Assembly (NCBI GenBank): GCA_902613065.1
Contig: CACMFU010000004.1
Location: forward strand, 1-64,000
Length of the DNA stretch: 64,000 nt
Origin: an uncultured Pelagibacteraceae bacterium
GTDB taxonomy: Bacteria; Pseudomonadota; Alphaproteobacteria; Pelagibacterales; Pelagibacteraceae
Direction of reading: 5' to 3'
Shown here: in pieces, positions 1 to 64,000 of the stretch
How the letters are laid out: each line of letters starts with the position of its first letter
Position numbering within the stretch: position 1 is the stretch's first letter
The notes under the pieces: generated by a model
Told to the model about the DNA's origin: nothing
Database searches by the model: none
What the model saw: only the letters and a program-made list of their open reading frames with translations
Program-made: the position numbers and the translations under genes

Positions 1-750
1 TTTGATAAAGGCATTCATGTTATTGCAACTTCACCCGTTTTCTCGAAACCAGTCGCAGAAATTGCACTTGGATTTACACTCTCTCTTCTTAGAAATATTC
101 ATGGAGCAAATCAGGATTTCATTAATAAAAAGGAAAAGTACGGATTAGATGGAAATCTTAAGTCTTCATTGTTATCAGACAAAAGAATTGGATTATTGGG
201 ATTTGGAGACCTAGGAAAAGCTTTGGTTCCATTATTAAAACCATTTTCGAGCAAAATAAATATCTATGATCCTTGGATACCAAACAAAAAAATTATTAAT
301 CAAGGATTTAAACCAATTACTTTAAAAAAAATGTTTAAAGAATGTGAAGTTATTTATGTGCTCGCTGCAATTACTACAAAAAACAAAGGACTGATTGATA
401 AAAAATTACTCAATCTTATGAAATCAAACTCACTTTTTATACTAATGAGTAGAGCTGCAGTTGTTAACTTTAAAGATTTAAAAAATAGGCTTAAAAAAGG
501 TGATATTTATGCAGCGCTTGATGTTTTTCCGGAAGAACCAGTTAAAAAAAATGACCCAATAAGAAAATTAAAAAATGTTTTATTTTCTGCACATAGAGCG
601 GGTGCTTTAGACGAGGCATTCAAGGAAATGGGCAATATTGTTTTTGAAGATATGAAATTAATTTCAAAAAATCTTAATCCAAGATTTTGTAAAAGAGCTC
701 TAAGAAAAACTGTTCATCTTTTAAGGTCAAAACCTGTTGCAATTAATTAA
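1..750 (+). CDS. D-isomer-specific 2-hydroxyacid dehydrogenase (5' end outside window)
   Basis: NAD(P)-dependent oxidoreductase of the D-2-hydroxyacid dehydrogenase / phosphoglycerate dehydrogenase family, cytosolic. The frame is open from base 1 without a stop, and the first residues read like the family segment before the Rossmann domain (V-A-T-S-P then V-A-E-I-A-L), so the true start lies upstream. The TTG at 169 is internal. The nucleotide-binding loop is G-F-G-D-L-G, soon after base 190. The catalytic set is visible: the Arg of S-R-A-A, the Glu of F-P-E-E-P and the His of S-A-H-R-A-G. The gene runs into a sugar ABC operon 22 bases later, so it probably handles a sugar-derived hydroxyacid. 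Glyoxylate/hydroxypyruvate reductase is equally possible; the substrate cannot be read. Confidence 0.85.
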   Translation, partial: FDKGIHVIATSPVFSKPVAEIALGFTLSLLRNIHGANQDFINKKEKYGLDGNLKSSLLSDKRIGLLGFGDLGKALVPLLKPFSSKINIYDPWIPNKKIINQGFKPITLKKMFKECEVIYVLAAITTKNKGLIDKKLLNLMKSNSLFILMSRAAVVNFKDLKNRLKKGDIYAALDVFPEEPVKKNDPIRKLKNVLFSAHRAGALDEAFKEMGNIVFEDMKLISKNLNPRFCKRALRKTVHLLRSKPVAIN

Positions 751-772
751 TTTTTTTTTTAATTTAAATTAA

Positions 773-1522
773 ATGACTTCAACAAATAAATTGCTCTTAG
801 AGGCTAAAGGTATCACAAAGTATTTTGGAACAATAACTGCTTTAGAAAATGTAAATTTAAAAGTGCACGAAGGTGAATGTTTAGGTGTAGTGGGAGACAA
901 TGGTGCAGGTAAATCTACACTAATGAAAGTATTATCTGGTTTGTACAAACCAAGTGCAGGTGCTTTATTTTTTGAGGGTAAAGAACACGTATTAGATAGT
1001 CCAAAAGACTCTCAAAATTTAGGTTTAGAAATGGTTTATCAAGATCTTGCATTGGCAGGTAATTTACCTATTGGAGAAAATATATTCTTAGGAAGAGAGC
1101 CAACAAAAAATATTGGCTTTTTAAAATTTCTAGATTTTAAAAAAATTCAAGAAATGACAAGCGCACACTTAGAGAAACTAAAAATAAATGTTAAAAGTGC
1201 TGATCAGAAAGTAGAGGAATTATCTGGAGGACAAAGACAAGCGGTTGCAATAGCTAGGTCAACAGCATTTAATGCCAAAGTTGTAATAATGGATGAACCA
1301 ACTGCTGCTTTAGCAATAAAAGAAGTTGGAAAAGTATTAGACTTAATTAATAAATTAAAAAGTACTGGCGTAGGTGTTATAGTAATAAGTCATAGAATGG
1401 ATGATATTTTTACTGTTTGCGACAGAGTAATGGCACTTTTTCAAGGAACAAACTTTGCTGAGTCTCAATTAGATAAAACTTCAAGAGATGAAGTCATTGG
1501 TTGGATTATGGGAAAAAAATAA
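773..1522 (+). CDS. frcA: Sugar ABC transporter ATP-binding protein (FrcA-like)
   Basis: ATPase that powers sugar uptake through the permease encoded next. It has one ABC domain of 249 residues: Walker A GDNGAGKST at 41-49, signature LSGGQ at 150-154, Walker B VIMDEP at 171-176, and the switch His in V-I-S-H-R near 207. RbsA, MglA and XylG of the same superfamily have two ABC domains in about 500 residues. The single-domain length fits the alphaproteobacterial fructose-type FrcA branch. Order is ATPase, permease, binding protein, with the permease starting 1 base after this stop. Fructose, ribose or a related sugar is possible; the nearby mutarotase and ribokinase favour a ribose-like or fucose-like substrate. 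Confidence 0.85.
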   Translation: MTSTNKLLLEAKGITKYFGTITALENVNLKVHEGECLGVVGDNGAGKSTLMKVLSGLYKPSAGALFFEGKEHVLDSPKDSQNLGLEMVYQDLALAGNLPIGENIFLGREPTKNIGFLKFLDFKKIQEMTSAHLEKLKINVKSADQKVEELSGGQRQAVAIARSTAFNAKVVIMDEPTAALAIKEVGKVLDLINKLKSTGVGVIVISHRMDDIFTVCDRVMALFQGTNFAESQLDKTSRDEVIGWIMGKK

Positions 1523-1523
1523 A

Positions 1524-2537
1524 ATGGACGATAAGGAAAAAAAACAAGATAGCTTATATGTAAAACTTATTCCATATTTTGAAAAATATGGGATTTTACT
1601 ATTATTAGTTATCATGATCTTGGTAATGCATATTTTGCAACCAGATGTCTTCTTGTCTTGGAGAAATGTAACAAACGTATTCAAACAAATATCTTGGCAA
1701 TCAATGTTAGCTTTAGGTGTTTTTATGGTGATTGTGACTGCGGGTATAGATCTATCAGTTGGCTCAATAATGATGCTTTCATTGATGATTTTAGCTATAG
1801 TAGCTAAAGCTGGAGCACCTTGGTTTATAGTTGTTCTAGTACCTTTGTTTGCTGGATTTTTATGTGGGTTGATAAATGGTTTGGGGATAACACTTTTAAG
1901 AATGCCTCATCCTTTTATAATGACTTTAGGAACTCTTTATATTTTTAGAGGAACAGGAAACTTAATATCAGGCGGAACACCCATAAGTGGATTTACCGAT
2001 GAAGTTAGGTACTTAGGTCATGGTAGAATTGATCTTACTTGGTTAGGATTAGAGAAATCTCAATATCTCCCCGTAAGCTTAGTTTTAATCGCTGTTGTAT
2101 ATTTTGTTTTTTGGGTTTTCTTAAATCATAGTCGAACAGGAAAGTGGATTTATGCAATTGGTGGCAACCCAAGCGCAGCAAGAGCTTCAGGAATTAATGT
2201 TAATAAAATTTTAATAATTGTTTATTCACTTTGTGGATTTTTATCAGGTATTGGAGCATTAATTTTAGCAGGAAGAACAGACTCTGGTTATCCTAATGCA
2301 GGATTACAATCTGAATTGGACGCTATTGCAGCATGTATAATTGGTGGAGCTAGTTTCTTTGGTGGTAGAGGAACTGTGCTTGGAGTTTTTGCTGGAGTAA
2401 TGATTATGGGAATTTTAAGAAATGGACTTAATTTGATGGATGTAAGTTCTTTCTGGCAACAAGTATTGATTGGCTCGATCATTGTATTAGCGGTTTACGT
2501 GGATGTTTTAAGAAGAGATTTCGGCACGAGAAAATAA
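1524..2537 (+). CDS. frcC: Sugar ABC transporter permease (FrcC/RbsC family)
   Basis: Inner-membrane channel subunit of the BPD_transp_2 (RbsC/XylH) type, 337 residues with about ten hydrophobic helices. Conserved family segments are T-A-G-I-D-L-S-V-G-S near residue 75, the glycine-rich A-I-G-G-N-P-S-A-A-R-A-S-G cytoplasmic loop that contacts the ATPase, and I-I-G-G-A-S-F-F-G-G-R-G-T near the C-terminus. An upstream in-frame start at 1488 would overlap frcA by 35 bases. The ATG at 1524 follows the frcA stop directly and is preferred. The binding-protein gene follows only after 107 bases, so it may be expressed separately. Confidence 0.87.
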   Translation: MDDKEKKQDSLYVKLIPYFEKYGILLLLVIMILVMHILQPDVFLSWRNVTNVFKQISWQSMLALGVFMVIVTAGIDLSVGSIMMLSLMILAIVAKAGAPWFIVVLVPLFAGFLCGLINGLGITLLRMPHPFIMTLGTLYIFRGTGNLISGGTPISGFTDEVRYLGHGRIDLTWLGLEKSQYLPVSLVLIAVVYFVFWVFLNHSRTGKWIYAIGGNPSAARASGINVNKILIIVYSLCGFLSGIGALILAGRTDSGYPNAGLQSELDAIAACIIGGASFFGGRGTVLGVFAGVMIMGILRNGLNLMDVSSFWQQVLIGSIIVLAVYVDVLRRDFGTRK

Positions 2538-2644
2538 ACACGTCAAAGTTGAATAGGTGCTATCATAAGAGACCCTGTAAACAGTTGAATTTTTTTTAAA
2601 AATTTTATTAAATTAAGCTTTAATAATTATTAAAGGGGAAATTT

Positions 2645-3577
2645 ATGAGAGAACTATCAAGAAAAATTGTTGTTTTAGTATCAGCAATTTTTTTATCGAT
2701 AAGCATGATTTCAGCTTCTTTTGCTGATGGTCATGGTAAAAAAATCTTATTCAGTATTAAAGGTCCTGGGTCTGGAAATCCTTTCTGGGCTTCAGTTACA
2801 AAAGGTGCTGAAGAAGAAGCTAAAAAATTAGGTGTTAAGTTAATCTTGGTTGCGCCACCTCAAGAAGGTGATGTTCAAGCACAAATTAACCAAGTGGAAG
2901 ACCAACTTGCTAAAGGTGTTGATGCTTTAGCTCTTGCACCAGGAGATCCAAATGCATTTGCTCCAATTGTAGATGACGCTATCAAAAGTGGTGTTCCAGT
3001 TGTATTCGTAGATACAAAAGGAATCAATGAAGGTGTTACTTTTATTGGAACTAACAATATGAATGGAGCAGAATTAGCTGCTAAATTCATTTGTGACAAA
3101 ACTCCAAAAGGTTCAGATGTTGCAATTTTGACTGGAATAGAGTCTCAATCAACAGCTTTACTAAGAAGAGACGGTGCAATTAAAGGATTTAAAAATTGTG
3201 GTTTAAATATAGTTGCTACACAAACAGCCGAGTGGGATACTGCAAAAGGTAGATCAGTTACTGAATCTATTATTTTGAAAAATCCTAACATCAAAGCAAT
3301 ATTTGCTTCAAATGACAATATGGGCTTAGGTGCTATGCAAGCTCTTAAAGATGCAGATATGAATGATGTTGTTGTTGTTGGTTTTGATGCAACTCCAGAT
3401 GCTGCTACAAGTATCTTAAAAGGTGAAATGACTGCAACTATTGCTCAGTTCTCATATAACATGGGTGCTTACGGTGTTAAATATGCACTTGAGCTAGCTA
3501 ATGGTGGAAGTATTGATCCAAACATTGATACTGGAACACAATTAGTAACAAAAGAAAACGCTAACGATTTTAAATAA
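2645..3577 (+). CDS. frcB: Periplasmic sugar-binding protein (RbsB/FrcB family)
   Basis: Soluble receptor for the FrcAC transporter, 310 residues, Peripla_BP_4 type. It has a classical signal peptide (basic start, hydrophobic core, cleavage after S-F-A, mature end near D-G-H-G). Family marks include I-K-G-P-G-S-G-N-P-F-W near residue 38, V-D-T-K at the first hinge and F-A-S-N-D-N-M-G-L-G-A near 222. A good ribosome-binding site (AAAGGGGAAA) precedes the ATG. It is the last gene of the operon and is followed by a strong intrinsic terminator. Ribose, fructose or a deoxysugar are all possible ligands. Confidence 0.87.
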   Translation: MRELSRKIVVLVSAIFLSISMISASFADGHGKKILFSIKGPGSGNPFWASVTKGAEEEAKKLGVKLILVAPPQEGDVQAQINQVEDQLAKGVDALALAPGDPNAFAPIVDDAIKSGVPVVFVDTKGINEGVTFIGTNNMNGAELAAKFICDKTPKGSDVAILTGIESQSTALLRRDGAIKGFKNCGLNIVATQTAEWDTAKGRSVTESIILKNPNIKAIFASNDNMGLGAMQALKDADMNDVVVVGFDATPDAATSILKGEMTATIAQFSYNMGAYGVKYALELANGGSIDPNIDTGTQLVTKENANDFK

Positions 3578-3596
3578 TCATTAGTTTATAACATTT

Positions 3597-3632
3597 AAAA
3601 AAGGGTGGAGTTTTATTCCACCCTTTTTTTTT
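3597..3632 (+). terminator. Rho-independent terminator after the sugar ABC operon
   Basis: A perfect 13-bp stem (AAAAAAGGGTGGA at 3597-3609 with TCCACCCTTTTTT at 3617-3629) encloses a 7-base loop and runs into nine T residues. It ends the plus-strand ABC operon 20 bases after the binding-protein stop. Confidence 0.93.
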
Positions 3633-3639
3633 ATTTATT

Positions 3640-4017
3640 TTAAAGAGTGATTACTTGATCAGGTGGATTTGATCCAAGTGCAGTATATAATTGTGGAAAG
3701 CATCCGGCCACCACACCATCAACCAAACCTTTTGCTTTAACATCTCCACTTCCGCATTGTTCTAAAGTTCCATCAGCAAAACCTCGTCTAACAGCGCAGG
3801 CATCACATACCATCAACAGCATTTTCTTCTCATTAGCAATTTTTGCTAATCTTTCACCGATGGGATCTCCTTTTTTTAAACAAAAAAGGTTATCATCAAA
3901 AAAAAACATTCCAGCAACATCAACTACGTGAGAGTTTTTTTCCAGTTGTGGCAATATCATTGTAGCAAGTTGGAAAGTACTAGCCATACTTGTTTTAAAT
4001 ACATAAGCAATTTTCAT
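3640..4017 (-). CDS. DsrE/F-family sulfur-relay-like protein
   Basis: Small cytosolic protein of 125 residues with the DsrE/TusD-type alpha/beta fold. The N-terminal strand M-K-I-A-Y-V-F-K-T and the V-C-D-A-C segment are what I recognise. Five cysteines are present (C46, C71, C74, C88, C106), with C71 and C74 in a C-x-x-C pair. Family members carry persulfide sulfur or form redox complexes. Here the usual partners (DsrF, DsrH, TusE) are missing and no sulfur gene is adjacent, so the function is open. It has its own ribosome-binding site (TAGGAGA) and an upstream 20-bp palindrome that may be an operator. Confidence 0.7.
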   Translation of the reverse strand: MKIAYVFKTSMASTFQLATMILPQLEKNSHVVDVAGMFFFDDNLFCLKKGDPIGERLAKIANEKKMLLMVCDACAVRRGFADGTLEQCGSGDVKAKGLVDGVVAGCFPQLYTALGSNPPDQVITL

Positions 4018-4190
4018 ATTTTCTCCTAATTTTTATATATTATTTGTTATGTTATAACATAACATTTTAAATTCAATGAATAAATAAGTACAAAGAAAAT
4101 ATTTTCAGAATTTTTGATAAAAAAAATTATGTAAATTAATTAATTCAAGTAATGTTAGAAATCTAAAATAGAATATAATATAGTTATAAA
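4018..4190. other. Intergenic region between divergent dsrE-like and fucU/rbsD-like genes
   Basis: This 173-base AT-rich gap carries divergent promoters. It holds a perfect 20-bp palindrome (separate entry) near the dsrE-like start and a TATAAT box at 4174-4179 just upstream of the mutarotase. No RNA gene or small reading frame with a ribosome-binding site was seen. Confidence 0.6.
4045..4064. promoter_or_regulatory. Perfect 20-bp palindrome, probable operator
   Basis: The half-site TGTTATGTTA is followed directly by its exact reverse complement. It lies 28 bases upstream of the dsrE-like start codon on the minus strand and 127 bases upstream of the fucU/rbsD-like start. It has no T-tract on either side and is not at a gene end, so a protein-binding site is more likely than a terminator. 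The cognate regulator is not encoded nearby. Confidence 0.55.
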
Positions 4191-4652
4191 ATGTTAATAA
4201 ATATTAATCCAGTTTTAAGCCCTGAATTACTTTTTAATTTAAGATCCATGGGTCATGGCGAGAAAATTATTCTTGCTGATGCTAATTTTCCCGCAAATTC
4301 TATGAATAAAAACGTAATTCGATTGGATGGGGTAGATATTAAAAGTGCAGCAAATGCAATTTTATCTGTTTTTCCATTAGATAGTTTTACCGTATCACAA
4401 GGGGGCTCACCTGCACTTAGAATGGAAGTAGATGACAAACCAGAAGAACTAACTGAAACTCATAAAGAATTTATTGAAGCAGTAAAAAATAATTCTGGTC
4501 CTCAATGGAAAGTTGGATCAATTTCAAGACAAAATTTTTATGAAGAAGCAAAAAAAGCATATTGTATTGTAACCACTACAGATGCCCGACCTTTTGGATG
4601 TTTTATTATTACTAAAGGAGTTATTCTTCCTGATGGTAAAGTCTGGTCTTAG
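4191..4652 (+). CDS. RbsD/FucU-family sugar mutarotase
   Basis: Cytosolic mutarotase that speeds anomer exchange of an imported sugar such as L-fucose or D-ribose. It has 153 residues, typical for FucU. The start M-L-x-x-I-x-P-x-L-S-P-E-L-L, the catalytic His22 in M-G-H-G-E, A-D-A-N-F-P-A near 30-36 and the C-terminal F-G-C-F-I-I-T-K-G-V all match FucU rather than the shorter RbsD. No Shine-Dalgarno sequence is visible; a TATAAT box at 4174-4179 would start transcription only a few bases before the ATG, so the message may be leaderless. A ribokinase gene follows after 4 bases, forming a sugar-entry pair. Confidence 0.85.
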   Translation: MLININPVLSPELLFNLRSMGHGEKIILADANFPANSMNKNVIRLDGVDIKSAANAILSVFPLDSFTVSQGGSPALRMEVDDKPEELTETHKEFIEAVKNNSGPQWKVGSISRQNFYEEAKKAYCIVTTTDARPFGCFIITKGVILPDGKVWS

Positions 4653-4656
4653 TTAA

Positions 4657-5571
4657 ATGAAATCTATATGTGTACTTGGAGTATTTGTTGCAGATCTATG
4701 TTTTATCGGTGGAAAAATTCCTGAAGTGGGGCAAACTATTTTAGGAACAAAACACTTAATAGGACCTGGTGGAAAAGGATCTAACCAAGCCATTGCTGCA
4801 GCAAGACTTGGCGGAAACATAAGTTTTATTACAAAAATAGGTGATGATAATAATGCTGAAATGGCACTAAATTTATATAAATCCTCTGGAGTAAATACCG
4901 ATTATATTATTAAAGACAAAAATCACTCAACTGGTGTTGCTGGTATTATGATTAATGCTAATACAGGTGATAATGCAATAAACATTATACCAGGCGCTGC
5001 TGGCACTTTAAATAGTTCTGATATAGATAATAATTTAAAAGCAATCGAGAAGTCAGATATATTCTTAACACAATTAGAAACACCATATGATGTTACTAGT
5101 TATGCTTTACAAAAAGCTAAAGATACTGGATCAATTACAATTTTAAATCCAGCTCCGGCTTCAAAAATATCTGACAATGACTTTAAAAACATAGACTATT
5201 TTACGCCAAATGAAACTGAGGCTAGTTTTTATTTAGAAAAGAAAATAGAAACAAAATCTGAAATAGAAAATGCAGCTAAAGAATTTTTAAAAAAAGGAGT
5301 CAAAAATATTCTAATAACTCTAGGTTCTAAAGGAGTTTATTTTTCAAATGGAACCGAAAGCCATTTTGTAGATGCTCATAAATTAAAAGACGATGTAAAA
5401 GATACTACTGGAGCAGGAGATGCATTTAATGGAGCTTTTAGTGTGGCATTAGCTAAATCGTTAAAAATTGTTGATGCATTAGAATTTTCTAATAAAGTTG
5501 CTGGCATTTCTACAACTAAAGAAGGGGCTGCAAATTCAATGCCAAGTATCAATGAAGTAGAAAATTATTAA
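4657..5571 (+). CDS. rbsK: Ribokinase-like PfkB-family sugar kinase
   Basis: Cytosolic kinase that phosphorylates ribose or a related sugar with ATP, 304 residues, the family norm. PfkB signature 1 is G-P-G-G-K-G-S-N-Q at 36-44. Signature 2, D-T-T-G-A-G-D-A-F-N-G, starts at 249 with catalytic base D255. N-P-A-P-A and P-N-E-T-E-A occur at the usual spacing for ribokinase. The gene follows the mutarotase by 4 bases and ends exactly where the convergent dehydratase ends. A deoxyribokinase or another pentokinase role is possible. Confidence 0.85.
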   Translation: MKSICVLGVFVADLCFIGGKIPEVGQTILGTKHLIGPGGKGSNQAIAAARLGGNISFITKIGDDNNAEMALNLYKSSGVNTDYIIKDKNHSTGVAGIMINANTGDNAINIIPGAAGTLNSSDIDNNLKAIEKSDIFLTQLETPYDVTSYALQKAKDTGSITILNPAPASKISDNDFKNIDYFTPNETEASFYLEKKIETKSEIENAAKEFLKKGVKNILITLGSKGVYFSNGTESHFVDAHKLKDDVKDTTGAGDAFNGAFSVALAKSLKIVDALEFSNKVAGISTTKEGAANSMPSINEVENY

Positions 5572-6747
5572 TTACTCAATAATTTTAAATTCTGATTTAT
5601 ATTTATCTGTAATCTTAAGCCCAAGACCAGGAACATTATCATCTAGATCTATCATTCCATCTATTGGAGCAGGATCACCTTCAAAAATATAATAAAATAG
5701 TTCGTTACCAATTTCTACATCATGAACTGGAAAAAACTCTGAGATAGGACAATTAAAATTCGACATTGTTAAATGATAGTTATGCATTTGACCTGCATGT
5801 GGAATTACTGGAACTTGATAAGCCTCTGCAAGAGCATTTATTTTCTGAGCGATTGTAAATCCACCAACTCTATTATTATCATATTGAATGTAGCTAACTG
5901 CTTTGAGGTCTAACAATTGTTTAAAACCAAATAGATTAAATTCATGTTCTCCCCCAGAAATTGGTATAGCGTTCATATTATTCAGTTCCGCATACCCATG
6001 AATATCATCAGCAATAACAGGTTCTTCTAACCATCTTGGATTAAATTTTACCAATTTAGGTATCATTCTTTTAGAATAATCTAGGTTCCAACCCATATAA
6101 CATTCTAACATTAAGTCAGTATCATCCCCGATTACTTCTCTTACAGCTTCTACAAGTTCAATGTTTTTTCTCATACCTTCAGGACCATCTTTTGGTCCCC
6201 AACCAAATCTCATTTTAAACATTTTAAAACCTTGTTTTTTATACTTTTCAGCTTCATTTTGTAAATCTTTGATAGGTTGGCTATAAAGTTTTGATGCATA
6301 AACAGGTATCTTTTCTTTTGTTCTACCCCCTAACAATTTAAATACGGGTTTGTTAGTTAACTTTCCTAATATATCCCAAATAGCAATATCAATTGCAGAT
6401 ATTGCAACCATACCCAAACCTCTTCTTCCCCATGCATGAGTTCTTCTATACATTTTTTCCCAGATGTAAGCGTAATCAAAAGGATCTTCTCCTATAACTA
6501 ATGGTTTAAGATACTCATCAATAGTTTTTTTTACTAATTGAGGTGCAAGAGCTGCATTACCAATTCCAATATGACCATCATCAGTTACAATTTCACAAAT
6601 TAACCATTCATGAAATCTGAAAGAACCCATGGCATCTGATTTTTCATAAAGTAAATCTGATGCATTTGTGCAAAAATTATTTTGTGGAGGAACTGTTTTA
6701 CCATTCCATTGATATACTTTTGTTCTTATATCTTTAATTTTAGACAT
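5572..6747 (-). CDS. Enolase-superfamily acid-sugar dehydratase, L-rhamnonate dehydratase-like
   Basis: Mg-dependent dehydratase that would convert an aldonate such as L-rhamnonate or L-fuconate to the 2-keto-3-deoxy acid. It has 391 residues of the mandelate-racemase subgroup. Metal ligands fit E215 (L-M-L-E-C-Y), E241 (W-L-E-E-P) and E267 (S-G-G-E-H-E). The catalytic dyad fits D290 and H317 (V-I-P-H-A-G), the D302/H329 pair of E. coli RhmD. The segment from W-G-P-K-D-G to the first ligand also resembles RhmD. The first ligand is Glu where RhmD has Asp. It is transcribed with the PdxA-like gene (stop and start abut). A different C6 acid is possible. Confidence 0.78.
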
Positions 6748-7740
6748 TTAATTTAAATTTTGAGCCATTCTTAATGCAATTTTAAACGATTGCAATGTTG
6801 GCTCCAAATTTGCCTGATTTTTTCCAGCAATATCAAACGCAGTTCCATGCGCAGGTGTTGTTATTGGAATTGGAAGACCACCTTGAACTGTTACCCCTCT
6901 ATCAAATCCAAAAGCTTTTAGTCCAGATTGTAGAGCATCATGATACATTCCAACAATGCAATCATGATTTTTATTTTTAAATGCTGTAATGAAAGAAGTA
7001 TCACACGGTAAAGGACCATCAGCATTAATACCAAGTTTTTTTGCTTCCTCTATTGCTGGTATTATCTCATCTTTTTCTTCATTACCAAACTCTGCATGAG
7101 GGTTAAGAGCTTGAACCGCAACTCTTGGATTTTCTATACCGTTTAATTTCATTGCTTCATTAATCAATTTTATTGGCTCCATTATTTTATCTTTCTTAAT
7201 ATGTTCTGGAACTTCTTTGATAGGTATATGAGATGTCACTCGTGCAGTCCAAAAATTATCTACTACATTAAATTCACAAAAAAAACTTTTTACATTTAAT
7301 TTATCAGCCATATGATGTAATTCGTCATCAAATTTACATCCACCTAATTTTAAGCTTGTCTTATTAAAAGGACCAAAATTAATAGCATCAATTTTTTTCT
7401 CTTTCGCAAGTTCTAGTGCTAAATTTAATGCATTTAAAACAGTTTCTCCAGATTCGGCAGAGCATTCTGATAAATTATAATCTTTGTTTTTACCCTTAGA
7501 GATATCTAAAAAATACTTACTTTTTTTATCAAAATTTATTTCATCAAAATCAGTAACAATTTCTAGGTCTGAATTATTTCCTGAAATTTTATCTCCAGCA
7601 TTTAAAATATTTTTTTCACCAATTATAGTAATGTTTGCATTCGATAGTTCGTTTTGGGTCAAAAGTTTTGATATAAGTTCTGGTCCAATACCTGATGGAT
7701 CTCCAAGCAATAAAGCAATATTTTTTTTCTTATTTGTCAT
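6748..7740 (-). CDS. PdxA-family 4-phosphate dehydrogenase (PdxA2-like)
   Basis: NAD-dependent, metal-dependent beta-decarboxylating dehydrogenase, 330 residues. The N-terminal G-D-P-S-G-I-G-P-E and the three metal histidines H171, H215 and H267 are intact, as is T-T-P-A-H-G-T-A-F-D-I near 295. Classical PdxA makes pyridoxal phosphate precursors. Paralogues (PdxA2) oxidise D-threonate or D-erythronate 4-phosphate in sugar-acid catabolism. Its place directly upstream of an acid-sugar dehydratase and divergent from a tricarboxylate-type importer favours the catabolic role, but the DUF1537 kinase expected with PdxA2 is not in the window. Classical PdxA therefore cannot be excluded. Confidence 0.75.
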   Translation of the reverse strand: MTNKKKNIALLLGDPSGIGPELISKLLTQNELSNANITIIGEKNILNAGDKISGNNSDLEIVTDFDEINFDKKSKYFLDISKGKNKDYNLSECSAESGETVLNALNLALELAKEKKIDAINFGPFNKTSLKLGGCKFDDELHHMADKLNVKSFFCEFNVVDNFWTARVTSHIPIKEVPEHIKKDKIMEPIKLINEAMKLNGIENPRVAVQALNPHAEFGNEEKDEIIPAIEEAKKLGINADGPLPCDTSFITAFKNKNHDCIVGMYHDALQSGLKAFGFDRGVTVQGGLPIPITTPAHGTAFDIAGKNQANLEPTLQSFKIALRMAQNLN

Positions 7741-7809
7741 TTTTTTTCTTACTGTTTCTAACAGATTATGATTAAATATTTAAATATAAATTAACTTAAG
7801 AGGGAAATA

Positions 7810-8784
7810 ATGAAAAAAAGCTTTAAACTATTTTTAGCTGCTGCTTTTTTAGTAACTGAATTTTTTGTTGTAGCACTTCCACTTATGATTACATCTGCAA
7901 AAGCAGATGGTCATCCAATACAAGCAATTACTCATGCTGGTTTTGGTGGTGGAACAGATGTTACTACGAGAATGATGTTGTTAAGAGCAAGAAGAGTTTT
8001 AAAACAAGACATGCAATTAGTTAACAAAAAAGGTGGTGGTGGAGCTGCATCTATGGACTACATGATGACACTTCCTGCTGACGGTAATCACACTTTGACT
8101 TGGACTACTGGTCACGCAGTATCAATGGCTTTAGGTAAAACAAAAGTCAAAATAAGCGATATGCAACCGCTAGCTAGAGGAACTGATGATCCTCAACTAT
8201 TTGTTGTTAATTGTAATAATGACATCAAAGATGCTAAGAAATTTATTAGCACTCAAAAATCAAAATCACTAAAATATGGAACAACTCACACTGGTGGAAT
8301 TGATGATGTTAGTGCAATTGCATTTACTAAAAAAGGTGGATTAAAAGATCCAACTATTGTTGCTTACAAAGGTGTTGCGCCAATTAAAACTAACCTAATC
8401 AAGGGAGATATTGATGTAGGAGTTTTAAATTTAGGTGAGGCCCTAACTGAAATTAATGAAGGCAAACTTTGTGTTTCAGTTGTATTAGCAAATAATAGAA
8501 TGGCTAAAATAGGAGACTCTCCAACGGCAAAAGAATTAGGGATACCTGTTTCTTTATCTACTGTTAGAGGTTTCGTAACTAAAAAAGGTGCTCCAGCAGA
8601 CAGAGTTAAACAACTAGAAGCTGGAATGATGAAAGCTATGAGCCACAACTACTATAAAAATTTCCTAACAGAAATTGGTCTTGATGAAACTAGTGTTGTA
8701 GGCGCAGATGAATGGGGCAAGCAAATGGAAGAAATGCTTGCTGAAATGACAGCTCAACTCAAAGCATTGGGTTACATTAATTAA
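7810..8784 (+). CDS. tctC: TctC-family periplasmic solute-binding protein
   Basis: Receptor of a tripartite tricarboxylate transporter (Bug family), 324 residues. A long signal peptide ends at A-K-A with mature end D-G-H-P. The family core is visible: A-G-F-G-G-G-T-D near residue 43, K-K-G-G-G-G-A-A-S near 76 and L-T-W-T-T-G-H-A near 98. Ribosome-binding site GAGGGAAA sits 5 bases before the ATG. The two membrane subunits follow, with an intrinsic-terminator-like hairpin between them and this gene. Neighbouring enzymes suggest an acidic sugar derivative as ligand, but Bug proteins bind diverse carboxylates. Confidence 0.87.
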   Translation: MKKSFKLFLAAAFLVTEFFVVALPLMITSAKADGHPIQAITHAGFGGGTDVTTRMMLLRARRVLKQDMQLVNKKGGGGAASMDYMMTLPADGNHTLTWTTGHAVSMALGKTKVKISDMQPLARGTDDPQLFVVNCNNDIKDAKKFISTQKSKSLKYGTTHTGGIDDVSAIAFTKKGGLKDPTIVAYKGVAPIKTNLIKGDIDVGVLNLGEALTEINEGKLCVSVVLANNRMAKIGDSPTAKELGIPVSLSTVRGFVTKKGAPADRVKQLEAGMMKAMSHNYYKNFLTEIGLDETSVVGADEWGKQMEEMLAEMTAQLKALGYIN

Positions 8785-8802
8785 TAAATTTTGTACATTT
8801 AA

Positions 8803-9309
8803 ATGAATGATGTACATAACGAAAAAGGGACAAACAAAAGTTTGTCCCTTTTTTTTAAAAGTTCATTCATTGTTTCAGCTGTAATAATATTAATTTCTTC
8901 AATTCTATTATACTTTACGTTTACTTTTGACATAGTGCCTCCTATATTAAATAGAGGTATACAGCCAGCAACGTTTCCAAAGGCCCTATTAATTTTAATT
9001 ATTGCGCTAACTTTATTAACTTATTTTATTTCTCTTAAAAATCCCTGGAAAAATGAAAAAAAATTACCTAATTCATTTTACATCACTTTGCTTTCATTTG
9101 TTGTTTTTATAACTGTTTCAAAATTTTTAGATTTCTTTCTAGGCATAGCATTACTTTCAATCATAGTTTCTTACTTTTGGGGAGAAAGAAGAGTTGCCTA
9201 TTTAATAATCGTATCAATTATATTTCCTTTAATTGTTTTTGTATTTTTTGAAACAATTTTAGGATTACGATTTCCACCTGGAATTATTACAAACCTTTAT
9301 TACGGATAA
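8803..9309 (+). CDS. tctB: TctB-family small permease subunit
   Basis: Small membrane subunit of the tripartite tricarboxylate transporter, 168 residues with four hydrophobic helices and the typical I-Q-P-A-T-F-P-K-A-L-L motif after helix 1. Only the ATG at 8803 gives an ordinary in-frame start; a TTG at 8842 would remove 13 residues. Codons 7-18 coincide with a perfect 14-bp hairpin followed by eight T, so most transcripts from tctC may end inside this gene's first codons. No clear Shine-Dalgarno sequence precedes the ATG. tctA starts 1 base after the stop. Confidence 0.8.
   Translation: MNDVHNEKGTNKSLSLFFKSSFIVSAVIILISSILLYFTFTFDIVPPILNRGIQPATFPKALLILIIALTLLTYFISLKNPWKNEKKLPNSFYITLLSFVVFITVSKFLDFFLGIALLSIIVSYFWGERRVAYLIIVSIIFPLIVFVFFETILGLRFPPGIITNLYYG
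8822..8856 (+). terminator. Intrinsic terminator/attenuator inside the start of tctB
   Basis: AAAAAGGGACAAAC at 8822-8835 pairs perfectly with 8840-8853 across an AAAA loop, and eight T residues occupy 8849-8856. It starts 37 bases after the tctC stop and lies within tctB codons 7-18. It probably gives high tctC and low tctBA expression. Confidence 0.85.
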
Positions 9310-9310
9310 A

Positions 9311-10789
9311 ATGGAAAATTTAGGTTTAATCTTTGCTCCTTTATTTAGTTATAAATTGTTAATTGTTTTATTTTTTGGAACAATTTTTGGATTAATTCTT
9401 GGAGTTCTTCCTGGACTAGGGCCAACAACAGGCGGTGCTTTAATATTACCTTTTACGATGACGCTAGATCCACTATCTGCAATTGTTTTACTAACTGCAA
9501 TTTATTGTGCAGGAACTTATGGAGGTGCAATTACTGCAATTTTAATAAATACCCCTGGAACCCCTGCAGCAGCAGCCACATGTTTAGATGGTTACCCTTT
9601 AGCACAAAAAGGAGAAGCTGGAAGAGCTTTAGGTATGGCTACTGTTTCAAGCGTAATTGGTGGAATTGCTAGTGTTATAGTTCTTATATTTTTTGCTCCT
9701 TTACTTGCAAATTTAGCTTACGAATTCGGTCAACCTGAATATTTTGCGCTAGCAATTTTTGGATTAACTATGCTTGCATCAATTGGTGAAGGCAGTCCTA
9801 TTAAAAATTTAATTGCTGGTGCTTTTGGAATTCTAATTTCAACTGTTGGTAAAGATTTTATGACATCTATAGATAGGTTTACATTTGGAATTAATGAATT
9901 GACTGAAGGTATTGGTTTTATTCCAGTAGTAGTAGGTTTGTTTGCTATTAGTGAAATGTTAACTCAATCTACTTTAATAAATCAAATATTTAATAGAGTA
10001 GCTTTAAAGGCAGTTAAACTTCCATCAATCGATGATTATAAAAAAACTTGGAAAACAATTATAAGATCTAGTGGGATAGGATCATTTATTGGTGTTTTGC
10101 CAGCAGAGGGAGGAACTGTTGCATCTTTAATAGGATATGCTGAAGCAAAAAGATGGTCAAAAAAACCTGAGGATTTTGGAAAAGGATCAATTGAAGGAAT
10201 AGCTGGAGCTGAAGCAGCAAATAATGCTGCTACTGGAGGAGCCATGGTTCCAACGCTAGCTTTAGGTATTCCTGGTAGTGCGACTACAGCAGTAATACTT
10301 ACAGGATTAATCATACATGGTGTAAGACCGGGTCCAGATTTATTTAGAGAGCAACCTGAGTTTCTTTATGGAATATTTGGATCAATGCTAATTGCAAATA
10401 TTTTATTCTTCGTATTAGGATTTTTTGGAGCTAAAATATTTGCAAGAATAACTTTAGTTCCGAATAAATTATTATGGCCGATGATTTTTGCGGTTTCTGT
10501 TTGCGGAACATATTCTTTAAATCAGTCAATTATTGATGTTTGGTTGATGCTATTATTTGGAGTTATTGGTTTCTTTATGAGAAGATATGGATTTTCAGTT
10601 GTACCTGTAATTATAGGTTTAATTTTGGGTGAATTGGTAGAAGGAACTTTAAGACAATCGCTTGTTATTTTCGATGGAAACTGGTTAATGTTTCTTCAAA
10701 GACCTATTGCATTAACATTTTTTGTTTTATCTTTAATTGCTCTAAGTTTTCCATTAATAAAGAGAAAGAAAAAAAATGATAAAGTTTGA
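9311..10789 (+). CDS. tctA: TctA-family large permease subunit
   Basis: Large channel subunit of the tripartite tricarboxylate transporter in the inner membrane, 492 residues and about twelve helices. The signature loop G-V-L-P-G-L-G-P-T-T-G-G lies near residues 32-43, and its inverted-repeat counterpart G-V-L-P-A-E-G-G-T-V-A-S near 258. I-L-I-N-T-P-G-T-P-A-A-A-A-T and A-L-G-I-P-G-S-A-T-T-A are also family hallmarks. Length is normal (about 500). The start lies 1 base after the tctB stop, and the end overlaps the SDR gene by 14 bases, so translational coupling is likely. Confidence 0.9.
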   Translation: MENLGLIFAPLFSYKLLIVLFFGTIFGLILGVLPGLGPTTGGALILPFTMTLDPLSAIVLLTAIYCAGTYGGAITAILINTPGTPAAAATCLDGYPLAQKGEAGRALGMATVSSVIGGIASVIVLIFFAPLLANLAYEFGQPEYFALAIFGLTMLASIGEGSPIKNLIAGAFGILISTVGKDFMTSIDRFTFGINELTEGIGFIPVVVGLFAISEMLTQSTLINQIFNRVALKAVKLPSIDDYKKTWKTIIRSSGIGSFIGVLPAEGGTVASLIGYAEAKRWSKKPEDFGKGSIEGIAGAEAANNAATGGAMVPTLALGIPGSATTAVILTGLIIHGVRPGPDLFREQPEFLYGIFGSMLIANILFFVLGFFGAKIFARITLVPNKLLWPMIFAVSVCGTYSLNQSIIDVWLMLLFGVIGFFMRRYGFSVVPVIIGLILGELVEGTLRQSLVIFDGNWLMFLQRPIALTFFVLSLIALSFPLIKRKKKNDKV

Positions 10790-11525
10790 TTTAAGTAATA
10801 GGGTTGCGGTTATAACAGGTGGTGCTCAGGGTTTTGGATTTGCAATAGCGGAAAGATTCATTCAATCAGGTGCAAAAGTTGTTATATGGGATATTGATGA
10901 ACAAGAAGCAAAGAAAGCCGTTGAAAAAATAAATTCAGAAAACATAAGTTATAAAATTGTAAATGTATGTAACTTTGAAGAGATTTCTAAAAGCTTAAAA
11001 GATATTGAGACTGAACATAATAAAATAGATATTTTTGTAAACAATGCTGGGATAACAGGCATGAATAAAACAGTTGCAGAATATCCTATTGAAGAGTGGG
11101 AAAAAGTTATTCAATTAAATTTAAATGCAGTATTTTACTGTTGCAAAGCAGTTGTTCCTTATTTGGAAAAAAATAATTATGGAAGAATAGTTAATATTGC
11201 ATCAATTGCTGGAAAAGAAGGCAATCCTAACGCTGGAGCTTATAGCACATCAAAAGCAGGGGTTATTGGTTTAACAAAATCTCTAGGAAAAGAGTTAGCA
11301 TTAAAAAATATAGCAGTAAATTGTGTAACACCGGCAGCTGCAAAAACAAGAATATTTGATCAAATGACTGAAGAACATATAAATTACATGCTTTCAAAGA
11401 TTCCAAGAAATAAGTTTGCAAAAGTTAATGAATTGGCTTCTTTAGTAACTTATTTAGCTAGTGAAGAAAACTCTTTTGCGACTGCTGCAGTGTTTGATCT
11501 AAGTGGGGGAAGAGCTACTTATTAA
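10776..11525 (+). CDS. Short-chain dehydrogenase/reductase
   Basis: NAD(P)-dependent oxidoreductase of the classical SDR family, 249 residues. Cofactor loop T-G-G-A-Q-G-F-G at 14-21, N-N-A-G at 89-92, and catalytic S143, Y156 and K160 (Y-S-T-S-K). Next to a rhamnonate-dehydratase-like enzyme and a diketo-acid hydrolase, the best guess is a 2-keto-3-deoxy-L-rhamnonate or -fuconate 4-dehydrogenase. That role is inferred from the neighbours, since SDR sequences alone do not show substrate. A FabG-like or sugar 1-dehydrogenase role remains possible. Confidence 0.8.
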   Translation: MIKFDLSNRVAVITGGAQGFGFAIAERFIQSGAKVVIWDIDEQEAKKAVEKINSENISYKIVNVCNFEEISKSLKDIETEHNKIDIFVNNAGITGMNKTVAEYPIEEWEKVIQLNLNAVFYCCKAVVPYLEKNNYGRIVNIASIAGKEGNPNAGAYSTSKAGVIGLTKSLGKELALKNIAVNCVTPAAAKTRIFDQMTEEHINYMLSKIPRNKFAKVNELASLVTYLASEENSFATAAVFDLSGGRATY

Positions 11526-11549
11526 TGTATTTAATTTAATATTTTTTTT

Positions 11550-12578
11550 ATGAAATACTCTGCATCTAAAAATAGATACTCAAATATGTTATATAGGACT
11601 TGCGGTGACAGCGGTGTAAAATTACCTTTAATCAGCTTGGGTCTTTGGCATAATTTTGGTGCCAAAATCCCACTTTCAAATATTAAAAAAATCCTATTTT
11701 ACGCTTTTGATAGAGGTGTTACTCATTTTGATTTGGCGAATAATTATGGTCCTCCATATGGTAGCACAGAAAGTAATTTTGGAAAAATAATAAGTAAAGA
11801 CTTAAAAAAATATAGAGACGAACTCATCATATCATCTAAAGCTGGTTATGATATGTGGGAAGGACCTTATGGAGAATGGGGATCAAAAAAACATATTATC
11901 GCGAGTTGTGATCAAAGTTTAAAAAGAATGAAAGTTGATTATTTTGACATATTTTATTCACATAGATTTGACCCAAATACACCTTTAGAAGAGACAGCAG
12001 ATGCTTTAGAAACTATTTATAAATCTGGTAAAGCTTTATATATTGGCATTTCATCTTATTCCTCCAAAAAGACAAATCAAATCTACAAAATTTTAAAATC
12101 AAGAAATATTAAATTGTTTATTCATCAACCATCATATTCGTTAATAAATAGATGGATTGAAAAAGATTTGACTAAGACAATAAGAAAACTAAAAATTGGA
12201 TGTATTGCTTTTTCTCCGCTAGCTCAAGGAATGCTATCAGATAAATATTTAAAAAAGATACCTAAAGTTTCAAGAGCAAGCGATACAACATCATACTTAG
12301 ATAAATCTTTAATAACAAAAAAAAATTTAAAGATTGTTTCGGATTTAAATAAGATTGCAATTAAAAGAGGGCAATCTTTATCTCAAATGGCAATCTCTTG
12401 GGTTCTATCAAATAATTATGTAACATCCGCTCTAATAGGAGTTAGAAATATTAATCAATTAAAAGAAAATTTAGAAAGTCTAAACAAACTTAATTTTACA
12501 ACTTCTGAAATGAAAATAATTAATAAAACCGCAAAAGATGGTAATATTAACATCTGGAAGCAATCAAGTTCATATTAA
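11550..12578 (+). CDS. gpr: Aldo-keto reductase, YghZ/Gpr type
   Basis: NADPH-dependent aldo-keto reductase of the AKR14 type; E. coli YghZ (Gpr) reduces L-glyceraldehyde 3-phosphate and methylglyoxal. It is 342 residues, near YghZ's 346. Near-identical blocks include S-L-G-L-W-H-N-F-G, T-H-F-D-L-A-N-N-Y-G-P-P and D-I-F-Y-S-H-R. Catalytic residues are D61, Y66, K97 and the His of Y-S-H-R near 141. In this operon it may reduce aldehydes made by sugar breakdown, for example lactaldehyde. The next gene starts 1 base after this stop. Confidence 0.87.
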   Translation: MKYSASKNRYSNMLYRTCGDSGVKLPLISLGLWHNFGAKIPLSNIKKILFYAFDRGVTHFDLANNYGPPYGSTESNFGKIISKDLKKYRDELIISSKAGYDMWEGPYGEWGSKKHIIASCDQSLKRMKVDYFDIFYSHRFDPNTPLEETADALETIYKSGKALYIGISSYSSKKTNQIYKILKSRNIKLFIHQPSYSLINRWIEKDLTKTIRKLKIGCIAFSPLAQGMLSDKYLKKIPKVSRASDTTSYLDKSLITKKNLKIVSDLNKIAIKRGQSLSQMAISWVLSNNYVTSALIGVRNINQLKENLESLNKLNFTTSEMKIINKTAKDGNINIWKQSSSY

Positions 12579-12579
12579 A

Positions 12580-13485
12580 ATGCATATTGGTATTGATTTA
12601 GGTGGAACCAAAACAGAGTCAATCATTATTGATGAAAATGGAAAAGAGCTCGAGAGAATTAGGAGAACAACACCAAAAAATTATAATGGAACTTTAGATA
12701 CAGTATGTGAACTTGTAAATTATTTAGAAGATAAATACAAAAAAAGTTGTAGTGTTGGTGTAGGCTCGCCTGGAGCTTTATCAAAAGAAACAAATTGTAT
12801 AAAGGGTGGTAATTCAACCTGGTTAAATGATAGGCCTTTAAAAAAGGATATTGAGCTTAGGCTAAATAGAAAAATATTTCTTGAAAATGATGCTAATTGC
12901 TTTGCTTTATCTGAATCAATTGATGGAGCTGGTCTTAACTATGAAATAGTATTTGGAGTTATAATTGGAACAGGTGTTGGCGGAGGATTAATTATTAATA
13001 ATAAAATTGTTAATGGATTTAATAACATAACTGGGGAATGGGGACATAATCAAATGCCAATAGGAACAAATGATAAGTGGAAAAGGCACGATTGTTATTG
13101 TGGTAAAAAAGGATGCATTGAAACATTCTTATCTGGTCCTGGGTTTTCAAAACATTTTTATGACATTCATAAAATAGATTTAGATGCTAAAATAATTCAA
13201 GAAAATGCAAACAAAGGAGATGAAAAATCTTTAGAATTTGTATTTCAATACTTAGATTACTTAGCACGAGGCTTATCCACTGTAATTAATATTGTTGATC
13301 CTGGTGCAATTGTTATGGGTGGAGGTGTTTCCAATATGAAGCAGATTTATGGAAATATAAATTCAAAATTAAAAAAATATGTATTTAGTGACACTGTAAA
13401 TACTAAAGTTTTAAAAAATATTCATGGAGATTCTAGTGGCGTAAGAGGAGCTGCAGATTTAGGAAGATCTAACGATACAATATAA
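12580..13485 (+). CDS. mak: ROK-family sugar kinase, Mak (fructokinase) type
   Basis: ATP-dependent hexokinase of the ROK family, 301 residues. It closely resembles E. coli Mak (manno/fructokinase): start M-x-I-G-I-D-L-G-G-T-K-T-E, N-S-T-W-L-N near 78, E-N-D-A-N-C with N103 and catalytic D104, G-E-W-G-H-N with zinc ligand H156, C172/C174/C179 in C-Y-C-G-K-K-G-C, and H-G-D-S-S-G-V-R-G-A-A at the end. A longer in-frame reading from 12538 overlaps the aldo-keto reductase and lacks homology; the ATG at 12580 is right. It could feed sugar imported by the fructose-type ABC system at the window start. Confidence 0.87.
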   Translation: MHIGIDLGGTKTESIIIDENGKELERIRRTTPKNYNGTLDTVCELVNYLEDKYKKSCSVGVGSPGALSKETNCIKGGNSTWLNDRPLKKDIELRLNRKIFLENDANCFALSESIDGAGLNYEIVFGVIIGTGVGGGLIINNKIVNGFNNITGEWGHNQMPIGTNDKWKRHDCYCGKKGCIETFLSGPGFSKHFYDIHKIDLDAKIIQENANKGDEKSLEFVFQYLDYLARGLSTVINIVDPGAIVMGGGVSNMKQIYGNINSKLKKYVFSDTVNTKVLKNIHGDSSGVRGAADLGRSNDTI

Positions 13486-13494
13486 ATTTAAATA

Positions 13495-14355
13495 ATGAAA
13501 AAATATAAAATCGGTTTTATTGGAATAGGTTTAATGGGATTTCCAATGGCTAAAAATCTTCTAAAATCAAAATATGAAGTTAAAGTTTTTAATAGAACTA
13601 AAAATAAAGCCATTAGACTAAAAAAATTTGGTGCGAAAGTATGTAACTCTCTAAAGGAAGTTGTTACGGACCAGGATCTAATAATTACCATGTTGTCTGA
13701 TGATAAGGCTATAAAAAAAATATATTTTAATTCAGAATTTTTAAAAAATTTAAAAAAAGGATCTACAGTCATTGATATGAGTTCTGCAAATCCTAGAACA
13801 GCAATTAATTTATCAAAATTATTAAAAAAATATAAAATTAATTTTTTAGACGCACCAGTTTCTGGAGGCACCAATGGTGCAGAGAATGCAGAGCTCGCCA
13901 TAATGGTTGGTGGAGATAAGAAAGTTTTTTCTAAAAATTTAAATGTACTTAAGAAATTAGGCAATCCAGTTTTAGTTGGAAAAAATTCCGCAGGTCAAAT
14001 AGCAAAATTAGCTAATCAAATTATAGTTGGAATTACAATAGGATCTGTTGCAGAAGCAATTAAACTATCACAAAAAAATAACGTAAATCCAATTAATATT
14101 CTCAAAGCATTGAAAGGAGGATGGGCTGACAGTAAAGTATTGCAAACTCACGGACTAAGAATGATCAAAAATGATTTTAAACCAAGAGGAAAAAATTTTT
14201 CGCAATTAAAAGATATGAATAACATCCTTGATTGTGCAAAAAATAAAAAGTTAGAATTACCTTTATCTAAAATAGTAAAAAAAATGTATAATAAACTTGT
14301 TAAAAAGGGTTTAGGTAATTATGATCATAGTTCGTTATACAAAAGCTATAAATAA
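13495..14355 (+). CDS. NAD-binding beta-hydroxyacid dehydrogenase (GarR/HIBADH family)
   Basis: Oxidoreductase of the 3-hydroxyisobutyrate / tartronate-semialdehyde reductase family, 286 residues. Rossmann loop G-F-I-G-I-G-L-M-G at 7-15, substrate loop D-A-P-V-S-G-G-T-N-G-A at 119-129, and catalytic K171 in G-Q-I-A-K-L-A-N-Q. It is shorter and clearly different from the second family member at 28156-29070. Operon context suggests a sugar-acid substrate such as tartronate semialdehyde or threonate; the sequence does not decide. It lies 9 bases after mak and 14 before the hydrolase. Confidence 0.8.
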   Translation: MKKYKIGFIGIGLMGFPMAKNLLKSKYEVKVFNRTKNKAIRLKKFGAKVCNSLKEVVTDQDLIITMLSDDKAIKKIYFNSEFLKNLKKGSTVIDMSSANPRTAINLSKLLKKYKINFLDAPVSGGTNGAENAELAIMVGGDKKVFSKNLNVLKKLGNPVLVGKNSAGQIAKLANQIIVGITIGSVAEAIKLSQKNNVNPINILKALKGGWADSKVLQTHGLRMIKNDFKPRGKNFSQLKDMNNILDCAKNKKLELPLSKIVKKMYNKLVKKGLGNYDHSSLYKSYK

Positions 14356-14369
14356 TTATTGGAGATGAA

Positions 14370-15212
14370 ATGAAATTACTAAGAGTAGGAGAAAAAAATA
14401 AAGAAAAGCCAGCTATATTAGATAAAGATGGAAAGTTGAGAGATATATCCAAACATATAATTGATTTAGATCCAACTCATTTAAATTTTGAAACATTTGA
14501 AAAAATTAAACAAATTGATTTATCATCACAGCCCGAGATTTCAAATAATACAAGAATTGGTTCATGCATAACTAAACCAGGAAAATTTATTGCAATTGGA
14601 TTAAATTTTTCTGACCATGCAGCGGAAACTGGAGCAAAACCACCAACAGAACCAATTGTATTTATGAAAGCCACTAGTTCAATCAATGGACCAAATGATG
14701 ATATTGAAATTACAAGCTATTCAAACAAACTAGATTGGGAAGTTGAGCTAGGTTTAGTTATTGGAAAAAATGCTAAAAATATTCCAGAGAAAAATTCACA
14801 AGATTATATCTTAGGTTATTGTTTAGTGAATGATGTAAGTGAGAGGGAGTGGCAAATAGAAAAAATGGGACAGTGGGTAAAAGGAAAGTCGCACGATACA
14901 TTTGGTCCTGTTGGTCCATATCTTGTGACCAAAGATGAGATTAATGATGTAAACAACCTAAATATGGAATTAGATTTAAATGGTGAACGAATGCAAACGG
15001 GTAATACAAAAACAATGATTTTTAATGTAGATCATATTGTTTCATATGTTAGCAGATATATGTCTCTTCAACCTGGAGATATCATTACCACAGGAACACC
15101 CCCAGGAGTTGGAATGGGAATGAAGCCACAAAAATTTTTAAAAGCAGGTGATGAAATGAGGCTTTCAATAGAACTTCTTGGTGAACAAAAATCAAAAGTA
15201 GTAGCAATTTAA
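14370..15212 (+). CDS. Fumarylacetoacetase-family hydrolase, probable 2,4-diketo-3-deoxy-L-fuconate/rhamnonate hydrolase
   Basis: Metal-dependent C-C hydrolase of the FAH family, 280 residues. Metal ligands E124 and E126 (D-W-E-V-E-L-G) and D155 (V-N-D-V-S-E-R), H83 in the lid, and T-G-T-P-P-G-V-G near the end are all present. The N-terminal M-K-L-L-R-V-G and the K-F-I-A-I-G-L-N-F segment match the subgroup that splits 2,4-diketo-3-deoxy sugar acids to pyruvate and lactate. The rhamnonate-dehydratase-like and SDR genes nearby supply the other two steps. Ureidoglycolate lyase and acylpyruvate hydrolase are historical labels for the same fold. Ribosome-binding site GGAGATG. Confidence 0.8.
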   Translation: MKLLRVGEKNKEKPAILDKDGKLRDISKHIIDLDPTHLNFETFEKIKQIDLSSQPEISNNTRIGSCITKPGKFIAIGLNFSDHAAETGAKPPTEPIVFMKATSSINGPNDDIEITSYSNKLDWEVELGLVIGKNAKNIPEKNSQDYILGYCLVNDVSEREWQIEKMGQWVKGKSHDTFGPVGPYLVTKDEINDVNNLNMELDLNGERMQTGNTKTMIFNVDHIVSYVSRYMSLQPGDIITTGTPPGVGMGMKPQKFLKAGDEMRLSIELLGEQKSKVVAI

Positions 15213-15246
15213 TCCAAATATAATCTCTTTTTTGATATAATAAATT

Positions 15247-17928
15247 GTGATCAAAAGAGACCTATACTACGAAAGAATTCCTACAAAATCATTAAGAGAG
15301 GATGTTAGGTTTTTAGGAAATTCATTAGGAAATGTAATTAAAGAACAAGAAGGTAAAAGCTTTTATAATCTTGTTGAGAAAATTAGAAAGTTATCAAAAG
15401 CAAATAAAATCCAAAAAAAATCATATAAAAAAATTTCTAGTGAAATAAAAAGTATTAATCCTAAAAATACTTACAAGCTTGCAAGAGCATTTAATCATTT
15501 TATGAATTTTATAAATCTAGCTGAGTCTATTGATGCATCTAGACAACTAAACCAATATGAAAATAAAAGAGACGGCAAAAATCAAAAAAATATTTTTATA
15601 GAAGAAATTTTTGAGAAATTATTTAAAAATAAAAAAATTAATAATAATAAAATATATAGTTTTGCAAAAAATTTAAATATTGGAATAGTTTTGACAGCCC
15701 ATCCAACAGAGGTCAAAAGAAGAACTTTAATTCAAAAATACCATAAAATTACAGAAATACTTGAGGATAGAGAGTTATTTAAAGATCACTCTTCAAAAAT
15801 AAAATCTTTAAATAAAAAAATTCATGATGAATTTACCATTATCTGGAATACAGATGACTTAAAAAGATCAAAACCGTCTCCAGCCGATGAAGCGCGATGG
15901 GGTCTTGCAATAATAGAGGATAGTCTTTGGGAAACTATTCCAAAAGTCTACAGAAGACTCAATGATATATTTTTGAAAAATATGGGTAAAGGTTTGCCAA
16001 AAAATTTTAATCCTATTGAGTTTGGATCATGGATGGGAGGTGATAGAGACGGAAATCCAAATGTAACTTCAAAAGTAACAAAAGAAGTTTTGTTATTATC
16101 AAGATGGGAAGCGGCAAAATTGTATGAAAAAGAACTTACCAAATTAATTAGATCATATTCAATGAAAAAGTGTTCAAAAAAAATTCAAAAACTTACAGGA
16201 AAATCATTTGAACCTTACAGAGTTTTCTTAAGACCTTTAAGAGATAAAATGCGATTTACTCATCGAGCAATTGAACAGTTTATAGTGAACAAAAAACCTT
16301 TGGACTACAAAAAATTGCTAAACTCAAAAGAGGAAATTTTAAAACCTCTTAGAATTATCCGTGAGTCCTTAGAAGAAAATCAAAGTGAAAATATATCAAG
16401 TGGTGAATTATTAGATTTAATGAGAAGAGCAAAATGTTTTGGAATTAATCTGGCAAAACTAGATATTAGACAAGAGTCATCTAGACACTCACAGTTAATT
16501 AATGAACTTATTAAGAAAAAAAATAAACTTAATTATTTAAAATGGAGTGAGGAGGAAAAAATTAAATTTTTATCATCTAAGATGAAAAAAAAATCAAATT
16601 TCATAAAAAATTTTAATTTTAAAAATAAAGAAAATAAAGAAGTTTGGTCAACATTTAAAATTTTATCTGAAGAGCCGCCTGAATGTTTAGGGGCTTATGT
16701 TATTTCAATGACATCATCTGCATCTGACATTCTCTCCGTTTTATATTTGCAAAAAGAAGCAAATATTAAAAACAAATTAAGAGTTGTCCCTTTATTTGAA
16801 ACATTAGATGACTTAATTAACGCAAAATCAATAATGGCCAGCTTGTTTTCATTAAAGTGGTACAGAGATTTAATAAAAAATAAACAAGAAGTCATGATTG
16901 GATATTCAGACTCAAGCAAAGATGCTGGAAAAATTTGCGCAAGTTGGCATCAATATAAGGCTCAAGAAGAAATTATTAAAATTGCTAAAAAATATAAAAT
17001 AGATGTTACCTTCTTTCATGGAAGAGGTGGTTCAGCAGGTAGAGGTGGAGGCCCAATTCAAGCTACTTTAAAATCTCAGCCGCCAAATACAGTTAATGGA
17101 AAAATTAGAATAACCGATCAAGGAGAAGTAATTCAACAGAAATATGGATATCAACCTTTAGCAATTTACAATTTATGTAGCTATATAGGAGCGGTAATGG
17201 AGGCAACATTAAACCCACCGCCAGTCCCTAAAAAAGAATGGAGAAATCTAATTGAAAAAATGTCTGATATTTCAAAAAGTTCATATAGAAAAAATATTAA
17301 TCAAAGTTCGGATTTTATTAAATATTTCAAAACCGTTACGCCACATGTGTCTTTAGGAAAACTTTCAATTGGATCAAGACCGTCTAAAAGAAAGAATATT
17401 GATAATATCAAAGGTTTAAGAGCAATACCCTGGGTATTTGCATGGACACAAATAAGACTAATGCTCCCAGCATGGCTTGGAAGTGCAGAAGCTTTAAGAT
17501 ATTCATCGATAGAAAAATTTGAGAAAACTTTAATAGATATGGAAAAAAATTGGCCTTTCTTCAATTCAATGATGGATATCTTGGATATGGTAATTTCAAA
17601 AGTGGACCCAGATATTTCAAAAATATATGAGGAGTATTTAGCAGACAAAGATTTAAAAAGAGTTGGAAAAAAACTTAGGTTCCAATTCGAAGTTATTAAG
17701 AAATTAAATAAAAAGATTACGCCAAAAGAAATTATAAATGAAAGAAAAAAATTTAGATCAGGAGTTATTGTAAGGAATATTTACACAGAAGTTTTAAATA
17801 TAATTCAAGCAGTAGTTATGAATAAAATTAAAAACAAAAAATTAAATTCAGATAAAAAAAATGATCTTAATGATGCATTATTAACATCTATTGCAGGTAT
17901 TTCAGCTGCAATGAAAAATACTGGTTAA
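15247..17928 (+). CDS. ppc: Phosphoenolpyruvate carboxylase
   Basis: Cytosolic enzyme making oxaloacetate from PEP and bicarbonate to refill the citric acid cycle, 893 residues, full length. Active-site blocks: V-L-T-A-H-P-T-E with H152, G-S-W-M-G-G-D-R-D-G-N-P near 260, G-Y-S-D-S-S-K-D-A-G near 555, and the glycine-rich F-H-G-R-G-G-S-A-G-R-G-G near 590. The C-terminus is M-K-N-T-G, equivalent to the conserved Q-N-T-G. The start is GTG; a TATAAT at 15236-15241 lies so close that transcription may begin at or next to the start codon. ccdA begins on the base after the stop. Confidence 0.95.
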   Translation: MIKRDLYYERIPTKSLREDVRFLGNSLGNVIKEQEGKSFYNLVEKIRKLSKANKIQKKSYKKISSEIKSINPKNTYKLARAFNHFMNFINLAESIDASRQLNQYENKRDGKNQKNIFIEEIFEKLFKNKKINNNKIYSFAKNLNIGIVLTAHPTEVKRRTLIQKYHKITEILEDRELFKDHSSKIKSLNKKIHDEFTIIWNTDDLKRSKPSPADEARWGLAIIEDSLWETIPKVYRRLNDIFLKNMGKGLPKNFNPIEFGSWMGGDRDGNPNVTSKVTKEVLLLSRWEAAKLYEKELTKLIRSYSMKKCSKKIQKLTGKSFEPYRVFLRPLRDKMRFTHRAIEQFIVNKKPLDYKKLLNSKEEILKPLRIIRESLEENQSENISSGELLDLMRRAKCFGINLAKLDIRQESSRHSQLINELIKKKNKLNYLKWSEEEKIKFLSSKMKKKSNFIKNFNFKNKENKEVWSTFKILSEEPPECLGAYVISMTSSASDILSVLYLQKEANIKNKLRVVPLFETLDDLINAKSIMASLFSLKWYRDLIKNKQEVMIGYSDSSKDAGKICASWHQYKAQEEIIKIAKKYKIDVTFFHGRGGSAGRGGGPIQATLKSQPPNTVNGKIRITDQGEVIQQKYGYQPLAIYNLCSYIGAVMEATLNPPPVPKKEWRNLIEKMSDISKSSYRKNINQSSDFIKYFKTVTPHVSLGKLSIGSRPSKRKNIDNIKGLRAIPWVFAWTQIRLMLPAWLGSAEALRYSSIEKFEKTLIDMEKNWPFFNSMMDILDMVISKVDPDISKIYEEYLADKDLKRVGKKLRFQFEVIKKLNKKITPKEIINERKKFRSGVIVRNIYTEVLNIIQAVVMNKIKNKKLNSDKKNDLNDALLTSIAGISAAMKNTG

Positions 17929-18636
17929 ATGATAGAATTATTTGTTGCATTTGGAGCTGGATTGATAAGCTTTTTGTCTCCATGTGTACTTCCATTAATA
18001 CCTGGATATATATCTTATATTTCTGGAAGCTCTTTAAATGAATTATTAGAAAAAAAAACGATTAATATATTCCCTATAGTTTTATTTACTTTTGGTTTTT
18101 CAATTGTTTTTATAAGCTTTGGAGCTACCGCAACTTTTTTAGGTTCTTTAATTTTAAGTAACTCTTTTGAACTAAGAATTATTGCAGGAAGTATTATAAT
18201 TATTTTCTCCCTTCATATTATGGGATTAATTAATATTAAGTTTTTAAATTATGAAAAAAGAATTAATACTGAGATTAAATCAGGAAATTTTAGCTCAATA
18301 TTAGTTGGTATGGCATTTGGATTTGGATGGACTCCATGTATTGGACCTATTTTAGGATCAATATTAGCTCTAGCTTCAATTGAGCAAAGTTTGAACCGAG
18401 GTATATTGTTACTTGTGTTCTATTCACTTGGTTTAGCACTGCCTTTTATTGCATCAGGTTATTTGATTCAACGTTTTATGGTTGTTACAAAAAATCTAAA
18501 ATCAAAAATGATAACTATTTCAAGAGTTGGTGGAGGATTATTATTGATAACAGGAATATTAATGATTACAAACCAGTTGCAAGCTTTAGGATTTTACATA
18601 TTAAAGTATTTTCCTATACTTCAAAAACTTGGATAA
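17929..18636 (+). CDS. ccdA: Cytochrome c biogenesis protein CcdA (DsbD-like membrane domain)
   Basis: Inner-membrane thiol transporter passing electrons from cytosolic thioredoxin to periplasmic thiol proteins for cytochrome c maturation. It has 235 residues with six hydrophobic helices. The two redox cysteines sit in the paired motifs L-S-P-C-V-L-P-L near residue 20 and T-P-C-I-G-P-I near 138. There is no thioredoxin domain, as expected for CcdA. It starts directly after the ppc stop, so it is co-transcribed with an unrelated gene. Confidence 0.9.
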   Translation: MIELFVAFGAGLISFLSPCVLPLIPGYISYISGSSLNELLEKKTINIFPIVLFTFGFSIVFISFGATATFLGSLILSNSFELRIIAGSIIIIFSLHIMGLINIKFLNYEKRINTEIKSGNFSSILVGMAFGFGWTPCIGPILGSILALASIEQSLNRGILLLVFYSLGLALPFIASGYLIQRFMVVTKNLKSKMITISRVGGGLLLITGILMITNQLQALGFYILKYFPILQKLG

Positions 18637-18638
18637 AA

Positions 18639-19226
18639 ATGAAAATATATCAAATCGATTGCAGTGCTAGAAAAGAAGGTTCTACCTCAAGGATGCTTGC
18701 AAAAAAAATACTTGATAAAGTTAAAAAAGATAATGATGAGGTCATTTATAGAGACCTAGATGACGAAATGCTTTTTATTTCTGGCTTAACTGAGTCTGGA
18801 ATGAAAATTCCAGAGAATGAGCAAACAGATGAACATAAAAAAATGTTTGAATTATCTGATAAGTTAGTATCTGAGTTAAAAGAATGTGATGTAATTATTA
18901 TATCAGTGCCAATTTATAATTTTGGCCCACCAGCAACCCTTAAAGCTTGGGCTGATCTTGCAGCCAGAGTAAAATTGACATTTAAATATGGGGATGACGG
19001 AAGAAGAAAAGGTTTATTAGAAGATAAGCAGGTATATTTAGTAATTACTTCTGGCGGAACAAAAATACAAGGTGAAGAAGACTTTTTAACTCCGTGGTTA
19101 ATACATATGTTAAATTTTTTTGGTATTAAAAAAATCGATATAGTTGCAGCAGATCAAATGGCTTTAGATTATGAAAAGTCGATAAAAAACGCTGAAGAAA
19201 AAATAAAAGAATTATTTAAAGATTAA
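18639..19226 (+). CDS. azoR: FMN-dependent NADH:quinone oxidoreductase / azoreductase-like
   Basis: Flavodoxin-fold FMN enzyme that reduces quinones or azo compounds with NADH in two-electron steps, 195 residues, close to E. coli AzoR (201). The FMN phosphate loop S-A-R-K-E-G-S-T-S is at residues 9-17, and P-I-Y-N-F-G-P-P-A-T-L-K near 97 forms the flavin-binding strand characteristic of AzoR. It begins 2 bases after ccdA. Its last 11 bases overlap the end of the convergent dioxygenase gene. Confidence 0.85.
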   Translation: MKIYQIDCSARKEGSTSRMLAKKILDKVKKDNDEVIYRDLDDEMLFISGLTESGMKIPENEQTDEHKKMFELSDKLVSELKECDVIIISVPIYNFGPPATLKAWADLAARVKLTFKYGDDGRRKGLLEDKQVYLVITSGGTKIQGEEDFLTPWLIHMLNFFGIKKIDIVAADQMALDYEKSIKNAEEKIKELFKD

Positions 19227-20319
19227 ATTTTCTTTTTAAATGTCTAAGTTTACCTTCTGTACTGTCGAAATCAATGTAGCATCCTTGTAAATATCTATCA
19301 CCTTCGTTAACATCATACTTTGTTCTTCCATGAAGTAATCTATGATTGTCCATCATTAATAAATCTCCAGTTTCTAATTTAAATTCAACTTTATATTTAT
19401 CAGAGTTATATAATTCAGAAATTTTATTTCTAGCTTTATAGAATAAATCCAATTTTGATTTTTCTAATATCGGAGCATAATCTAATCTTGGACTAAATCT
19501 AACTTGTTTAAAATTATTTTTTTCATCCAATTTAATTAACTCAGACATATCTTCTAGAACAACTGTATTGTCTATAAATTTAAATTTTACTTTAACTGAA
19601 GATAAAATTTCATAATATTCTGGATAATCCTCTTTGATTTTTTCACTTACTGTGTAACCATCAACCAAGGTAGAATTTCCTCCACTCACATTATTTGTAA
19701 TACAATGCAATAATTGAACACAAGGAACTGGTTTTCTATACGGATTATCTGTATGTGGAGATAATGCTAATGATGTATAAGCTAAATCATTTGGATTAGG
19801 CACAGATCTTACATTAAAAAATTCCCCAAAATTAGTTCTTCTGACACTGCCAATTGAATTTGCAAATTTAATAATAAAATTATCTTCAGTTGTAACATTA
19901 GTTAAAACTACAAAACCATATTTATAGAATGATACTAATAAATCATACATGTTTTTTTTTTCAAAAATATCATTTTCAAATTTAAATTTTTGAAAATTAT
20001 TAAAATTTGAATCCCATTTAATTTTATCAATTGAAATAGGATCAAAATTTTGCGATTTATACTCATTTAATATTTGATCTTCTTTTATTTTATAATTGGT
20101 TCCATCATTGAAAAATAAATTAAGTAATCCATCTTCATTCTCAATTTTTTCTATATCAATGTTAGTATTTATAGAATTTGGATCAAATAATCTTTGTTGA
20201 TTTCCTTTATCCAGAGCATCTTCGTTATTTATTCTTTCTCTAAGCCAAAATGGATGTATTTCTTCTTTATTATTCCCACTATTTATAAATACTTTTTTAG
20301 AATCGATTTCTATTTTCAT
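19216..20319 (-). CDS. Gamma-butyrobetaine dioxygenase-like Fe(II)/2-oxoglutarate oxygenase
   Basis: Non-heme iron oxygenase of the GBBH/TauD family, 367 residues, cytosolic. The N-terminal DUF971-like domain (H-P-F-W-L-R-E-R near 22-29) precedes the double-stranded beta-helix with iron ligands H189 and D191 (H-T-D), H330 (L-L-H-G-R) and 2-oxoglutarate Arg342. In characterised GBBH the N-terminal domain holds zinc through three Cys and one His; here none of those cysteines is present after W-L-R-E-R. Hydroxylation of gamma-butyrobetaine to carnitine is the closest known reaction, but the substrate could be another betaine. The gene stands alone, divergent from hisN. Confidence 0.78.
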   Translation of the reverse strand: MKIEIDSKKVFINSGNNKEEIHPFWLRERINNEDALDKGNQQRLFDPNSINTNIDIEKIENEDGLLNLFFNDGTNYKIKEDQILNEYKSQNFDPISIDKIKWDSNFNNFQKFKFENDIFEKKNMYDLLVSFYKYGFVVLTNVTTEDNFIIKFANSIGSVRRTNFGEFFNVRSVPNPNDLAYTSLALSPHTDNPYRKPVPCVQLLHCITNNVSGGNSTLVDGYTVSEKIKEDYPEYYEILSSVKVKFKFIDNTVVLEDMSELIKLDEKNNFKQVRFSPRLDYAPILEKSKLDLFYKARNKISELYNSDKYKVEFKLETGDLLMMDNHRLLHGRTKYDVNEGDRYLQGCYIDFDSTEGKLRHLKRKFNL

Positions 20320-20406
20320 CTATCTGGATTCTTCTATCAAATTCTAAAATTTTCAAGATATTTTATTTGAACTAGTAGTATATTTTAACTATTACTCATC
20401 AGATAA

Positions 20407-21210
20407 ATGACCTTCAAAAAAACAAAAGATTTCAAGATTTATTACACCTTTTTGAATAAGCTTGCTAAGGATTTAACTAATTTTTATTATACTAAACTTA
20501 ACAAAACTTTTACAATTAATAACAAGTTAAAAGGTAAAGGTTATGATCCCGTTACCAGTGCTGATAAAGCTTTTGAAAAATTTATAAGAAAAAAGATTAA
20601 TGATAAGTTCCCAGATCATCAAATTATCGGTGAAGAGTTTGGTGCAAAAAAAACAAAAAGTCTATTTTCATGGATAATTGACCCAATTGATGGGACAAGA
20701 TCATTTGTCGCTGGAAATCCTACATGGAGCAATTTAATTTCTCTAAATTATAACGACGCCCCTATAGTTGGTTTAGCAAATTTTCCAAGAATGAAAAGAT
20801 ACTATTTAAATCAAGATGATAAATCTGCTTTTATGTTTGAAAATGGAAAAAAAAGAAAATTAAAAGTAAACAAAAAAATAAAATTTGATTATTTGAAATT
20901 AGCTGCTGCTTTTCACGGAACTTTATCTTTTCAAAAACAAAAAAAAATAATGAAATTTATCAAGAGAATGCAGTTTCCATGTTTCGATGCACTAACATAT
21001 TGCCAATTAGCAGAGGGAAGACTAGATATTGTAGCTCAATGTGCAAACAAAATTTGGGACATACATCCGATAATACCAATTATTAAAGCATCAGGTGGAA
21101 TAATTACTACATGGGATAATAAAGATGCTTCATTAGGTGGAAACATAATTGTTTCAAATAATTTATCAAATCATAAAAAAATTTTAAAATTACTCAAGCC
21201 AGCTACATGA
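20407..21210 (+). CDS. hisN: Histidinol-phosphatase (inositol monophosphatase family)
   Basis: Mg-dependent phosphatase of the IMPase fold, 267 residues. Metal ligands are in G-E-E-F-G (E76/E77), I-D-P-I-D-G-T (D92, D95) and I-W-D-I-H near 219. The sequence after the aspartates, T-R-S-F-V-A-G-N-P, is the HisN-type variant rather than the T-T-N-F of inositol phosphatases. It would make L-histidinol from its phosphate; no other histidine gene is nearby. The following amidotransferase overlaps by 4 bases (ATGA), so the two are translated together. Confidence 0.78.
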   Translation: MTFKKTKDFKIYYTFLNKLAKDLTNFYYTKLNKTFTINNKLKGKGYDPVTSADKAFEKFIRKKINDKFPDHQIIGEEFGAKKTKSLFSWIIDPIDGTRSFVAGNPTWSNLISLNYNDAPIVGLANFPRMKRYYLNQDDKSAFMFENGKKRKLKVNKKIKFDYLKLAAAFHGTLSFQKQKKIMKFIKRMQFPCFDALTYCQLAEGRLDIVAQCANKIWDIHPIIPIIKASGGIITTWDNKDASLGGNIIVSNNLSNHKKILKLLKPAT

Positions 21211-21932
21211 AAAATATAATTGTTCTTCAACACATTAAAATTGAGGATCCTGGTTATATTAAAGATTTAATGTTAAAGGATAAAGTTCATATTAAAACTG
21301 TAGAACTTGACGAAGGAGAAAAAATACCTGATGATTTAACTGGATTTGATGCAATGTTTTGTATGGGCGGACCAATGGATACTTGGATGGAAAAAGATTA
21401 CCCTTGGTTAATAGAAGAGAAAAAAAAAATCAAAGAATTTGTAGTAGACTTAAATAAACCATATTTAGGTTTTTGTTTAGGTTGTCAATTATTAGGAGAG
21501 GTAGTTGGAGGTAAAGTAGTTAAATCAAAAAATCCAGAGATAGGTATTTTAGACATTAATTTTTTAAACAGTAAAAAGGACGATTTATTATTTAAAGAAT
21601 ATCCTGATATTATTAAATCACTCCAATGGCATTCATATGAAGTTCAAAATCTAGAAAATAATAATGATATAACTCTTTTAGCATCATCTCCTGAAACGAA
21701 ATACCAAATTTTTAAATACAAAAAACATGCTTACGGTATTCAATTTCACATAGAGATAAAAGATACCACTGTAGGAGAATGGGGATGTGTGCCTGAATAT
21801 AAGTCTGCTTTAGAGAGTCAGTTAGGACAAGGAGCTCTTGATAAATTTGATAGTGATGCGAAAGACAACATTCAATCTATGAACAAATATTCTAAAATTC
21901 TTTACGAAAACTTCAAAAAAATAGTGAATTAA
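21207..21932 (+). CDS. Class I glutamine amidotransferase-like protein
   Basis: Cytosolic protein of the GATase1 (GMP-synthase-like) family, 241 residues. The nucleophile C90 sits in G-F-C-L-G-C-Q and the His-Glu pair in Y-G-I-Q-F-H-I-E, so the triad is complete. It has no synthetase domain and no obvious partner. Stand-alone members of this family hydrolyse glutamyl compounds or glutamine, with few tested. It overlaps hisN by 4 bases and lies 61 bases upstream of a dipeptide-type binding protein. A link to gamma-glutamyl peptides is speculation. Confidence 0.75.
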   Translation: MKNIIVLQHIKIEDPGYIKDLMLKDKVHIKTVELDEGEKIPDDLTGFDAMFCMGGPMDTWMEKDYPWLIEEKKKIKEFVVDLNKPYLGFCLGCQLLGEVVGGKVVKSKNPEIGILDINFLNSKKDDLLFKEYPDIIKSLQWHSYEVQNLENNNDITLLASSPETKYQIFKYKKHAYGIQFHIEIKDTTVGEWGCVPEYKSALESQLGQGALDKFDSDAKDNIQSMNKYSKILYENFKKIVN

Positions 21933-21993
21933 ATCACTTTAGTTTACATAATTAATAAGTTAGATTTTTATTTTAATAATATAGGAGAGAGAA

Positions 21994-23556
21994 ATGAAGT
22001 ATGGGTATTTTATAAAAATTTTATTGGCTTTTTTTCTAGCTTTTGCTCCAACACAAGTATTTGCAAAAACTATTAAATGGTCAATGCAGGGTGATAGTTT
22101 AACACTTGATCCTCATGCTCAAAACGAAGGTCCTACTACTCAAGTATCTAGACAAGTATACGAAGCTCTAGTTACCAGAGGATTAGATATGAAAATTGGA
22201 CCTCAACTAGCAACAGAGTGGAGAACTCAAGGTCCTAATACTTGGATCTTTAAATTAAGAGAAGATGTTAAATTTTCTGATGGAACTCCATTTACATCTG
22301 AAGACGTTGTATTTAGTATTTTAAGAGCAAAACAGAGAACATCTGATTTTAAAGAATATATTAGTACAGTATCAGGTGTAAAAGCAGTTAATGACTACAC
22401 AGTAGAAATTACAACAAGTAAACCAAATCCAATTCTTTTAAACCAACTTTCAAACATTTTTATAATGTCAAAAAAATGGAGTGAAAAGAATTTTGCAGTC
22501 ATGGCGCAAAACTGGGATGCTGGACAAGAAACATTTTCAGCTACAAATGCTATGGGAACTGGACCATTTAAAATTACATTAAGAGAACCAAACACTAAAA
22601 CAGTTTTCAAACGTAATAAAAAATGGTGGGGAACAATGAAAGATGATAAAGTAACTGAAATTCATCTACTACCTATAAAAAATGCAGCTACTAGAGTTGC
22701 AGCTCTTTTATCTGGTGAAATTGATGTTGTTACTGATGCACCTGTGCAAGATTTAGCTAGAATTAAAAATTCACCTGCTCACAAAGTTGAAAGCACTGCT
22801 CAAATGAGAACTATATTCCTTGGTATGGATCAGGGAGCAGATAAACTTAGAACAGGTAATACAGGTGATAATCCATTCAAAAAGAAAGCAGTTAGACAAG
22901 CTCTTTATCAAGCTATAGATATTGAGGCAATTAAGAAAAAAGTAATGAGAGGTTTAAGTGAACCTGCTGGAATAATTACTTTTCCAGGTGTTAATGGATA
23001 CACAGAGGAACTTGATAAAAGACTTCCTTATGATGTAGCTGCTGCAAAAAAACTTCTAGCTGATGCTGGATATCCGAATGGATTTGAAGTTGAGCTTAGA
23101 TGTCCAAATGACAGATATGTAAATGATGAAGCTATATGCACAGCTGTTGTTGGTATGTTAGGTAAAATCGGTGTTAAAGTAAATTTATTTGCCCAAACAA
23201 AAAGTAAGCACTTTAAAGAACTAAAAGATAATCAAGGTGACTTTTATATGTTAGGTTGGGGAGTTCCAACTTTAGATAGTCATTATGTTTTCCATTACTT
23301 ATATGAAAGTGGAGCAAGCTGGAACAGAGTTAACTTTAGCAACTCTGATGTAGATGCTGCGATAAGAGTTATGGAAGGTGAAGTTAACCTAGATAAGAGA
23401 AATGCTGCGATAGCTAAAGCTTGGAAAATAGTAAAAGATGATATTTCTTATCTTCCTTTACATCACCAAGTTATATCTTGGGCTGCAAAAAAAGATGTTA
23501 ATGTTCCGATAAGACCGAATAACGAGCCGTTATTCCGTTTTGCGAGCTTTGACTAA
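21994..23556 (+). CDS. Dipeptide/oligopeptide-type ABC substrate-binding protein
   Basis: Periplasmic receptor of SBP family 5 (DppA/OppA type), 520 residues. A signal peptide ends at V-F-A; the mature start T-I-K-W-S-M-Q and T-L-D-P-H are family features. T-E-W-R-T-Q-G-P-N-T-W-I-F-K-L-R-E-D-V-K-F and the later A-D-A-G-Y-P-N-G-F match DppA-like proteins. Ribosome-binding site AGGAGAGAG. It opens the operon with two permeases and a fused double ATPase, separated from them by a stem-loop. Peptides, opines or glutathione are possible ligands. Confidence 0.87.
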   Translation: MKYGYFIKILLAFFLAFAPTQVFAKTIKWSMQGDSLTLDPHAQNEGPTTQVSRQVYEALVTRGLDMKIGPQLATEWRTQGPNTWIFKLREDVKFSDGTPFTSEDVVFSILRAKQRTSDFKEYISTVSGVKAVNDYTVEITTSKPNPILLNQLSNIFIMSKKWSEKNFAVMAQNWDAGQETFSATNAMGTGPFKITLREPNTKTVFKRNKKWWGTMKDDKVTEIHLLPIKNAATRVAALLSGEIDVVTDAPVQDLARIKNSPAHKVESTAQMRTIFLGMDQGADKLRTGNTGDNPFKKKAVRQALYQAIDIEAIKKKVMRGLSEPAGIITFPGVNGYTEELDKRLPYDVAAAKKLLADAGYPNGFEVELRCPNDRYVNDEAICTAVVGMLGKIGVKVNLFAQTKSKHFKELKDNQGDFYMLGWGVPTLDSHYVFHYLYESGASWNRVNFSNSDVDAAIRVMEGEVNLDKRNAAIAKAWKIVKDDISYLPLHHQVISWAAKKDVNVPIRPNNEPLFRFASFD

Positions 23557-23565
23557 ATAATTTAT

Positions 23566-23595
23566 TACAAGCCCTTTTTAATTAAAGGGCTTGTA
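23566..23595 (+). other. Stem-loop between binding-protein and permease genes
   Basis: A perfect 12-bp stem, TACAAGCCCTTT at 23566-23577 with AAAGGGCTTGTA at 23584-23595, has a 6-base loop. No T-tract follows on either strand, so it fits a message-stabilising or partly terminating hairpin better than a full intrinsic terminator. It begins 10 bases after the receptor stop. Confidence 0.75.
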
Positions 23596-23615
23596 TAAAA
23601 ATAAAATTTCATAAA

Positions 23616-24599
23616 TTGATAAAGTATTTTTTTAAACGATTGTTTCAATCTGCAATGGTTATGCTTGTCGTAGCTTTTGTATCTTTTTCTCTTTTTAATT
23701 TTGTAGGAGACCCAATAAATAATATGGTGGGTGAGGAAACATCAGATGAAGAAAGAGCTGAGTTAAGAGAAACCTTGGGTTTAATGGACCCAATTCATGT
23801 ACAATTTACTAGGTTTATAATTAATGCCTCTAAAGGAGAATTTGGAATATCTTATCAATTAAGAAGACCTGTATCTGAATTAATCATTGAAAGATTACCA
23901 GCAACAATTGAATTAGTTTTAATATCTGCTCTAATTGCATTGGTTTCTGGTACTTTATTGGGAGTATATACAGGCATAAAAAGAAAAGGTTTTTTGAGTG
24001 ATTTTATCTTAGCAGTTTCTTTATTAGGTGTTTCTCTTCCAACTTTTGTAATTGGTATTTTATTTATTTATCTTTTTGCAGTTATATTAGGCGTTCTACC
24101 ATCGTTTGGAAGAGGTGAGGTGGTAGATCTAGGATTTTGGTCGACAGGCTTTTTAACCATATCAGGTTTAAAAGCAATTATATTACCATCAGTTACTTTA
24201 AGTCTTTTTCAAATGACCTATATAATAAGACTCGTCAGAGCTGAAATGATGGAAATACTTCAGACTGATTACATAAAGTTTGCAAGAGCTAGAGGCATTA
24301 ATGAAAAAAGCATTAATTATAAGCACGCACTTAAAAATGGACTAATTCCAGTAATAACTATTGCTGGAATAAATATTGGAACATTAATTGCTTTTTCAAT
24401 AATTACGGAAACAGTATTTCAATGGCCAGGTATGGGATTTCTTTTTATTCAAGCTGTTCAGTTTGTAGATATTCCAATTATGTCAGCATATTTAGTATTT
24501 ATAGCATTCGTTTTTGTAATGATAAATTTTATAGTCGATATCTTGTATTACTTTATAGATCCAAGAATTAGAGTTAAAGGAGATTCAGCTAGTGGATAA
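23616..24599 (+). CDS. Dipeptide-type ABC transporter permease (DppB family)
   Basis: First inner-membrane subunit of the peptide importer, 327 residues, six helices. The typical N-terminus (M-I-K-Y-F-F-K-R-L with a long first helix), P-I-H-V-Q-F in the periplasmic part and the coupling loop with R-A-R-G-I-N-E are present. The start is a TTG, 20 bases after a strong hairpin, with no clear ribosome-binding site, which would keep its level below that of the receptor. Its end overlaps the next permease by 8 bases. Confidence 0.85.
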   Translation: MIKYFFKRLFQSAMVMLVVAFVSFSLFNFVGDPINNMVGEETSDEERAELRETLGLMDPIHVQFTRFIINASKGEFGISYQLRRPVSELIIERLPATIELVLISALIALVSGTLLGVYTGIKRKGFLSDFILAVSLLGVSLPTFVIGILFIYLFAVILGVLPSFGRGEVVDLGFWSTGFLTISGLKAIILPSVTLSLFQMTYIIRLVRAEMMEILQTDYIKFARARGINEKSINYKHALKNGLIPVITIAGINIGTLIAFSIITETVFQWPGMGFLFIQAVQFVDIPIMSAYLVFIAFVFVMINFIVDILYYFIDPRIRVKGDSASG

Positions 24600-25521
24600 T
24601 AAAGCTTTAACAACTTGGGATAAAATAAAAGATAGTGAAATTTATTTTAGTTTTATAAAATCTCCTACAGCAATAGTTTCTTCGATTTTATTAGCAATAA
24701 TATTTTTCTGTTCATTTTTTGTAGAATTTATTACACCTTATAATCCATTCGACCCATCTTCTTTATCTTTAATGGATGCATTCACCCCACCATCTTGGAC
24801 TAGCGAAGGAAAAGTAGAATTTTTACTTGGTACTGATGGACAAGGAAGAGATATGTTATCGACTATTCTTTATGGATCTAGAATATCTTTGATTGTTGGT
24901 TTCTCAGCAATTTTATTTAGTTTAATTTTAGGAGTTGGATTAGGTCTTACTGCTGGTTTTTTTGGTGGTAAGTATGAAATGATTGTTATGAGATTAACTG
25001 ATGTTCAGTTAACAGTTCCAAGTATTTTGATGGCACTTCTTGTTGATGGTATTGTGAGAGGTATAATTTCGCGTGAACTTCATGACGAGATGGCAATATA
25101 TGTTTTAATTTTTGCAATTGGTATTTCAGAGTGGCCACAGTTTGCAAGAGTATCAAGAGCAGCAACTTTAGTTGAAAAAAATAAAGATTATGTCTCAGCA
25201 TCAACAATTATTGGAGTTTCTAATTTTATAGTAATGTTTAAACATATTCTTCCAAACATTATGAGACCAGTACTTGTTATAGGAACTATAGGTCTTGCAT
25301 TAGCAATAATTGCAGAAGCCACATTGAGTTTTCTAGGTGTTGGCGTTCCTCCAACTACTCCTTCTTTAGGAACATTAATAAGACTTGGAAATGACTTTTT
25401 ATTTTCTGGTGAATGGTGGATAACTTTTTTTCCAGCAATATTCTTAGTTGTTTTGGCTTTTTCCATTAATCTATTAGGAGACTGGATGAGAGACACTCTT
25501 AATCCTAAATTGAAAAAATGA
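24592..25521 (+). CDS. Dipeptide-type ABC transporter permease (DppC family)
   Basis: Second permease subunit, 309 residues with a GTG start inside the end of the upstream gene. The DppC-type pattern is clear: helix 1, then a periplasmic stretch ending F-L-L-G-T-D-G-Q-G-R-D-M-L-S, then the core with S-R-A-A-T-L-V in the coupling region and L-S-F-L-G-V-G-V-P-P near the end. Start and stop overlaps on both sides (8 and 4 bases) imply coupled translation. Confidence 0.87.
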   Translation: MDNKALTTWDKIKDSEIYFSFIKSPTAIVSSILLAIIFFCSFFVEFITPYNPFDPSSLSLMDAFTPPSWTSEGKVEFLLGTDGQGRDMLSTILYGSRISLIVGFSAILFSLILGVGLGLTAGFFGGKYEMIVMRLTDVQLTVPSILMALLVDGIVRGIISRELHDEMAIYVLIFAIGISEWPQFARVSRAATLVEKNKDYVSASTIIGVSNFIVMFKHILPNIMRPVLVIGTIGLALAIIAEATLSFLGVGVPPTTPSLGTLIRLGNDFLFSGEWWITFFPAIFLVVLAFSINLLGDWMRDTLNPKLKK

Positions 25522-27200
25522 GTTTTTTAAAAATACAAAATTTAAGTGTAGATTATAAATTGAGAAAAGAGACAGTTCATGCTGCAAAAGATATTAATAT
25601 TGAGATAAAAAGAGGAGAAATTGTAGGATTAGTCGGGGAATCTGGGTCTGGAAAAAGTACTGTAGCAAATGCAATAATTGATTTAATTGACGAACCAGGG
25701 AAAGTATCTAAAGGATCAATTTATTTAAGCGACATAAATATTCATGAAAATAAAAAAAATATTCTAAGTTTAAGAGGAAAAAAAATTGGATTTATTTTTC
25801 AAGATCCTCAGACATCTTTAAATCCTATCTTAACAATTGGACAACAACTTATTGAAACAATCCAAACTCATTTAAACCTCAGTAACTCAAAAGCAAAAGA
25901 AAAAGCAATAAATCTTTTAAAAGAAGTAGGCATAAAAGATGCTGAAAAAAGATTTAATGATTATCCTCATCAATTTTCAGGAGGTATGAGACAAAGGGTT
26001 GTTATATCACTTTCTCTATGTTGTGAACCAGAGTTGTTAATTGCAGATGAGCCCACAACTGCACTTGATGTATCAATACAATCACAAATATTAGAACTTA
26101 TCAAAAAACTGACTAAAGAGAGAAACTTAGCAGTTATATTAATTACACATGATATGGGAGTTATAGCAGAGACTACCAATAGAGTTGCTGTCATGAAAAA
26201 TGGTAATTTGGTAGAATTGGGAACAACAAAGCAAATATTAACAGAGCCAAAAGAAACTTATACGAAAAGTTTAGTTAGTTCTGTTCCACCCACAAATAAA
26301 AAAATATCCAGATTTAAAATTATAGAGAAAGAAAGCAATAACCAGGAAAACATTAATTTAAAAATTTTAAACAGATGGAATAAAAGAGAGATTTTAAAAA
26401 AAGATTTAGTTCAAATAAAAAATCTCTGTAAAACTTTTAATGAAGGTTTTTTTACAGAAAAATCTCAAAATAATGTATTAGCAGTTGATACTGTTTCATT
26501 TAATATACAAGAGGGAAAATCTTTTGGACTTGTTGGTGAAAGTGGCAGTGGAAAAACTACAATTGCAAAAATGATTGTTAATTTATTTAAACCCACCTCA
26601 GGTGAAATTTATTTTGATGATGTATGTATTAATAATATAAAAAGTAACAAAGAATTACTTAAATTTAGAAAACAAATTCAAATGATATTCCAAGATCCGT
26701 ACTCTTCGTTGAATGGTAGGCTTAAGGTTAAAGATATCATTGCTGAACCTATAAAGTTACATGATGCAAATATTAGCTCTAATGAATTAAATGAGTATAT
26801 AAATGATCTCTTAGACTCTGTGGAGTTATCCAAGTCTTCAGCCGAAAGATATCCTCATGAGTTTTCAGGAGGACAGAGACAAAGAATTTCTATTGCAAGA
26901 GCATTAGCAACAAAACCAAGATTATTAGTTTGTGATGAGCCAACATCTGCTTTGGATGTGAGTATTCAGGCTCAAATACTAAATTTACTTAAAGATTTAC
27001 AAGAACAACTTAATTTAACTATCCTTTTTATAAGTCATGATCTACCAGTTGTTCGACAAATGTGTGATGATATTGGAGTTTTAAGGAATGGAAAACTATG
27101 CGAGGTGTCTGAGACGGAAGAGTTGTTTAAAAATCCAAATCATGAATATACTAAGGAATTATTAAGATTAATGCCTAAAATAGAAACAATTTACAATTAA
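25518..27200 (+). CDS. Fused dipeptide-type ABC ATPase (DppD-DppF in one chain)
   Basis: Double ATPase of 560 residues: the N-terminal half is DppD-like and the C-terminal half DppF-like. Each half has a full Walker A (G-E-S-G-S-G-K-S-T near 37 and G-E-S-G-S-G-K-T-T near 342), a signature (F-S-G-G-M-R-Q and F-S-G-G-Q-R-Q) and a Walker B with D-E-P-T. The conserved peptide-transporter tail (P-K-E-T-Y-T-K-S-L, N-H-E-Y-T-K-E-L-L) follows each domain. Fusion of the two ATPases is known in GsiA/YejF-type systems. Start overlaps dppC by 4 bases. Confidence 0.9.
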   Translation: MSFLKIQNLSVDYKLRKETVHAAKDINIEIKRGEIVGLVGESGSGKSTVANAIIDLIDEPGKVSKGSIYLSDINIHENKKNILSLRGKKIGFIFQDPQTSLNPILTIGQQLIETIQTHLNLSNSKAKEKAINLLKEVGIKDAEKRFNDYPHQFSGGMRQRVVISLSLCCEPELLIADEPTTALDVSIQSQILELIKKLTKERNLAVILITHDMGVIAETTNRVAVMKNGNLVELGTTKQILTEPKETYTKSLVSSVPPTNKKISRFKIIEKESNNQENINLKILNRWNKREILKKDLVQIKNLCKTFNEGFFTEKSQNNVLAVDTVSFNIQEGKSFGLVGESGSGKTTIAKMIVNLFKPTSGEIYFDDVCINNIKSNKELLKFRKQIQMIFQDPYSSLNGRLKVKDIIAEPIKLHDANISSNELNEYINDLLDSVELSKSSAERYPHEFSGGQRQRISIARALATKPRLLVCDEPTSALDVSIQAQILNLLKDLQEQLNLTILFISHDLPVVRQMCDDIGVLRNGKLCEVSETEELFKNPNHEYTKELLRLMPKIETIYN

Positions 27201-27209
27201 GGAGGTGAA

Positions 27210-27602
27210 ATGGCAGTTTTTAATATGATTGAAGAAGCTGATGCTACAGGAAAAGTGAAAGAGGTATTTGAAGATATAAAAAAGAAGAGAAATACAGACT
27301 ACATAAACAATTTTTGGAAAATGTTGGCCAACAATCCAGAAACTTTAGAGAGAACTTGGACTTCTATACAGCAAGTGATGAAAAAAGGTGCTTTGGATGA
27401 AATGACAAAAGAGCTTATTTATGTTGCAGTTTCAATGACAAATAGTTGTGAGTATTGTATTAAATCTCACAGTATCGCTGCTAAATCTAAAGGTGCTACT
27501 ACAGAGATGTTAAGCGAACTTATTGCAGTTGTAGCAATGGCAAATGAAACTAACAGACTTGTTGAATCATATCAGGTAAAAGTTGACAAAGTTTATGAAT
27601 GA
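27210..27602 (+). CDS. AhpD-like carboxymuconolactone-decarboxylase-family protein
   Basis: Small all-helical protein of 130 residues with the AhpD-type redox motif: C80 and C83 in S-C-E-Y-C, followed by H87. Proteins with this motif usually act as thiol peroxidases or disulfide reductants rather than decarboxylases. An almost perfect anti-16S match (AAGGAGGTGA) precedes the ATG, the strongest ribosome-binding site I noted here. It starts 9 bases after the fused ATPase and overlaps the DUF924 gene by 8 bases, so it probably belongs to the peptide operon's transcript. Confidence 0.8.
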   Translation: MAVFNMIEEADATGKVKEVFEDIKKKRNTDYINNFWKMLANNPETLERTWTSIQQVMKKGALDEMTKELIYVAVSMTNSCEYCIKSHSIAAKSKGATTEMLSELIAVVAMANETNRLVESYQVKVDKVYE

Positions 27603-28155
27603 TAGAGCCAAAGCAATATTAGATTTTTGGTTTGATGATATGGTCGTTGAAAAGCGATTTAAAAGAGATGATAATTTTGATCAATTGATTAGAGACAAAT
27701 TCAAAGATGATCATGAAAAAGCTACTTTAAATGAATATGATGATTGGCAAGATGAACCATTAAGTACTCTAGCTTTAGTTATTTTATTGGATCAATTTTC
27801 AAGAAATTTATATAGAGATGATAAAAAAGCTTTTGAGTTTGATCATAAAGCAAGACTGATTGTAAATGATGCAGTCTATAACGGGTATCTTGATCAAATG
27901 GATGAATATCAACGTTTTTTCATGCTATTGCCATACATTCACAGTGAAGAAGTTATAGATCATGATAGAGCATATAAATTGTTAGATAACTATTTATCTA
28001 ATCATCCAAACTATAATGAGATAAAAAAATTTTGGAAAGATCATACAGCTGCAATTAAACGATTTCATAGATATCCGCATCGAAATAAAGTTATGGGGAG
28101 AAAATCTACACCGGATGAGTTAAAATTTTTGGAGAGTCCAAATTCCTCTTGGTAA
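27595..28155 (+). CDS. DUF924 family protein
   Basis: Helical protein of 186 residues of the DUF924 (YpfJ-like TPR-fold) family, recognised by the start I-L-D-F-W-F, the L-I-L-L-D-Q-F-S-R-N-L-Y block and F-M-L-L-P-Y-I-H-S-E. No enzymatic role is established. The ATG at 27595, overlapping the AhpD-like gene by 8 bases, is preferred over a TTG 12 bases upstream. Its stop abuts the stop of the convergent dehydrogenase with no terminator between. Confidence 0.82.
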   Translation: MNDRAKAILDFWFDDMVVEKRFKRDDNFDQLIRDKFKDDHEKATLNEYDDWQDEPLSTLALVILLDQFSRNLYRDDKKAFEFDHKARLIVNDAVYNGYLDQMDEYQRFFMLLPYIHSEEVIDHDRAYKLLDNYLSNHPNYNEIKKFWKDHTAAIKRFHRYPHRNKVMGRKSTPDELKFLESPNSSW

Positions 28156-29070
28156 TTATTCTATTGGATAATCCCAAGCATCTCCACCAATTACCTTTGA
28201 TATAGCAGAAAAATCTTTCGAACTGTTTCCATCCTCACAAAATTTTGAATATATTTCTAATGCCATCTCTCCTAATGGAGTAGATGCATTTGCATTTTTA
28301 GCACATTCATTTGCAAGTTTTAAATCTTTGTTCATCATACCTGCAGAAAAGCCTGGCTTATATTTATTGTTAGATGGAGTTCCTTCAATTAATCCAGGTA
28401 AAGGTGGATAAACTGAAATAGGCCAACTATTTCCGGAAGCATTTTTCATAATTTCATGAACTTTCTTTATATCTATATTCAATCTTCTTGCTAACATTAA
28501 TGACTCTGAAGCAGCAATCATTGTTATTCCAAGAGACATGTTGTTACAAATTTTTGCACCGTTTCCGCTTCCTATCTCTCCAGCATGATAAATATTTTTA
28601 CCCATTAATTTTAAAATAGGTAAAGCTTGATTAAATGCATCATTTGATCCACCAACCATAATATTTAAAGTTGCTTTTTGTGCACCCATCACTCCACCAC
28701 TTACTGGTGCATCAATCATCTTAATACCTTTTTCATTTGCTTTCTTTCCTATTTCTTTAGAGGTATCTATATCGATTGTTGAGCAATCTATTAGTAGACA
28801 ATTTTTAGAAACTTTATCTAGAACACCATCTTCTTTTAAATAAACCTCTTTTGAATGTTTTCCCTCGGGTAACATAGTGATTACTACAGACGTTTCACTA
28901 TTGATTAGTTTTCCAAAATCCTTCTCAACATCAAGATTATTTTCAACTGCTTTATCAATCATTTCTTTAGAAACATCAAAAACCTTAACTTTTTTTCCAG
29001 CATTCTTTAAATTACAGGCCATTGGGTTTCCCATATTACCAACTCCTATAAAAGCTATATTTTCACTCAT
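28156..29070 (-). CDS. mmsB: 3-hydroxyisobutyrate dehydrogenase
   Basis: NAD-dependent enzyme of valine breakdown, converting 3-hydroxyisobutyrate to methylmalonate semialdehyde. It has 304 residues, close to the family norm. Cofactor loop G-V-G-N-M-G at 9-14, substrate loop D-A-P-V-S-G-G-V-M-G-A at 120-130, catalytic K173 in N-G-A-K-I-C-N-N. The C-terminal part with Y-K-P-G-F is typical of true HIBADH. It is the last gene in a minus-strand run with a DUF2798 protein, a PEP-mutase-family enzyme and a TRAP transporter, so a branched-chain or 2-methyl carboxylate substrate is plausible. Confidence 0.85.
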   Translation of the reverse strand: MSENIAFIGVGNMGNPMACNLKNAGKKVKVFDVSKEMIDKAVENNLDVEKDFGKLINSETSVVITMLPEGKHSKEVYLKEDGVLDKVSKNCLLIDCSTIDIDTSKEIGKKANEKGIKMIDAPVSGGVMGAQKATLNIMVGGSNDAFNQALPILKLMGKNIYHAGEIGSGNGAKICNNMSLGITMIAASESLMLARRLNIDIKKVHEIMKNASGNSWPISVYPPLPGLIEGTPSNNKYKPGFSAGMMNKDLKLANECAKNANASTPLGEMALEIYSKFCEDGNSSKDFSAISKVIGGDAWDYPIE

Positions 29071-29082
29071 ATGACATCCTCT

Positions 29083-29304
29083 CTATTTAGTAATTTTTTC
29101 CACTAATTTATTAACCAATGGTGCAACAAAAGTCGTTGCAACTAATGCAACTGGCAAACTAATAGACCAAGCTTTGAAAAATCTTTTGTAATAAAATTCA
29201 TCATAACCTGTATTGATAAATGTAATAATTAGGGTCATTAACAAACTCATTCCTAAACCCATAAAAAAAACAAAAAGAATTTTAGAAAATTTTTTTGGAA
29301 ACAT
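29083..29304 (-). CDS. DUF2798 two-helix membrane protein
   Basis: Small inner-membrane protein of 73 residues with two hydrophobic helices (near 10-30 and 48-64) and a short loop, matching the DUF2798 pattern (G-L-G-M-S-L-L-M-T at the first helix, W-x-x-S-L-P-V-A at the second). Function unknown. It touches the PEP-mutase-family gene (start codon shares its last base) and precedes mmsB by 12 bases. Confidence 0.68.
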   Translation of the reverse strand: MFPKKFSKILFVFFMGLGMSLLMTLIITFINTGYDEFYYKRFFKAWSISLPVALVATTFVAPLVNKLVEKITK

Positions 29305-30179
29305 TATTTATATTTGTCTTCAATATCGTAATATTCGTTGAAGCCAACTATATCTCTTAAGTCTGAAAATTTAGAAACATTTTTATTATAAACTTTATTC
29401 TTCATATTATTCAAACATTCTTGCATCGTTTTTACTGACGCACTCATTAGGGTTAAAGGCATTACAGCAATTTTATAACCAATTTCCTGTATTTCATTAA
29501 TTTCTAACAATGGGGTTTCACCATCTTCGATCAAATTTAACATATGATGACCTGGAACTTCTTTGATAATTCTTTTCATATCTTCTTTATTTTTAACAGC
29601 TTCAATAAATAAAATATCAACACCAAGTTTTGAAAATGATTGCATTCTTTTAATTGCATCATCTAATCCTCTAGTTGCTATGGCATCAGTTCTTGCCATT
29701 ATTAAGATATCTTTATTTCCATATTCCCTTGCATCCACCGCAGCTTTAATTCTTGAGTTTGCTTCATCAAGATCGACAACATCTTTTCCCTTTGTGTGAC
29801 CACATTTTTTTGGCCACTTTTGGTCTTCAATCATCACACCAGCTGCTCCTGCATCCGCATACCCTCTTACAGTTCTAAATACGTTTACTGAATTTCCATA
29901 TCCAGTATCCCCATCAAATATTATTGGAATTGATGTTGCATTGCATATATTTCTTACTTGTTCTGCCATTTCAGAAAAAGAAATTAAACCTGTGTCCGGC
30001 ATACCAAGTTTTGTTGATGAAACACTGAAGCCAGACATAAATCCAACTTTCAAACCTTCTCTTTCAATTAATTTTGCTGATAATGCATCAAAACATCCAG
30101 GCATCACAATTATTTCTGGTCCATTTAATAATTGTCTTAGTTGTTCTGCTTTATCTTTTGATTTTATTTTTGAAAACAT
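29304..30179 (-). CDS. Isocitrate lyase / PEP mutase family enzyme
   Basis: TIM-barrel Mg enzyme of 291 residues. D89 and D91 lie in F-D-G-D-T-G-Y-G and the catalytic loop K125-C126-G127-H128 (K-K-C-G-H) is intact, which marks lyases (isocitrate, 2-methylisocitrate, dimethylmalate) rather than PEP mutases. I-E-D-Q precedes the loop as in PrpB. Oxaloacetate decarboxylase is another known outcome. Neighbouring mmsB and a TRAP transporter suggest breakdown of an imported branched hydroxy-diacid. It is 2 bases from the TRAP large permease. Confidence 0.8.
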   Translation of the reverse strand: MFSKIKSKDKAEQLRQLLNGPEIIVMPGCFDALSAKLIEREGLKVGFMSGFSVSSTKLGMPDTGLISFSEMAEQVRNICNATSIPIIFDGDTGYGNSVNVFRTVRGYADAGAAGVMIEDQKWPKKCGHTKGKDVVDLDEANSRIKAAVDAREYGNKDILIMARTDAIATRGLDDAIKRMQSFSKLGVDILFIEAVKNKEDMKRIIKEVPGHHMLNLIEDGETPLLEINEIQEIGYKIAVMPLTLMSASVKTMQECLNNMKNKVYNKNVSKFSDLRDIVGFNEYYDIEDKYK

Positions 30180-30181
30180 AT

Positions 30182-31453
30182 TTATAATTTAAAAGGTATA
30201 TATAATGCTAGGTCAGGGAATAAGTAAATAACAAATACTGTAAATAACATTATAATGACAAAAGGTATCACACCTTTGGCTATTTCTGACATTTTTGCTT
30301 TACCAATTGCTTGGAGAACATAAATATTTAGTCCAACCGGAGGTGTAATTAATGCACACTCAATCATTAATGTAAAAATTATTCCAAACCAAATTAAATC
30401 AATATTCATTGCAGCGATTGAAATCGAAAATATAGGCATCATGATTAAAATTAATGAAAGGGTTTCCATTATAAATCCTAAGATTAACAAAGTAATACAA
30501 ACAACAAGTATAAATAGACCAGTCTCATTAATATTAGTAACTATGAAAGATGACAAATCTTGAGGAATTCTATAAAGAGAAATTGCTTTACCAAAAACTT
30601 TAGCTCCTGCAATAATTATAAATATAGTAACTGTAGTTTTCATTGTCTCCAAACCAGCTTCGATAAAACCTTTAAAATCTAATCTTTTTTTAGCCACAAC
30701 ATAGATAAATGATATTAAAAAACCAATACCACCTGCTTCTGTTGGTGTATAAATTCCAGCATAAATTCCACCTAGCATGATGAAGGCCATTAATAATATT
30801 GGTAAACCTCTTTTTGTGTATTTAATTTTTTCTTCTAAAGTACTGGATACATTTTGAACTTCTTTATTAAAAAATTTCACGTAAAAAACTGAAAAGATAA
30901 TAAAAAATAATGCTAAAACTATTCCTGGCCCAATTCCTGCAAGAAACATACTTAGTACAGACTCTTCAACAACAAATGCATAAACAATCATTGGAATTGA
31001 TGGAGGAATTAAAATCCCTAAAGTTCCACCCGCTGCCAAAATACCTAAAGTAAAGTTTCTGTGATAACCTCTATTAATCATTGCAGGAAATGCTACAGTT
31101 GAGATTGTTGCTGCAGTAGCCACTGATGATCCAGATATAGCAGCAAAAATACTGCAAGAAACTATAGTTGCTATTGCTAAACCGCCTGGAAAATTTCCAA
31201 CCCAGCTTTGAGCAAAATTAAAAAGATCTTCTCCAACACCTGCTTTTAATAATATATTAGACATCATCAAAAACATCGGAACAGCTAATAAAATAAAGTT
31301 ATCTGCCACACTGTAAAAAGTTTGTGGGATCATTAAAGGAGAAATATCTCCAAATAACATTAAACCCAATCCTATAGAACCTAAACCAAATGCTATTGGT
31401 ACTCCTAAAAAAAGCACAAAAAATAACAAAAATAAGATTATTGCTACTGTCAT
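30182..31453 (-). CDS. dctM: TRAP transporter large permease (DctM)
   Basis: Sodium-coupled transport subunit of a TRAP system, 423 residues and about twelve helices. DctM landmarks include G-V-P-I-A-F-G-L-G near residue 18, A-A-I-S-G-S-S-V-A-T-A-A-T, G-I-L-I-P-P-S-I-P-M-I-V-Y near 150 and the later L-I-T-P-P-V-G-L-N. It overlaps the small subunit by 4 bases. Confidence 0.9.
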   Translation of the reverse strand: MTVAIILFLLFFVLFLGVPIAFGLGSIGLGLMLFGDISPLMIPQTFYSVADNFILLAVPMFLMMSNILLKAGVGEDLFNFAQSWVGNFPGGLAIATIVSCSIFAAISGSSVATAATISTVAFPAMINRGYHRNFTLGILAAGGTLGILIPPSIPMIVYAFVVEESVLSMFLAGIGPGIVLALFFIIFSVFYVKFFNKEVQNVSSTLEEKIKYTKRGLPILLMAFIMLGGIYAGIYTPTEAGGIGFLISFIYVVAKKRLDFKGFIEAGLETMKTTVTIFIIIAGAKVFGKAISLYRIPQDLSSFIVTNINETGLFILVVCITLLILGFIMETLSLILIMMPIFSISIAAMNIDLIWFGIIFTLMIECALITPPVGLNIYVLQAIGKAKMSEIAKGVIPFVIIMLFTVFVIYLFPDLALYIPFKL

Positions 31454-31926
31454 TTAATTATATCTTTGATGTATTTAGGTACTTCAAAAAGCACTCTTAA
31501 TACCAAAAATGCAAAACATAATGGTATTGCAAATTCTGTAAGAAAGGATGGAACATCTAAAATTGTAGAGCTTGTTCTTCCAACTTTAAGAGAGTCGTAA
31601 GCAATTAACCATCCATAATAAAGTACAAATACACTAAAAATTAAAATGAATATTGCACTTATTAAATCTAATATCTTTTTTCCTTTATCTCCTACTTTGT
31701 CATATATAACTGTTATTCTGATAAAATCATTTTTATGAAAAGTATAAGTTAAAGCTAAATAAGTAGCCCAAATTTGTAAAAATCGAGAAATTTCGTTTAC
31801 CCAAATAGTAGGTGAATTAAATATGTATCTCATGATAACTTCATAAGAAACTATAAAGCCTATCATAATAAATAACGCTGAAGCTAAATAGCCAGAATAT
31901 TTTACAATTTTGTCGTAGGTATTCAT
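31450..31926 (-). CDS. dctQ: TRAP transporter small permease (DctQ)
   Basis: Small membrane subunit of the TRAP system, 158 residues with four helices and the DctQ pattern V-I-M-R-Y-I-F-N-S-P-T-I-W-V-N-E-I-S-R near 30-50. A GTG reading from 31941 would start inside a hairpin; the ATG at 31926 gives the normal N-terminus. The only G-rich element upstream is the GGGG at the 3' arm of that hairpin, so initiation may depend on hairpin opening. Confidence 0.85.
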   Translation of the reverse strand: MNTYDKIVKYSGYLASALFIMIGFIVSYEVIMRYIFNSPTIWVNEISRFLQIWATYLALTYTFHKNDFIRITVIYDKVGDKGKKILDLISAIFILIFSVFVLYYGWLIAYDSLKVGRTSSTILDVPSFLTEFAIPLCFAFLVLRVLFEVPKYIKDIIK

Positions 31927-31932
31927 TTGAAA

Positions 31933-31954
31933 ACCCCGCACTTAAGTGCGGGGT
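31933..31954 (-). terminator. Perfect 22-base hairpin between dctP and dctQ
   Basis: ACCCCGCACTT is followed at once by its reverse complement; on the minus strand four T residues follow. It lies 12 bases after the dctP stop codon and 7 bases upstream of the dctQ ATG. It can act as a partial terminator, as a stabilising 3' end for dctP, and as a block on the dctQ ribosome-binding site. Confidence 0.8.
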
Positions 31955-31965
31955 ATTTATACGAT

Positions 31966-32955
31966 TTAAAGTTTGTTTGCAGCTTTTACAAGTTGATCAC
32001 CAACTCCACCAGCTCCACCTGTTCTAGAAATGTAATCATCAATAACAGATGACGATGCTTTTTTAAGAGCAGAAACTTCAGAACTACTTAGATTTACAAT
32101 GTTCATTCCATTTGCTTTTGCTTCTTTGTAAGCGCCAGCTTCGATGTTAGCCATGTCATCTCTAACAGCTTTTTCAGCTACTTTTGATGCTTCAGCTATA
32201 GCGTCTCTTTGTTTTTGAGTTAATGAGCTTAGCCATTTATCATTAGCAACAACAACGAATTCGATATCGCCATGATTTGTAACCGTTAAAGTATCCATTA
32301 CTTGATATAATTTTCTAGATTTTACACCAGATACACCAGTCATACCTGCATCAACTGTATTTCTTTGGTAAGCTAAATATTGCTCAGATCCAGATATTAA
32401 TGCTGGTTTACCACCTAAAGAACTCACAAAAGCTCCAAGTGTTTTTCCAAATACTCTAATTTTTTTATCTTTAAAGTCAGCCGGAGTTTTCATCGGACCA
32501 CCATTAGATAACATTATTGCTGATCCATAAGCTTGATAATAAAGTGGAACTGCTCCAGTCTTTGCTATTGCAGGATCAAGGATAGCTCTTATCTCAGATC
32601 CAGCTTGAGTTGCTTTTCTTACTTTTTGTTCTGAGTCAAATAAGAATGGAAGATAGAAAACATCAACTTCAGGATTAGTTCCTGCAAATCTTGTTATAGA
32701 TGCAACACCAGCTTCGATCGCTCCTGAACCTACAGCTTGCGGAACCTCTTTATCTTTGTAAAGTTGTGCAGAGTCGTAAATCTCTACTTTAATGTCTGAT
32801 CTTGATTCTAATTCTTTTTTAAACACCAAAAGGTTCTGACCTAAGTGAGCCTTTAATGGTAATTGAAGTGTAATTCTCATTTTTGTTTCTGCCAAACTTG
32901 CACTGGCAAAAGAAACGAAAATTAGAGAAAATATTATTCTTTTAAAGATTTTCAT
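31966..32955 (-). CDS. dctP: TRAP transporter solute-binding protein (DctP)
   Basis: Periplasmic receptor of the TRAP system, 329 residues. A signal peptide ends in A-S-L-A. The mature protein begins M-R-I-T-L-Q-L-P and contains A-Y-G-S-A-I-M-L-S-N near 143, the K-I-R-V-F-G family segment and the conserved substrate Arg in that R-V-F region. It is the promoter-proximal gene of the operon (ribosome-binding site GAGGGAAATA). The ligand is a carboxylate in most of the family; linkage to mmsB and a lyase suggests a C4-C6 hydroxy or branched acid. Confidence 0.85.
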   Translation of the reverse strand: MKIFKRIIFSLIFVSFASASLAETKMRITLQLPLKAHLGQNLLVFKKELESRSDIKVEIYDSAQLYKDKEVPQAVGSGAIEAGVASITRFAGTNPEVDVFYLPFLFDSEQKVRKATQAGSEIRAILDPAIAKTGAVPLYYQAYGSAIMLSNGGPMKTPADFKDKKIRVFGKTLGAFVSSLGGKPALISGSEQYLAYQRNTVDAGMTGVSGVKSRKLYQVMDTLTVTNHGDIEFVVVANDKWLSSLTQKQRDAIAEASKVAEKAVRDDMANIEAGAYKEAKANGMNIVNLSSSEVSALKKASSSVIDDYISRTGGAGGVGDQLVKAANKL

Positions 32956-33030
32956 GTTATTTCCCTCTTTTTTGTTAAATGAGACTATTTAAGTCGACTT
33001 TAAAATTAAATACAATATTAATAATCATCA

Positions 33031-33930
33031 ATGAATTGGATAATTGTAGCTATTTCTGGGGCTTTTTTTCAAAATCTTAGATCAACTTTACAGAAAAAAC
33101 TTAATCAAAAAGTATCAACTATTGCATCTACCTATGTAAGATTTGCTTTTGCATTACCATTTGGGACAATTTTATTTTTTTTGTATTTTCAAGACTTAAA
33201 TGTAATTCCTGAAATCCTTAGTCAAAAAAAATTTATATTTAACGTATTATTAGGTTCAATTTTCCAAATAATTTTTACATTTGTTTTACTCTATTTATTT
33301 AGATTTGCTAATTTTGTAGTTGGAACTTCATTGAGCAAGACTGAAGTTATTCAAGTTGCAATTTTTGAATATTTAATAATAGGGGACAAATTAAATAAAT
33401 TTGGAATAACAGGAATTATTGTATCTACAATTGGAGTAATTATACTATCGATTAAAGATTTAAGTTTATTTCTAAAAAACTTATTTTCAAAAACAACTTT
33501 AATTGGTTTATCTGCAGGACTATTCCTAGGTTTAAGCGTTGTATATTTTAGAGCAGCAGCATTAACATTGGAAAATTTTAGTAATAACTTTGAAAAAGCT
33601 ATAGCAACACTATTTTTTGGTCTAGTTATACAAACAACATTAGTTACTATTTATTTAATTATATTTGAAAAGTCGCAGTTTAAAAAATTATATGAAAACA
33701 AGTATGAATGTTTGACAGCAGGGTTAGCTGGATTTCTCGCAACATTATCTTGGTTTTATGCTTTTACATTAATACAATCTTCATTTGTTAGAGCTATCGG
33801 CCAAATAGAATTATTATTTAGCTATGTGTCTTCAAAGTATATGTTTAAAGAAAAAGTTAAAATTACAGAAATTTTAGGGATAATTATATTTGTAGTAGGA
33901 GTACTAATTTTATTATTAAATAAGAGCTAA
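33031..33930 (+). CDS. EamA/DMT-family membrane transporter
   Basis: Ten-helix inner-membrane protein of 299 residues with the two internally repeated EamA halves (about 1-142 and 150-299). The second half ends in F-V-R-A-I-G-Q-I-E-L-L-F-S then the final helix, as in drug/metabolite transporters. It lacks a visible ribosome-binding site. Export or import substrate unknown. Its stop overlaps the end of the convergent SMR gene by 4 bases. Confidence 0.82.
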   Translation: MNWIIVAISGAFFQNLRSTLQKKLNQKVSTIASTYVRFAFALPFGTILFFLYFQDLNVIPEILSQKKFIFNVLLGSIFQIIFTFVLLYLFRFANFVVGTSLSKTEVIQVAIFEYLIIGDKLNKFGITGIIVSTIGVIILSIKDLSLFLKNLFSKTTLIGLSAGLFLGLSVVYFRAAALTLENFSNNFEKAIATLFFGLVIQTTLVTIYLIIFEKSQFKKLYENKYECLTAGLAGFLATLSWFYAFTLIQSSFVRAIGQIELLFSYVSSKYMFKEKVKITEILGIIIFVVGVLILLLNKS

Positions 33931-34262
33931 TTAATTTTTCCAAGATAATTAACCATTACAACACCAATAATAATTAAAAAAATCCCAATTAACCCATACA
34001 TATTTGGTATCTGGTTATATTTAATCATACCGAAGACTAAAATAGCAGCCACTGTTATCCCACTATAAGTGGCATAAGTAAAACCTACTGGTATCATAGA
34101 CATAGCTTTTGCAAGTCCATACATAGTTATACACATAAAAGCTATTGATAATATCGTTGGAGTTAATTTTGAAAATCCATCTGAAATTTTAGCAAAACTA
34201 TTTGCAGCTATTCCTGTTGATATAGCTAATACTAAATAAATGTAACCAGATAACGGTTTCAC
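33927..34262 (-). CDS. SMR-family transporter subunit lacking the conserved glutamate (second of pair)
   Basis: Four-helix membrane protein of 111 residues of the small multidrug resistance family (EmrE, MdtI/MdtJ). Helix 1 carries A-A-N-S-F-A-K-I-S-D-G-F, comparable to V-A-N-V-F-L-K-F-S-D-G-F of MdtI. Aligning on that K-x-x-D-G-F end puts glycine (S-T-G-I-A-A-N) where the proton- and substrate-binding Glu of SMR proteins lies. It overlaps its paralogue by 4 bases, so the two likely form a heterodimer. Last gene of the small-protein operon. Confidence 0.75.
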   Translation of the reverse strand: MKPLSGYIYLVLAISTGIAANSFAKISDGFSKLTPTILSIAFMCITMYGLAKAMSMIPVGFTYATYSGITVAAILVFGMIKYNQIPNMYGLIGIFLIIIGVVMVNYLGKIN

Positions 34263-34594
34263 TTATTTGTTCCTAATAAGTTAACTATTAAGACACCCGA
34301 GATAATTAAAATTAATCCAATTATTGTATAAAAATTTGGTACTTGATTAAATTTTATAACACCAACGGCAGCTGTTGCAATTATACATAAGCCTGCAAAA
34401 GAGGCATATGTTATTCCAACTGGTATACTTTTCATAACTAAAGACAAAGTATACATGCATCCAACAATTGTTACTGCTGTGATTATGCTAGGTATTAATA
34501 ATGTAAAACCTTGAGCACTTTTAGCAAAACTATTTGAAGCTGTTCCAAGAATTACTGCGATTAATAAAATTATATAAGCAGTTATATTATTCAT
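34259..34594 (-). CDS. SMR-family transporter subunit lacking the conserved glutamate (first of pair)
   Basis: Partner of the SMR gene at 33927, 111 residues, four helices. Helix 1 reads L-G-T-A-S-N-S-F-A-K-S-A-Q-G-F, with glycine again at the usual Glu14 position. Similar composition and the shared N-S-F-A-K motif show that both copies arose by duplication. A longer reading from 34651 runs back through the isomerase gene and is rejected; the ATG at 34594 overlaps that gene by 8 bases. Polyamine-type (MdtIJ-like) export is the closest known role, but the missing Glu argues for a different coupling. Confidence 0.75.
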   Translation of the reverse strand: MNNITAYIILLIAVILGTASNSFAKSAQGFTLLIPSIITAVTIVGCMYTLSLVMKSIPVGITYASFAGLCIIATAAVGVIKFNQVPNFYTIIGLILIISGVLIVNLLGTNK

Positions 34595-35183
34595 TTGCCT
34601 TCGACCATTTGATTGCATCTTCCATTCTATCATCTCCCCAGAATATTTCATTTTTTACAATAAATGACGGACTTCCAAATATTTTATTTTTTCTAGCCTT
34701 TTCTGTATTTGATAAATAAATATTATTAACTTCCTCAGAGCTTGCCTCTGAAACAATCTTTTCTTTATCTAAGCTTAGTTTTTCGCAGATTTCACTCAAG
34801 TTTGGTTCAACAGCAGGCTCTTTTCCTTCTTGAAACCATCGTTTATACGTAAGCTGAATGTAATCTACACCCCAATTATTTTTTAAACCTAATATTGCAA
34901 TTTTATTAGCTAAATCAAATTCTGTTAAAGGATAAGGAACAGGTGTTTTGGCAAAAAATCCATAATTTTTTGCTCGTCTTTCTATGTCTCTCCACATGTA
35001 ATCTACTTTATTTTTTTTTTCTTTAGGAAAGGGAACATTGTTCATTTCTTTCATTATTGCTCTCACACTAAAAGGAGTCCAGTTAAACTTAATTTGATGT
35101 TGTTTTTCTGCTTCTAGTGCTCGAGTAACCGAAAGATAAGTATAAGTACTTCCAATAGAAAAATAAAAATCTATGTTGTTCAC
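34587..35183 (-). CDS. 2-hydroxychromene-2-carboxylate isomerase / DsbA-like (GST kappa) protein
   Basis: Thioredoxin-fold protein of 198 residues of the HCCA isomerase / GST-kappa family. The N-terminus I-D-F-Y-F-S-I-G-S-T-Y-T-Y-L has the glutathione-activating serine (S11 or S9) in place of the DsbA C-x-x-C. I-F-G-S-P-S-F-I-V near residue 170 is the cis-Pro loop, and F-W-G-D-D-R the C-terminal family mark. In naphthalene degradation the enzyme isomerises a hydroxychromene with glutathione. Here no aromatic pathway is visible; it sits between small NTF2-like genes and SMR transporters in one operon. Confidence 0.82.
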   Translation of the reverse strand: MNNIDFYFSIGSTYTYLSVTRALEAEKQHQIKFNWTPFSVRAIMKEMNNVPFPKEKKNKVDYMWRDIERRAKNYGFFAKTPVPYPLTEFDLANKIAILGLKNNWGVDYIQLTYKRWFQEGKEPAVEPNLSEICEKLSLDKEKIVSEASSEEVNNIYLSNTEKARKNKIFGSPSFIVKNEIFWGDDRMEDAIKWSKANE

Positions 35184-35504
35184 TTATTTTGGCATTGGCG
35201 TTGCGCCAGTTTCTAAACTAATCATTTTGCCATCTTTGTATTTGTAGACTGCCATAACTGCTTCTACATTACCGTCATCAAATGTTACAAACGCATGGTG
35301 AACACCAACTTCATCATTTTCATAAACAATTCTAGTTTTATCTTGCTTAATGTCACCACTCATTGCCCATTTGATAACATCACTTTTAGTTAAAACACTC
35401 CCTGATTTATGCATTGTGAATTTAAAATCATCATGCAAAAGTTCATTCATTGCTGCTTCATCTTTATTTTTAATTGCAGCACTATATTTTTCTAATATTG
35501 ACAT
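35184..35504 (-). CDS. NTF2-like/SnoaL-like small protein (paralogue of 37813-38142)
   Basis: Protein of 106 residues with the predicted cone-shaped NTF2 fold: N-terminal helix M-S-I-L-E-K, then H-D-D-F near 24, and C-terminal strands with Y-K-D-G-K and E-T-G-A-T. It shares much of its length with the gene at 37813 (M-S-I-L-E-K start, E-N-D-E, V-T then D-G-N-x-E-A, K-D-G-K, E-T-G-A-T end), a clear duplication within the operon. No catalytic residues can be assigned; family members are cyclases, isomerases or ligand binders. It ends directly before the isomerase start. Confidence 0.7.
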   Translation of the reverse strand: MSILEKYSAAIKNKDEAAMNELLHDDFKFTMHKSGSVLTKSDVIKWAMSGDIKQDKTRIVYENDEVGVHHAFVTFDDGNVEAVMAVYKYKDGKMISLETGATPMPK

Positions 35505-35515
35505 TTTTTTCTCCT

Positions 35516-35806
35516 TTATGCTCCTTTAATTATTAATGTATTTGATACAGTATTATCTAATCTAATCTGTCTGATAGGTTTATATATTTCGGAATTGTAC
35601 CACTCAAAAACTTTTTCATAAGATGGGAATTTAATTACAACAGTTCTTGGATATTTCCACTCACCTTCAATGACTTCATTTTCGCCACCTCTTATAATGT
35701 ATTCGCCACCAAACATTTGAGCAGTTGGAGGAGCTTTTTCCAAATACTCTTTGTAATTTTCAGGATTTAACACATTAATATTTAATATGATATATCCTGA
35801 AGGCAT
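35516..35806 (-). CDS. DUF1330 family protein (dimeric alpha/beta-barrel)
   Basis: Protein of 96 residues matching the DUF1330 pattern: first strand G-Y-I-I-L-N-I-N-V, then Y-K-E-Y-L-E-K-A-P, F-G-G-E-Y-I-I-R-G-G, E-G-E-W near 48 and the Y-N-S-E-I-Y-K-P-I-R helix. DUF1330 proteins have the ferredoxin-like dimeric barrel of antibiotic monooxygenases, but no reaction is known. Spacing is 11 bases to the NTF2-like gene downstream and 23 to the gene upstream. Confidence 0.75.
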   Translation of the reverse strand: MPSGYIILNINVLNPENYKEYLEKAPPTAQMFGGEYIIRGGENEVIEGEWKYPRTVVIKFPSYEKVFEWYNSEIYKPIRQIRLDNTVSNTLIIKGA

Positions 35807-35829
35807 TACAAACCTTATTACAAAAATTA

Positions 35830-36120
35830 TTACATATCTACTTTATTTAATTCGTAGACACTGTAACTTTCCATAACTTCTTTCATAACTGGAGCTGATA
35901 CTGGATTGCTTCCATCTATAAAAGCTTTAAGGGCAGCTTTATCGGTCACAAAAATTTTAAACATTACTGTTTTTTTGTCAGGTGCAACTGTTCCAATTGT
36001 TTTTGATACATTTGCAACTTTCGATCTTTCTGCCATACCAGCATCTGATTGCATAAAGCCCATAAATTTTTCTAACATACCTTCTTTTAAATGAGCTACT
36101 ACTAGTGTTTCTGTTTCCAT
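35830..36120 (-). CDS. Small hypothetical protein, probable dimeric alpha/beta-barrel fold
   Basis: Protein of 96 residues without a family I can name. The order of strand (E-T-L-V-V-A-H-L), helix (M-L-E-K-F-M-G-F-M), strand (V-S-K-T-I-G-T-V), strand (T-V-M-F-K-I-F-V), helix (K-A-A-L-K-A-F-I-D-G) and strand (E-S-Y-S-V-Y-E-L) suggests a ferredoxin-like barrel similar to its neighbours. It has no signal peptide and no cysteine. Confidence 0.6.
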   Translation of the reverse strand: METETLVVAHLKEGMLEKFMGFMQSDAGMAERSKVANVSKTIGTVAPDKKTVMFKIFVTDKAALKAFIDGSNPVSAPVMKEVMESYSVYELNKVDM

Positions 36121-36147
36121 ATTTTATCCTTTCTTTATATTGATTGT

Positions 36148-36438
36148 TTATCCACTAAAATTTTCCATAAAATCTTCATGCATCGGTGTAACCTTTGCTG
36201 AATCTAAATCCACGCCTGCTTCAGCTCTTGCTGCATGAAGTTCTTTGTCATTTTTAAATGCTTCAAAACCTTCCATGGTTGCATACTTAACGATTACAGT
36301 AAATTTTGTAGGGTCTTCTTTTGATACACCTGCAAAAATAATCGTAGCACCAAATCCTTTAATTTTTTCAGCATTCGCTTTTACCATATTCATCCATGAT
36401 GAAAGTGATTTTATATTTTCTTCTATTTTAATTATCAT
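36148..36438 (-). CDS. Small dimeric alpha/beta-barrel-like protein (DUF3764-like)
   Basis: Protein of 96 residues. The middle strand pattern G-V-S-K-E-D-P-T-K-F-T-V-I-V and the preceding helix with S-S-W-M-N-M-V resemble the DUF3764-type family and the gene at 37174 (N-P-N-K-V-H-I-V at the same place). Function unknown. A good ribosome-binding site (GAGAGGAAA) precedes it, 13 bases after the cupin stop. Confidence 0.6.
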   Translation of the reverse strand: MIIKIEENIKSLSSWMNMVKANAEKIKGFGATIIFAGVSKEDPTKFTVIVKYATMEGFEAFKNDKELHAARAEAGVDLDSAKVTPMHEDFMENFSG

Positions 36439-36451
36439 TTCTGTTTCCTCT

Positions 36452-36850
36452 CTATTTAACTGGATTTACAATCTTCTGACCTTCAACACCGATTGCAACC
36501 ACTATTGCTTTAGCAGGCACATTTCCTATATTTCGAGATTCATGTGCAATACCGACATCTTCAACAAATGCATCACCAGCCTTATAAACTTTGGTTTTGC
36601 CATCCATCGTAAGCTCAATTTCACCTTGTTGGATCATTATTAATACTGGAAAGGAATGTGTGTGAGGTTTTACTGGAGCTCCTACAGGGACAGTAAATTC
36701 AAAAGCTGTTATTTTTGCTTTACCCGATGGATAAACAATTTCATTTCCCATACCAGTTTCACTTGTTGATAATATTCTCTTTACATGACCATCTGCAAAG
36801 CAATTTGAAGTAAAGATACTTAAGAATAATACGACTATAATTTTTTTCAT
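36452..36850 (-). CDS. Secreted single-domain cupin
   Basis: Periplasmic cupin of 132 residues. A signal peptide ends C-F-A with mature start D-G-H-V-K. The beta-barrel carries the metal-site histidines of cupin motif 1 (P-H-T-H-S-F-P, H63 and H65 approximately, with Q-G-E-I following) and a motif 2 histidine in V-G-I-A-H-E-S-R-N-I-G. A metal-dependent role is possible but not assignable. It is one of two secreted proteins in this otherwise cytosolic run of small genes. Confidence 0.7.
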   Translation of the reverse strand: MKKIIVVLFLSIFTSNCFADGHVKRILSTSETGMGNEIVYPSGKAKITAFEFTVPVGAPVKPHTHSFPVLIMIQQGEIELTMDGKTKVYKAGDAFVEDVGIAHESRNIGNVPAKAIVVAIGVEGQKIVNPVK

Positions 36851-36867
36851 AAATTTTCCTATATTGT

Positions 36868-37155
36868 TTAACTATTAAAATTGAATACTTCCTCTTTTAC
36901 CTCTGTAAATTGATGTGGTTCAAAAAAATCATTCATAGCAGAAAGTTGCTCATTAATAGCATCGGTGCTTTCAGCCATCCAATGACAGAACATAGTCATT
37001 GTCTCATCAGGAGTGTAGTATGTCATTTGACATTTGGCCTTATCACTTGTTGATGATTCAATTATTTGTTCTCTAGTCATTCCGCCTAAAGTTTCATTAA
37101 ATTTTTTTTTCATTTCTTTAGATTTAAACGTGTGAGTTACCATATAGTATTTCAT
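36868..37155 (-). CDS. Small hypothetical protein with alpha/beta-barrel-like pattern
   Basis: Protein of 95 residues starting M-K-Y-Y-M-V-T-H-T-F. The helix after the first strand, the central strand pair (K-C-Q-M-T-Y-Y, T-M-T-M-F-C-H-W-M-A) and the last helix (D-A-I-N-E-Q-L) fit a ferredoxin-like fold as seen in antibiotic-monooxygenase-type or DUF4242-type proteins. Two cysteines (near 42 and 57). Family not recognised. Confidence 0.58.
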   Translation of the reverse strand: MKYYMVTHTFKSKEMKKKFNETLGGMTREQIIESSTSDKAKCQMTYYTPDETMTMFCHWMAESTDAINEQLSAMNDFFEPHQFTEVKEEVFNFNS

Positions 37156-37173
37156 ATTACCTTTCAGTTTGTT

Positions 37174-37443
37174 TTAATCTGAGCAAACGCTCATCATTGT
37201 TGTTTCTTGTTTGTGTCCAGATTCTTCGATTACTTTAGCATTATCTGGGTCTTGCATAAATTTTTGCATTGTATCTGCTGCGGGAGTCTCCATGACTATA
37301 TGAACTTTATTTGGATTATCTATTTCATTTCCAACATAAACTGTTTTTATACCAGCAGCTTCCCTAGGTTCTTTATGGGCATCAAAAGATTTTTTCCAGT
37401 GATCCCAATCTTTTACTTCAAAACTACCTACCATCTTCACCAT
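37174..37443 (-). CDS. Small dimeric alpha/beta-barrel-like protein
   Basis: Protein of 89 residues when started at the ATG at 37443, which overlaps the stop of the upstream cupin by one base (TAATG); a GTG 12 bases upstream is less likely. First strand V-K-M-V-G-S-F-E-V, then D-W-D-H-W-K-K-S-F-D, R-E-A-A-G-I, N-P-N-K-V-H-I-V and F-M-Q-D-P form the same pattern as the gene at 36148, so they may be diverged paralogues. Role unknown. Confidence 0.62.
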   Translation of the reverse strand: MVKMVGSFEVKDWDHWKKSFDAHKEPREAAGIKTVYVGNEIDNPNKVHIVMETPAADTMQKFMQDPDNAKVIEESGHKQETTMMSVCSD

Positions 37444-37799
37444 TATTCGCCCCACACTCCACCAAACTCGTATGCAATAACTGGCTCATCACCAACTACC
37501 CATGCATCATGACCTGGTTTAACTGAGTAAGCGCTACCGGCGGTATAAGTAATTTCTGTTCCATCGTCATGTTTTGCAAACACAGTTCCTTTTACAATAA
37601 CCCCAATATGATTTGCCTGACAACTTGCAGCGTCGGAGTCTATTTTTGGTTTAACATCTTTTGACCATTTCCAACCTGGTTGAAGTTTAATTTGTACTAA
37701 CCTCTGTCCACCAACATTCACATGGTACATGTCTGCATTGTCAAATTGTTTAAATTCCTGATCTGGTTTATCAAAACTTTTTGTTTCTGCGCCACTCAT
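37443..37799 (-). CDS. Cytosolic small cupin
   Basis: Cupin-fold protein of 118 residues without signal peptide. Q-P-G-W-K-W-S-K near 40 and C-Q-A-N-H-I-G-V-I-V-K-G-T-V near 60 form the first cupin motif, with H64 the only obvious metal histidine there. P-G-H-D-A-W-V-V-G-D near 94 is the second. Stand-alone cupins of this kind are often ligand-sensing or metal-binding proteins of unknown function. Translation of the next gene is coupled by a TAATG overlap. Confidence 0.7.
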   Translation of the reverse strand: MSGAETKSFDKPDQEFKQFDNADMYHVNVGGQRLVQIKLQPGWKWSKDVKPKIDSDAASCQANHIGVIVKGTVFAKHDDGTEITYTAGSAYSVKPGHDAWVVGDEPVIAYEFGGVWGE

Positions 37800-37812
37800 A
37801 ATCTTCCTTAAT

Positions 37813-38142
37813 TTATTCTTTTGGTAATTTTGTTGCGCCTGTTTCTACTTCGATGATTTTTCCATCTTTGAACTTCCAACAACACATTAACGCCTCTGTG
37901 TTTCCATCTTGATAAGTCACATAAGAATGATCAAAACCTATCTCATCATTTTCAAAAAGAATTCTATGTTTAACAGGACTCATCATTCCTTTACTTACAG
38001 CCTCTATCATACCTTCTTTACCCATATGCACATATTCGCCTTTAAGATGAGAAAACATCTTATATTCTTCATGCACTAACTCTCCAGCTGCAGCCCCATC
38101 CTTTTCCAAAATTGCTTTATTAAGTTTTTCTAAAATTGACAT
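37813..38142 (-). CDS. NTF2-like/SnoaL-like small protein (paralogue of 35184-35504)
   Basis: Protein of 109 residues, duplicated partner of the gene at 35184. They share M-S-I-L-E-K, the H-E/D-E/D after helix 1, E-N-D-E, V-T then D-G-N-T-E-A or D-G-N-V-E-A, K-D-G-K and E-T-G-A-T. It differs by several histidines and a C-C-W pair on the last strands. Nuclear-transport-factor-2-like fold is likely; ligand unknown. Spacing 13 bases to the cupin, 8 bases from the secreted protein gene. Confidence 0.7.
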   Translation of the reverse strand: MSILEKLNKAILEKDGAAAGELVHEEYKMFSHLKGEYVHMGKEGMIEAVSKGMMSPVKHRILFENDEIGFDHSYVTYQDGNTEALMCCWKFKDGKIIEVETGATKLPKE

Positions 38143-38150
38143 ATTTCTCC

Positions 38151-38618
38151 TTAGTTTAAATTATAATTTCCTGTAATTTCATTGTAAGAATGAACTATCC
38201 CTTCTTGTGCAGAATTCATACCTTTTATAGTCGCAGTTCCACCACCTGATATATTTTCATACTTTCCAGTTCCACTTACATATTTCCATCTCAACATTTT
38301 TCCAAAAACACCTTTATATTGCGAAGTTGCTGTTCCACCATCTTCAAATTTATTTACGCAAGTACCACTTTCATATCCTTTTCCTGCAAAAACAACTATT
38401 GAACCTACGCATCTCATTGAAGATTTATCTCCAAAAGTCGTTCCATCTAATGCTTTTAAACCCAACATACCATCATAGATAATTGTAAAATTACCTTTAT
38501 CGTCACCTAAAACCTTTGATGTACCTGCAAAAAAACCGTTTTGTTTAATTTGTCCTTGTTCAGCAAAAGCTGTGCTCGACATAAATATGATAATTAAAAA
38601 AAAATATAATTTTTTCAT
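38151..38618 (-). CDS. Secreted beta-rich protein of unknown function
   Basis: Protein of 155 residues with a signal peptide ending T-A-F-A and mature start E-Q-G-Q. The mature part is rich in glycine and beta-branched residues, with two cysteines (in M-R-C-V-G and G-T-C-V-N) that could form a disulfide. G-G-G-T-A-T and E-I-T-G-N-Y near the end resemble lipocalin- or allene-oxide-cyclase-like barrels, but I cannot assign a family. It is in the middle of the small-gene operon (6 and 8 base gaps). Confidence 0.65.
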   Translation of the reverse strand: MKKLYFFLIIIFMSSTAFAEQGQIKQNGFFAGTSKVLGDDKGNFTIIYDGMLGLKALDGTTFGDKSSMRCVGSIVVFAGKGYESGTCVNKFEDGGTATSQYKGVFGKMLRWKYVSGTGKYENISGGGTATIKGMNSAQEGIVHSYNEITGNYNLN

Positions 38619-38624
38619 AAACTA

Positions 38625-38999
38625 TTACTTTTTCATTGCATTGAACATGCTCAATGTGTCGTCAAACGCAATAAACAATGTCAGTTTACCATCATCGCTT
38701 ACTTCAAAATAATGACCAAAAATAGTATCCATGCCATCTGCCTTAGCAATTGCTTTAACAAACACTTTATTCCCCTCACTTATCATCATATCAGGGGTTA
38801 CTGAAAAATTACTCCATAGATCTGGAACTTGCATCATGGTTTTCATATATGCTTCTTTGCCTTTATGAGTTCCTGACATTGGATGCTTATCTCCAGGATA
38901 AATCCAAGTGATATCATCATGTACCATTTCCATAAATCCCTCCATATCTCCTTTGCCAAAAAGTTCATATCCTTTTTTTACTACTTCTTTTGCGTTCAT
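38625..38999 (-). CDS. SnoaL-like NTF2-fold protein
   Basis: First gene of the small-protein operon, 124 residues. The SnoaL-type start (V-V-K-K-G-Y-E-L-F-G-K-G-D-M), V-H-D-D-I-T-W near 26-32, and M-S-G-T-H-K-G-K-E-A-Y near 41 are typical of this limonene-epoxide-hydrolase/ketosteroid-isomerase-like group. The Asp after the His may be catalytic. The ribosome-binding site is AAAGGAA; a weak terminator and possible promoter separate it from cysK. Confidence 0.75.
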   Translation of the reverse strand: MNAKEVVKKGYELFGKGDMEGFMEMVHDDITWIYPGDKHPMSGTHKGKEAYMKTMMQVPDLWSNFSVTPDMMISEGNKVFVKAIAKADGMDTIFGHYFEVSDDGKLTLFIAFDDTLSMFNAMKK

Positions 39000-39042
39000 A
39001 AAATTCCTTTAATTATTAGATAATTATTATTCATTCTAAATT

Positions 39043-39065
39043 AAAAATGTAATGGTTTTATTACA
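39043..39065 (-). terminator. Weak intrinsic terminator between cysK and the small-protein operon
   Basis: On the minus strand a 6-bp stem (TGTAAT with ATTACA, loop of 6) is followed by five T residues, 16 bases after the cysK stop. It suggests the small-protein run starts its own transcript inside this 82-base gap. Confidence 0.5.
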
Positions 39066-39081
39066 GTGCTGGTATGCGTGA

Positions 39082-40083
39082 TTATATCCAGTCGGGATAA
39101 GGCAAACCTTTTTCAATTAAAAAAGGTTTATTAAACATCTTTGAGTTGTATCTGTCTGATTTGTCGCAAAGAATAGTGACAATAGTTTTACCTGGTCCTA
39201 ATTTTTTCCCTAATCTAATTGCACCTGCAATATTTACTCCACAACTTGTTCCAAGACTTAAACCTTCATTTTTGATTAAATCATATAGTATTGGCAAAGA
39301 TTCTTTATCTTCAATTGAAAAAGCTCCATCTATTTTTGCTTCTGCAAAATTAGCAGTTACTCTGCTGGATCCAATGCCCTCAGTTATTGATCCACCTTCA
39401 GCTTTTAACTCGCCGTTTTCAATGTGATTGTAAAGAGATGATCCCTTTGGATCTGATAGATAAATTTTTATATCTTTATTTTTTTCTTTTAAAAAACTAC
39501 TTACTCCACCAATAGTTCCACCAGTTCCAGAAGAACATACAAATCCATCAACTTTTCCCTCCGTTTGCTCCCATATCTCAGGACCCGTTGTATGGTAGTG
39601 ACCTTTAGAGTTTGCGGTATTATCAAATTGGTTAGCCCAAACAACTCCGTGATTATTTGAACTTTTTAGCTCTTCAGCCATTCTGGCAGCAACCTTAACA
39701 AAGTTATTTTCATCTTTATAAGGTTTTGGTGGAACTAATTTTAAATCTGCACCAATATTTCTTAATGTATCTTTTTTTTCTTGAGTTTGATTATCATTCA
39801 TTACAATAATCGTTTTATAACCAAGTGAATTTCCAATAAGGCATAAACCAATACCAGTGTTTCCTGCAGTTCCTTCTACAATTATTCCACCTTTAGATAT
39901 TAATTTTTTTTGTTCAGCATCCCTTATTAAAGCTAGTGCTGCTCTGTCTTTTACAGATCCTCCTGGATTTAAATATTCGGCTTTACCATAAATGTTACAG
40001 CCAGTTATTTCAGATGCAGCTTTTAGTTTTATTAAAGGAGTATTTCCAATTGATTGGATAAAATCATCCTTGTAATTTTTCAT
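39082..40083 (-). CDS. cysK: Cysteine synthase family protein (CysK-like)
   Basis: PLP enzyme making cysteine from O-acetylserine and sulfide, 333 residues. The PLP lysine K45 lies in N-P-G-G-S-V-K-D-R-A-A. T-A-G-N-T-G (substrate loop) near 72 and S-S-G-T-G-G-T-I-G-G (phosphate loop) near 183 are intact. The start overlaps the cysE stop by one base (TAATG), confirming a serine-to-cysteine pair. The C-terminal part, with S-D-R-Y-N-S-K, matches the longer cysteine synthase branch. Confidence 0.9.
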   Translation of the reverse strand: MKNYKDDFIQSIGNTPLIKLKAASEITGCNIYGKAEYLNPGGSVKDRAALALIRDAEQKKLISKGGIIVEGTAGNTGIGLCLIGNSLGYKTIIVMNDNQTQEKKDTLRNIGADLKLVPPKPYKDENNFVKVAARMAEELKSSNNHGVVWANQFDNTANSKGHYHTTGPEIWEQTEGKVDGFVCSSGTGGTIGGVSSFLKEKNKDIKIYLSDPKGSSLYNHIENGELKAEGGSITEGIGSSRVTANFAEAKIDGAFSIEDKESLPILYDLIKNEGLSLGTSCGVNIAGAIRLGKKLGPGKTIVTILCDKSDRYNSKMFNKPFLIEKGLPYPDWI

Positions 40084-40658
40084 TATTCTTTTTCCTCATT
40101 ACCATTTGTAACAGCATAAGGTTTAAATTCTTCAGTTGCTGTTCCAACATTCTTAGCAGGTATTCCTACCATAACAGCATTTTCAGGAACATTTTTTGTT
40201 ACAACTGCATTAGCTCCAATTCTTGCATTTTTCCCTACAACTACAGGCCCCAAAATCTGTGCACCCGAACCAACGACTACATTATCATGAAGAGTAGGGT
40301 GTCTTTTAATTTCTCTTTGATCATTGGAATTTATGCTTGGAGATATTCCACCTAAAGTAACCATATGATAAATTGTTACGTTATCTGCAATGTCAGAAGT
40401 TTCACCTATAACAACGCCCATACCGTGATCAATAAATAAATTTTTACCTATCTTAGCTCTTGGATGAATTTCAATACCAGTTAAAAATCTCGAAAATTGA
40501 GAAATTATTCTTGCGATAAGATCAAATTTTGCAGTAGCAAAAAAATTTGCAATTCTGTGAAAAAATACAGCCTTAACGCCAGGGTACGTTAATATTACAC
40601 TTAACTTAGATCTTGCTGCTGGATCCCTATCAATAATTGATTGCAAATAGTCATTCAT
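40083..40658 (-). CDS. cysE: Serine O-acetyltransferase (short EpsC type)
   Basis: Enzyme making O-acetylserine from serine and acetyl-CoA, 191 residues, the short form without the long N-terminal helical domain of E. coli CysE. Hexapeptide-repeat left-handed helix from about residue 60; catalytic H-G and [12 protein letters not shown] near 73-84. R-H-P-T-L near 120 and the tail I-G-A-N-A-V-V typify SAT. It lies between the MBL gene (37-base gap) and cysK (overlap). Confidence 0.9.
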
Positions 40659-40695
40659 AGACTGCCTATATAGTTATTAATGTTGGAATTTAAAG

Positions 40696-41391
40696 TTAAT
40701 TAATATTGTCTAAAGTAAGCCCTTTTACATTAGCAGGTACTGCGACATCCATCATTTTTGGATTTGCAAGATTTAGATTATTCATTATGTCCGCATATTC
40801 TTCCTTTGAGCTTACTTGTAATCTTGGATTATTATTTTTTTCATTTTCAATAGTGGAAAATTTCTTGCCATTATAATCATGAGCTGGAAATACGAGAGTT
40901 TTTTCGGGTAATTTTAATAATTTATTAAATATAGAATCATAAGCATCGTAAGCATTACCATTTTGAAAATCTGTTCTACCACTTCCATTTATTAAAAGTG
41001 TATCTCCAGTAAAAACTCTATCATTCATCAAAAAACTATAAGAGCAGTCAGTATGACCAGGAGTATAAATTGCTTGAAGTTCAACTTCTTCAACTTTAAT
41101 TTTTTCACCATCTTTAATTCTTAGATCTATCACTTCTGATTTAGATTTTTCTCCCATAACTCTTATACAGTTTGTTCTTTTATTTAATTCATTTAATGCT
41201 GAGATATGATCAGCATGAATGTGAGTATCAATTACTTTTACAAGTTTAAGATCTAAATTATTCAAAATAGTTGAATACTCATCAGAATGTTCAATGACTG
41301 GATCAATTATTAATGCTTCTCTACCTTCACCACTTGCAATTATATAAGTGTATGTAGAAGATTTTTGATCGAAAAGTTGTTCAAATATCAT
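40696..41391 (-). CDS. MBL-fold persulfide dioxygenase (ETHE1-like)
   Basis: Metallo-beta-lactamase-fold protein of 231 residues. The N-terminal Q-L-F-D-x-x-S-S-T-Y-T-Y is typical of ETHE1-like sulfur dioxygenases rather than glyoxalase II. Metal ligands are in T-H-I-H-A-D-H (H57, H59, D61, H62), P-G-H-T near 112, T-G-D-T near 131 and A-H-D-Y near 175. It would oxidise glutathione persulfide to sulfite. Its position upstream of cysE-cysK fits a sulfide-handling unit. Glyoxalase II is the main alternative. Confidence 0.8.
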   Translation of the reverse strand: MIFEQLFDQKSSTYTYIIASGEGREALIIDPVIEHSDEYSTILNNLDLKLVKVIDTHIHADHISALNELNKRTNCIRVMGEKSKSEVIDLRIKDGEKIKVEEVELQAIYTPGHTDCSYSFLMNDRVFTGDTLLINGSGRTDFQNGNAYDAYDSIFNKLLKLPEKTLVFPAHDYNGKKFSTIENEKNNNPRLQVSSKEEYADIMNNLNLANPKMMDVAVPANVKGLTLDNIN

Positions 41392-41413
41392 AAATACCTA
41401 ACTTTATAAAAGT

Positions 41414-41460
41414 TTGCTTAGTAAAACAATCTTTCATATAATATTTTTTTTATAAGGAGG
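41414..41460 (+). promoter_or_regulatory. Sigma-70-type promoter and ribosome-binding site of the peroxiredoxin gene
   Basis: TTGCTT at 41414-41419 and TATAAT at 41437-41442 are separated by 17 bases, and AAGGAGG at 41454-41460 precedes the ATG at 41466. This is the clearest housekeeping promoter seen in the window. Confidence 0.7.
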
Positions 41461-41465
41461 AGACA

Positions 41466-42125
41466 ATGTTAAAAATAAATAGTATGTGTCCTGATTTTCA
41501 AGCTAAAACAACTGAAGGAGATATTTCTTTTCACGAATGGTTAGGTGATAGTTGGGGAGTTATTTTTTCACACCCTAAAGATTTTACACCAGTTTGTACT
41601 ACAGAACTTGGTGCTTTAGGATTAATGAAAGATGAATTTGATAAAAGAAATGTAAAAGTGATTGGTTTAAGTGTTGATGGAGTAGAGGATCATAAAAAAT
41701 GGTTAGATGATATTAAAGATGTATCTGGTACAAAACCAAATTATCCAATTATTGCTGATGAAGATTTAAAAGTAGCAAAATTGTTTAATATGTTGGAAGC
41801 AGATGCTGGAACAACCTCAATGGGTAGAACTGCAGTTGATAATGAAACTGTAAGAACTATTTTTGTAATCAGACCTGATAAGAGAATTGGATTATATCTT
41901 ACATATCCTATGGCAACTGGAAGAAACTTTTTAGAGATTTTGCGTGCAATAGACTCTATGCAGCTAACAGCTAAACATAAAGTAGCTACTCCTGCTAATT
42001 GGAAAAAGGGAGAGGATGTTGTTATTTTGCCAGCGATTAAAGATGACGAAGCTAAAAAAATATATCCAGATGGATGGGAAACTGTAAAACCTTATCTAAG
42101 AAAGGTTCCAGATCCTTCTAAGTAA
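41466..42125 (+). CDS. 1-Cys peroxiredoxin (Prx6 type)
   Basis: Thiol peroxidase reducing peroxides, 219 residues. Peroxidatic C44 sits in D-F-T-P-V-C-T-T-E; H-P-K-D-F precedes it. The extended C-terminal domain, R-T-I-F-V-I-R-P-D-K-R and L-T-Y-P-M-A-T-G-R-N-F-L-E-I-L-R assign it to the Prx6 group. Besides C8 there is no other cysteine, so no resolving Cys is expected. It is preceded by a strong promoter and ribosome-binding site, implying high expression. Confidence 0.92.
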   Translation: MLKINSMCPDFQAKTTEGDISFHEWLGDSWGVIFSHPKDFTPVCTTELGALGLMKDEFDKRNVKVIGLSVDGVEDHKKWLDDIKDVSGTKPNYPIIADEDLKVAKLFNMLEADAGTTSMGRTAVDNETVRTIFVIRPDKRIGLYLTYPMATGRNFLEILRAIDSMQLTAKHKVATPANWKKGEDVVILPAIKDDEAKKIYPDGWETVKPYLRKVPDPSK

Positions 42126-42126
42126 A

Positions 42127-42780
42127 TTGGATAAAAATATTTTAAACCGACAATCTCAGCATTGGGAAACTAATTTCTCAAATAAGCCTGAGATGTTTGG
42201 TTTAGAACCAAGTTTACCTGCAAAAAAAGCTTTAAATATTTTCAAAGAAAACAATTATTCTAAAATTGTTGAGCTAGGAGCAGGTCTAGGAAGAGATAGC
42301 ATTTACTTTGCAAAGAATTCGATAAATGTAACAGCATTAGACTATAGTGAAAATGGAATTAAAATTATCAATGAAAAGATAAAAAAAGAAAATTTAACAT
42401 CTTCAATTTCAACATTAAAATTTGACATAAGAGAAGACTTACCATTTGAAACTAATTCAGTTGATGCTTGTTATTCACATATGCTTTATTGCATGGCTTT
42501 AACCCTGAAAGATTTGGACAAACTTAATAGCGAGATTCATAGAATTTTAAAACCTGGAGGATTAAATATTTACACAGTCAGAAATACTAATGACGGAGAC
42601 TATAAAAAAGGAATTCATAGAGGAGAAGATCTATACGAAATAGATGGTTTTATTATTCATTTTTTTTCTGAAGATAAAATACTGAATTTAACAAATGGAT
42701 TTAAAAACTTAATTATTGAGTATTTTGAAGAAGGATCATTTCCGAGAAAATTATACTTTATTTGTAATAAAAAAAATTAA
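42127..42780 (+). CDS. SAM-dependent methyltransferase (class I)
   Basis: Cytosolic methyltransferase of 217 residues. Motif I is V-E-L-G-A-G-L-G-R-D-S near 55, followed by A-L-D-Y-S-E-N-G (motif post I) and I-L-K-P-G-G near 143. The start H-W-E-T-N-F and the R-D-S-I-Y-F-A segment recall TehB and thiopurine-type methyltransferases. TTG start, one base after the peroxiredoxin stop, so co-transcribed. Substrate unknown; a chalcogen or thiol acceptor would fit the neighbourhood. Confidence 0.8.
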   Translation: MDKNILNRQSQHWETNFSNKPEMFGLEPSLPAKKALNIFKENNYSKIVELGAGLGRDSIYFAKNSINVTALDYSENGIKIINEKIKKENLTSSISTLKFDIREDLPFETNSVDACYSHMLYCMALTLKDLDKLNSEIHRILKPGGLNIYTVRNTNDGDYKKGIHRGEDLYEIDGFIIHFFSEDKILNLTNGFKNLIIEYFEEGSFPRKLYFICNKKN

Positions 42781-42782
42781 AT

Positions 42783-43484
42783 TTACTTTAAATTTTTATA
42801 TTTTTTCATACACACTTGAGCTAACAAAAGATTTGGATCAACAAATATTTTAGAGTCTTTTGCTTTTTTAAAAGATTTGTATGAAAAAATAGCTATTGGT
42901 AGTTCTGTACAACCAAGAATTATTTTTTTACATTTTTTTTTCATTAAAAATTTTACTGCTGGTCTTAAAGCTTTTTCAGCATCTTTTACTTTACCTTTTT
43001 TCACATATTTAATAGCAGTATTTACTGAACTCTTTTGTAATCTTTCACTAGGACTTATCAAATTATAATTTTTTTCAAAATATTTATGGTAGATTTTTGT
43101 GTCTAAAGTAGCTTCAGTACATAATAATCCTATAGTTGAATTTTTCTTAAATTTTTTTTGTGTGTTTAAATATACCTCTTTTGGCATACTAAGAAATGGC
43201 ACCGATATTTTTTTTTGAATATCTTCATGCCAATAGTGTGCTGTGTTACATGGCATTACAATAAACTTGCATTTATTTTTTTCAAGCATTCGACAACCAG
43301 CAACTAATTCTTTTAAAACATTTTTGTATTGCTTTAAATTCTCTGCTCTTCTTGGTGTATTTGATTTATTATAGAGGACAAACATCGGATATTTTTGATC
43401 TAATTTTCCTCTGTTTAATTTTGCAAGCTTATCACAAAAGTCTAAGCCCGCTTGAGTTCCCATGCCACCTAATATTCCAATCAT
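42783..43484 (-). CDS. Aspartate/glutamate racemase family protein
   Basis: Cofactor-independent racemase fold of 233 residues. The two catalytic cysteines are present: C79 in M-P-C-N-T-A-H-Y and C192 in L-G-C-T-E-L-P. The start G-I-L-G-G-M-G and the Y-N-K-S-N-T-P-R-R segment are typical of the YgeA-type aspartate racemase branch. Lysine-rich, in line with the AT-rich genome. It ends 2 bases from the methyltransferase stop. Confidence 0.83.
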   Translation of the reverse strand: MIGILGGMGTQAGLDFCDKLAKLNRGKLDQKYPMFVLYNKSNTPRRAENLKQYKNVLKELVAGCRMLEKNKCKFIVMPCNTAHYWHEDIQKKISVPFLSMPKEVYLNTQKKFKKNSTIGLLCTEATLDTKIYHKYFEKNYNLISPSERLQKSSVNTAIKYVKKGKVKDAEKALRPAVKFLMKKKCKKIILGCTELPIAIFSYKSFKKAKDSKIFVDPNLLLAQVCMKKYKNLK

Positions 43485-43567
43485 AATTTAAATAATATCT
43501 TCTATATTAAAATTCAAAACATCTATATAGATATTTAAATGACAGTAGAAATATATTTACGCTAATT

Positions 43568-44737
43568 ATGAACAGAAATTTATCCTTACTTACGTTAAGT
43601 CAGATATTTGGTTTTACCACAGCAACAATAACAGTATTTCTCAGTGGAATAGTTGGTTCTCAAATTAGCTCAAATCAATCTTTATCAACCTTACCAACCG
43701 CTTTATTCGTAGTTGGAACTGCAAGTTTTACTGTCTTAGCGGCAAATATTATGAGTAAAATTGGAAGAAGAAATGGTTTTGTATTTGCGGCTATAGGAAG
43801 TTCCTGTTCAGCACTGCTTGCTGCTTTTGCAATCAGTCAGAAAAGTTTTAATTTATTTTGTCTATCTTGCTTAATTCTTGGAATGGGCGCTGCATTTAAT
43901 CATCAATATAGATTTGCAGCAGCTGAAAGTGTTGAAAAAGACAAAATACCAAAAGCAGTTTCTACTCTCTTGTTAGCAGGAATTGTTTCTGCATTTTTAG
44001 GTATAACTCTTGCAAATTACACTAAAGATTTAATTCAAGATCAATTGTATGTTGGTTCTTATCTTTTGCTATCTGTCCTATCTTTTATGCCTGGAGTTTT
44101 TTTATTTTTTTTTAAAAATGTAGAAAATGTTCAGGAGGATAGTCTAAAGGAAGGAAATGTAAGAAATTTAAAATCTATAGTATTACAACCAAGATTTTTA
44201 CAAGCAATTACTGCAGCTGCTTTTGCTTATGCAGTTATGTCATTTTTAATGACAGCAACACCTTTAAGTATGCATGTTATGGAAAATATGAGTTTAAAAG
44301 AAACTGGGTTAGTATTACAATTTCATGTAGTTGCAATGTTTTTACCGTCGTTAATAACAGGTAATTTAATAAAAAAATATGGACACAGTGCAATAATTTA
44401 TGGTGGAGTTTTATTTTTTTTTATTACAGTTCTTTTAAGTTTATTTGAACAGACATATCTTAATTATATGCTCTCATTAATTTTTCTAGGTCTTGGTTGG
44501 AATTTTTTGTTTATATCAGGTACCAGCTTAGTAGTTTTGACTTATAACAAAGAAGAAAAATTTAAAGTACAAGGGATAAATGATTTAATTGTTTTTTCAA
44601 CTATGGCTTTGGCCAGTTTATCTGCTGGAATTTTACTAAATTCTATTGGATGGAAAATGATGAATATTATTTGTATACCTTTTTTAATATTAATTATTTT
44701 AGTAAGTTTTGTTGCTGATAAAAAATCAGTTTCTTAA
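43568..44737 (+). CDS. Major facilitator superfamily transporter
   Basis: Inner-membrane carrier of 389 residues with about twelve helices. The loop between helices 2 and 3, M-S-K-I-G-R-R-N-G near 61, is the MFS signature, and the central cytoplasmic loop lies near 195-210. It resembles the YnfM/UMF1-like multidrug branch weakly. It is followed after 2 bases by a LysE-type exporter, so the two may share a transcript. Substrate unknown. Confidence 0.82.
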   Translation: MNRNLSLLTLSQIFGFTTATITVFLSGIVGSQISSNQSLSTLPTALFVVGTASFTVLAANIMSKIGRRNGFVFAAIGSSCSALLAAFAISQKSFNLFCLSCLILGMGAAFNHQYRFAAAESVEKDKIPKAVSTLLLAGIVSAFLGITLANYTKDLIQDQLYVGSYLLLSVLSFMPGVFLFFFKNVENVQEDSLKEGNVRNLKSIVLQPRFLQAITAAAFAYAVMSFLMTATPLSMHVMENMSLKETGLVLQFHVVAMFLPSLITGNLIKKYGHSAIIYGGVLFFFITVLLSLFEQTYLNYMLSLIFLGLGWNFLFISGTSLVVLTYNKEEKFKVQGINDLIVFSTMALASLSAGILLNSIGWKMMNIICIPFLILIILVSFVADKKSVS

Positions 44738-44739
44738 AC

Positions 44740-45354
44740 ATGTCTTTCCTTTTTTTAGGTTTTTTGACGGGCTTAACATTAATTTTTGCAATAGGACCAC
44801 AAAATGTTTTTGTAATAGAGCAAGGACTAAAGGAACAATATATATTTTTAGTTTGCTTAATCTGTGCATTATCTGATTTGATTTTAATTTTCTTAGGAAT
44901 CTTTTTATTTAATTATTTTTCTTATTATTTTAATAATGTAGTGGAGCTGATTTTAAATATCCTTTTAATTATTTTTTTATCTTTTTTTATTTATGGAAAA
45001 ATTAAAGAAATATTTAAATTTAGATCTTTAGAATTTAAAAATAATGTCATAGCACAGAGCTCATTTAATATCTTTATTAAAACATTAGGTTTTACATATT
45101 TAAATCCTCACGTATATTCTGATACAGTATTTTTTTTAGGAAATTTCTCAAAATCCTTTAATATTGAAAACAAAATTTACTTTGGAATAGGCGCTTCTAT
45201 AGCTTCTTTTTTATTTTTCTTTTCTTTAGGATACTTATCTAAGATTTTTTCAAACAAATTAAATAATAGAAGCTTTTGGAAATACATAAATATTTTTATT
45301 ATAATATTTATGTCAGGTATAGTTTTTTACATTATTAGAGATATTATTTATTAA
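44740..45354 (+). CDS. LysE/ArgO-family amino-acid exporter
   Basis: Inner-membrane exporter of 204 residues with six helices. The diagnostic N-terminal motif is F-A-I-G-P-Q-N-V-F-V-I-E-Q-G near 17-30, and the central L-N-P-H-V-Y-S-D-T segment near 125 matches ArgO/LysE (N-P-x-x-x-x-D). Basic amino acid export is the known role. Its end overlaps the convergent HAD gene by 11 bases. Confidence 0.87.
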   Translation: MSFLFLGFLTGLTLIFAIGPQNVFVIEQGLKEQYIFLVCLICALSDLILIFLGIFLFNYFSYYFNNVVELILNILLIIFLSFFIYGKIKEIFKFRSLEFKNNVIAQSSFNIFIKTLGFTYLNPHVYSDTVFFLGNFSKSFNIENKIYFGIGASIASFLFFFSLGYLSKIFSNKLNNRSFWKYINIFIIIFMSGIVFYIIRDIIY

Positions 45355-46003
45355 AGATTTTTTTTGATAATTTATTAACCTTTAAATGGTTCCCATCAAA
45401 TCCGTATTGAGTGTGATATTTTCCAGGAAATGCAACACATTTTATGTCTGCACTTAAAGCAGAATTTAAACTTTCTTCTGTATCTTCAATTGCCACACAT
45501 TCGTCTGAGTTAATATTCAAGTATTTTAAAGCATAATTATAAATATCGGGATATGGTTTTTCTCTTAATATGAATTCATTATTGCCGATAAAATCAAAAT
45601 CTTTTTTTTCAATTCTTCCTCTTAACGAGTTAAAAATAGAATTGATATTGTTACTCGTTGTTGAGCTAGCAAGTCCAATTTTTATTTTGTTCTTTTTGCA
45701 AAATTGAATTATTTCTTTTACACCGTCTCTAGGCTCAACTTTGTGTTTGTTTAAATATTCATTAAAAATTTTGGTTTTTAAATTTCTTATTTTTTTTCCA
45801 TCTATTTCAACACTAGTATCTTTTGCGTAATCATTGATTCTCGTAGTTCCACCTGATTTTGACAATAGTTTCCTGTATATATCTTCATCCCAAAACCAGT
45901 CTAATCCACTTATTTTAAAAGCTTCATTAAATGCATCTCTTTGAAGATCTGATGTCTCAGCTAAAGTTCCAATAGAACCAAATAAAACAGCTTTGTAACT
46001 CAT
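45344..46003 (-). CDS. HAD-superfamily CbbY-like protein lacking the motif I aspartates
   Basis: HAD-fold protein of 219 residues resembling CbbY/beta-phosphoglucomutase-type phosphatases. Motif II (L-A-S-S-T), motif III (R-E-K-P-Y-P) and motif IV (I-E-D-T-E-E-S) are intact. Motif I, normally F-D-x-D-G-T-L, reads F-G-S-I-G-T-L, so both the nucleophile and the acid/base Asp are gone; I checked this codon by codon. A longer reading from 46111 runs through the permease and is rejected: the ATG at 46003 overlaps the permease stop by one base. As the last gene of a sugar importer operon it may bind a sugar phosphate rather than hydrolyse it. Confidence 0.78.
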   Translation of the reverse strand: MSYKAVLFGSIGTLAETSDLQRDAFNEAFKISGLDWFWDEDIYRKLLSKSGGTTRINDYAKDTSVEIDGKKIRNLKTKIFNEYLNKHKVEPRDGVKEIIQFCKKNKIKIGLASSTTSNNINSIFNSLRGRIEKKDFDFIGNNEFILREKPYPDIYNYALKYLNINSDECVAIEDTEESLNSALSADIKCVAFPGKYHTQYGFDGNHLKVNKLSKKIFNK

Positions 46004-46884
46004 TATCCCTTCACAGCACCAGCTGTTAATCCACTGATTACTTGTCTTTGGAAAAACATAACTAACATAAATAAAGGAGCAGTAGCCGAAACAACTGCAG
46101 AAACAGCCCACATCAAATTACCTTCATGTTGATTTGTTCCAAGATAACTTTGGATTTTGGGTACCATAGTATGATTTTCCTGATTTAATAAAAGAGCTGT
46201 CACTGTAAAATCATTATACGCAAGCATTAAACTAAATAATCCAGCAGTTATTACTCCAGGCCACATAACTGGCATAATGATATGTCTAAATGCTTGAAAA
46301 TAAGAGCAGCCATCAATTAAAGCACTTTCATCAAGTTCTTTAGGAACAGTTTTAAAAAATGAATACAATAACCACAAAGTAAATGGTTGATTTATTGCAA
46401 CAAGAACAACGATGGTCGTCGGTAGTATTCCCCAAATTTGTAATTGAAAAAACGGAAATAAATAACCAGAGACTAATGTAATATGCGGCATTGCTCTAAA
46501 AATTAATGCTGCAATTAAAATCCAAAATGCATAATTTCTTGTAGACCTAGATAAAGCGTAAGCTCCTAAGGTACCGAGGAACAGAGAAATGGTTACAACA
46601 AAAAATGTAACTATAACTGTATTCCTAGATGCCTTCCAAAACTCTCCTTCAGTCCAAGCTTGACTATAAGCATCTGTTGTAAACTTTCCTCCAGTTTCTA
46701 ACAATGTATTGAATGCTGTGATAGCATACCACCAGTCAGCTCTTGAAAAAAAGTCAGCTCTTACTTTAAATGACCCCCAGAAAGTCCAAATAAAAGGAAA
46801 GCATGCAACCAAAAGCCAAACTATTATAAAGGTTGTATTAAAAATTTTTAAAGCATTTGATCTTTTATCAAGTCCGTATTCCAT
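46003..46884 (-). CDS. Sugar ABC transporter permease (MalG-like, CUT1)
   Basis: Inner-membrane permease of 293 residues, six helices. The EAA coupling loop reads E-L-D-E-S-A-L-I-D-G-C-S near 190 with F-x-x-I-x-x-P following. It starts on the base after the MalF-like gene stop. No MalK-type ATPase is encoded in this operon, so a shared ATPase elsewhere must power it. Confidence 0.87.
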   Translation of the reverse strand: MEYGLDKRSNALKIFNTTFIIVWLLVACFPFIWTFWGSFKVRADFFSRADWWYAITAFNTLLETGGKFTTDAYSQAWTEGEFWKASRNTVIVTFFVVTISLFLGTLGAYALSRSTRNYAFWILIAALIFRAMPHITLVSGYLFPFFQLQIWGILPTTIVVLVAINQPFTLWLLYSFFKTVPKELDESALIDGCSYFQAFRHIIMPVMWPGVITAGLFSLMLAYNDFTVTALLLNQENHTMVPKIQSYLGTNQHEGNLMWAVSAVVSATAPLFMLVMFFQRQVISGLTAGAVKG

Positions 46885-47913
46885 TTATCTCGCTGTCCTA
46901 AATTCCTTCCATGTTCTTATTAAAACTGGTGCTAAAAGTATGGCTATCCCAACTATCGTCATCATTGAGGTGGCTGCGGCCGAGCCAAATAATATTACTT
47001 CCTCATTAACGAGGTTATCATAAATTAACCAAGATAAAGATTGAGCACTTCCTTCAGCACTAAAACCAATTATAGGCTCAAAAACTCTAAAATTATCCAT
47101 CAAGGATATGAGAGCAACAAATGTAACTACAGGATAAATATGAGGTAAAACAATATGTCTTACTCTCTGCCATCTTGATGCTCCATCAATAATAGCTGCC
47201 TCAACAGGTTCTTGAGGAACAGTTTGTAAAGCTGCATAAAATACTACAAAAGCAAACGGTGAATGGTGCCAAATTCCATAAATTATTATAGTTATCCAAG
47301 TAAGAGTTTTTGAGGATTTTAAGGATAAATAAGGGTCATCCATCAACATTTGCAAATTCGCTCCAATAATTCCTTCTGCATCTATCATCCAAAATAAAAC
47401 TAAAGAACCTACCAATGGAGTAACAATCATCGGCAATATGGTTCCAAATATTAGTGGTCCTCTAATTCTTCTAGTTACTGCATTAAGACTTAAAGCAATT
47501 ATAAAACCTAAAAGTAAGACGTTAGGCGTTACAAACAAGCAATAGGTTAAAGTAAAAATTAGAGCCTTGTAAAAGGGTAGGTTGGTAACTTGATCTACAA
47601 ATTCCCCAAAAGTATTTGTTTCATTCCAAAATTTTCCAATTTCTTCTATTGCAAGATGATTTCTATCTACATAAGTCCCAAATCCATTGAATTTTCCTAA
47701 AGGCTTTTCTTCTCGAATTTTAGAGGTTTTTTCTTGGTCAACAACTATAGAAACTGTACATCCAAAAGGATCACATTTTTTTACTTCCTTAACAACTTGG
47801 TCGTGCTGCGCATAAAATGATTGTATCCCTGTTGAAATAATAGGAAGACCTATAAATAAAATCATTGCCAATCCAGTTGGCAAGAAAAACCAAAAAAAAG
47901 TTTTGTTAGGCAT
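46885..47913 (-). CDS. Sugar ABC transporter permease (MalF-like, CUT1)
   Basis: Inner-membrane permease of 342 residues with the EAA loop P-V-E-A-A-I-I-D-G-A-S near 232. Between helices 1 and 2 is a periplasmic insert of roughly 80 residues with two closely spaced cysteines (C-D-P-F-G-C) that could form a disulfide; E. coli MalF also has a large periplasmic loop, but I see no resemblance. A stem-loop separates it from the receptor gene upstream. Confidence 0.87.
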   Translation of the reverse strand: MPNKTFFWFFLPTGLAMILFIGLPIISTGIQSFYAQHDQVVKEVKKCDPFGCTVSIVVDQEKTSKIREEKPLGKFNGFGTYVDRNHLAIEEIGKFWNETNTFGEFVDQVTNLPFYKALIFTLTYCLFVTPNVLLLGFIIALSLNAVTRRIRGPLIFGTILPMIVTPLVGSLVLFWMIDAEGIIGANLQMLMDDPYLSLKSSKTLTWITIIIYGIWHHSPFAFVVFYAALQTVPQEPVEAAIIDGASRWQRVRHIVLPHIYPVVTFVALISLMDNFRVFEPIIGFSAEGSAQSLSWLIYDNLVNEEVILFGSAAATSMMTIVGIAILLAPVLIRTWKEFRTAR

Positions 47914-47921
47914 TAATGTAA

Positions 47922-47947
47922 TAAGTGGGGATTTTCATCCCCACTTA
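47922..47947 (-). other. Stem-loop between receptor and permease genes
   Basis: An 11-bp stem (TAAGTGGGGAT with its complement) encloses a 4-base loop (GAAA on the minus strand, a stable tetraloop). No T-tract follows, so it is more likely a 3' end-protecting or partly terminating hairpin. It begins 12 bases after the receptor stop. Confidence 0.75.
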
Positions 47948-47958
47948 AAATTTATAGA

Positions 47959-49179
47959 TTATAGAAAGCCTTGTTCTTTTGCTTTACTCATGTAAGCTGC
48001 TTCCACATCTTTTAAAGCTTGTTCTGCTGACTCTTTACCTTGTAAAAATTCAACAATCTCACTTCCTAATGCACCATGCATTAAACCCATTTGTGGTAAC
48101 ATTGGATATGGTTTAGCTTTCATTTTAACAGCTTCGATAACTCCAATTGATTTTGGTCCAGGCTTGAAACCTTCAATTAACCAAACAGCTTGATCCGCTG
48201 CATCTGCAACCATCTTTTTGTTAGCAGCTGCGTGTGCCAAAGCTCTAAATGTTGCTTCAGCATCAGCGTCAGATCTATTTTTTGCTAATGTGAAACCGTC
48301 CCACCATAAAGTCGCTGCTGGTATGTTTCCTCCAGCAACTGTTGCTGGTCCAGTTAATTTAGTTGCTGCTGTAATTTTTGCATCACCATCATCATCAAGC
48401 AATGTTCCTGATCTTGATGCCCAAAGAGTCATTAATGCAACATTTCCAGATTCCCATTCAACTTTAATAGCTTCACTATCGTGAGTTAAATAATCTGGGT
48501 TACTTAAACCTGCTAATTTTTTTAGCATATTTAATGTTGCTACACCTTTTGCATTGTTAATGCTTGGCTGAGCAGTTCCTGCTTTAAAGAATTCTCCTCC
48601 ATGTCCAATGTACATGTTAACGAATTCTTCTGCTAAATTCCAACCAGCTTTGTATGCTGCTGCGTAAGGATATTGCATTTTACCAGATGCTCTTATTTTT
48701 TCTGAAGCCGCAACTACTTCCTCATATGTTTTAGGAACAGCTATACCCAATTCTTTTAAAACATCTTCTCTGTAATATAAGTGCTGAGTGTTAGCCATAA
48801 AAGCAACTGCCATTATTTTTCCATCAATTGTTATCAATTGAGAATCTTGTATTCCTTTTCCATATTTCTTAACAAGATCATCAAGTGGTCTAATTAAGTC
48901 TTGGTTCATCAAAGGAACTATAGAGCTATTTGCTGCAATTCTTGCAGAAAACTCTGATGGATTTGCAGTTAGAGCTGGCACAGCAATTTTATTGTGCTCA
49001 GATGAGTGTGTGACTTTAAAATCTGCACTTCCTTTACATCCTTTAGCAGTTTCCACGAAAGTTCTTAAAGCTGGAAAATCATTAGCTAAAATATTTATTG
49101 ATCCACTCTTAATGTTACAATCTGCGTAAACAGAAGTTCCAAAAAGAAGAAACAATAAAGATATTAATATTTTTTTCAT
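47959..49179 (-). CDS. Sugar ABC transporter substrate-binding protein (SBP family 1)
   Basis: Periplasmic receptor of 406 residues. Signal peptide ends S-V-Y-A, mature start D-C-N-I-K with C20 near the cleavage site; it lacks a lipobox, and C48 later may pair with it. M-A-V-A-F-M-A-N-T-Q-H-L-Y-Y-R near 118 and W-D-G-F-T-L-A-K near 290 match SBP_bac_1 proteins for polyols or sugars. First gene of the operon receptor, MalF, MalG, HAD. Ribosome-binding site GAGGGAAA. Confidence 0.85.
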   Translation of the reverse strand: MKKILISLLFLLFGTSVYADCNIKSGSINILANDFPALRTFVETAKGCKGSADFKVTHSSEHNKIAVPALTANPSEFSARIAANSSIVPLMNQDLIRPLDDLVKKYGKGIQDSQLITIDGKIMAVAFMANTQHLYYREDVLKELGIAVPKTYEEVVAASEKIRASGKMQYPYAAAYKAGWNLAEEFVNMYIGHGGEFFKAGTAQPSINNAKGVATLNMLKKLAGLSNPDYLTHDSEAIKVEWESGNVALMTLWASRSGTLLDDDGDAKITAATKLTGPATVAGGNIPAATLWWDGFTLAKNRSDADAEATFRALAHAAANKKMVADAADQAVWLIEGFKPGPKSIGVIEAVKMKAKPYPMLPQMGLMHGALGSEIVEFLQGKESAEQALKDVEAAYMSKAKEQGFL

Positions 49180-49251
49180 ATTTTTTCCCTCGTTAAATTT
49201 AAATTTATGGGTGAAAGGATATATATTCCTTAGGGAATTTAAAAGATGTTT
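49180..49251. promoter_or_regulatory. Intergenic region with overlapping inverted repeats upstream of the sugar receptor gene
   Basis: AAGGA at 49215-49219 pairs with TCCTT at 49227-49231, and ATTCC at 49225-49229 pairs with GGAAT at 49234-49238. The two pairings exclude each other, as in operators or switch-like leaders. A TATATAT stretch could be the -10 box. Weak evidence. Confidence 0.35.
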
Positions 49252-50379
49252 TTAAATCGCATTTGACGCAAGCTCTGCACCTGCGACCAAAGATTCAAAT
49301 TTTTTGTAAACAATATTTTCATCAACATTTCCAAAGCCTGCAAAAGTACTAAATCCACAATCACTTCCAGCCATTAATTGATTTTTATCAATTACTTTTG
49401 AATACTGAATTATTCTATTTTTAACTAAATTTTCATGCTCTACGAAGTTTGAGGTTGAGTCTATTACACCAGGAACTATTACTTTATCATTAGGAAGTTT
49501 TATGTTCTCAAAAACCTGCCATTCATGGGCATGTCTTGGGTTCGAGGCTTCGATTAAATAAGTTTGGATATTTGCTTTTAATGCAATAGGTAATATTTTT
49601 TCTAATCCAATATCGTGAATATGTGGTCCTTCATAATTACCCCAACAGATATGCATTCTCAACTTAGAGGCATCGATATCTTTGATTGCTTCATTAAGAC
49701 ATTCAATTTGTTTTTCTGCTCTAACTAAAAATTCTTCATCTGATAAATTTTTAAAAGTCATATGTCTTGCTAGCGCAAGATCTGGACAATCAATTTGTAA
49801 TAATAAATCATTATTTGTTATTTCATCATATTCAGTTTTCATCATTTTTGATAATGCCTCTAAATAATCATCGTCATTTTTATAGAATTTATTTGGAAGG
49901 AAATTTGTAATTACTCCTGGTGATGCAGAGTTAATAAATCCTTGAGAATGATTATTTTTTTTTAATGCAGATTTTAAATTACTGATGTCTTTAGTTAAAG
50001 ACTTAGTATCTTTAATTTTTAAATCACCAGTACAACACGGTCTTGTATAAGTAGGTGTACCTCCCGATTTTGCAATTTTTTCTTTATATGATGGAAAATC
50101 ATCTAAGTCTTTAGGAGCTCTTCTTTCGCTTTCACCACTAAAGCCATGTAATCGATCCTTGACGTAGGTAGCATAACTTATTTTTGACATTTCACCATCA
50201 CTTATAATATCAATCCCGATATCAATTTGTTTTTTTACAATTTTGTTTACATCTTCTTCAATTATCTTATCAAGTTCTCCTTGATCGAATAATTCATTTT
50301 TATCTTTTCTAAATAGTATCTCAGATAGCTTTTTTGATCTTGGCAGACTTCCAACGTGTGTGGTTTTAATTTTATCCAT
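49252..50379 (-). CDS. MetE-like zinc-dependent methyltransferase-family protein
   Basis: Protein of 375 residues of the cobalamin-independent methionine synthase C-terminal domain family, without the N-terminal half of MetE. Zinc ligands H243 and C245 (H-I-C-W), E277 (L-I-E-A-S) and C341 (S-D-C-G-F) are all present; T-T-H-V-G-S-L-P-R opens the barrel. Such stand-alone proteins transfer thiol or methyl groups, as in epoxyalkane:coenzyme M transferase or demethylases. The ATG at 50379 is preferred over a TTG at 50406 inside the upstream gene. It follows the double-NTF2 gene by 5 bases. Confidence 0.8.
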   Translation of the reverse strand: MDKIKTTHVGSLPRSKKLSEILFRKDKNELFDQGELDKIIEEDVNKIVKKQIDIGIDIISDGEMSKISYATYVKDRLHGFSGESERRAPKDLDDFPSYKEKIAKSGGTPTYTRPCCTGDLKIKDTKSLTKDISNLKSALKKNNHSQGFINSASPGVITNFLPNKFYKNDDDYLEALSKMMKTEYDEITNNDLLLQIDCPDLALARHMTFKNLSDEEFLVRAEKQIECLNEAIKDIDASKLRMHICWGNYEGPHIHDIGLEKILPIALKANIQTYLIEASNPRHAHEWQVFENIKLPNDKVIVPGVIDSTSNFVEHENLVKNRIIQYSKVIDKNQLMAGSDCGFSTFAGFGNVDENIVYKKFESLVAGAELASNAI

Positions 50380-50384
50380 AGTTT

Positions 50385-51344
50385 TTACATTAATATTTGT
50401 TTCCAAATAGCCACTTCATCAAACAATACCCATTCTCTTATTACTTTATCATCTCTTAATTCAGCATGATTTATACCCATTATAAATAAATCTTTGTCAG
50501 TCTTTTTGCCAAATTCTTCACTGTCTTTAGAGTGTTTACCACTTAAAAACCATCTGATTGTAGCTTTTTGATTGTTATTTTTTTCATCTAATGATGCAAC
50601 ATGTTCGATTGTAAACTTTATTTCAGAAAATATATTTTTTAAAGAGCTCCAATATTTAATTATATCTTCACTGCCATTTCCAACTTTATTACTTGGCCAA
50701 AATAGACTGGCTGCTCTATCATAATCTTCAAAATCATAATCATTATTAAATATTTTCTTTAAAATATTGGAATATATATAACCTGATGAAACTTCGTTTA
50801 CTTTTACTGGAGTATAATCTGACTTTTTATCAGAAAATCTATTAAAAACTTTGATAGCTTTAGATACCCCACCTTCTTTATCAATTAAATGCCTTGCAAA
50901 TTGCTCAGGTGTATAACCTAGCTGTCGAACCATTGCACCTTGATCTCTCACAATCCACTCATCATAAACCTGATTATTTTTACATGCACAGTCAGCTATA
51001 ACTCTATAAACAATTTTGTTTCCTGTTTTTTTTCCATAATACCCGTCATTTAAATGTGTAGCTTTGCTCAGAATTCTGTGAGATGAATGATATCCTTCAT
51101 CGTCATTTCCACTCCAAATTACATCCTCACCTAATAATTGTCTGTCTGGAAATTCGTCTAAAGTTTTATAAGTTGCATCAATAACAGGTTTAAAACCATA
51201 GGTTATCCCAAAGGGTGATCTTACAGGTATATTCTCTGAATAATATTTAGATATCGACTCGACATCTTTCCCTTCCCAAATTTGTTTAGTAATTTTTAAA
51301 ATGTAATCAGTTAAATTTTTATAATTACTATCAAATCCTTTCAT
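50385..51344 (-). CDS. Two-domain NTF2-like (SnoaL/ester-cyclase-type) protein
   Basis: Protein of 319 residues made of two NTF2-like domains (about 10-165 and 185-319). The first has I-W-E-G-K-D-V, Y-Y-S-E-N-I-P-V, L-D-E-F-P-D and Y-D-E-W-I-V-R-D near the end; the second ends V-I-R-E-W-V-L-F-D-E. Such E-W...D strands are typical of the ester-cyclase-like group. No reaction is known for double-domain members. The ATG overlaps the bicupin stop by one base. Role probably metabolic, since a MetE-like gene and a bicupin share the unit. Confidence 0.7.
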   Translation of the reverse strand: MKGFDSNYKNLTDYILKITKQIWEGKDVESISKYYSENIPVRSPFGITYGFKPVIDATYKTLDEFPDRQLLGEDVIWSGNDDEGYHSSHRILSKATHLNDGYYGKKTGNKIVYRVIADCACKNNQVYDEWIVRDQGAMVRQLGYTPEQFARHLIDKEGGVSKAIKVFNRFSDKKSDYTPVKVNEVSSGYIYSNILKKIFNNDYDFEDYDRAASLFWPSNKVGNGSEDIIKYWSSLKNIFSEIKFTIEHVASLDEKNNNQKATIRWFLSGKHSKDSEEFGKKTDKDLFIMGINHAELRDDKVIREWVLFDEVAIWKQILM

Positions 51345-52282
51345 TAGATCTGACTAACAAAATTTAAAATACTATTTTCTGAATTATTACACGAGATATC
51401 TATTTTGCTACTCAAAGGAACTGAAAAAGTGTCTCCTTTTTCTAATTTTATATTTGAGTTTCTTATTACTATTTTCCAATTACCTTCTTGAGCAAAAAGA
51501 ACGGTAGGCTTTATACATTCAATACCTTTAATTTCACCAGATATAGAATTTAATGTTGTTAAATTAAATCCAGTATCTTGTTTGATTGAAGGTTCATAAG
51601 TTTTTTTATTAAATTTGTTTCCTAATACTTGATATAATTTAATACCATTAACTTCATCGCTAATATTGTTTTGTTTATTTCTATAAATATTTTTTTCTAA
51701 TTCTTCTGGCAAATAATTATCAAATCTTTCTAATTCATCTTGAGTGATAGGCTCTATCATCTTTCTACCGTTAGGCACTTCAACCTTTTTTAAATCTATT
51801 AACGAATTATCATCAAGCAATGCCATACCAGTCTCTTTTGCCTTTTTTAAAATTTCTGGAATCCATGTTATTATACCAGGATCATCTCCGCCTAATACAA
51901 CAAACATCAAACTTTCTTTATCTCCAACATTTTCAAATGCTCTGAACATATTTGTAGGCATTGAAATTATGTCGCCAGCTTCTAATATTGTTTCTTGTTT
52001 TCCATCAGCACCCCAATAAAATCTCCATTTACCTGAGTAAATTACAAATACTTCAGCCGTAGTATGACTGTGAAGACCAGATCCATTTTTTGGCATAGCA
52101 CTCACTGCTCCTAAATTATACCCATGTAAAGACTGTATTTTTATTAGTTGTTTGGTGTCTTCAGCGACACCACGTCCAATAATTGTATAATTTTTTCTTT
52201 CTTTATGACCTTCTAATCTACCCTCTACAAAAGGAAGGCTACTCGGAACGAGCTCATTAAATTTTGCTAATCTATCAATCAT
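51344..52282 (-). CDS. Bicupin-like protein
   Basis: Cytosolic protein of 312 residues. The N-terminal cupin is complete: G-L-H-S-H-T-T-A-E-V-F near 70-80 with two His and one Glu, then G-D-I-I-S-M-P-T-N-M-F-R in the second motif where Asn/Arg replace the last His. The C-terminal cupin (G-N-W-K-I-V-I, K-G-D-T-F-S-V-P) has no metal histidines and is probably structural. Gentisate-dioxygenase-like and quercetinase-like proteins share this layout, but I cannot assign one. It is divergent from the second double-NTF2 gene. Confidence 0.72.
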   Translation of the reverse strand: MIDRLAKFNELVPSSLPFVEGRLEGHKERKNYTIIGRGVAEDTKQLIKIQSLHGYNLGAVSAMPKNGSGLHSHTTAEVFVIYSGKWRFYWGADGKQETILEAGDIISMPTNMFRAFENVGDKESLMFVVLGGDDPGIITWIPEILKKAKETGMALLDDNSLIDLKKVEVPNGRKMIEPITQDELERFDNYLPEELEKNIYRNKQNNISDEVNGIKLYQVLGNKFNKKTYEPSIKQDTGFNLTTLNSISGEIKGIECIKPTVLFAQEGNWKIVIRNSNIKLEKGDTFSVPLSSKIDISCNNSENSILNFVSQI

Positions 52283-52323
52283 ATTCTTGTTATTTATCTC
52301 TATTTAAATATAAATTGCAATTT

Positions 52324-53400
52324 ATGCAAATAGAACAATTTGATACAGGACTTAAAAATCAAAATAATTTTCAAGAATTAAAAATCACAGCTGAAGAAAA
52401 TAAACAAAATAAACAAATAGTTAGAAATTATTTGAACAATATTTACAAGATTGGACCATCTAAAATAGAAGAAAATTTAAGCAAATATTTTAGCGAGGAT
52501 GTAAACATTAAATGTTTTTTTCCATTAAATGAATTTAAAGGTTTGTCTAATTTTAGGGATAAATTTTGGACCCCACTTTTTGATGCGTTTCCTGATTTAG
52601 AGAGAAGAGAACAACTCGTTATAGGCGGAGCCTTTAGAGATAAATTTCAAGTTGGAACAATATCTACCTTATCAGGAATTTTTAAAAAGAAATGGCTAAA
52701 TGTAGAGCCAAATTTTAAAATGGTAAATTTAAGATGCTGTGAGATACACGAATTAAAAAACGATAAAATTATTGAAAGTCACATTTTAATCGACACAATA
52801 AATTTTCTAAATCAAGTAGGGAAGTTTCCAATAAATCCTTCAAGAGGGTATGAGGGCATTTGGATGACACCAATAAATACAGATGGTGTAAATTTTTACG
52901 AAAACAATTTAGAAGTTTCAAAAGCCACTCTAGATCAATCTCTTACTATGCAAAGAAGTTTAAATATTAAACCAGAATTAGAAGCATCATCTGACTCTGA
53001 TTTAAAAGAAAAACTTATTAATCACCCACAAAAAGATTTTTGGCATGAAAAAATGATTTGGTATGGACCTAGCGGTATAGGAACAGCACGCTCTTTGGAA
53101 GGTTTCATTGATCATCATCAACTTCCTTTTAGAAAAACATTTAAAGAAAGAAATTACTGGGAATTAGGACATTATTGTGAATTAGGAGATGGTAAATTTT
53201 CACTTACTGCTGGATGGCACAGTATACAAGCAGTGTATGATTCAAATGATTGGCTAGGATATAATTCAAATAAAAATAAAGTAACTATGAGAGTTATGGA
53301 TTTTTATCATCATGATGAGGGAAAAATCAGAGAAAATTGGGTACCGATAGATCTAGCGCATATATTAAGTCAGATTGGAATTGATATTTTTAAATCTTGA
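52324..53400 (+). CDS. Two-domain NTF2-like (SnoaL/ester-cyclase-type) protein, divergent copy
   Basis: Protein of 358 residues with two NTF2-like domains (about 30-170 and 205-358). Domain 1 has V-R-N-Y-L-N-N-I-Y, Y-F-S-E-D-V-N-I and F-P-D-L-E-R-R; domain 2 has G-F-I-D-H-H-Q-L-P-F-R, H-Y-C-E-L-G-D-G-K and I-R-E-N-W-V-P-I-D at the end. Related in layout to the protein at 50385 but well diverged. The ATG at 52324 lies outside the bicupin gene, unlike the in-frame codon at 52264. Function unknown. Confidence 0.7.
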   Translation: MQIEQFDTGLKNQNNFQELKITAEENKQNKQIVRNYLNNIYKIGPSKIEENLSKYFSEDVNIKCFFPLNEFKGLSNFRDKFWTPLFDAFPDLERREQLVIGGAFRDKFQVGTISTLSGIFKKKWLNVEPNFKMVNLRCCEIHELKNDKIIESHILIDTINFLNQVGKFPINPSRGYEGIWMTPINTDGVNFYENNLEVSKATLDQSLTMQRSLNIKPELEASSDSDLKEKLINHPQKDFWHEKMIWYGPSGIGTARSLEGFIDHHQLPFRKTFKERNYWELGHYCELGDGKFSLTAGWHSIQAVYDSNDWLGYNSNKNKVTMRVMDFYHHDEGKIRENWVPIDLAHILSQIGIDIFKS

Positions 53401-53413
53401 AAACTAAAGTTCT

Positions 53414-54700
53414 CTAATTTGAAAAACCATATTTTCGAAGTCTTACATCACCAGTTCTAGCATGAGCTTCCATACCTTCATATCTAGAAATTCTAGCAGC
53501 TGCAGCACCAACTTCTTTGTTAGATTCTTTATTCATCTTTTGGTAAGTGACTGTTTTTATAAATTTTCCAACGTATAAGCCTCCAGTATATTTTCCTGCA
53601 CCTTTTGTTGGTAGAATATGATTTGGTCCAGAGCATTTATCTCCATATGCAACTGTTGTTTCTTCACCTAAAAATAAAGAACCATAATTTTTAAGATTTT
53701 TTAAATACCAGTCTAAGTTTTCAGCTTGAACCTCCAAATGTTCAGGTGCATATTCATCACTCACTTTCATCATTTCTTCTTTGGTATCACACATAATTAC
53801 TTCTCCATAATCTCTCCATGCAGCATCAGCATTATTTCTGTTATGTTCAGGTAGTTCTTGAATAATTTCTGGAACTCTTTTCATAACATAATCACATAAA
53901 GATTTATCAGTAGTGTAAAGCCAAGCTGGAGAGTCAGGACCATGTTCAGCCTGTCCAACTAAATCATAAGCAATTATTTCTTTATCAGCTGTATGATCTG
54001 CAATAATGCCTATTTCGGTTGGTCCTGCAAACAAATCAATTCCAACTTTTCCAAATAAAATTCTTTTTGACTCTGCTACAAATTTATTTCCAGGTCCAAC
54101 AATCATATCTACTTCAGGATTACCAAAGCAACCATAAGCTAGTGCACCAATTGCTCCTATACCGCCAATGTTCATAATTACATCTGCACCACAAAGGTTA
54201 GCTGTATAAATTATAATTGGGTTTGCACCATTTGAATCTTTTGGTGGACTTGTTGCAATTACATTCTTTACTCCTGCAACTTTTGCTGTCGTGACACTCA
54301 TTATAGCAGAGGCGATATTGTTATATCTTCCACCTGGCACATAACACCCAACAGTATTTACAGGTATTAATTTTTGTCCTGCTATTAAACCAGGTGATAA
54401 TTCAACTTCTGAGTCTTTTCCAAGATTTTCAAGCTGGTGTTCTGCAAACTTCCTAACTCTTTCATGAGAAAACTGAATATCGTCTTTAATCTTTTGATCT
54501 AAGGTTTTATTTATTTCTTCAATTTTTTCTTTGCTAATAATTATATCACCTTCATAATTATCAAATTTTTTTAAAATATCTTTAACCCCTTGGTCTTTTG
54601 TTTTTTCTAAATCTTTTAAAATAGAACTTACTTTAGTTCTTGTTTCATCTTCACCTGTAAATGCAGTTTTTTCAGCTTTTTTTATATAATTAATTGCCAT
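53414..54700 (-). CDS. Histidinol-dehydrogenase-family protein, HpsN-like
   Basis: NAD- and zinc-dependent alcohol-to-acid dehydrogenase of 428 residues. Zinc and catalytic residues are complete: Q250 and H253 (G-Q-A-E-H-G), E320-H321 (A-P-E-H-L-E), D354 (G-D-K-C) and H413. It differs from biosynthetic HisD in V-G-C-Y-V-P-G-G-R-Y near 117-126 and L-Y-V-G-K-F-I-K-T-V-T-Y near 375, features I associate with the HpsN branch that oxidises dihydroxypropanesulfonate to sulfolactate. No histidine genes are adjacent; a phosphate acyltransferase precedes it by 59 bases. The sulfonate substrate is an inference. Confidence 0.75.
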   Translation of the reverse strand: MAINYIKKAEKTAFTGEDETRTKVSSILKDLEKTKDQGVKDILKKFDNYEGDIIISKEKIEEINKTLDQKIKDDIQFSHERVRKFAEHQLENLGKDSEVELSPGLIAGQKLIPVNTVGCYVPGGRYNNIASAIMSVTTAKVAGVKNVIATSPPKDSNGANPIIIYTANLCGADVIMNIGGIGAIGALAYGCFGNPEVDMIVGPGNKFVAESKRILFGKVGIDLFAGPTEIGIIADHTADKEIIAYDLVGQAEHGPDSPAWLYTTDKSLCDYVMKRVPEIIQELPEHNRNNADAAWRDYGEVIMCDTKEEMMKVSDEYAPEHLEVQAENLDWYLKNLKNYGSLFLGEETTVAYGDKCSGPNHILPTKGAGKYTGGLYVGKFIKTVTYQKMNKESNKEVGAAAARISRYEGMEAHARTGDVRLRKYGFSN

Positions 54701-54759
54701 TGTCTTTCCTCTAATTTTATAAATGTTTAAATTATAAAAGATGTTTATTCAACAGAAGT

Positions 54760-55671
54760 TTAATCTAAAGCAACAACAGCTGCAGCTATAGAAGCAAGTC
54801 TTGCTGTCGCATCATCTGATCTACTAGTTATAACAACAGGCACTTTACCTCCAACAACTACACCTGCTGCACATGCTCCCATAAAATAAATCATCATTTT
54901 TACAAGCGCATTTCCAGTTTCGACATTTGGAACTAATAATACATCAGCTTCTCCAGCAACTATATTCTCAATTCCCTTAATAGAGGCAGATTTTTTTGAA
55001 ATGCTATTGTCAAATGCTAAGGGTCCAAAAATGTCAGCATTAAAATTTTCTTTACTTGCCAATTCAGTTAATTCTTTAGCTTCAACCGAACTCTGTACAC
55101 TATCAATTACTTCTTCTGTTGCTGAAAGGACAGAAATCTTTGGTCTTGGAATATTAATTCTATGACTAAAATCTATAACATTTCTTAAAATATGCATTTT
55201 AGTTTTTAGGTTAGGAGAAACATTCAATGCTCCATCGGTTATGATTAATGGTTTATCATCTTTTTGTAATGTCATATGCCAAATATGACTTAGTCTTGTT
55301 TTTCCAATTAATTTATATTCTCTTTTAAGAACTTCTTTCATCAATATATCAGTATGAATATGTCCTTTTACAATAATTTTTATTTTATCTTCCGATGCAA
55401 GTTTTGTTGCAATTCCTGCTGTATTATTTTCAACTGGCTCATTAATTATTTCAAAATTTGATATGTCAAATTTAAGCTCATCTGCGCATTCTTGTATTTT
55501 TTGTTTATCACCTATTAATATTGGGGTGATCAATTTTTCAGAGACAGCATCCATTACTGACATCATTGGTAATTTTTTACCTGCATTTACAATGGCTGCT
55601 TTTACACCTCTTTTTTGATGAGCTATATTAAGTAGATTTACAGGACAAACTGTGGATTTATCAGATAACAT
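54760..55671 (-). CDS. Phosphate acetyl/butyryltransferase family protein
   Basis: Enzyme of 303 residues exchanging acyl-CoA and acyl phosphate (PTA_PTB family). T-D-G-A-L-N-V-S-P near 155 matches phosphate butyryltransferases; L-L-V-P-N-V-E-T-G-N near 250 and P-V-V-I-T-S-R-S-D-D near 284 are core PTA_PTB signatures. The length fits Ptb (about 300), shorter than full Pta. In sulfonate users Pta-type enzymes process acetyl phosphate from sulfoacetaldehyde; whether this one does is unknown, and xsc is not in the window. Confidence 0.8.
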   Translation of the reverse strand: MLSDKSTVCPVNLLNIAHQKRGVKAAIVNAGKKLPMMSVMDAVSEKLITPILIGDKQKIQECADELKFDISNFEIINEPVENNTAGIATKLASEDKIKIIVKGHIHTDILMKEVLKREYKLIGKTRLSHIWHMTLQKDDKPLIITDGALNVSPNLKTKMHILRNVIDFSHRINIPRPKISVLSATEEVIDSVQSSVEAKELTELASKENFNADIFGPLAFDNSISKKSASIKGIENIVAGEADVLLVPNVETGNALVKMMIYFMGACAAGVVVGGKVPVVITSRSDDATARLASIAAAVVALD

Positions 55672-55755
55672 ATGAGTTTAAATATTTGTTATGGTTCTAA
55701 ATATCAATATTTTTTATTACGTTCGATATAAAAATAGTTTAAAATTGAACAAACG

Positions 55756-56604
55756 ATGGAGATAGTTACAAAAATTGCACCTATAGCGTTAGCCCTTATA
55801 ATGTTAGGTCTTGGATTGGGCTTATCAACTAGAGATTTTTTAAGAGTTATAAATAATCCAAAAGATTTTACAGTCGGAATAATTTGTCAATTAATCCTTC
55901 TCCCAATCGTCGCTTATATTTTACTTTTAATATTAAGATTACCAGTTGAATTAGCATTAGGATTAATGATTATTGCTGCAGCTCCTGGAGGAGTAACATC
56001 AAATGTTTTAACAAAATTTGCGAATGGAGATGTTGCATTATCTATTTCGTTAACAGCAATAGTTAGTTTAATTAGTATTTTTTCTGTTCCATTTATTGTT
56101 TTTACTTCAGCAAAATTATTAGGTGTAACTGATTTATCTTCAGATATTACAATGACTGGTATTGCTCTTAAAATGGCACTAGTTGTATCTGTGCCAGTAA
56201 TTCTAGGAATGATAATTAGAAGATTCGCTGAAAACTTTATTTCCTCTAATATTAATATTGTAAATAGAATTACAGGTATTTTATTTATTGTTGTATTTGC
56301 AGCAATATGGATTGAGGAAAGAGAAAATATAATATCATACTTAGGTCAAGCGGGTTTAGCTGTTTTGATATTAAACGTAGTCATGATGACTTTGGCATTT
56401 TACATTGCAAAAGGTTTTGCAACTGGAATACCACAGAGAAAATGTATTTCTTTAGAATGTGGATTACAAAATGGAACTTTAGCTGTATTTGTAGCAACAC
56501 AAATTTTCAATGATGTCGCTTACATGGTTCCCACAGCTGCTTATGCCTTAATAATGTATATAACTGGATTTATATTTATATACATTCTTAAAAATTCTAA
56601 TTAA
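55756..56604 (+). CDS. Bile acid:sodium symporter (BASS) family transporter
   Basis: Sodium-coupled carrier of 282 residues with nine to ten helices. The family motifs A-A-P-G-G-V-T-S-N-V-L-T near 78 and E-C-G-L-Q-N-G-T-L near 236 form the sodium-binding crossover regions. Length is short for the family but complete. BASS proteins carry organic anions, including pantoate, pyruvate and sulfated compounds; in this sulfonate-like region an acidic substrate is plausible. Its 3' end overlaps the convergent regulator by 8 bases. Confidence 0.85.
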   Translation: MEIVTKIAPIALALIMLGLGLGLSTRDFLRVINNPKDFTVGIICQLILLPIVAYILLLILRLPVELALGLMIIAAAPGGVTSNVLTKFANGDVALSISLTAIVSLISIFSVPFIVFTSAKLLGVTDLSSDITMTGIALKMALVVSVPVILGMIIRRFAENFISSNINIVNRITGILFIVVFAAIWIEERENIISYLGQAGLAVLILNVVMMTLAFYIAKGFATGIPQRKCISLECGLQNGTLAVFVATQIFNDVAYMVPTAAYALIMYITGFIFIYILKNSN

Positions 56605-57559
56605 GATTTATTTGATTATAGGTTCTTTTTATAAAAACATTTATTGATTTTATATTTTCATCTTGAATTTTTGACATATCTTTAAAATTTTGTTTACTGA
56701 CATCAAAATTTATCAATTTATTTTTGTCTAAAGAAATAAATTTGTTTTTTGTTAATTTTTTAATTTTTCTTACAACAGTTGGTCTTGGTATACCTGTTAT
56801 TTCAGAAATAGACATTGCATTAATTCCTTTTATTTTTTTATTGATAATTTTATCTCTCCATTTATCTAAATAACTATCAATTCCTTTTAATTGCCTTCCA
56901 ATTTTTGAATTATTATTTAAAATTATAGTTGCTAAAATAGTAAATATTTCCATATCACCAAAATAATTTTTCCACCTTAAGCAATAAGGGAATAAAAATT
57001 TATAAAATTGATACCAGCAAAATGAGAAATTATGTTTTATTAAGTTATTAATTTCATTACTGGACATTTCATTTTTTATAACTTTTTCTTCTTTTAAAAT
57101 TTGACTAAAAACAGACAAAAGTGTGCATATATTTTTTAATGTATCATTTGGCTGTGTTGAATTGTAAGCACTTCTATCTATTTTAATCTTCTTACCTATT
57201 TTCTTAATTATTCCTTTTTTTTCTAAGTATTTAACCTTTCTTCTTACGCTCTCTTTTGGAATTTGAAGATCCTTTGATATTCTTATAAGGTTAATTTTCT
57301 CAATCTCTAATGTTTTATCATTATAAAAATTATTGAAAGTAATATTTAAATTATTTCGTCTGTAAAAATCAAACTGCTTACTAATCAAATAAATTAGAAT
57401 TGTGTAAGTATCTATATCTTTGAACACTTTATAAGCACCGATTGTCCATTCAGACATAAGTTTTAAAAAAAAAGGACTTAAAATATCAAAATGATTTTTG
57501 AAAATTTTATCGATCAGCTCATCATCTAGTTCGGAATTTACACTTGGTAGCTGCTTCAT
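56597..57559 (-). CDS. Probable transcriptional regulator with two winged-helix domains
   Basis: Basic protein of 320 residues without a family I recognise. It contains two related helix-turn-helix units: residues about 92-125 (I-S-K-D-L-Q-I-P-K-E-S-V-R-R-K-V then L-E-K-K-G) and 249-283 (I-S-E-I-T-G-I-P-R-P-T-V-V-R-K-I then L-T-K-N-K). Each is preceded by a similar helical region, so the protein looks like an internal duplication (halves about 1-150 and 165-320). It is the only clear DNA-binding regulator in the window. Its upstream region holds a pair of direct repeats and a short palindrome. Confidence 0.65.
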   Translation of the reverse strand: MKQLPSVNSELDDELIDKIFKNHFDILSPFFLKLMSEWTIGAYKVFKDIDTYTILIYLISKQFDFYRRNNLNITFNNFYNDKTLEIEKINLIRISKDLQIPKESVRRKVKYLEKKGIIKKIGKKIKIDRSAYNSTQPNDTLKNICTLLSVFSQILKEEKVIKNEMSSNEINNLIKHNFSFCWYQFYKFLFPYCLRWKNYFGDMEIFTILATIILNNNSKIGRQLKGIDSYLDKWRDKIINKKIKGINAMSISEITGIPRPTVVRKIKKLTKNKFISLDKNKLINFDVSKQNFKDMSKIQDENIKSINVFIKRTYNQINLN

Positions 57560-57569
57560 AATGTATCAA

Positions 57570-57620
57570 AACCCAATTTGAACAATTTTAAAAGTTGAGT
57601 CAACCCATTTTGAACAGTTA
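57570..57620. promoter_or_regulatory. Direct-repeat operator candidate between regulator and small membrane protein
   Basis: Two near-identical elements, AACCCAATTTGAACAATTT at 57570 and AACCCATTTTGAACAGTTA at 57602, lie 32 bases apart (about three helical turns). Between and into the second sits the palindrome GTTGAGTCAAC at 57594-57604. The arrangement suits a protein with two DNA-binding units. Confidence 0.5.
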
Positions 57621-57660
57621 AATTCTGTAAATTTTTTTTACTATATGATTAAATAATTTA

Positions 57661-57867
57661 ATGAGTACTGAAAGCTTAAACAGAACATCTAATATTGAAA
57701 TACCTGAAAAAAAACCAAGAGTAATTCGAATGTCCCCTCGTAAAGTAAATATAGATGTTCTAAAGAAACGAGTAATCACTGAAAAGAAAAAAGAGGCACT
57801 TCAGTCAAAAATAATAATACTTTCAGTCTGTTTATCTATTGGAATACTAGGTTATTTTGCAGGTTAA
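57661..57867 (+). CDS. Small tail-anchored membrane protein
   Basis: Protein of 68 residues: a highly basic soluble part (residues 1-48, with many Lys and Arg) and one C-terminal helix (I-I-I-L-S-V-C-L-S-I-G-I-L-G-Y-F) ending in A-G. It would sit with the basic part in the cytosol. No family recognised. It is divergent from the winged-helix regulator, shares the repeat-bearing 101-base gap, and overlaps the end of the convergent dehydrogenase by 4 bases. A real gene is likely because the frame uses a clean ATG and the gap upstream looks regulatory. Confidence 0.55.
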   Translation: MSTESLNRTSNIEIPEKKPRVIRMSPRKVNIDVLKKRVITEKKKEALQSKIIILSVCLSIGILGYFAG

Positions 57868-58874
57868 TTAGCTAATAGAATATCTAAATCCTTTTTAATA
57901 TTTTTTGGAATTTTTATAGATTTTTCAGAGTTTGTTTTTGTTCTTAAAAACTTTTGCTCGCCAGGATAAAAGATTTTTTGTCCTTTTAAATTAGGTATTT
58001 TTTTTATTCTTTTAATATTTTTTTTTATCTCTTTTTTATAATCTTTAACAAATAGATTGTCTTTAAATGCTAAAAATAAGTGACCGATATTTTGTGGCCC
58101 AGAGAAATCATCAAATGGGTCTTTTACTTTGCCACCATGATTACTTCCAACAAATACTCCAGTTAAAATATCTACCATCCAAGCTAATCCAGATCCTCTA
58201 AATCCAGCTATTGGAAGTTGTACCCCAGCTAGAGCTTCTTTTGCATTTGTAGTTGGTTTACCAAATTTGTTTAAAGCAACGCCATATGGTATTTTTTTTC
58301 CTAACTTTTCTGCAATCCTAATTTTACCTCTATTAATCATTGACATTGATGTATCCAGTATAAATGGAACCTTACTATTTGTTTGAGTTCCAAAACATAT
58401 TGGATTAGTTCCAAAGACTGATTTTTTTCCACCGAAAGGCGCAATAGCTGGAGGAGCATTTGTAAATGCGAATGTTATTAAATTTTTTTTAACCGCTTGC
58501 TCGACGTAGTATCCAGATAGACCGTAATGTCCGCTGTTTTTTACAGCAACTAAACCAATCCCTGTTTTTTTTGCATTTTGAATAGTTTTTTTAATAGCCT
58601 CATCTGCTGCAACAAAACCAATAGAATTATCAGCATCAATTATTGATATAGATTTTGATATATTTTTTACAGTTATTTTAGGTCTCGGATTAATGACTTT
58701 TTTTGAGATTCTTTCACAATACATTTTTAAACGAGACAATCCATGAGAAGGCGCACCTACAAGCTCTGCATTGATAATTGCATTTGCACAAATAATAGCA
58801 TGATTTGTTTTCAACCCTCTTTTTATAAAAATTTTTTTAATAATAGATTTAATTTTTGTATTATTTACAGACAT
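57864..58874 (-). CDS. Malate/L-lactate dehydrogenase (LDH2) family oxidoreductase
   Basis: NAD(P)-dependent 2-hydroxyacid dehydrogenase of the LDH2/MDH2 fold, 336 residues. S-H-G-L-S-R-L near 53, the G-L-V-A-V-K-N-S-G-H-Y-G block with catalytic His near 115, P-F-G-G and G-T-N-P-I-C-F near 140-160 are family hallmarks. Known members act on malate, lactate, ureidoglycolate, sulfolactate (ComC type) and delta1-piperideine-2-carboxylate. Being the last gene of the taurine-type transporter unit and near an HpsN-like gene makes a sulfonate substrate attractive, but this is inference. Confidence 0.82.
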   Translation of the reverse strand: MSVNNTKIKSIIKKIFIKRGLKTNHAIICANAIINAELVGAPSHGLSRLKMYCERISKKVINPRPKITVKNISKSISIIDADNSIGFVAADEAIKKTIQNAKKTGIGLVAVKNSGHYGLSGYYVEQAVKKNLITFAFTNAPPAIAPFGGKKSVFGTNPICFGTQTNSKVPFILDTSMSMINRGKIRIAEKLGKKIPYGVALNKFGKPTTNAKEALAGVQLPIAGFRGSGLAWMVDILTGVFVGSNHGGKVKDPFDDFSGPQNIGHLFLAFKDNLFVKDYKKEIKKNIKRIKKIPNLKGQKIFYPGEQKFLRTKTNSEKSIKIPKNIKKDLDILLAN

Positions 58875-58887
58875 TAATAGAATGAAA

Positions 58888-60813
58888 TTAACCTTTACCT
58901 CTCCAAGGTATAGTCTTATCTATAATTTTTCTCAAAGTTACGTCAAAAAGAAGACCCAACATACCCATTATAAAAATTGTGATCCAAATTACTTCATATT
59001 GAAAATACTTTTTGGCAACATTTTCAACAAATCCAATTCCAGTTGTACCTGCTAAAAATTCTGCTGCAACCAAAGTTCCCCAACACATACCAACCGCCAC
59101 TCTAATACCTGTTAAAATTTCAGGTAAAGAATTTGGAAAAATAACATATCTAAGTATTTGTCTTTTAGAAGCACCAAGAGAATGTGCTGCATGTATTTTA
59201 GATAGCTGTGTACCTGATGCTCCAGCTCTAGCTGAAATGATCATTATAGACAATGAAACCATAAATAATAAAAATACTTTTCCAGTATTATCAATACCTA
59301 AAACCGAGATTATTAAAGGAGCCCACGCAAGTGGAGGTACTGGTCTATAAAGTTCAATTAATGGATCAAAGAAACCTTTAGCAAATCTATTTAAGCCCAT
59401 GAAAAGTCCTAATGGTACACCAATCAATATTCCAAAAACTAATCCAAGAAAAACTCTTAAAAATGAATCCCAGATATGTCCATATGGAACAGGAATTTTA
59501 AATAATTTAAAATCACCTGTAACAATTTTTAAAACTTTACCTTTAAAATTTTGCTTAACCACACCATCTTTAGTGTGAACCGGATATTCTCCTGGCAAAA
59601 CATCAGCTATCCAATCTGGCAATATAAAGCCAATTATTTGGCTTACATCCATCATATCAATCCAAAGAAGTGGGATATTTTTGTAACCTACACTTGGCTT
59701 AGACATTAAAATAAATTTATTAAGTGTATCTGAGGGTTTTGGTAACCATCTACCTGAACCTTGCTCTGAACAACTAGGACCACTTGCAACTATAGTTCCT
59801 GCAGGGAATAAAAGAATGTCAATTAATCTTAAACCCCCTTGCTCAGTTTTTTGAAGATTATCAAATTCAATAATTGCATTTTGCATTTCATTAAGAGCAT
59901 TTGGTGGATAAATACTTGCAAATTCAATTCTTCTTGCAATTTTTACAATGTTTTTTGCGTAAGTAGATGCCACTTCCTCAGTGTCATCTAAATTTTTTCT
60001 ATATAATTTTATCTCTGATTTAAGTTCTTTTATTGCATTTTTGAATTGAGGATTATGGTTTCTTAATTTAAAAAATTTATCGTTAATTTTTTTTAATTGT
60101 TCAGCTGCAGCGTGAAATTTTAATCCTCTATCTGTTTCAGGCACTAAAGGCACTTCAATAGTATTTTCTATTGATCCTGTTCCGGCACTTACAGTTACTA
60201 TGCCCCAGCTTCCTTGCTCAGCAATTGCTTTTTGTCTTTCATTTTTTTGCTCTGGTGTTTCAAATGGATAATCTTTCTTTTGAAAATTAGTGCTTAACAA
60301 TCTAATTTCATCAGTCATCTCATCTATTTTAATTTTTGTGTTAATCTCCATTAGATTATCGTTAGTAAGTAATGGAATTAATTTGTTTGTTTTATTAATA
60401 AAACCAACTAATGCAGTTTTCTGTATGTTGCTTAAATCTGGCGAATTTTGAATTTCTAAACTTATTTTTTTAAGATTTTTATTTTCTATTTTTATTATTG
60501 AAGTACTTTTGAATTCTCTTTCTTCAATTGGAAATTGATATTTTAATCCTAATAAAGACTCATTTATTTTTGCGACCTGACATAATTCATTTGCTGATTT
60601 TGGATAAAATCCTTTTGCAATATCCCAAGAATAATAAAGCCAAACTAACAATATTGCACTGCTTCCGACAATTATCCAATGAGTTCCACCTTTTGCTCTT
60701 TCTGGATTTCCAAAAACTGCATCAACTTTTTCAGTTTTTATTAAACGTCTTCCATAAAGTATGCACCCGATAATTGATACGACAATTAATATTGTTATTA
60801 TTTGAGTAAACAT
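58888..60813 (-). CDS. tauC: Taurine/nitrate-type ABC permease with a long N-terminal extension
   Basis: Inner-membrane permease of 641 residues. Only the last 210 or so are the TauC/SsuC-type domain, with coupling loop S-L-G-A-S-K-R-Q near 545 and P-x-x-L-P-E-I-L-T-G. Normal TauC has about 275 residues. The first 420 residues hold two helices (about 5-22 and 46-63), then a long polar region with coiled-coil-like heptads (about 100-320), a short hydrophobic stretch near 330-345 and a P-S-C-S-E-Q-G-S-G segment. I know no family for this part. It touches the ATPase gene directly. Confidence 0.8.
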   Translation of the reverse strand: MFTQIITILIVVSIIGCILYGRRLIKTEKVDAVFGNPERAKGGTHWIIVGSSAILLVWLYYSWDIAKGFYPKSANELCQVAKINESLLGLKYQFPIEEREFKSTSIIKIENKNLKKISLEIQNSPDLSNIQKTALVGFINKTNKLIPLLTNDNLMEINTKIKIDEMTDEIRLLSTNFQKKDYPFETPEQKNERQKAIAEQGSWGIVTVSAGTGSIENTIEVPLVPETDRGLKFHAAAEQLKKINDKFFKLRNHNPQFKNAIKELKSEIKLYRKNLDDTEEVASTYAKNIVKIARRIEFASIYPPNALNEMQNAIIEFDNLQKTEQGGLRLIDILLFPAGTIVASGPSCSEQGSGRWLPKPSDTLNKFILMSKPSVGYKNIPLLWIDMMDVSQIIGFILPDWIADVLPGEYPVHTKDGVVKQNFKGKVLKIVTGDFKLFKIPVPYGHIWDSFLRVFLGLVFGILIGVPLGLFMGLNRFAKGFFDPLIELYRPVPPLAWAPLIISVLGIDNTGKVFLLFMVSLSIMIISARAGASGTQLSKIHAAHSLGASKRQILRYVIFPNSLPEILTGIRVAVGMCWGTLVAAEFLAGTTGIGFVENVAKKYFQYEVIWITIFIMGMLGLLFDVTLRKIIDKTIPWRGKG

Positions 60814-61611
60814 TTAATTTTCTTTTCCCATAATTTCTTCCTCCATGTTCCAAATCATGGATAAAATTTCTTCTCTTTTTGACGAAAAATCTTTATTTTT
60901 TTTTATTTCTCTTAAATCTTCTTTTAAACCCATCTCTGCAAATGGAAGATTATATTCTTTATGTATCCTACCTGGTCTTGGTGCCATTACATACAACCTT
61001 TCACCAAGCAGTAGTGCTTCCTCAACCGAGTGTGTAATTAAAATAATTGTTTTTCCAGTTTCTTTCCAAATTTTCAAAACTAAAGATTGCATTTTTTCTC
61101 TTGTTAGAGCATCAAGAGCACCTAAAGGCTCATCCATTAAAATCAAATCAGGATCATTGATTAAACACCTTGCAAGAGCTACTCTTTGCTGCATTCCTCC
61201 AGACAATTGATATGTTGGGGTATTTCCAAATCCTTTTAAGCCAACAATCTCTAGCCACTCATCAACTTTTTTTGAAGTTTCTATAGGATCTTTTTTTTTC
61301 ATTCTAAGACCAAAGTTTACGTTCTCTGCAACAGTCAACCATTCAAATAATGCACCTTGTTGAAAAACCATGCCTCTTTCAACTCCAGGTCCATCAATTT
61401 CTTTACCATTCAAAGTTATATTTCCAGATGTTGGTCTTAAGAAACCAGCTGCAATATTTAACAAAGTTGTTTTTCCACAACCAGAAGGCCCAAGAACTGT
61501 TAGAAGTTCTCCTTTTTTTAATTTGAAATTTAAATCTTTTAAAGCATGAACAGTCTCTCCTTTTGGAGTTTTAAAAATCATGTTTAGATTTTGAGATATC
61601 AAATCACTCAT
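60814..61611 (-). CDS. tauB: Taurine/nitrate-type ABC ATP-binding protein
   Basis: ATPase of 265 residues of the NrtD/TauB/SsuB branch. Walker A is G-P-S-G-C-G-K-T-T at 41-49, signature L-S-G-G-M-Q-Q near 138, Walker B L-I-L-M-D-E-P near 160 and H-S-V-E-E-A near 195. G-A-L-D-A-L-T-R after Walker B is typical of this branch. It starts 82 bases after the receptor gene, beyond an intrinsic terminator. Confidence 0.9.
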   Translation of the reverse strand: MSDLISQNLNMIFKTPKGETVHALKDLNFKLKKGELLTVLGPSGCGKTTLLNIAAGFLRPTSGNITLNGKEIDGPGVERGMVFQQGALFEWLTVAENVNFGLRMKKKDPIETSKKVDEWLEIVGLKGFGNTPTYQLSGGMQQRVALARCLINDPDLILMDEPLGALDALTREKMQSLVLKIWKETGKTIILITHSVEEALLLGERLYVMAPRPGRIHKEYNLPFAEMGLKEDLREIKKNKDFSSKREEILSMIWNMEEEIMGKEN

Positions 61612-61640
61612 TAGCTGACTTTATATAAAATATTTACTTA

Positions 61641-61674
61641 AAAAAATAGGCACCAATAAAATTGGCGCCTATTT
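61641..61674 (-). terminator. Intrinsic terminator between tauA and tauB
   Basis: On the minus strand a 14-bp stem with a 3-base loop ends in a run of T. One pair is G-U, which forms only in minus-strand RNA (it would be A-C on the plus strand), fixing the direction. It lies about 20 bases after the tauA stop and probably limits tauBC expression. Confidence 0.82.
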
Positions 61675-61693
61675 AATTATTCTAATCTTTAAA

Positions 61694-62635
61694 TTATAAA
61701 GGTAAGAAACTAGTGTCTACTGCTCCACCTGGAGTTCCCATTCCTTTTAAGAATGCATCTAAGTTTCCGCTTTCCATAGATTTTTTAGTTTCTTCTGGAG
61801 TTAAGAATTTGAAACCACTTAAAGTGTCTTTCATATCAGCAATTTTCATCTCTGAAGCTTTTGACATAGAATTCATATCACTTTTTCCATTTCTATATCT
61901 TTCATTTGCTTCATGAGTTACTTCAATAAAAGTTCTCAACATTCCAGGATTTTCCTTCATAAACTTGTCTGTTACAGAAGTAATATCTATTCCTAAAATA
62001 CCTGCATCTCTTGCTTCTTGAACAGTTAAAAGTCTTGATCCTACAGCAACTGCAGCTTTGATAGAATTACCACCAAATAGACATGCCATTACTACATCTC
62101 CACTTACTAATGCAGCCGCACCTTCTTCAGGGTCCATTTGAATAATATCCATTTTACTTCTGTCAGCTCCGACAACTTTCATACTTTCGTCGAAAACGTA
62201 CTCAGCCATAGTACCTAACGGAACAGCAACTTTTTTACCTTCTAATTCAGTTGCATTTGCTTTTGTTATTCCTGATGCATTAGATGTTACACAAGTTGTT
62301 CCACCCATTCCGTATTCCATTGCAATATCAACTAATTTGATAGGTGCATTTGATTTTACAGCATTAATAAATGGTACTAAACCTTGTGAGTAAGAAATAT
62401 CAATATCTCCTGCTAACATTGCATCTGTCATTGCTCCACCATTAGTGAAGTTTGTCCATTTTACTGGAACTCCTAAAGCTTTAGCAAAATTCTTTTTTTG
62501 CATGTCCTCTAAATTTGGACTTGGCCACTCTAGAAAGTATGCAACTCTAACTTCGTTCGCAGCAGAGTTTGCTACTGTGATTGTTAAGTTTAGAGCAAAT
62601 AAACTTCCTAAAATGAAACTAATTATTTTTTTCAT
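61694..62635 (-). CDS. tauA: Taurine-type ABC substrate-binding protein
   Basis: Periplasmic receptor of 313 residues in the TauA/SsuA/NMT1-like family. Signal peptide ends near A-N-S-A-A. V-A-Y-F-L-E-W-P-S-P-N near 30 and T-N-F-T-N-G-G-A-M-T-D-A-M-L-A-G-D-I-D near 60-80 are typical of taurine receptors, as is G-K-K-V-A-V-P-L-G-T near 132. Ribosome-binding site AGGAGAAG. It heads the unit tauA, tauB, tauC, LDH2-type dehydrogenase. Taurine is the best guess, helped by the divergent aminotransferase; related amines or aliphatic sulfonates are possible. Confidence 0.85.
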   Translation of the reverse strand: MKKIISFILGSLFALNLTITVANSAANEVRVAYFLEWPSPNLEDMQKKNFAKALGVPVKWTNFTNGGAMTDAMLAGDIDISYSQGLVPFINAVKSNAPIKLVDIAMEYGMGGTTCVTSNASGITKANATELEGKKVAVPLGTMAEYVFDESMKVVGADRSKMDIIQMDPEEGAAALVSGDVVMACLFGGNSIKAAVAVGSRLLTVQEARDAGILGIDITSVTDKFMKENPGMLRTFIEVTHEANERYRNGKSDMNSMSKASEMKIADMKDTLSGFKFLTPEETKKSMESGNLDAFLKGMGTPGGAVDTSFLPL

Positions 62636-62736
62636 TTCTTCTCCTGTTAATTAAATTTAATTATCGATATTTAAGTTTAAATTTTCTTTTAAGTAAATGA
62701 TGAATAAATTACACAGGCTTCAAAAGTCATAAGTTA

Positions 62737-62749
62737 CAACCTATAGTTG
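62737..62749. promoter_or_regulatory. Inverted repeat in the tauA/aminotransferase intergenic region
   Basis: CAACCTATAGTTG has arms CAAC and GTTG. Read toward tauA, TTGCTA and TATAGG with 17 bases between them form a possible promoter whose -10 box lies inside the repeat. The rest of the 173-base divergent region (62636-62808) shows no gene or RNA. Confidence 0.35.
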
Positions 62750-62808
62750 CGGTCATTTAACATAGCAAGTATGACTAAAATTTACTGGTTAATTTATATA
62801 TTTAGTCT

Positions 62809-64000
62809 ATGAATCGAAACATAATTATGAGTTCAGAAAAACCTCAAATACCAAATTCTTTAAATGAACATTGGATGCCATTTACATCTAATAGAGATTT
62901 TAAAGAATCCCCAAGATTAATTGTAGAGGCAAAAGGTGTTTATTTAAAAAATCATCAAGGTCAAACCCAGATAGATGCAAGCTCGGGATTATTTTGCAAT
63001 CCTTTAGGTCACGGAAGAGAAGAAATAATTAATGCGATTACAAATCAATTAAAAAAATTAGACTATGCTCAACCATTTCAACAAGGTTTTGGTGGTTCAT
63101 TTGAACTTGCAACAAAAATTTCTAAACATACACCAGGAAATTTAAATAGAATTTTTTATACAATTTGTGGATCTACTGCTGTTGAAACAGCAATTAAAAT
63201 TGCAGTTGCATATCATAAAGCAAGAGGTGAAGGACATAGATTTAGGTTTGTTGGAAGAGAAAGAGGTTATCACGGCATGAATATCGGTGCTACTTCTGTT
63301 GGTGGAATGATTAACAATGTGAAAACATTTGCCAATGTTTTGATGCCAGGCGTTCTTCACATGAGACATACACATTTACCAGAGCATAAATTTGTTTCAG
63401 GTCAACCCGAAACTGGTGCGGAAATGGCAGAAGACCTTGAGAGAATTTGTACAAATTTTGGTTCAGAAAATATAGCAGCTTGCATTGTTGAACCAATTGC
63501 TGGATCAACAGGAACTTTAGTTCCACCAAAAGGATATTTGCAAAGACTAAGAGAAATTTGCGATAAGCATGGAATTTTATTAATTTTTGATGAAGTTATT
63601 ACTGGATGGGGAAGAACAGGTTCGCCATTTGCATCGCAAGAATACGGTGTTACTCCAGATATTATTACAATGGCTAAAGCTACAACAAATGGAATAAGTC
63701 CTTTAGGTGCAGTAGCGTGTAAAGAAGAAATTTACGATACTGTTATGGATGGATCTCCAAAAGGAACAATAGAATTGTTTCATGGTTATACTTATTCAGG
63801 AATTCCAGTGTCAGTAGCTGCAGGCTTAGCGGTTCAAGATATTTTTGAGAAAGATGACATCTTTAATAGAGCAAAAAATTTATCTCCATATTTCCAAGAA
63901 GGTTTAATGTCTTTAAAAGATATTGATGTTGTTGATAACATAAGAGGATATGGAATGATGGGTGGTATTGATATTAAAATGCATAAAAAACCTGGCGCAG
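62809..64000 (+). CDS. Class III aminotransferase, taurine/beta-alanine:pyruvate type (3' end outside window)
   Basis: PLP-dependent omega-amino acid transaminase; 397 residues are visible and the frame is open at the window end. N-terminal N-E-H-W-M-P-F-T and A-S-S-G-L-F-C-N-P-L-G-H-G match omega-amino acid:pyruvate aminotransferases. The cofactor residues are D261 (I-F-D-E-V-I-T-G) and lysine K290 (T-M-A-K-A-T). Divergent placement from tauA suggests taurine:pyruvate aminotransferase giving sulfoacetaldehyde; beta-alanine or GABA are the main alternatives. The ATG at 62809 has no ribosome-binding site; an in-frame ATG at 62827 is an alternative start. Confidence 0.85.
   Translation, partial: MNRNIIMSSEKPQIPNSLNEHWMPFTSNRDFKESPRLIVEAKGVYLKNHQGQTQIDASSGLFCNPLGHGREEIINAITNQLKKLDYAQPFQQGFGGSFELATKISKHTPGNLNRIFYTICGSTAVETAIKIAVAYHKARGEGHRFRFVGRERGYHGMNIGATSVGGMINNVKTFANVLMPGVLHMRHTHLPEHKFVSGQPETGAEMAEDLERICTNFGSENIAACIVEPIAGSTGTLVPPKGYLQRLREICDKHGILLIFDEVITGWGRTGSPFASQEYGVTPDIITMAKATTNGISPLGAVACKEEIYDTVMDGSPKGTIELFHGYTYSGIPVSVAAGLAVQDIFEKDDIFNRAKNLSPYFQEGLMSLKDIDVVDNIRGYGMMGGIDIKMHKKPGA

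Follow-up and report, generated by a model that had tools for sequence, protein, structure and literature searches.

The 64,000-nucleotide stretch of Pelagibacteraceae DNA analyzed here (contig CACMFU010000004.1 of assembly GCA_902613065.1; referred to below as the window) raises the question of what a long run of very small genes does directly after cysE and cysK. The ORF list of the window contains 14 tightly packed genes on the minus strand, from position 38999 to 33927. They are bordered upstream by cysK and cysE (39082..40658, minus strand), which served as the anchor for comparisons, and downstream, as in the window's close relatives, by a gene for an EamA-like transporter (33031..33930, plus strand). 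A first-pass annotation of this DNA had proposed a compact pathway or binding system for a small reactive molecule, with export through a pair of SMR transporters. The reading favored here, to which we give a probability of about one-half, is that the operon in the cysK slot is a recombination-shuffled small-molecule toolbox, often with a noncanonical SMR transporter. There is good support for the architecture; what we say of the chemistry is inferred. Literature searches found no description of such an operon.

Gene layout and protein folds in the window

The genes, here called g1 to g14 from the cysK side, are separated by spacers of 6 to 27 bases, except that two neighbors abut and three junctions overlap slightly, and 12 of the 14 encode proteins of fewer than 135 residues, the exceptions being g2 (155 amino acids [aa]) and g12 (198 aa); both observations agree with the first-pass annotation. 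g13 was listed as an ORF of 130 aa, and the listed start is probably too early, the protein being 110 aa long from the ATG at 34591. The spacer between the cysK stop codon and g1 (39000..39081, minus strand) contains a hairpin and then the presumed promoter of the operon; judged by eye, the half nearest cysK is conserved and the other half varies with the first gene. The hairpin (39043-39065), previously described as terminator-like, does have a short A/T-rich stem of 6 bp followed by Ts, but it was not listed by a consensus terminator scan, and the stem is kept in some relatives rather than in all.

The fold classes suggested earlier were borne out to different degrees. Among three supposed NTF2/SnoaL-like proteins, g1 (38625..38999, 124 aa; SnoaL_2) and g11 (35184..35504, 106 aa; DUF4440) pass the Pfam cut-off, and g3 (37813..38142, 109 aa; NTF2/DUF4440-like) falls below it (21.3 versus 25.2) and shares a BLAST cluster with g11. 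The two cupins comprise g7 (36452..36850, 132 aa), with a strong Cupin_2 match, and g4 (37443..37799, 118 aa), with a weak one (16.7 bits versus 27.2). As for the roughly five ferredoxin-like barrels, g5 (37174..37455, 89-93 aa; DUF3764) and g10 (35516..35806, 96 aa; DUF1330) pass the cut-off, the DUF3764-like g8 (36148..36438, 96 aa) is just short of it (23.8 versus 24), and g6 (36868..37155, 95 aa) has a weak SCO4226-like match. Pfam offers no family for g9 (35830..36120, 96 aa) or g2 (38151..38618). The AlphaFold2 model of g9 (pLDDT 94.9) is an alpha/beta barrel with a ferredoxin-like fold, its best Z score being 9.2, with unrelated ferredoxin-like proteins (such as MgtC and ribosomal S6) close at 7.8 to 8.1. 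The beta-rich g2 is predicted to form a cyclase-type barrel with eight strands, of the dirigent/allene oxide cyclase/Diels-Alderase type (pLDDT 83.8; Z 11.4-13.1 over 114-129 residues with an rmsd of 2.4-3.9 in the first seven matches listed). g2 and g7, both proposed to be secreted, have signal-peptide-like starts as judged by eye. A fold shared by g9, g2, or the other proteins is no proof of function.

Toward the end of the run, Pfam assigns g12 (34587..35183) to DSBA and g13 (34259..34591) and g14 (33927..34262) to SMR. g12 aligns with 2-hydroxychromene-2-carboxylate isomerase (PDB 2imd) over 184 residues (E value of 1e-13), including the N-terminal serine, which is the active-site residue of that enzyme; by alignment, then, g12 has the fold and serine of a putative relative of this isomerase, although no naphthalene-pathway gene is found among the 14. 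The family matches thus support the earlier remark that the folds are those of tailoring cyclases and isomerases. The natural-product cyclases (SnoaL, SnoaB/ABM, tetracenomycin-type cupins, AbyU/PyrI4/PloI4, and dirigent proteins) share folds with g1, g2, g7, g9, and g11, and weakly with g3, but their sequences are distant and the likeness is one of fold only. As the first-pass annotation stated, no large synthase is present: in the family search, none of the 14 genes matched a ketosynthase or minimal PKS, an oxygenase, a synthase, or a CoA ligase. A phage defense island was considered and rejected, since none of the 10 proteins scanned out of the 14 matched a PADLOC defense family at an E value of 0.01.

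Composition and order of the slot across SAR11

Linkage in relatives was examined with 40 same-genus loci fetched by cysK alone, two of which end just past cysK. An operon of such small genes follows cysK in 37 of the 38 usable loci, in 29 gene compositions. The median operon has nine small genes, and the median spacer in these 37 loci is 10 bases. The commonest members are g10 and g11 (31 of the 37 loci each) and g9 (27 of 37), and an SMR subunit is usual. The pool of families for the slot numbers about 25, mostly tiny single-domain proteins; a few larger genes (184-428 aa) in other loci are unannotated. The linkage predicted earlier is therefore strong, and the singly scattered homologs that would have spoken against it are not the pattern seen, although some genomes do have g9 by itself or with a single partner. 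Because 75 of the 116 loci, plus the window, were obtained through g9, gene frequencies in those loci are ascertained.

Among 109 loci there are 60 compositions, and 2,065 of 2,139 gene pairs (96.5%) are in the majority order when each composition is counted once, compared with a mean of 61.5% and a maximum of 64.4% in 200 shuffles. Without three loci near contig ends, 106 loci show 58 compositions and 2,019 of 2,090 pairs in the majority order. Exceptions do occur: g4, g6, and c9 can stand before or after g9 or g13, and another Pelagibacteraceae genus has a second type of cluster in which g10 precedes g9. In another alphaproteobacterial family, the same families, including g4, are found at a different site, and 9 of 10 gene pairs there match the cysK-site order. 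An ordinary flexible island, in which unrelated small genes gather by chance and share only a permissive promoter, would fit the highly variable composition and the recombinational turnover of SAR11 flexible islands described in the available text of PMC4033161 and PMC2217521. It is already disfavored, however, by the conserved order, the assembly of several of the same families in a second family, the recurrent fold classes, and the purifying selection described below, and we regard it as very unlikely.

Variation extends to the g12 position. Between g11 and the SMR genes, g12 is found in 74 of the 102 loci that have g11 (102 of 109 in all), and k25, k33, or k67 occurs without g12 in 15; in some loci the g12 slot thus holds an unrelated CopI-, TPR-, or VOC-like gene. 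These swaps bear on the idea of one defined catabolic or biosynthetic pathway (e.g., aromatic, oxylipin, or terpenoid) that lineages retain at different stages of loss, with the SMR proteins exporting or importing its product. The common core of g9, g10, and g11, the isomerase-like g12, the cyclase-type folds, and the strict gene order would all suit such a pathway, but the window's 14 genes lack an oxygenase, synthase, or CoA ligase, and most members vary widely. Since the larger genes elsewhere are unannotated, one of them could encode such an enzyme. We consider the pathway explanation unlikely. A fixed form of the compact pathway in the first-pass annotation is unsupported: even between close relatives, most of the genes vary.

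Turnover among close relatives

Turnover was followed in 41 loci that are complete from cysK to EamA, whose cysK genes have a median nucleotide identity of 96.2% and a minimum of 92.7% without L134; because each of the two genome collections is limited to a single genome for every GTDB species, this is a comparison of closely related lineages and not proven within-species turnover. The 41 loci have nine compositions (eight in 40 without the distant L134). Beyond EamA, the next four genes are an identical set in 41 of 41, save one length difference of 5 aa. g1 is an optional first gene (30 of the 41 loci), g2 and g8 are optional, and g3 to g6 form an optional block. On the flank tree, the minimum number of changes is six for this block (scored by g4), four for g1, six for g2, and three for g8. 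The block requires 4 changes on the cysK-side tree versus 10 on the EamA-side tree, and because the cysK-side number is lower, part of the turnover travels with the cysK flank.

Identity profiles of 16 locus pairs show how the changes are distributed. Between the window and L114, cysE, cysK, and g1 are 100% identical at the nucleotide level, g2 is 76% and g7 79% identical, g8 to EamA are 97 to 100% identical, and g3 to g6 are absent from L114. In L099 and L103, the start of g2 is fused to the apparent end of g5. Traces of segment replacement and deletion are thus visible at the slot. Alleles of g2 among close relatives are as low as 71% identical in amino acids, and g7 falls into two allele classes with 79% nucleotide identity. 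The pN/pS ratios range from 0.03 to 0.29, and purifying selection acts on all 14 genes. Noncore members are present, absent, or swapped singly or in short blocks with their order maintained, and the cases examined indicate that this turnover proceeds by homologous recombination in shared neighboring genes, plus deletion.

One close likeness is to replacement flexible islands and the hypervariable regions HVR1-4 of SAR11, which the available text of Lopez-Perez 2014 (PMC4033161) and Wilhelm 2007 (PMC2217521) describes as fixed sites with lineage-variable genes and homologous recombination in the flanks, and as swapping whole clusters, mostly for exposed structures. At the cysK slot, the different contents at one place and the recombination with conserved flanks, evident from the identity profiles and repeated flank-tree changes, are likewise found; in contrast, exchange of a complete equivalent cluster is not seen, the variation affects individual genes or short blocks without disturbing gene order, and the window's 14 genes include no polysaccharide, flagellar, S-layer, or surface-sugar families. 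Neither "cysK" nor "cysteine synthase" occurs in the available text of PMC2217521. Integron cassette arrays are also strings of small, mostly uncharacterized, same-strand genes with variable content, but the operon differs in its conserved gene order and short spacers. Integron attC sites are longer than spacers of this length, so that the spacers (269 of 288 at most 40 bases long in the 37 loci, and at most 27 in the window) cannot hold them, and an integron array was rejected.

SMR subunits and the possible chemistry of the operon

g13 and g14 resemble known SMR transporters (Gdx, Qac, polyamine, and lipid types, as treated in the available text of PMC9574504) in their length of about 110 aa, their SMR Pfam match, the tyrosine switch, and the adjacency of two subunits in the window. 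They differ from these subtypes in having Gly at the position of the central Glu14 of EmrE, and in having Phe (g13) or Tyr (g14) at that of Trp63. Gly occupies the Glu14 position in 197 of 197 SMR proteins of these loci, and Tyr60, the tyrosine switch, is retained in all 197; control SMR proteins have Glu and Trp in 14 of 14 (L193 being read only from the g13 alignment). According to the available text of PMC9574504, the central glutamate is required by proton-coupled SMR exporters and is often replaced by Asn in lipid SMRs. A canonical exporter of the Gdx, Qac, or polyamine type is therefore not supported, and neither is a lipid type (ArnE/ArnF), with Gly rather than Asn at this position; against the ArnE model, g13 scores 17.5 bits (cut-off, 92) and g14 is not listed. 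Because both subunits lack the glutamate needed for proton coupling, the ordinary SMR export proposed at first is unsupported. An SMR presence in the operon stands, with at least one subunit in 30 of the 37 cysK-drawn loci, but a constant pair does not, since both occur in just 12.

The same substitution weighs on a further alternative, a general stress-tolerance island against metals, electrophiles, and oxidants, in which the barrel and NTF2 proteins would sequester toxic compounds. CopI, glyoxalase-like, SMR, cupin, and GST-kappa-like (g12) proteins could each be protective; k25 is CopI-like (E value of 3e-45; 154 of 280 bits, below the model cut-off), and k67 resembles a VOC/glyoxalase protein in our reading, made without a database match. 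Of 109 loci, however, just 7 have the CopI-like gene and 2 the VOC-like gene, and the SMR proteins are missing the residue on which ordinary drug export depends, which leaves this alternative about as improbable as the single pathway.

In the shuffled toolbox favored here, the 14 genes of the window would be one version of a modular, collinear operon whose fixed place in SAR11 (Pelagibacteraceae) is after cysE-cysK. Each module may bind or rearrange small molecules of one particular kind, reactive or hydrophobic, by means of a cofactor-poor fold (alpha/beta barrel, NTF2, cupin, dirigent/allene oxide cyclase barrel, or isomerase-like g12), some modules would be periplasmic, and each lineage would carry a set of its own for dealing with chemicals that it makes itself or meets in seawater. 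The glutamate-less SMR proteins may let a compound that is neutral or anionic, or a lipid-like product, cross the inner membrane by a route other than classical proton antiport. The fullest form of this proposal, a lineage-variable chemical repertoire of interchangeable single-domain, cofactor-poor enzymes or binders in fixed order around a common core, dealt by recombination and including a new class of glutamate-less SMR proteins, is tentative and somewhat doubtful.

SAR11 cells are among the most abundant in the ocean, and their genomes are streamlined. Because such genomes keep the small-gene operon under purifying selection despite its reshuffling, it must pay its way. The slot pattern is real and open to testing, and the slot is a compact natural experiment, with dozens of sequenced variants in which a few small genes differ between near-constant flanks. 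With SMR proteins that lack the central glutamate, transport of noncationic substrates by this family becomes directly testable. If the lineage-repertoire reading is true, close SAR11 lineages would not all transform or release the same compounds, whether these come from seawater or are self-made.

Gene content of the operon

The genome that carries the window is 1.27 Mb in 37 contigs. As the first-pass annotation had described, 14 minus-strand genes lie at positions 38999 to 33927 (g1 to g14 in reading order). On one side they are flanked by cysE-cysK and on the other by an oppositely oriented EamA-type transporter gene. In Pfam searches of these minus-strand genes, g1 matched SnoaL_2, g11 matched DUF4440/SnoaL (as did g3, weakly), g7 matched Cupin_2 (as did g4, weakly), g5 matched DUF3764 (as did g8, at the cut-off), g10 matched DUF1330, g6 gave a weak SCO4226-like match, g12 matched DSBA, and g13 and g14 both matched SMR; g2 and g9 matched no Pfam family. 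Among 299 genomes of the phylum, DUF3764 was found in the window's own genome only, yet it occurs in the SAR11 loci analyzed here, which makes the draw a poor guide to SAR11 itself. Two diverged DUF1330 genes also form a tandem pair elsewhere in the window's genome (L049, positions 7504 to 8109). The terminator-like hairpin previously noted at 39043 to 39065, between the operon and cysK, is absent from the list produced by the terminator scan, and a strong intrinsic terminator at this place was rejected. That the leader contains a known RNA element was also rejected, as there were zero Rfam matches at the gathering score within the window.

Linkage and gene order downstream of cysK

The linkage of these genes across relatives, which the first-pass annotation had left to be checked, was examined with a cysK query containing no operon gene. 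Among 61 genomes of the genus, the query matched in 49, with 48 strong hits including the window's own genome; downstream regions were taken for 40 of the other 47 (7 were left out), and 2 of these stop just past cysK, leaving 38 usable loci. The operon follows cysK in 37 of the 38, with three or more genes of the shared pool on a single strand (median, nine), and L085 is genuinely without the operon at this site. These 37 loci show 29 distinct ordered compositions, in which g10 and g11 (31 loci each) and g9 (27 loci) are the commonest members. At least one SMR subunit is present within the operon in 30 of the 37 and both are present in 12. Of the gaps in this set, 269 of 288 measure 40 bases or less, and 267 of 325 proteins are shorter than 135 amino acids. 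Pool families beyond g1 to g14 include c5, with a signal-peptide-like start; c1, a membrane protein by reading of its sequence; c9 (DUF2798), c10 (GYD), and c56; k25, a CopI-like cuproprotein (NCBIfam E value of 3e-45, under the model's own cut-off); and k33 (TPR-like) and k67 (VOC-like), both assigned by reading of the sequence. A CopI-like copper cuproprotein gene lies between g11 and the SMR genes in L056 to L061, instead of the HCCA-isomerase-like gene. In L033, L035, L087, L136, and others, c1 is inverted between cysK and the operon, and in other lineages it lies inside the operon.

For the analysis of gene order, 116 cysK-anchored loci were assembled from the 40 cysK-drawn regions, the window, 4 loci from the family search, and 71 of the 80 named loci found with g9, which are the best 80 of 525 relatives; the other 9 failed the cysK filter and were excluded, although two of them (L137 and L158) each show a cysK. 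Removal of four duplicates left 112 loci, and 109 remained after L077, L080, and L085, with fewer than three pool genes, were dropped (the contigs of L077 and L080 stop just past cysK). Gene calls were mechanical and families were defined by BLAST with an E-value limit of 1e-5, which may have left out remote members. The 109 loci, with the g9-found part drawn from the best 80 of 525 relatives, contain 60 compositions. When each composition was counted once, 2065 of 2139 family pairs (96.5%) kept the majority order, compared with an average of 61.5% over 200 shuffles, none of which exceeded 64.4%. Without three loci near a contig end, 106 loci and 58 compositions remained, with 2019 of 2090 pairs in the majority order. 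In L101, which was retained as a separate composition, g12 is matched by two pieces with intact neighbors, and its reading frame is probably broken.

We conclude with confidence that these genes form a modular, collinear operon occupying a fixed slot, in which optional modules accompany the common core members. A single fixed pathway encoded at the slot is less likely, because membership varies widely and unrelated proteins can take the place of g12; on the other side, the few larger genes of other loci may leave such a pathway some room. Integron attC sites are longer than the spacers seen in this operon, and in this the operon differs from integron arrays, as its spacers are too short to hold such sites.

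Outside the slot, of 385 genomes in the class, 5 were matched by the g9 profile: the window's genome, one further member of its genus, and three that belong to a single other family. The clusters of the latter three lie at a different site, with the orders g9-g4-c56-g11, g9-g11, and g9-g4-g11, and agree with the majority order of the cysK site in 5 of 6, 1 of 1, and 3 of 3 pairs, respectively. In the family at large, g9 was found in 24 of 99 genomes, and in some genomes it is solitary or accompanied by c1. Another Pelagibacteraceae genus has a second cluster type (c5, g10, g9, g6, c1, c25, and c10), which matches the cysK-site order only in part, with g10 preceding g9. L041, L042, L044, and L046 carry this type (DUF1330, g9, g6, c1, ABM-like, and GYD) at another genomic site, and it adjoins a methyltransferase-like gene, by reading of the sequence. 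A g9 relative with 66% identity is present in L142 (positions 398 to 793), on a contig labeled as a Flavobacteriaceae MAG (SAT168); it is perhaps misbinned SAR11 DNA, or possibly the result of transfer. That the core came from a phage or another mobile element was rejected on the evidence of g9 and g11 only, with zero confirmed relatives of g9 in viral contigs and zero matches of g11 in phage records. Phage defense was rejected as well, as PADLOC matched 0 of the 10 operon proteins that were scanned.

Turnover among close relatives

The 41 loci nearest the window that are complete from cysK to EamA contain nine compositions; among these, 10 loci have the full set of 14 genes, 16 lack g3 to g6, and L127, at the other extreme, has g9 to g14 only. 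Without the distant L134, eight compositions occur in 40 loci, whose cysK DNA identity is 92.7% to 100% (median, 96.2%). In both collections each GTDB species is represented by a single genome, and the turnover seen is therefore among close lineages that are each their own species. The four genes beyond EamA are identical in set in 41 of 41 loci, one differing by five residues. On a tree of both flanks, the minimum numbers of changes were 6 for the g3-to-g6 block (scored by g4), 4 for g1, 6 for g2, and 3 for g8; the corresponding numbers were 10, 6, 9, and 3 on the EamA-side tree alone and 4, 5, 6, and 3 on the cysK-side tree alone.

One supported clade of five loci holds three compositions: the window and L094 have all 14 genes, L114 is without g3 to g6, and L099 and L103 are without g2 to g6. 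Between the window and L114, DNA identity is 100% in cysE, cysK, and g1, falls to 76% in g2 and 79% in g7, with g3 to g6 missing from L114, and returns to 97% to 100% from g8 to EamA. This profile is the trace expected when an internal segment is replaced via homologous recombination. In L099 and L103, the start of g2 is fused, between g1 and g7, to DNA similar to the terminal part of g5 plus the spacer after it, a junction that reads as a deletion scar. In the spacer downstream of cysK, the first half is constant and the second half varies with the first gene. From these signs, recombination and deletion would deal out the modules.

Among close relatives, pN/pS (genes of the commonest length only) is 0.03 to 0.13 in twelve genes, 0.16 in g7, and 0.29 in g2, compared with 0.05 in cysK, and these low values indicate that the operon members are working genes rather than debris. 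The between-species minima of pS are 0.22 for g1, 0.37 for g11, and 0.56 for cysK; the low values of g1 and g11 may reflect cross-species transfer or constraint and chance in short genes.

Variable regions of SAR11 genomes have been described previously. Four hypervariable regions are reported for HTCC1062 (PMC2217521), in passages that leave cysK unmentioned, and PMC5069961 treats HVR3, with passages that name cysK only as not induced under sulfur stress. Replacement islands swapped by homologous recombination, mainly surface clusters, are described in PMC4033161, and other SAR11 islands are described in PMC7318151 and PMC12421898. A description of this operon was not found in the titles or opening abstracts of the open-licence PMC papers that the searches listed, which is not proof of absence.

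Folds, SMR proteins, and predicted role

The AlphaFold2 model of g9 (17 sequences; pLDDT, 94.9) has a ferredoxin-like arrangement. Its structural relatives include WhiE-ORFI, NIPSNAP, ABM proteins, SnoaB, LsrG, and FasU (Z scores of 7.8 to 9.2 over 84 to 90 residues), and it also resembles unrelated proteins of the same arrangement (Z scores of 7.8 to 8.1); a sequence search of the g9 profile against solved structures gave zero matches. The g2 model (15 sequences; pLDDT, 83.8) shows a signal-peptide-like start and a barrel of eight strands, and its best match is a Shewanella barrel (Z, 13.1), with the Diels-Alderases PloI4 and AbyU at 11.4 to 11.5, dirigent proteins at 11.4 or less, pyocyanin demethylase at 11.2, and allene oxide cyclases at about 10.4; streptavidin and porin-like entries rank below these barrels (Z of 8.6 or less). 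A DMSP-lyase role was considered for the cupin g7, whose relatives in sequence searches against solved structures were one uncharacterized cupin and two proteins of tetracenomycin polyketide synthesis. In such searches, g11 had a single weak match, and g4, g5, and c56 had no match at 0.1. Most of the soluble operon proteins are thus predicted to have folds known elsewhere for cofactor-poor cyclization, isomerization, or binding, and fold alone proves no chemistry.

In an alignment to solved EmrE, both g13 and g14 have Gly at the position of Glu14. Across the 197 SMR proteins of these loci, which are related rather than independent copies and include 7 encoded next to the operon on the other strand, Gly occupies this position in 197 and Tyr60 is retained in 197, and the Trp63 position is Phe in 97 of 97 g13 and Tyr in 100 of 100 g14 proteins. 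Glu and Trp are present in 14 of 14 control SMRs (13 from other alphaproteobacterial genomes and one from elsewhere in the window's genome), the Glu of L193 being visible in one of two alignments. The SAR11 SMR proteins therefore differ from the proton-coupled cation exporters of the family in lacking their defining residue. A separate SMR gene of the window's genome (L196; G000:C6, positions 62177 to 62485) differs from the operon pair in encoding the usual Glu and Trp. Both SMR subunits occur in 76 of the 109 loci, one occurs in 24, and none occurs in 9.

An island conferring tolerance is a fair rival explanation, because CopI-like and VOC-like modules occur. We infer instead that the operon provides a toolbox specific to each lineage, made up of cofactor-poor enzymes and proteins that bind small molecules, of which some are probably exported to the periplasm, together with a noncanonical SMR transporter.
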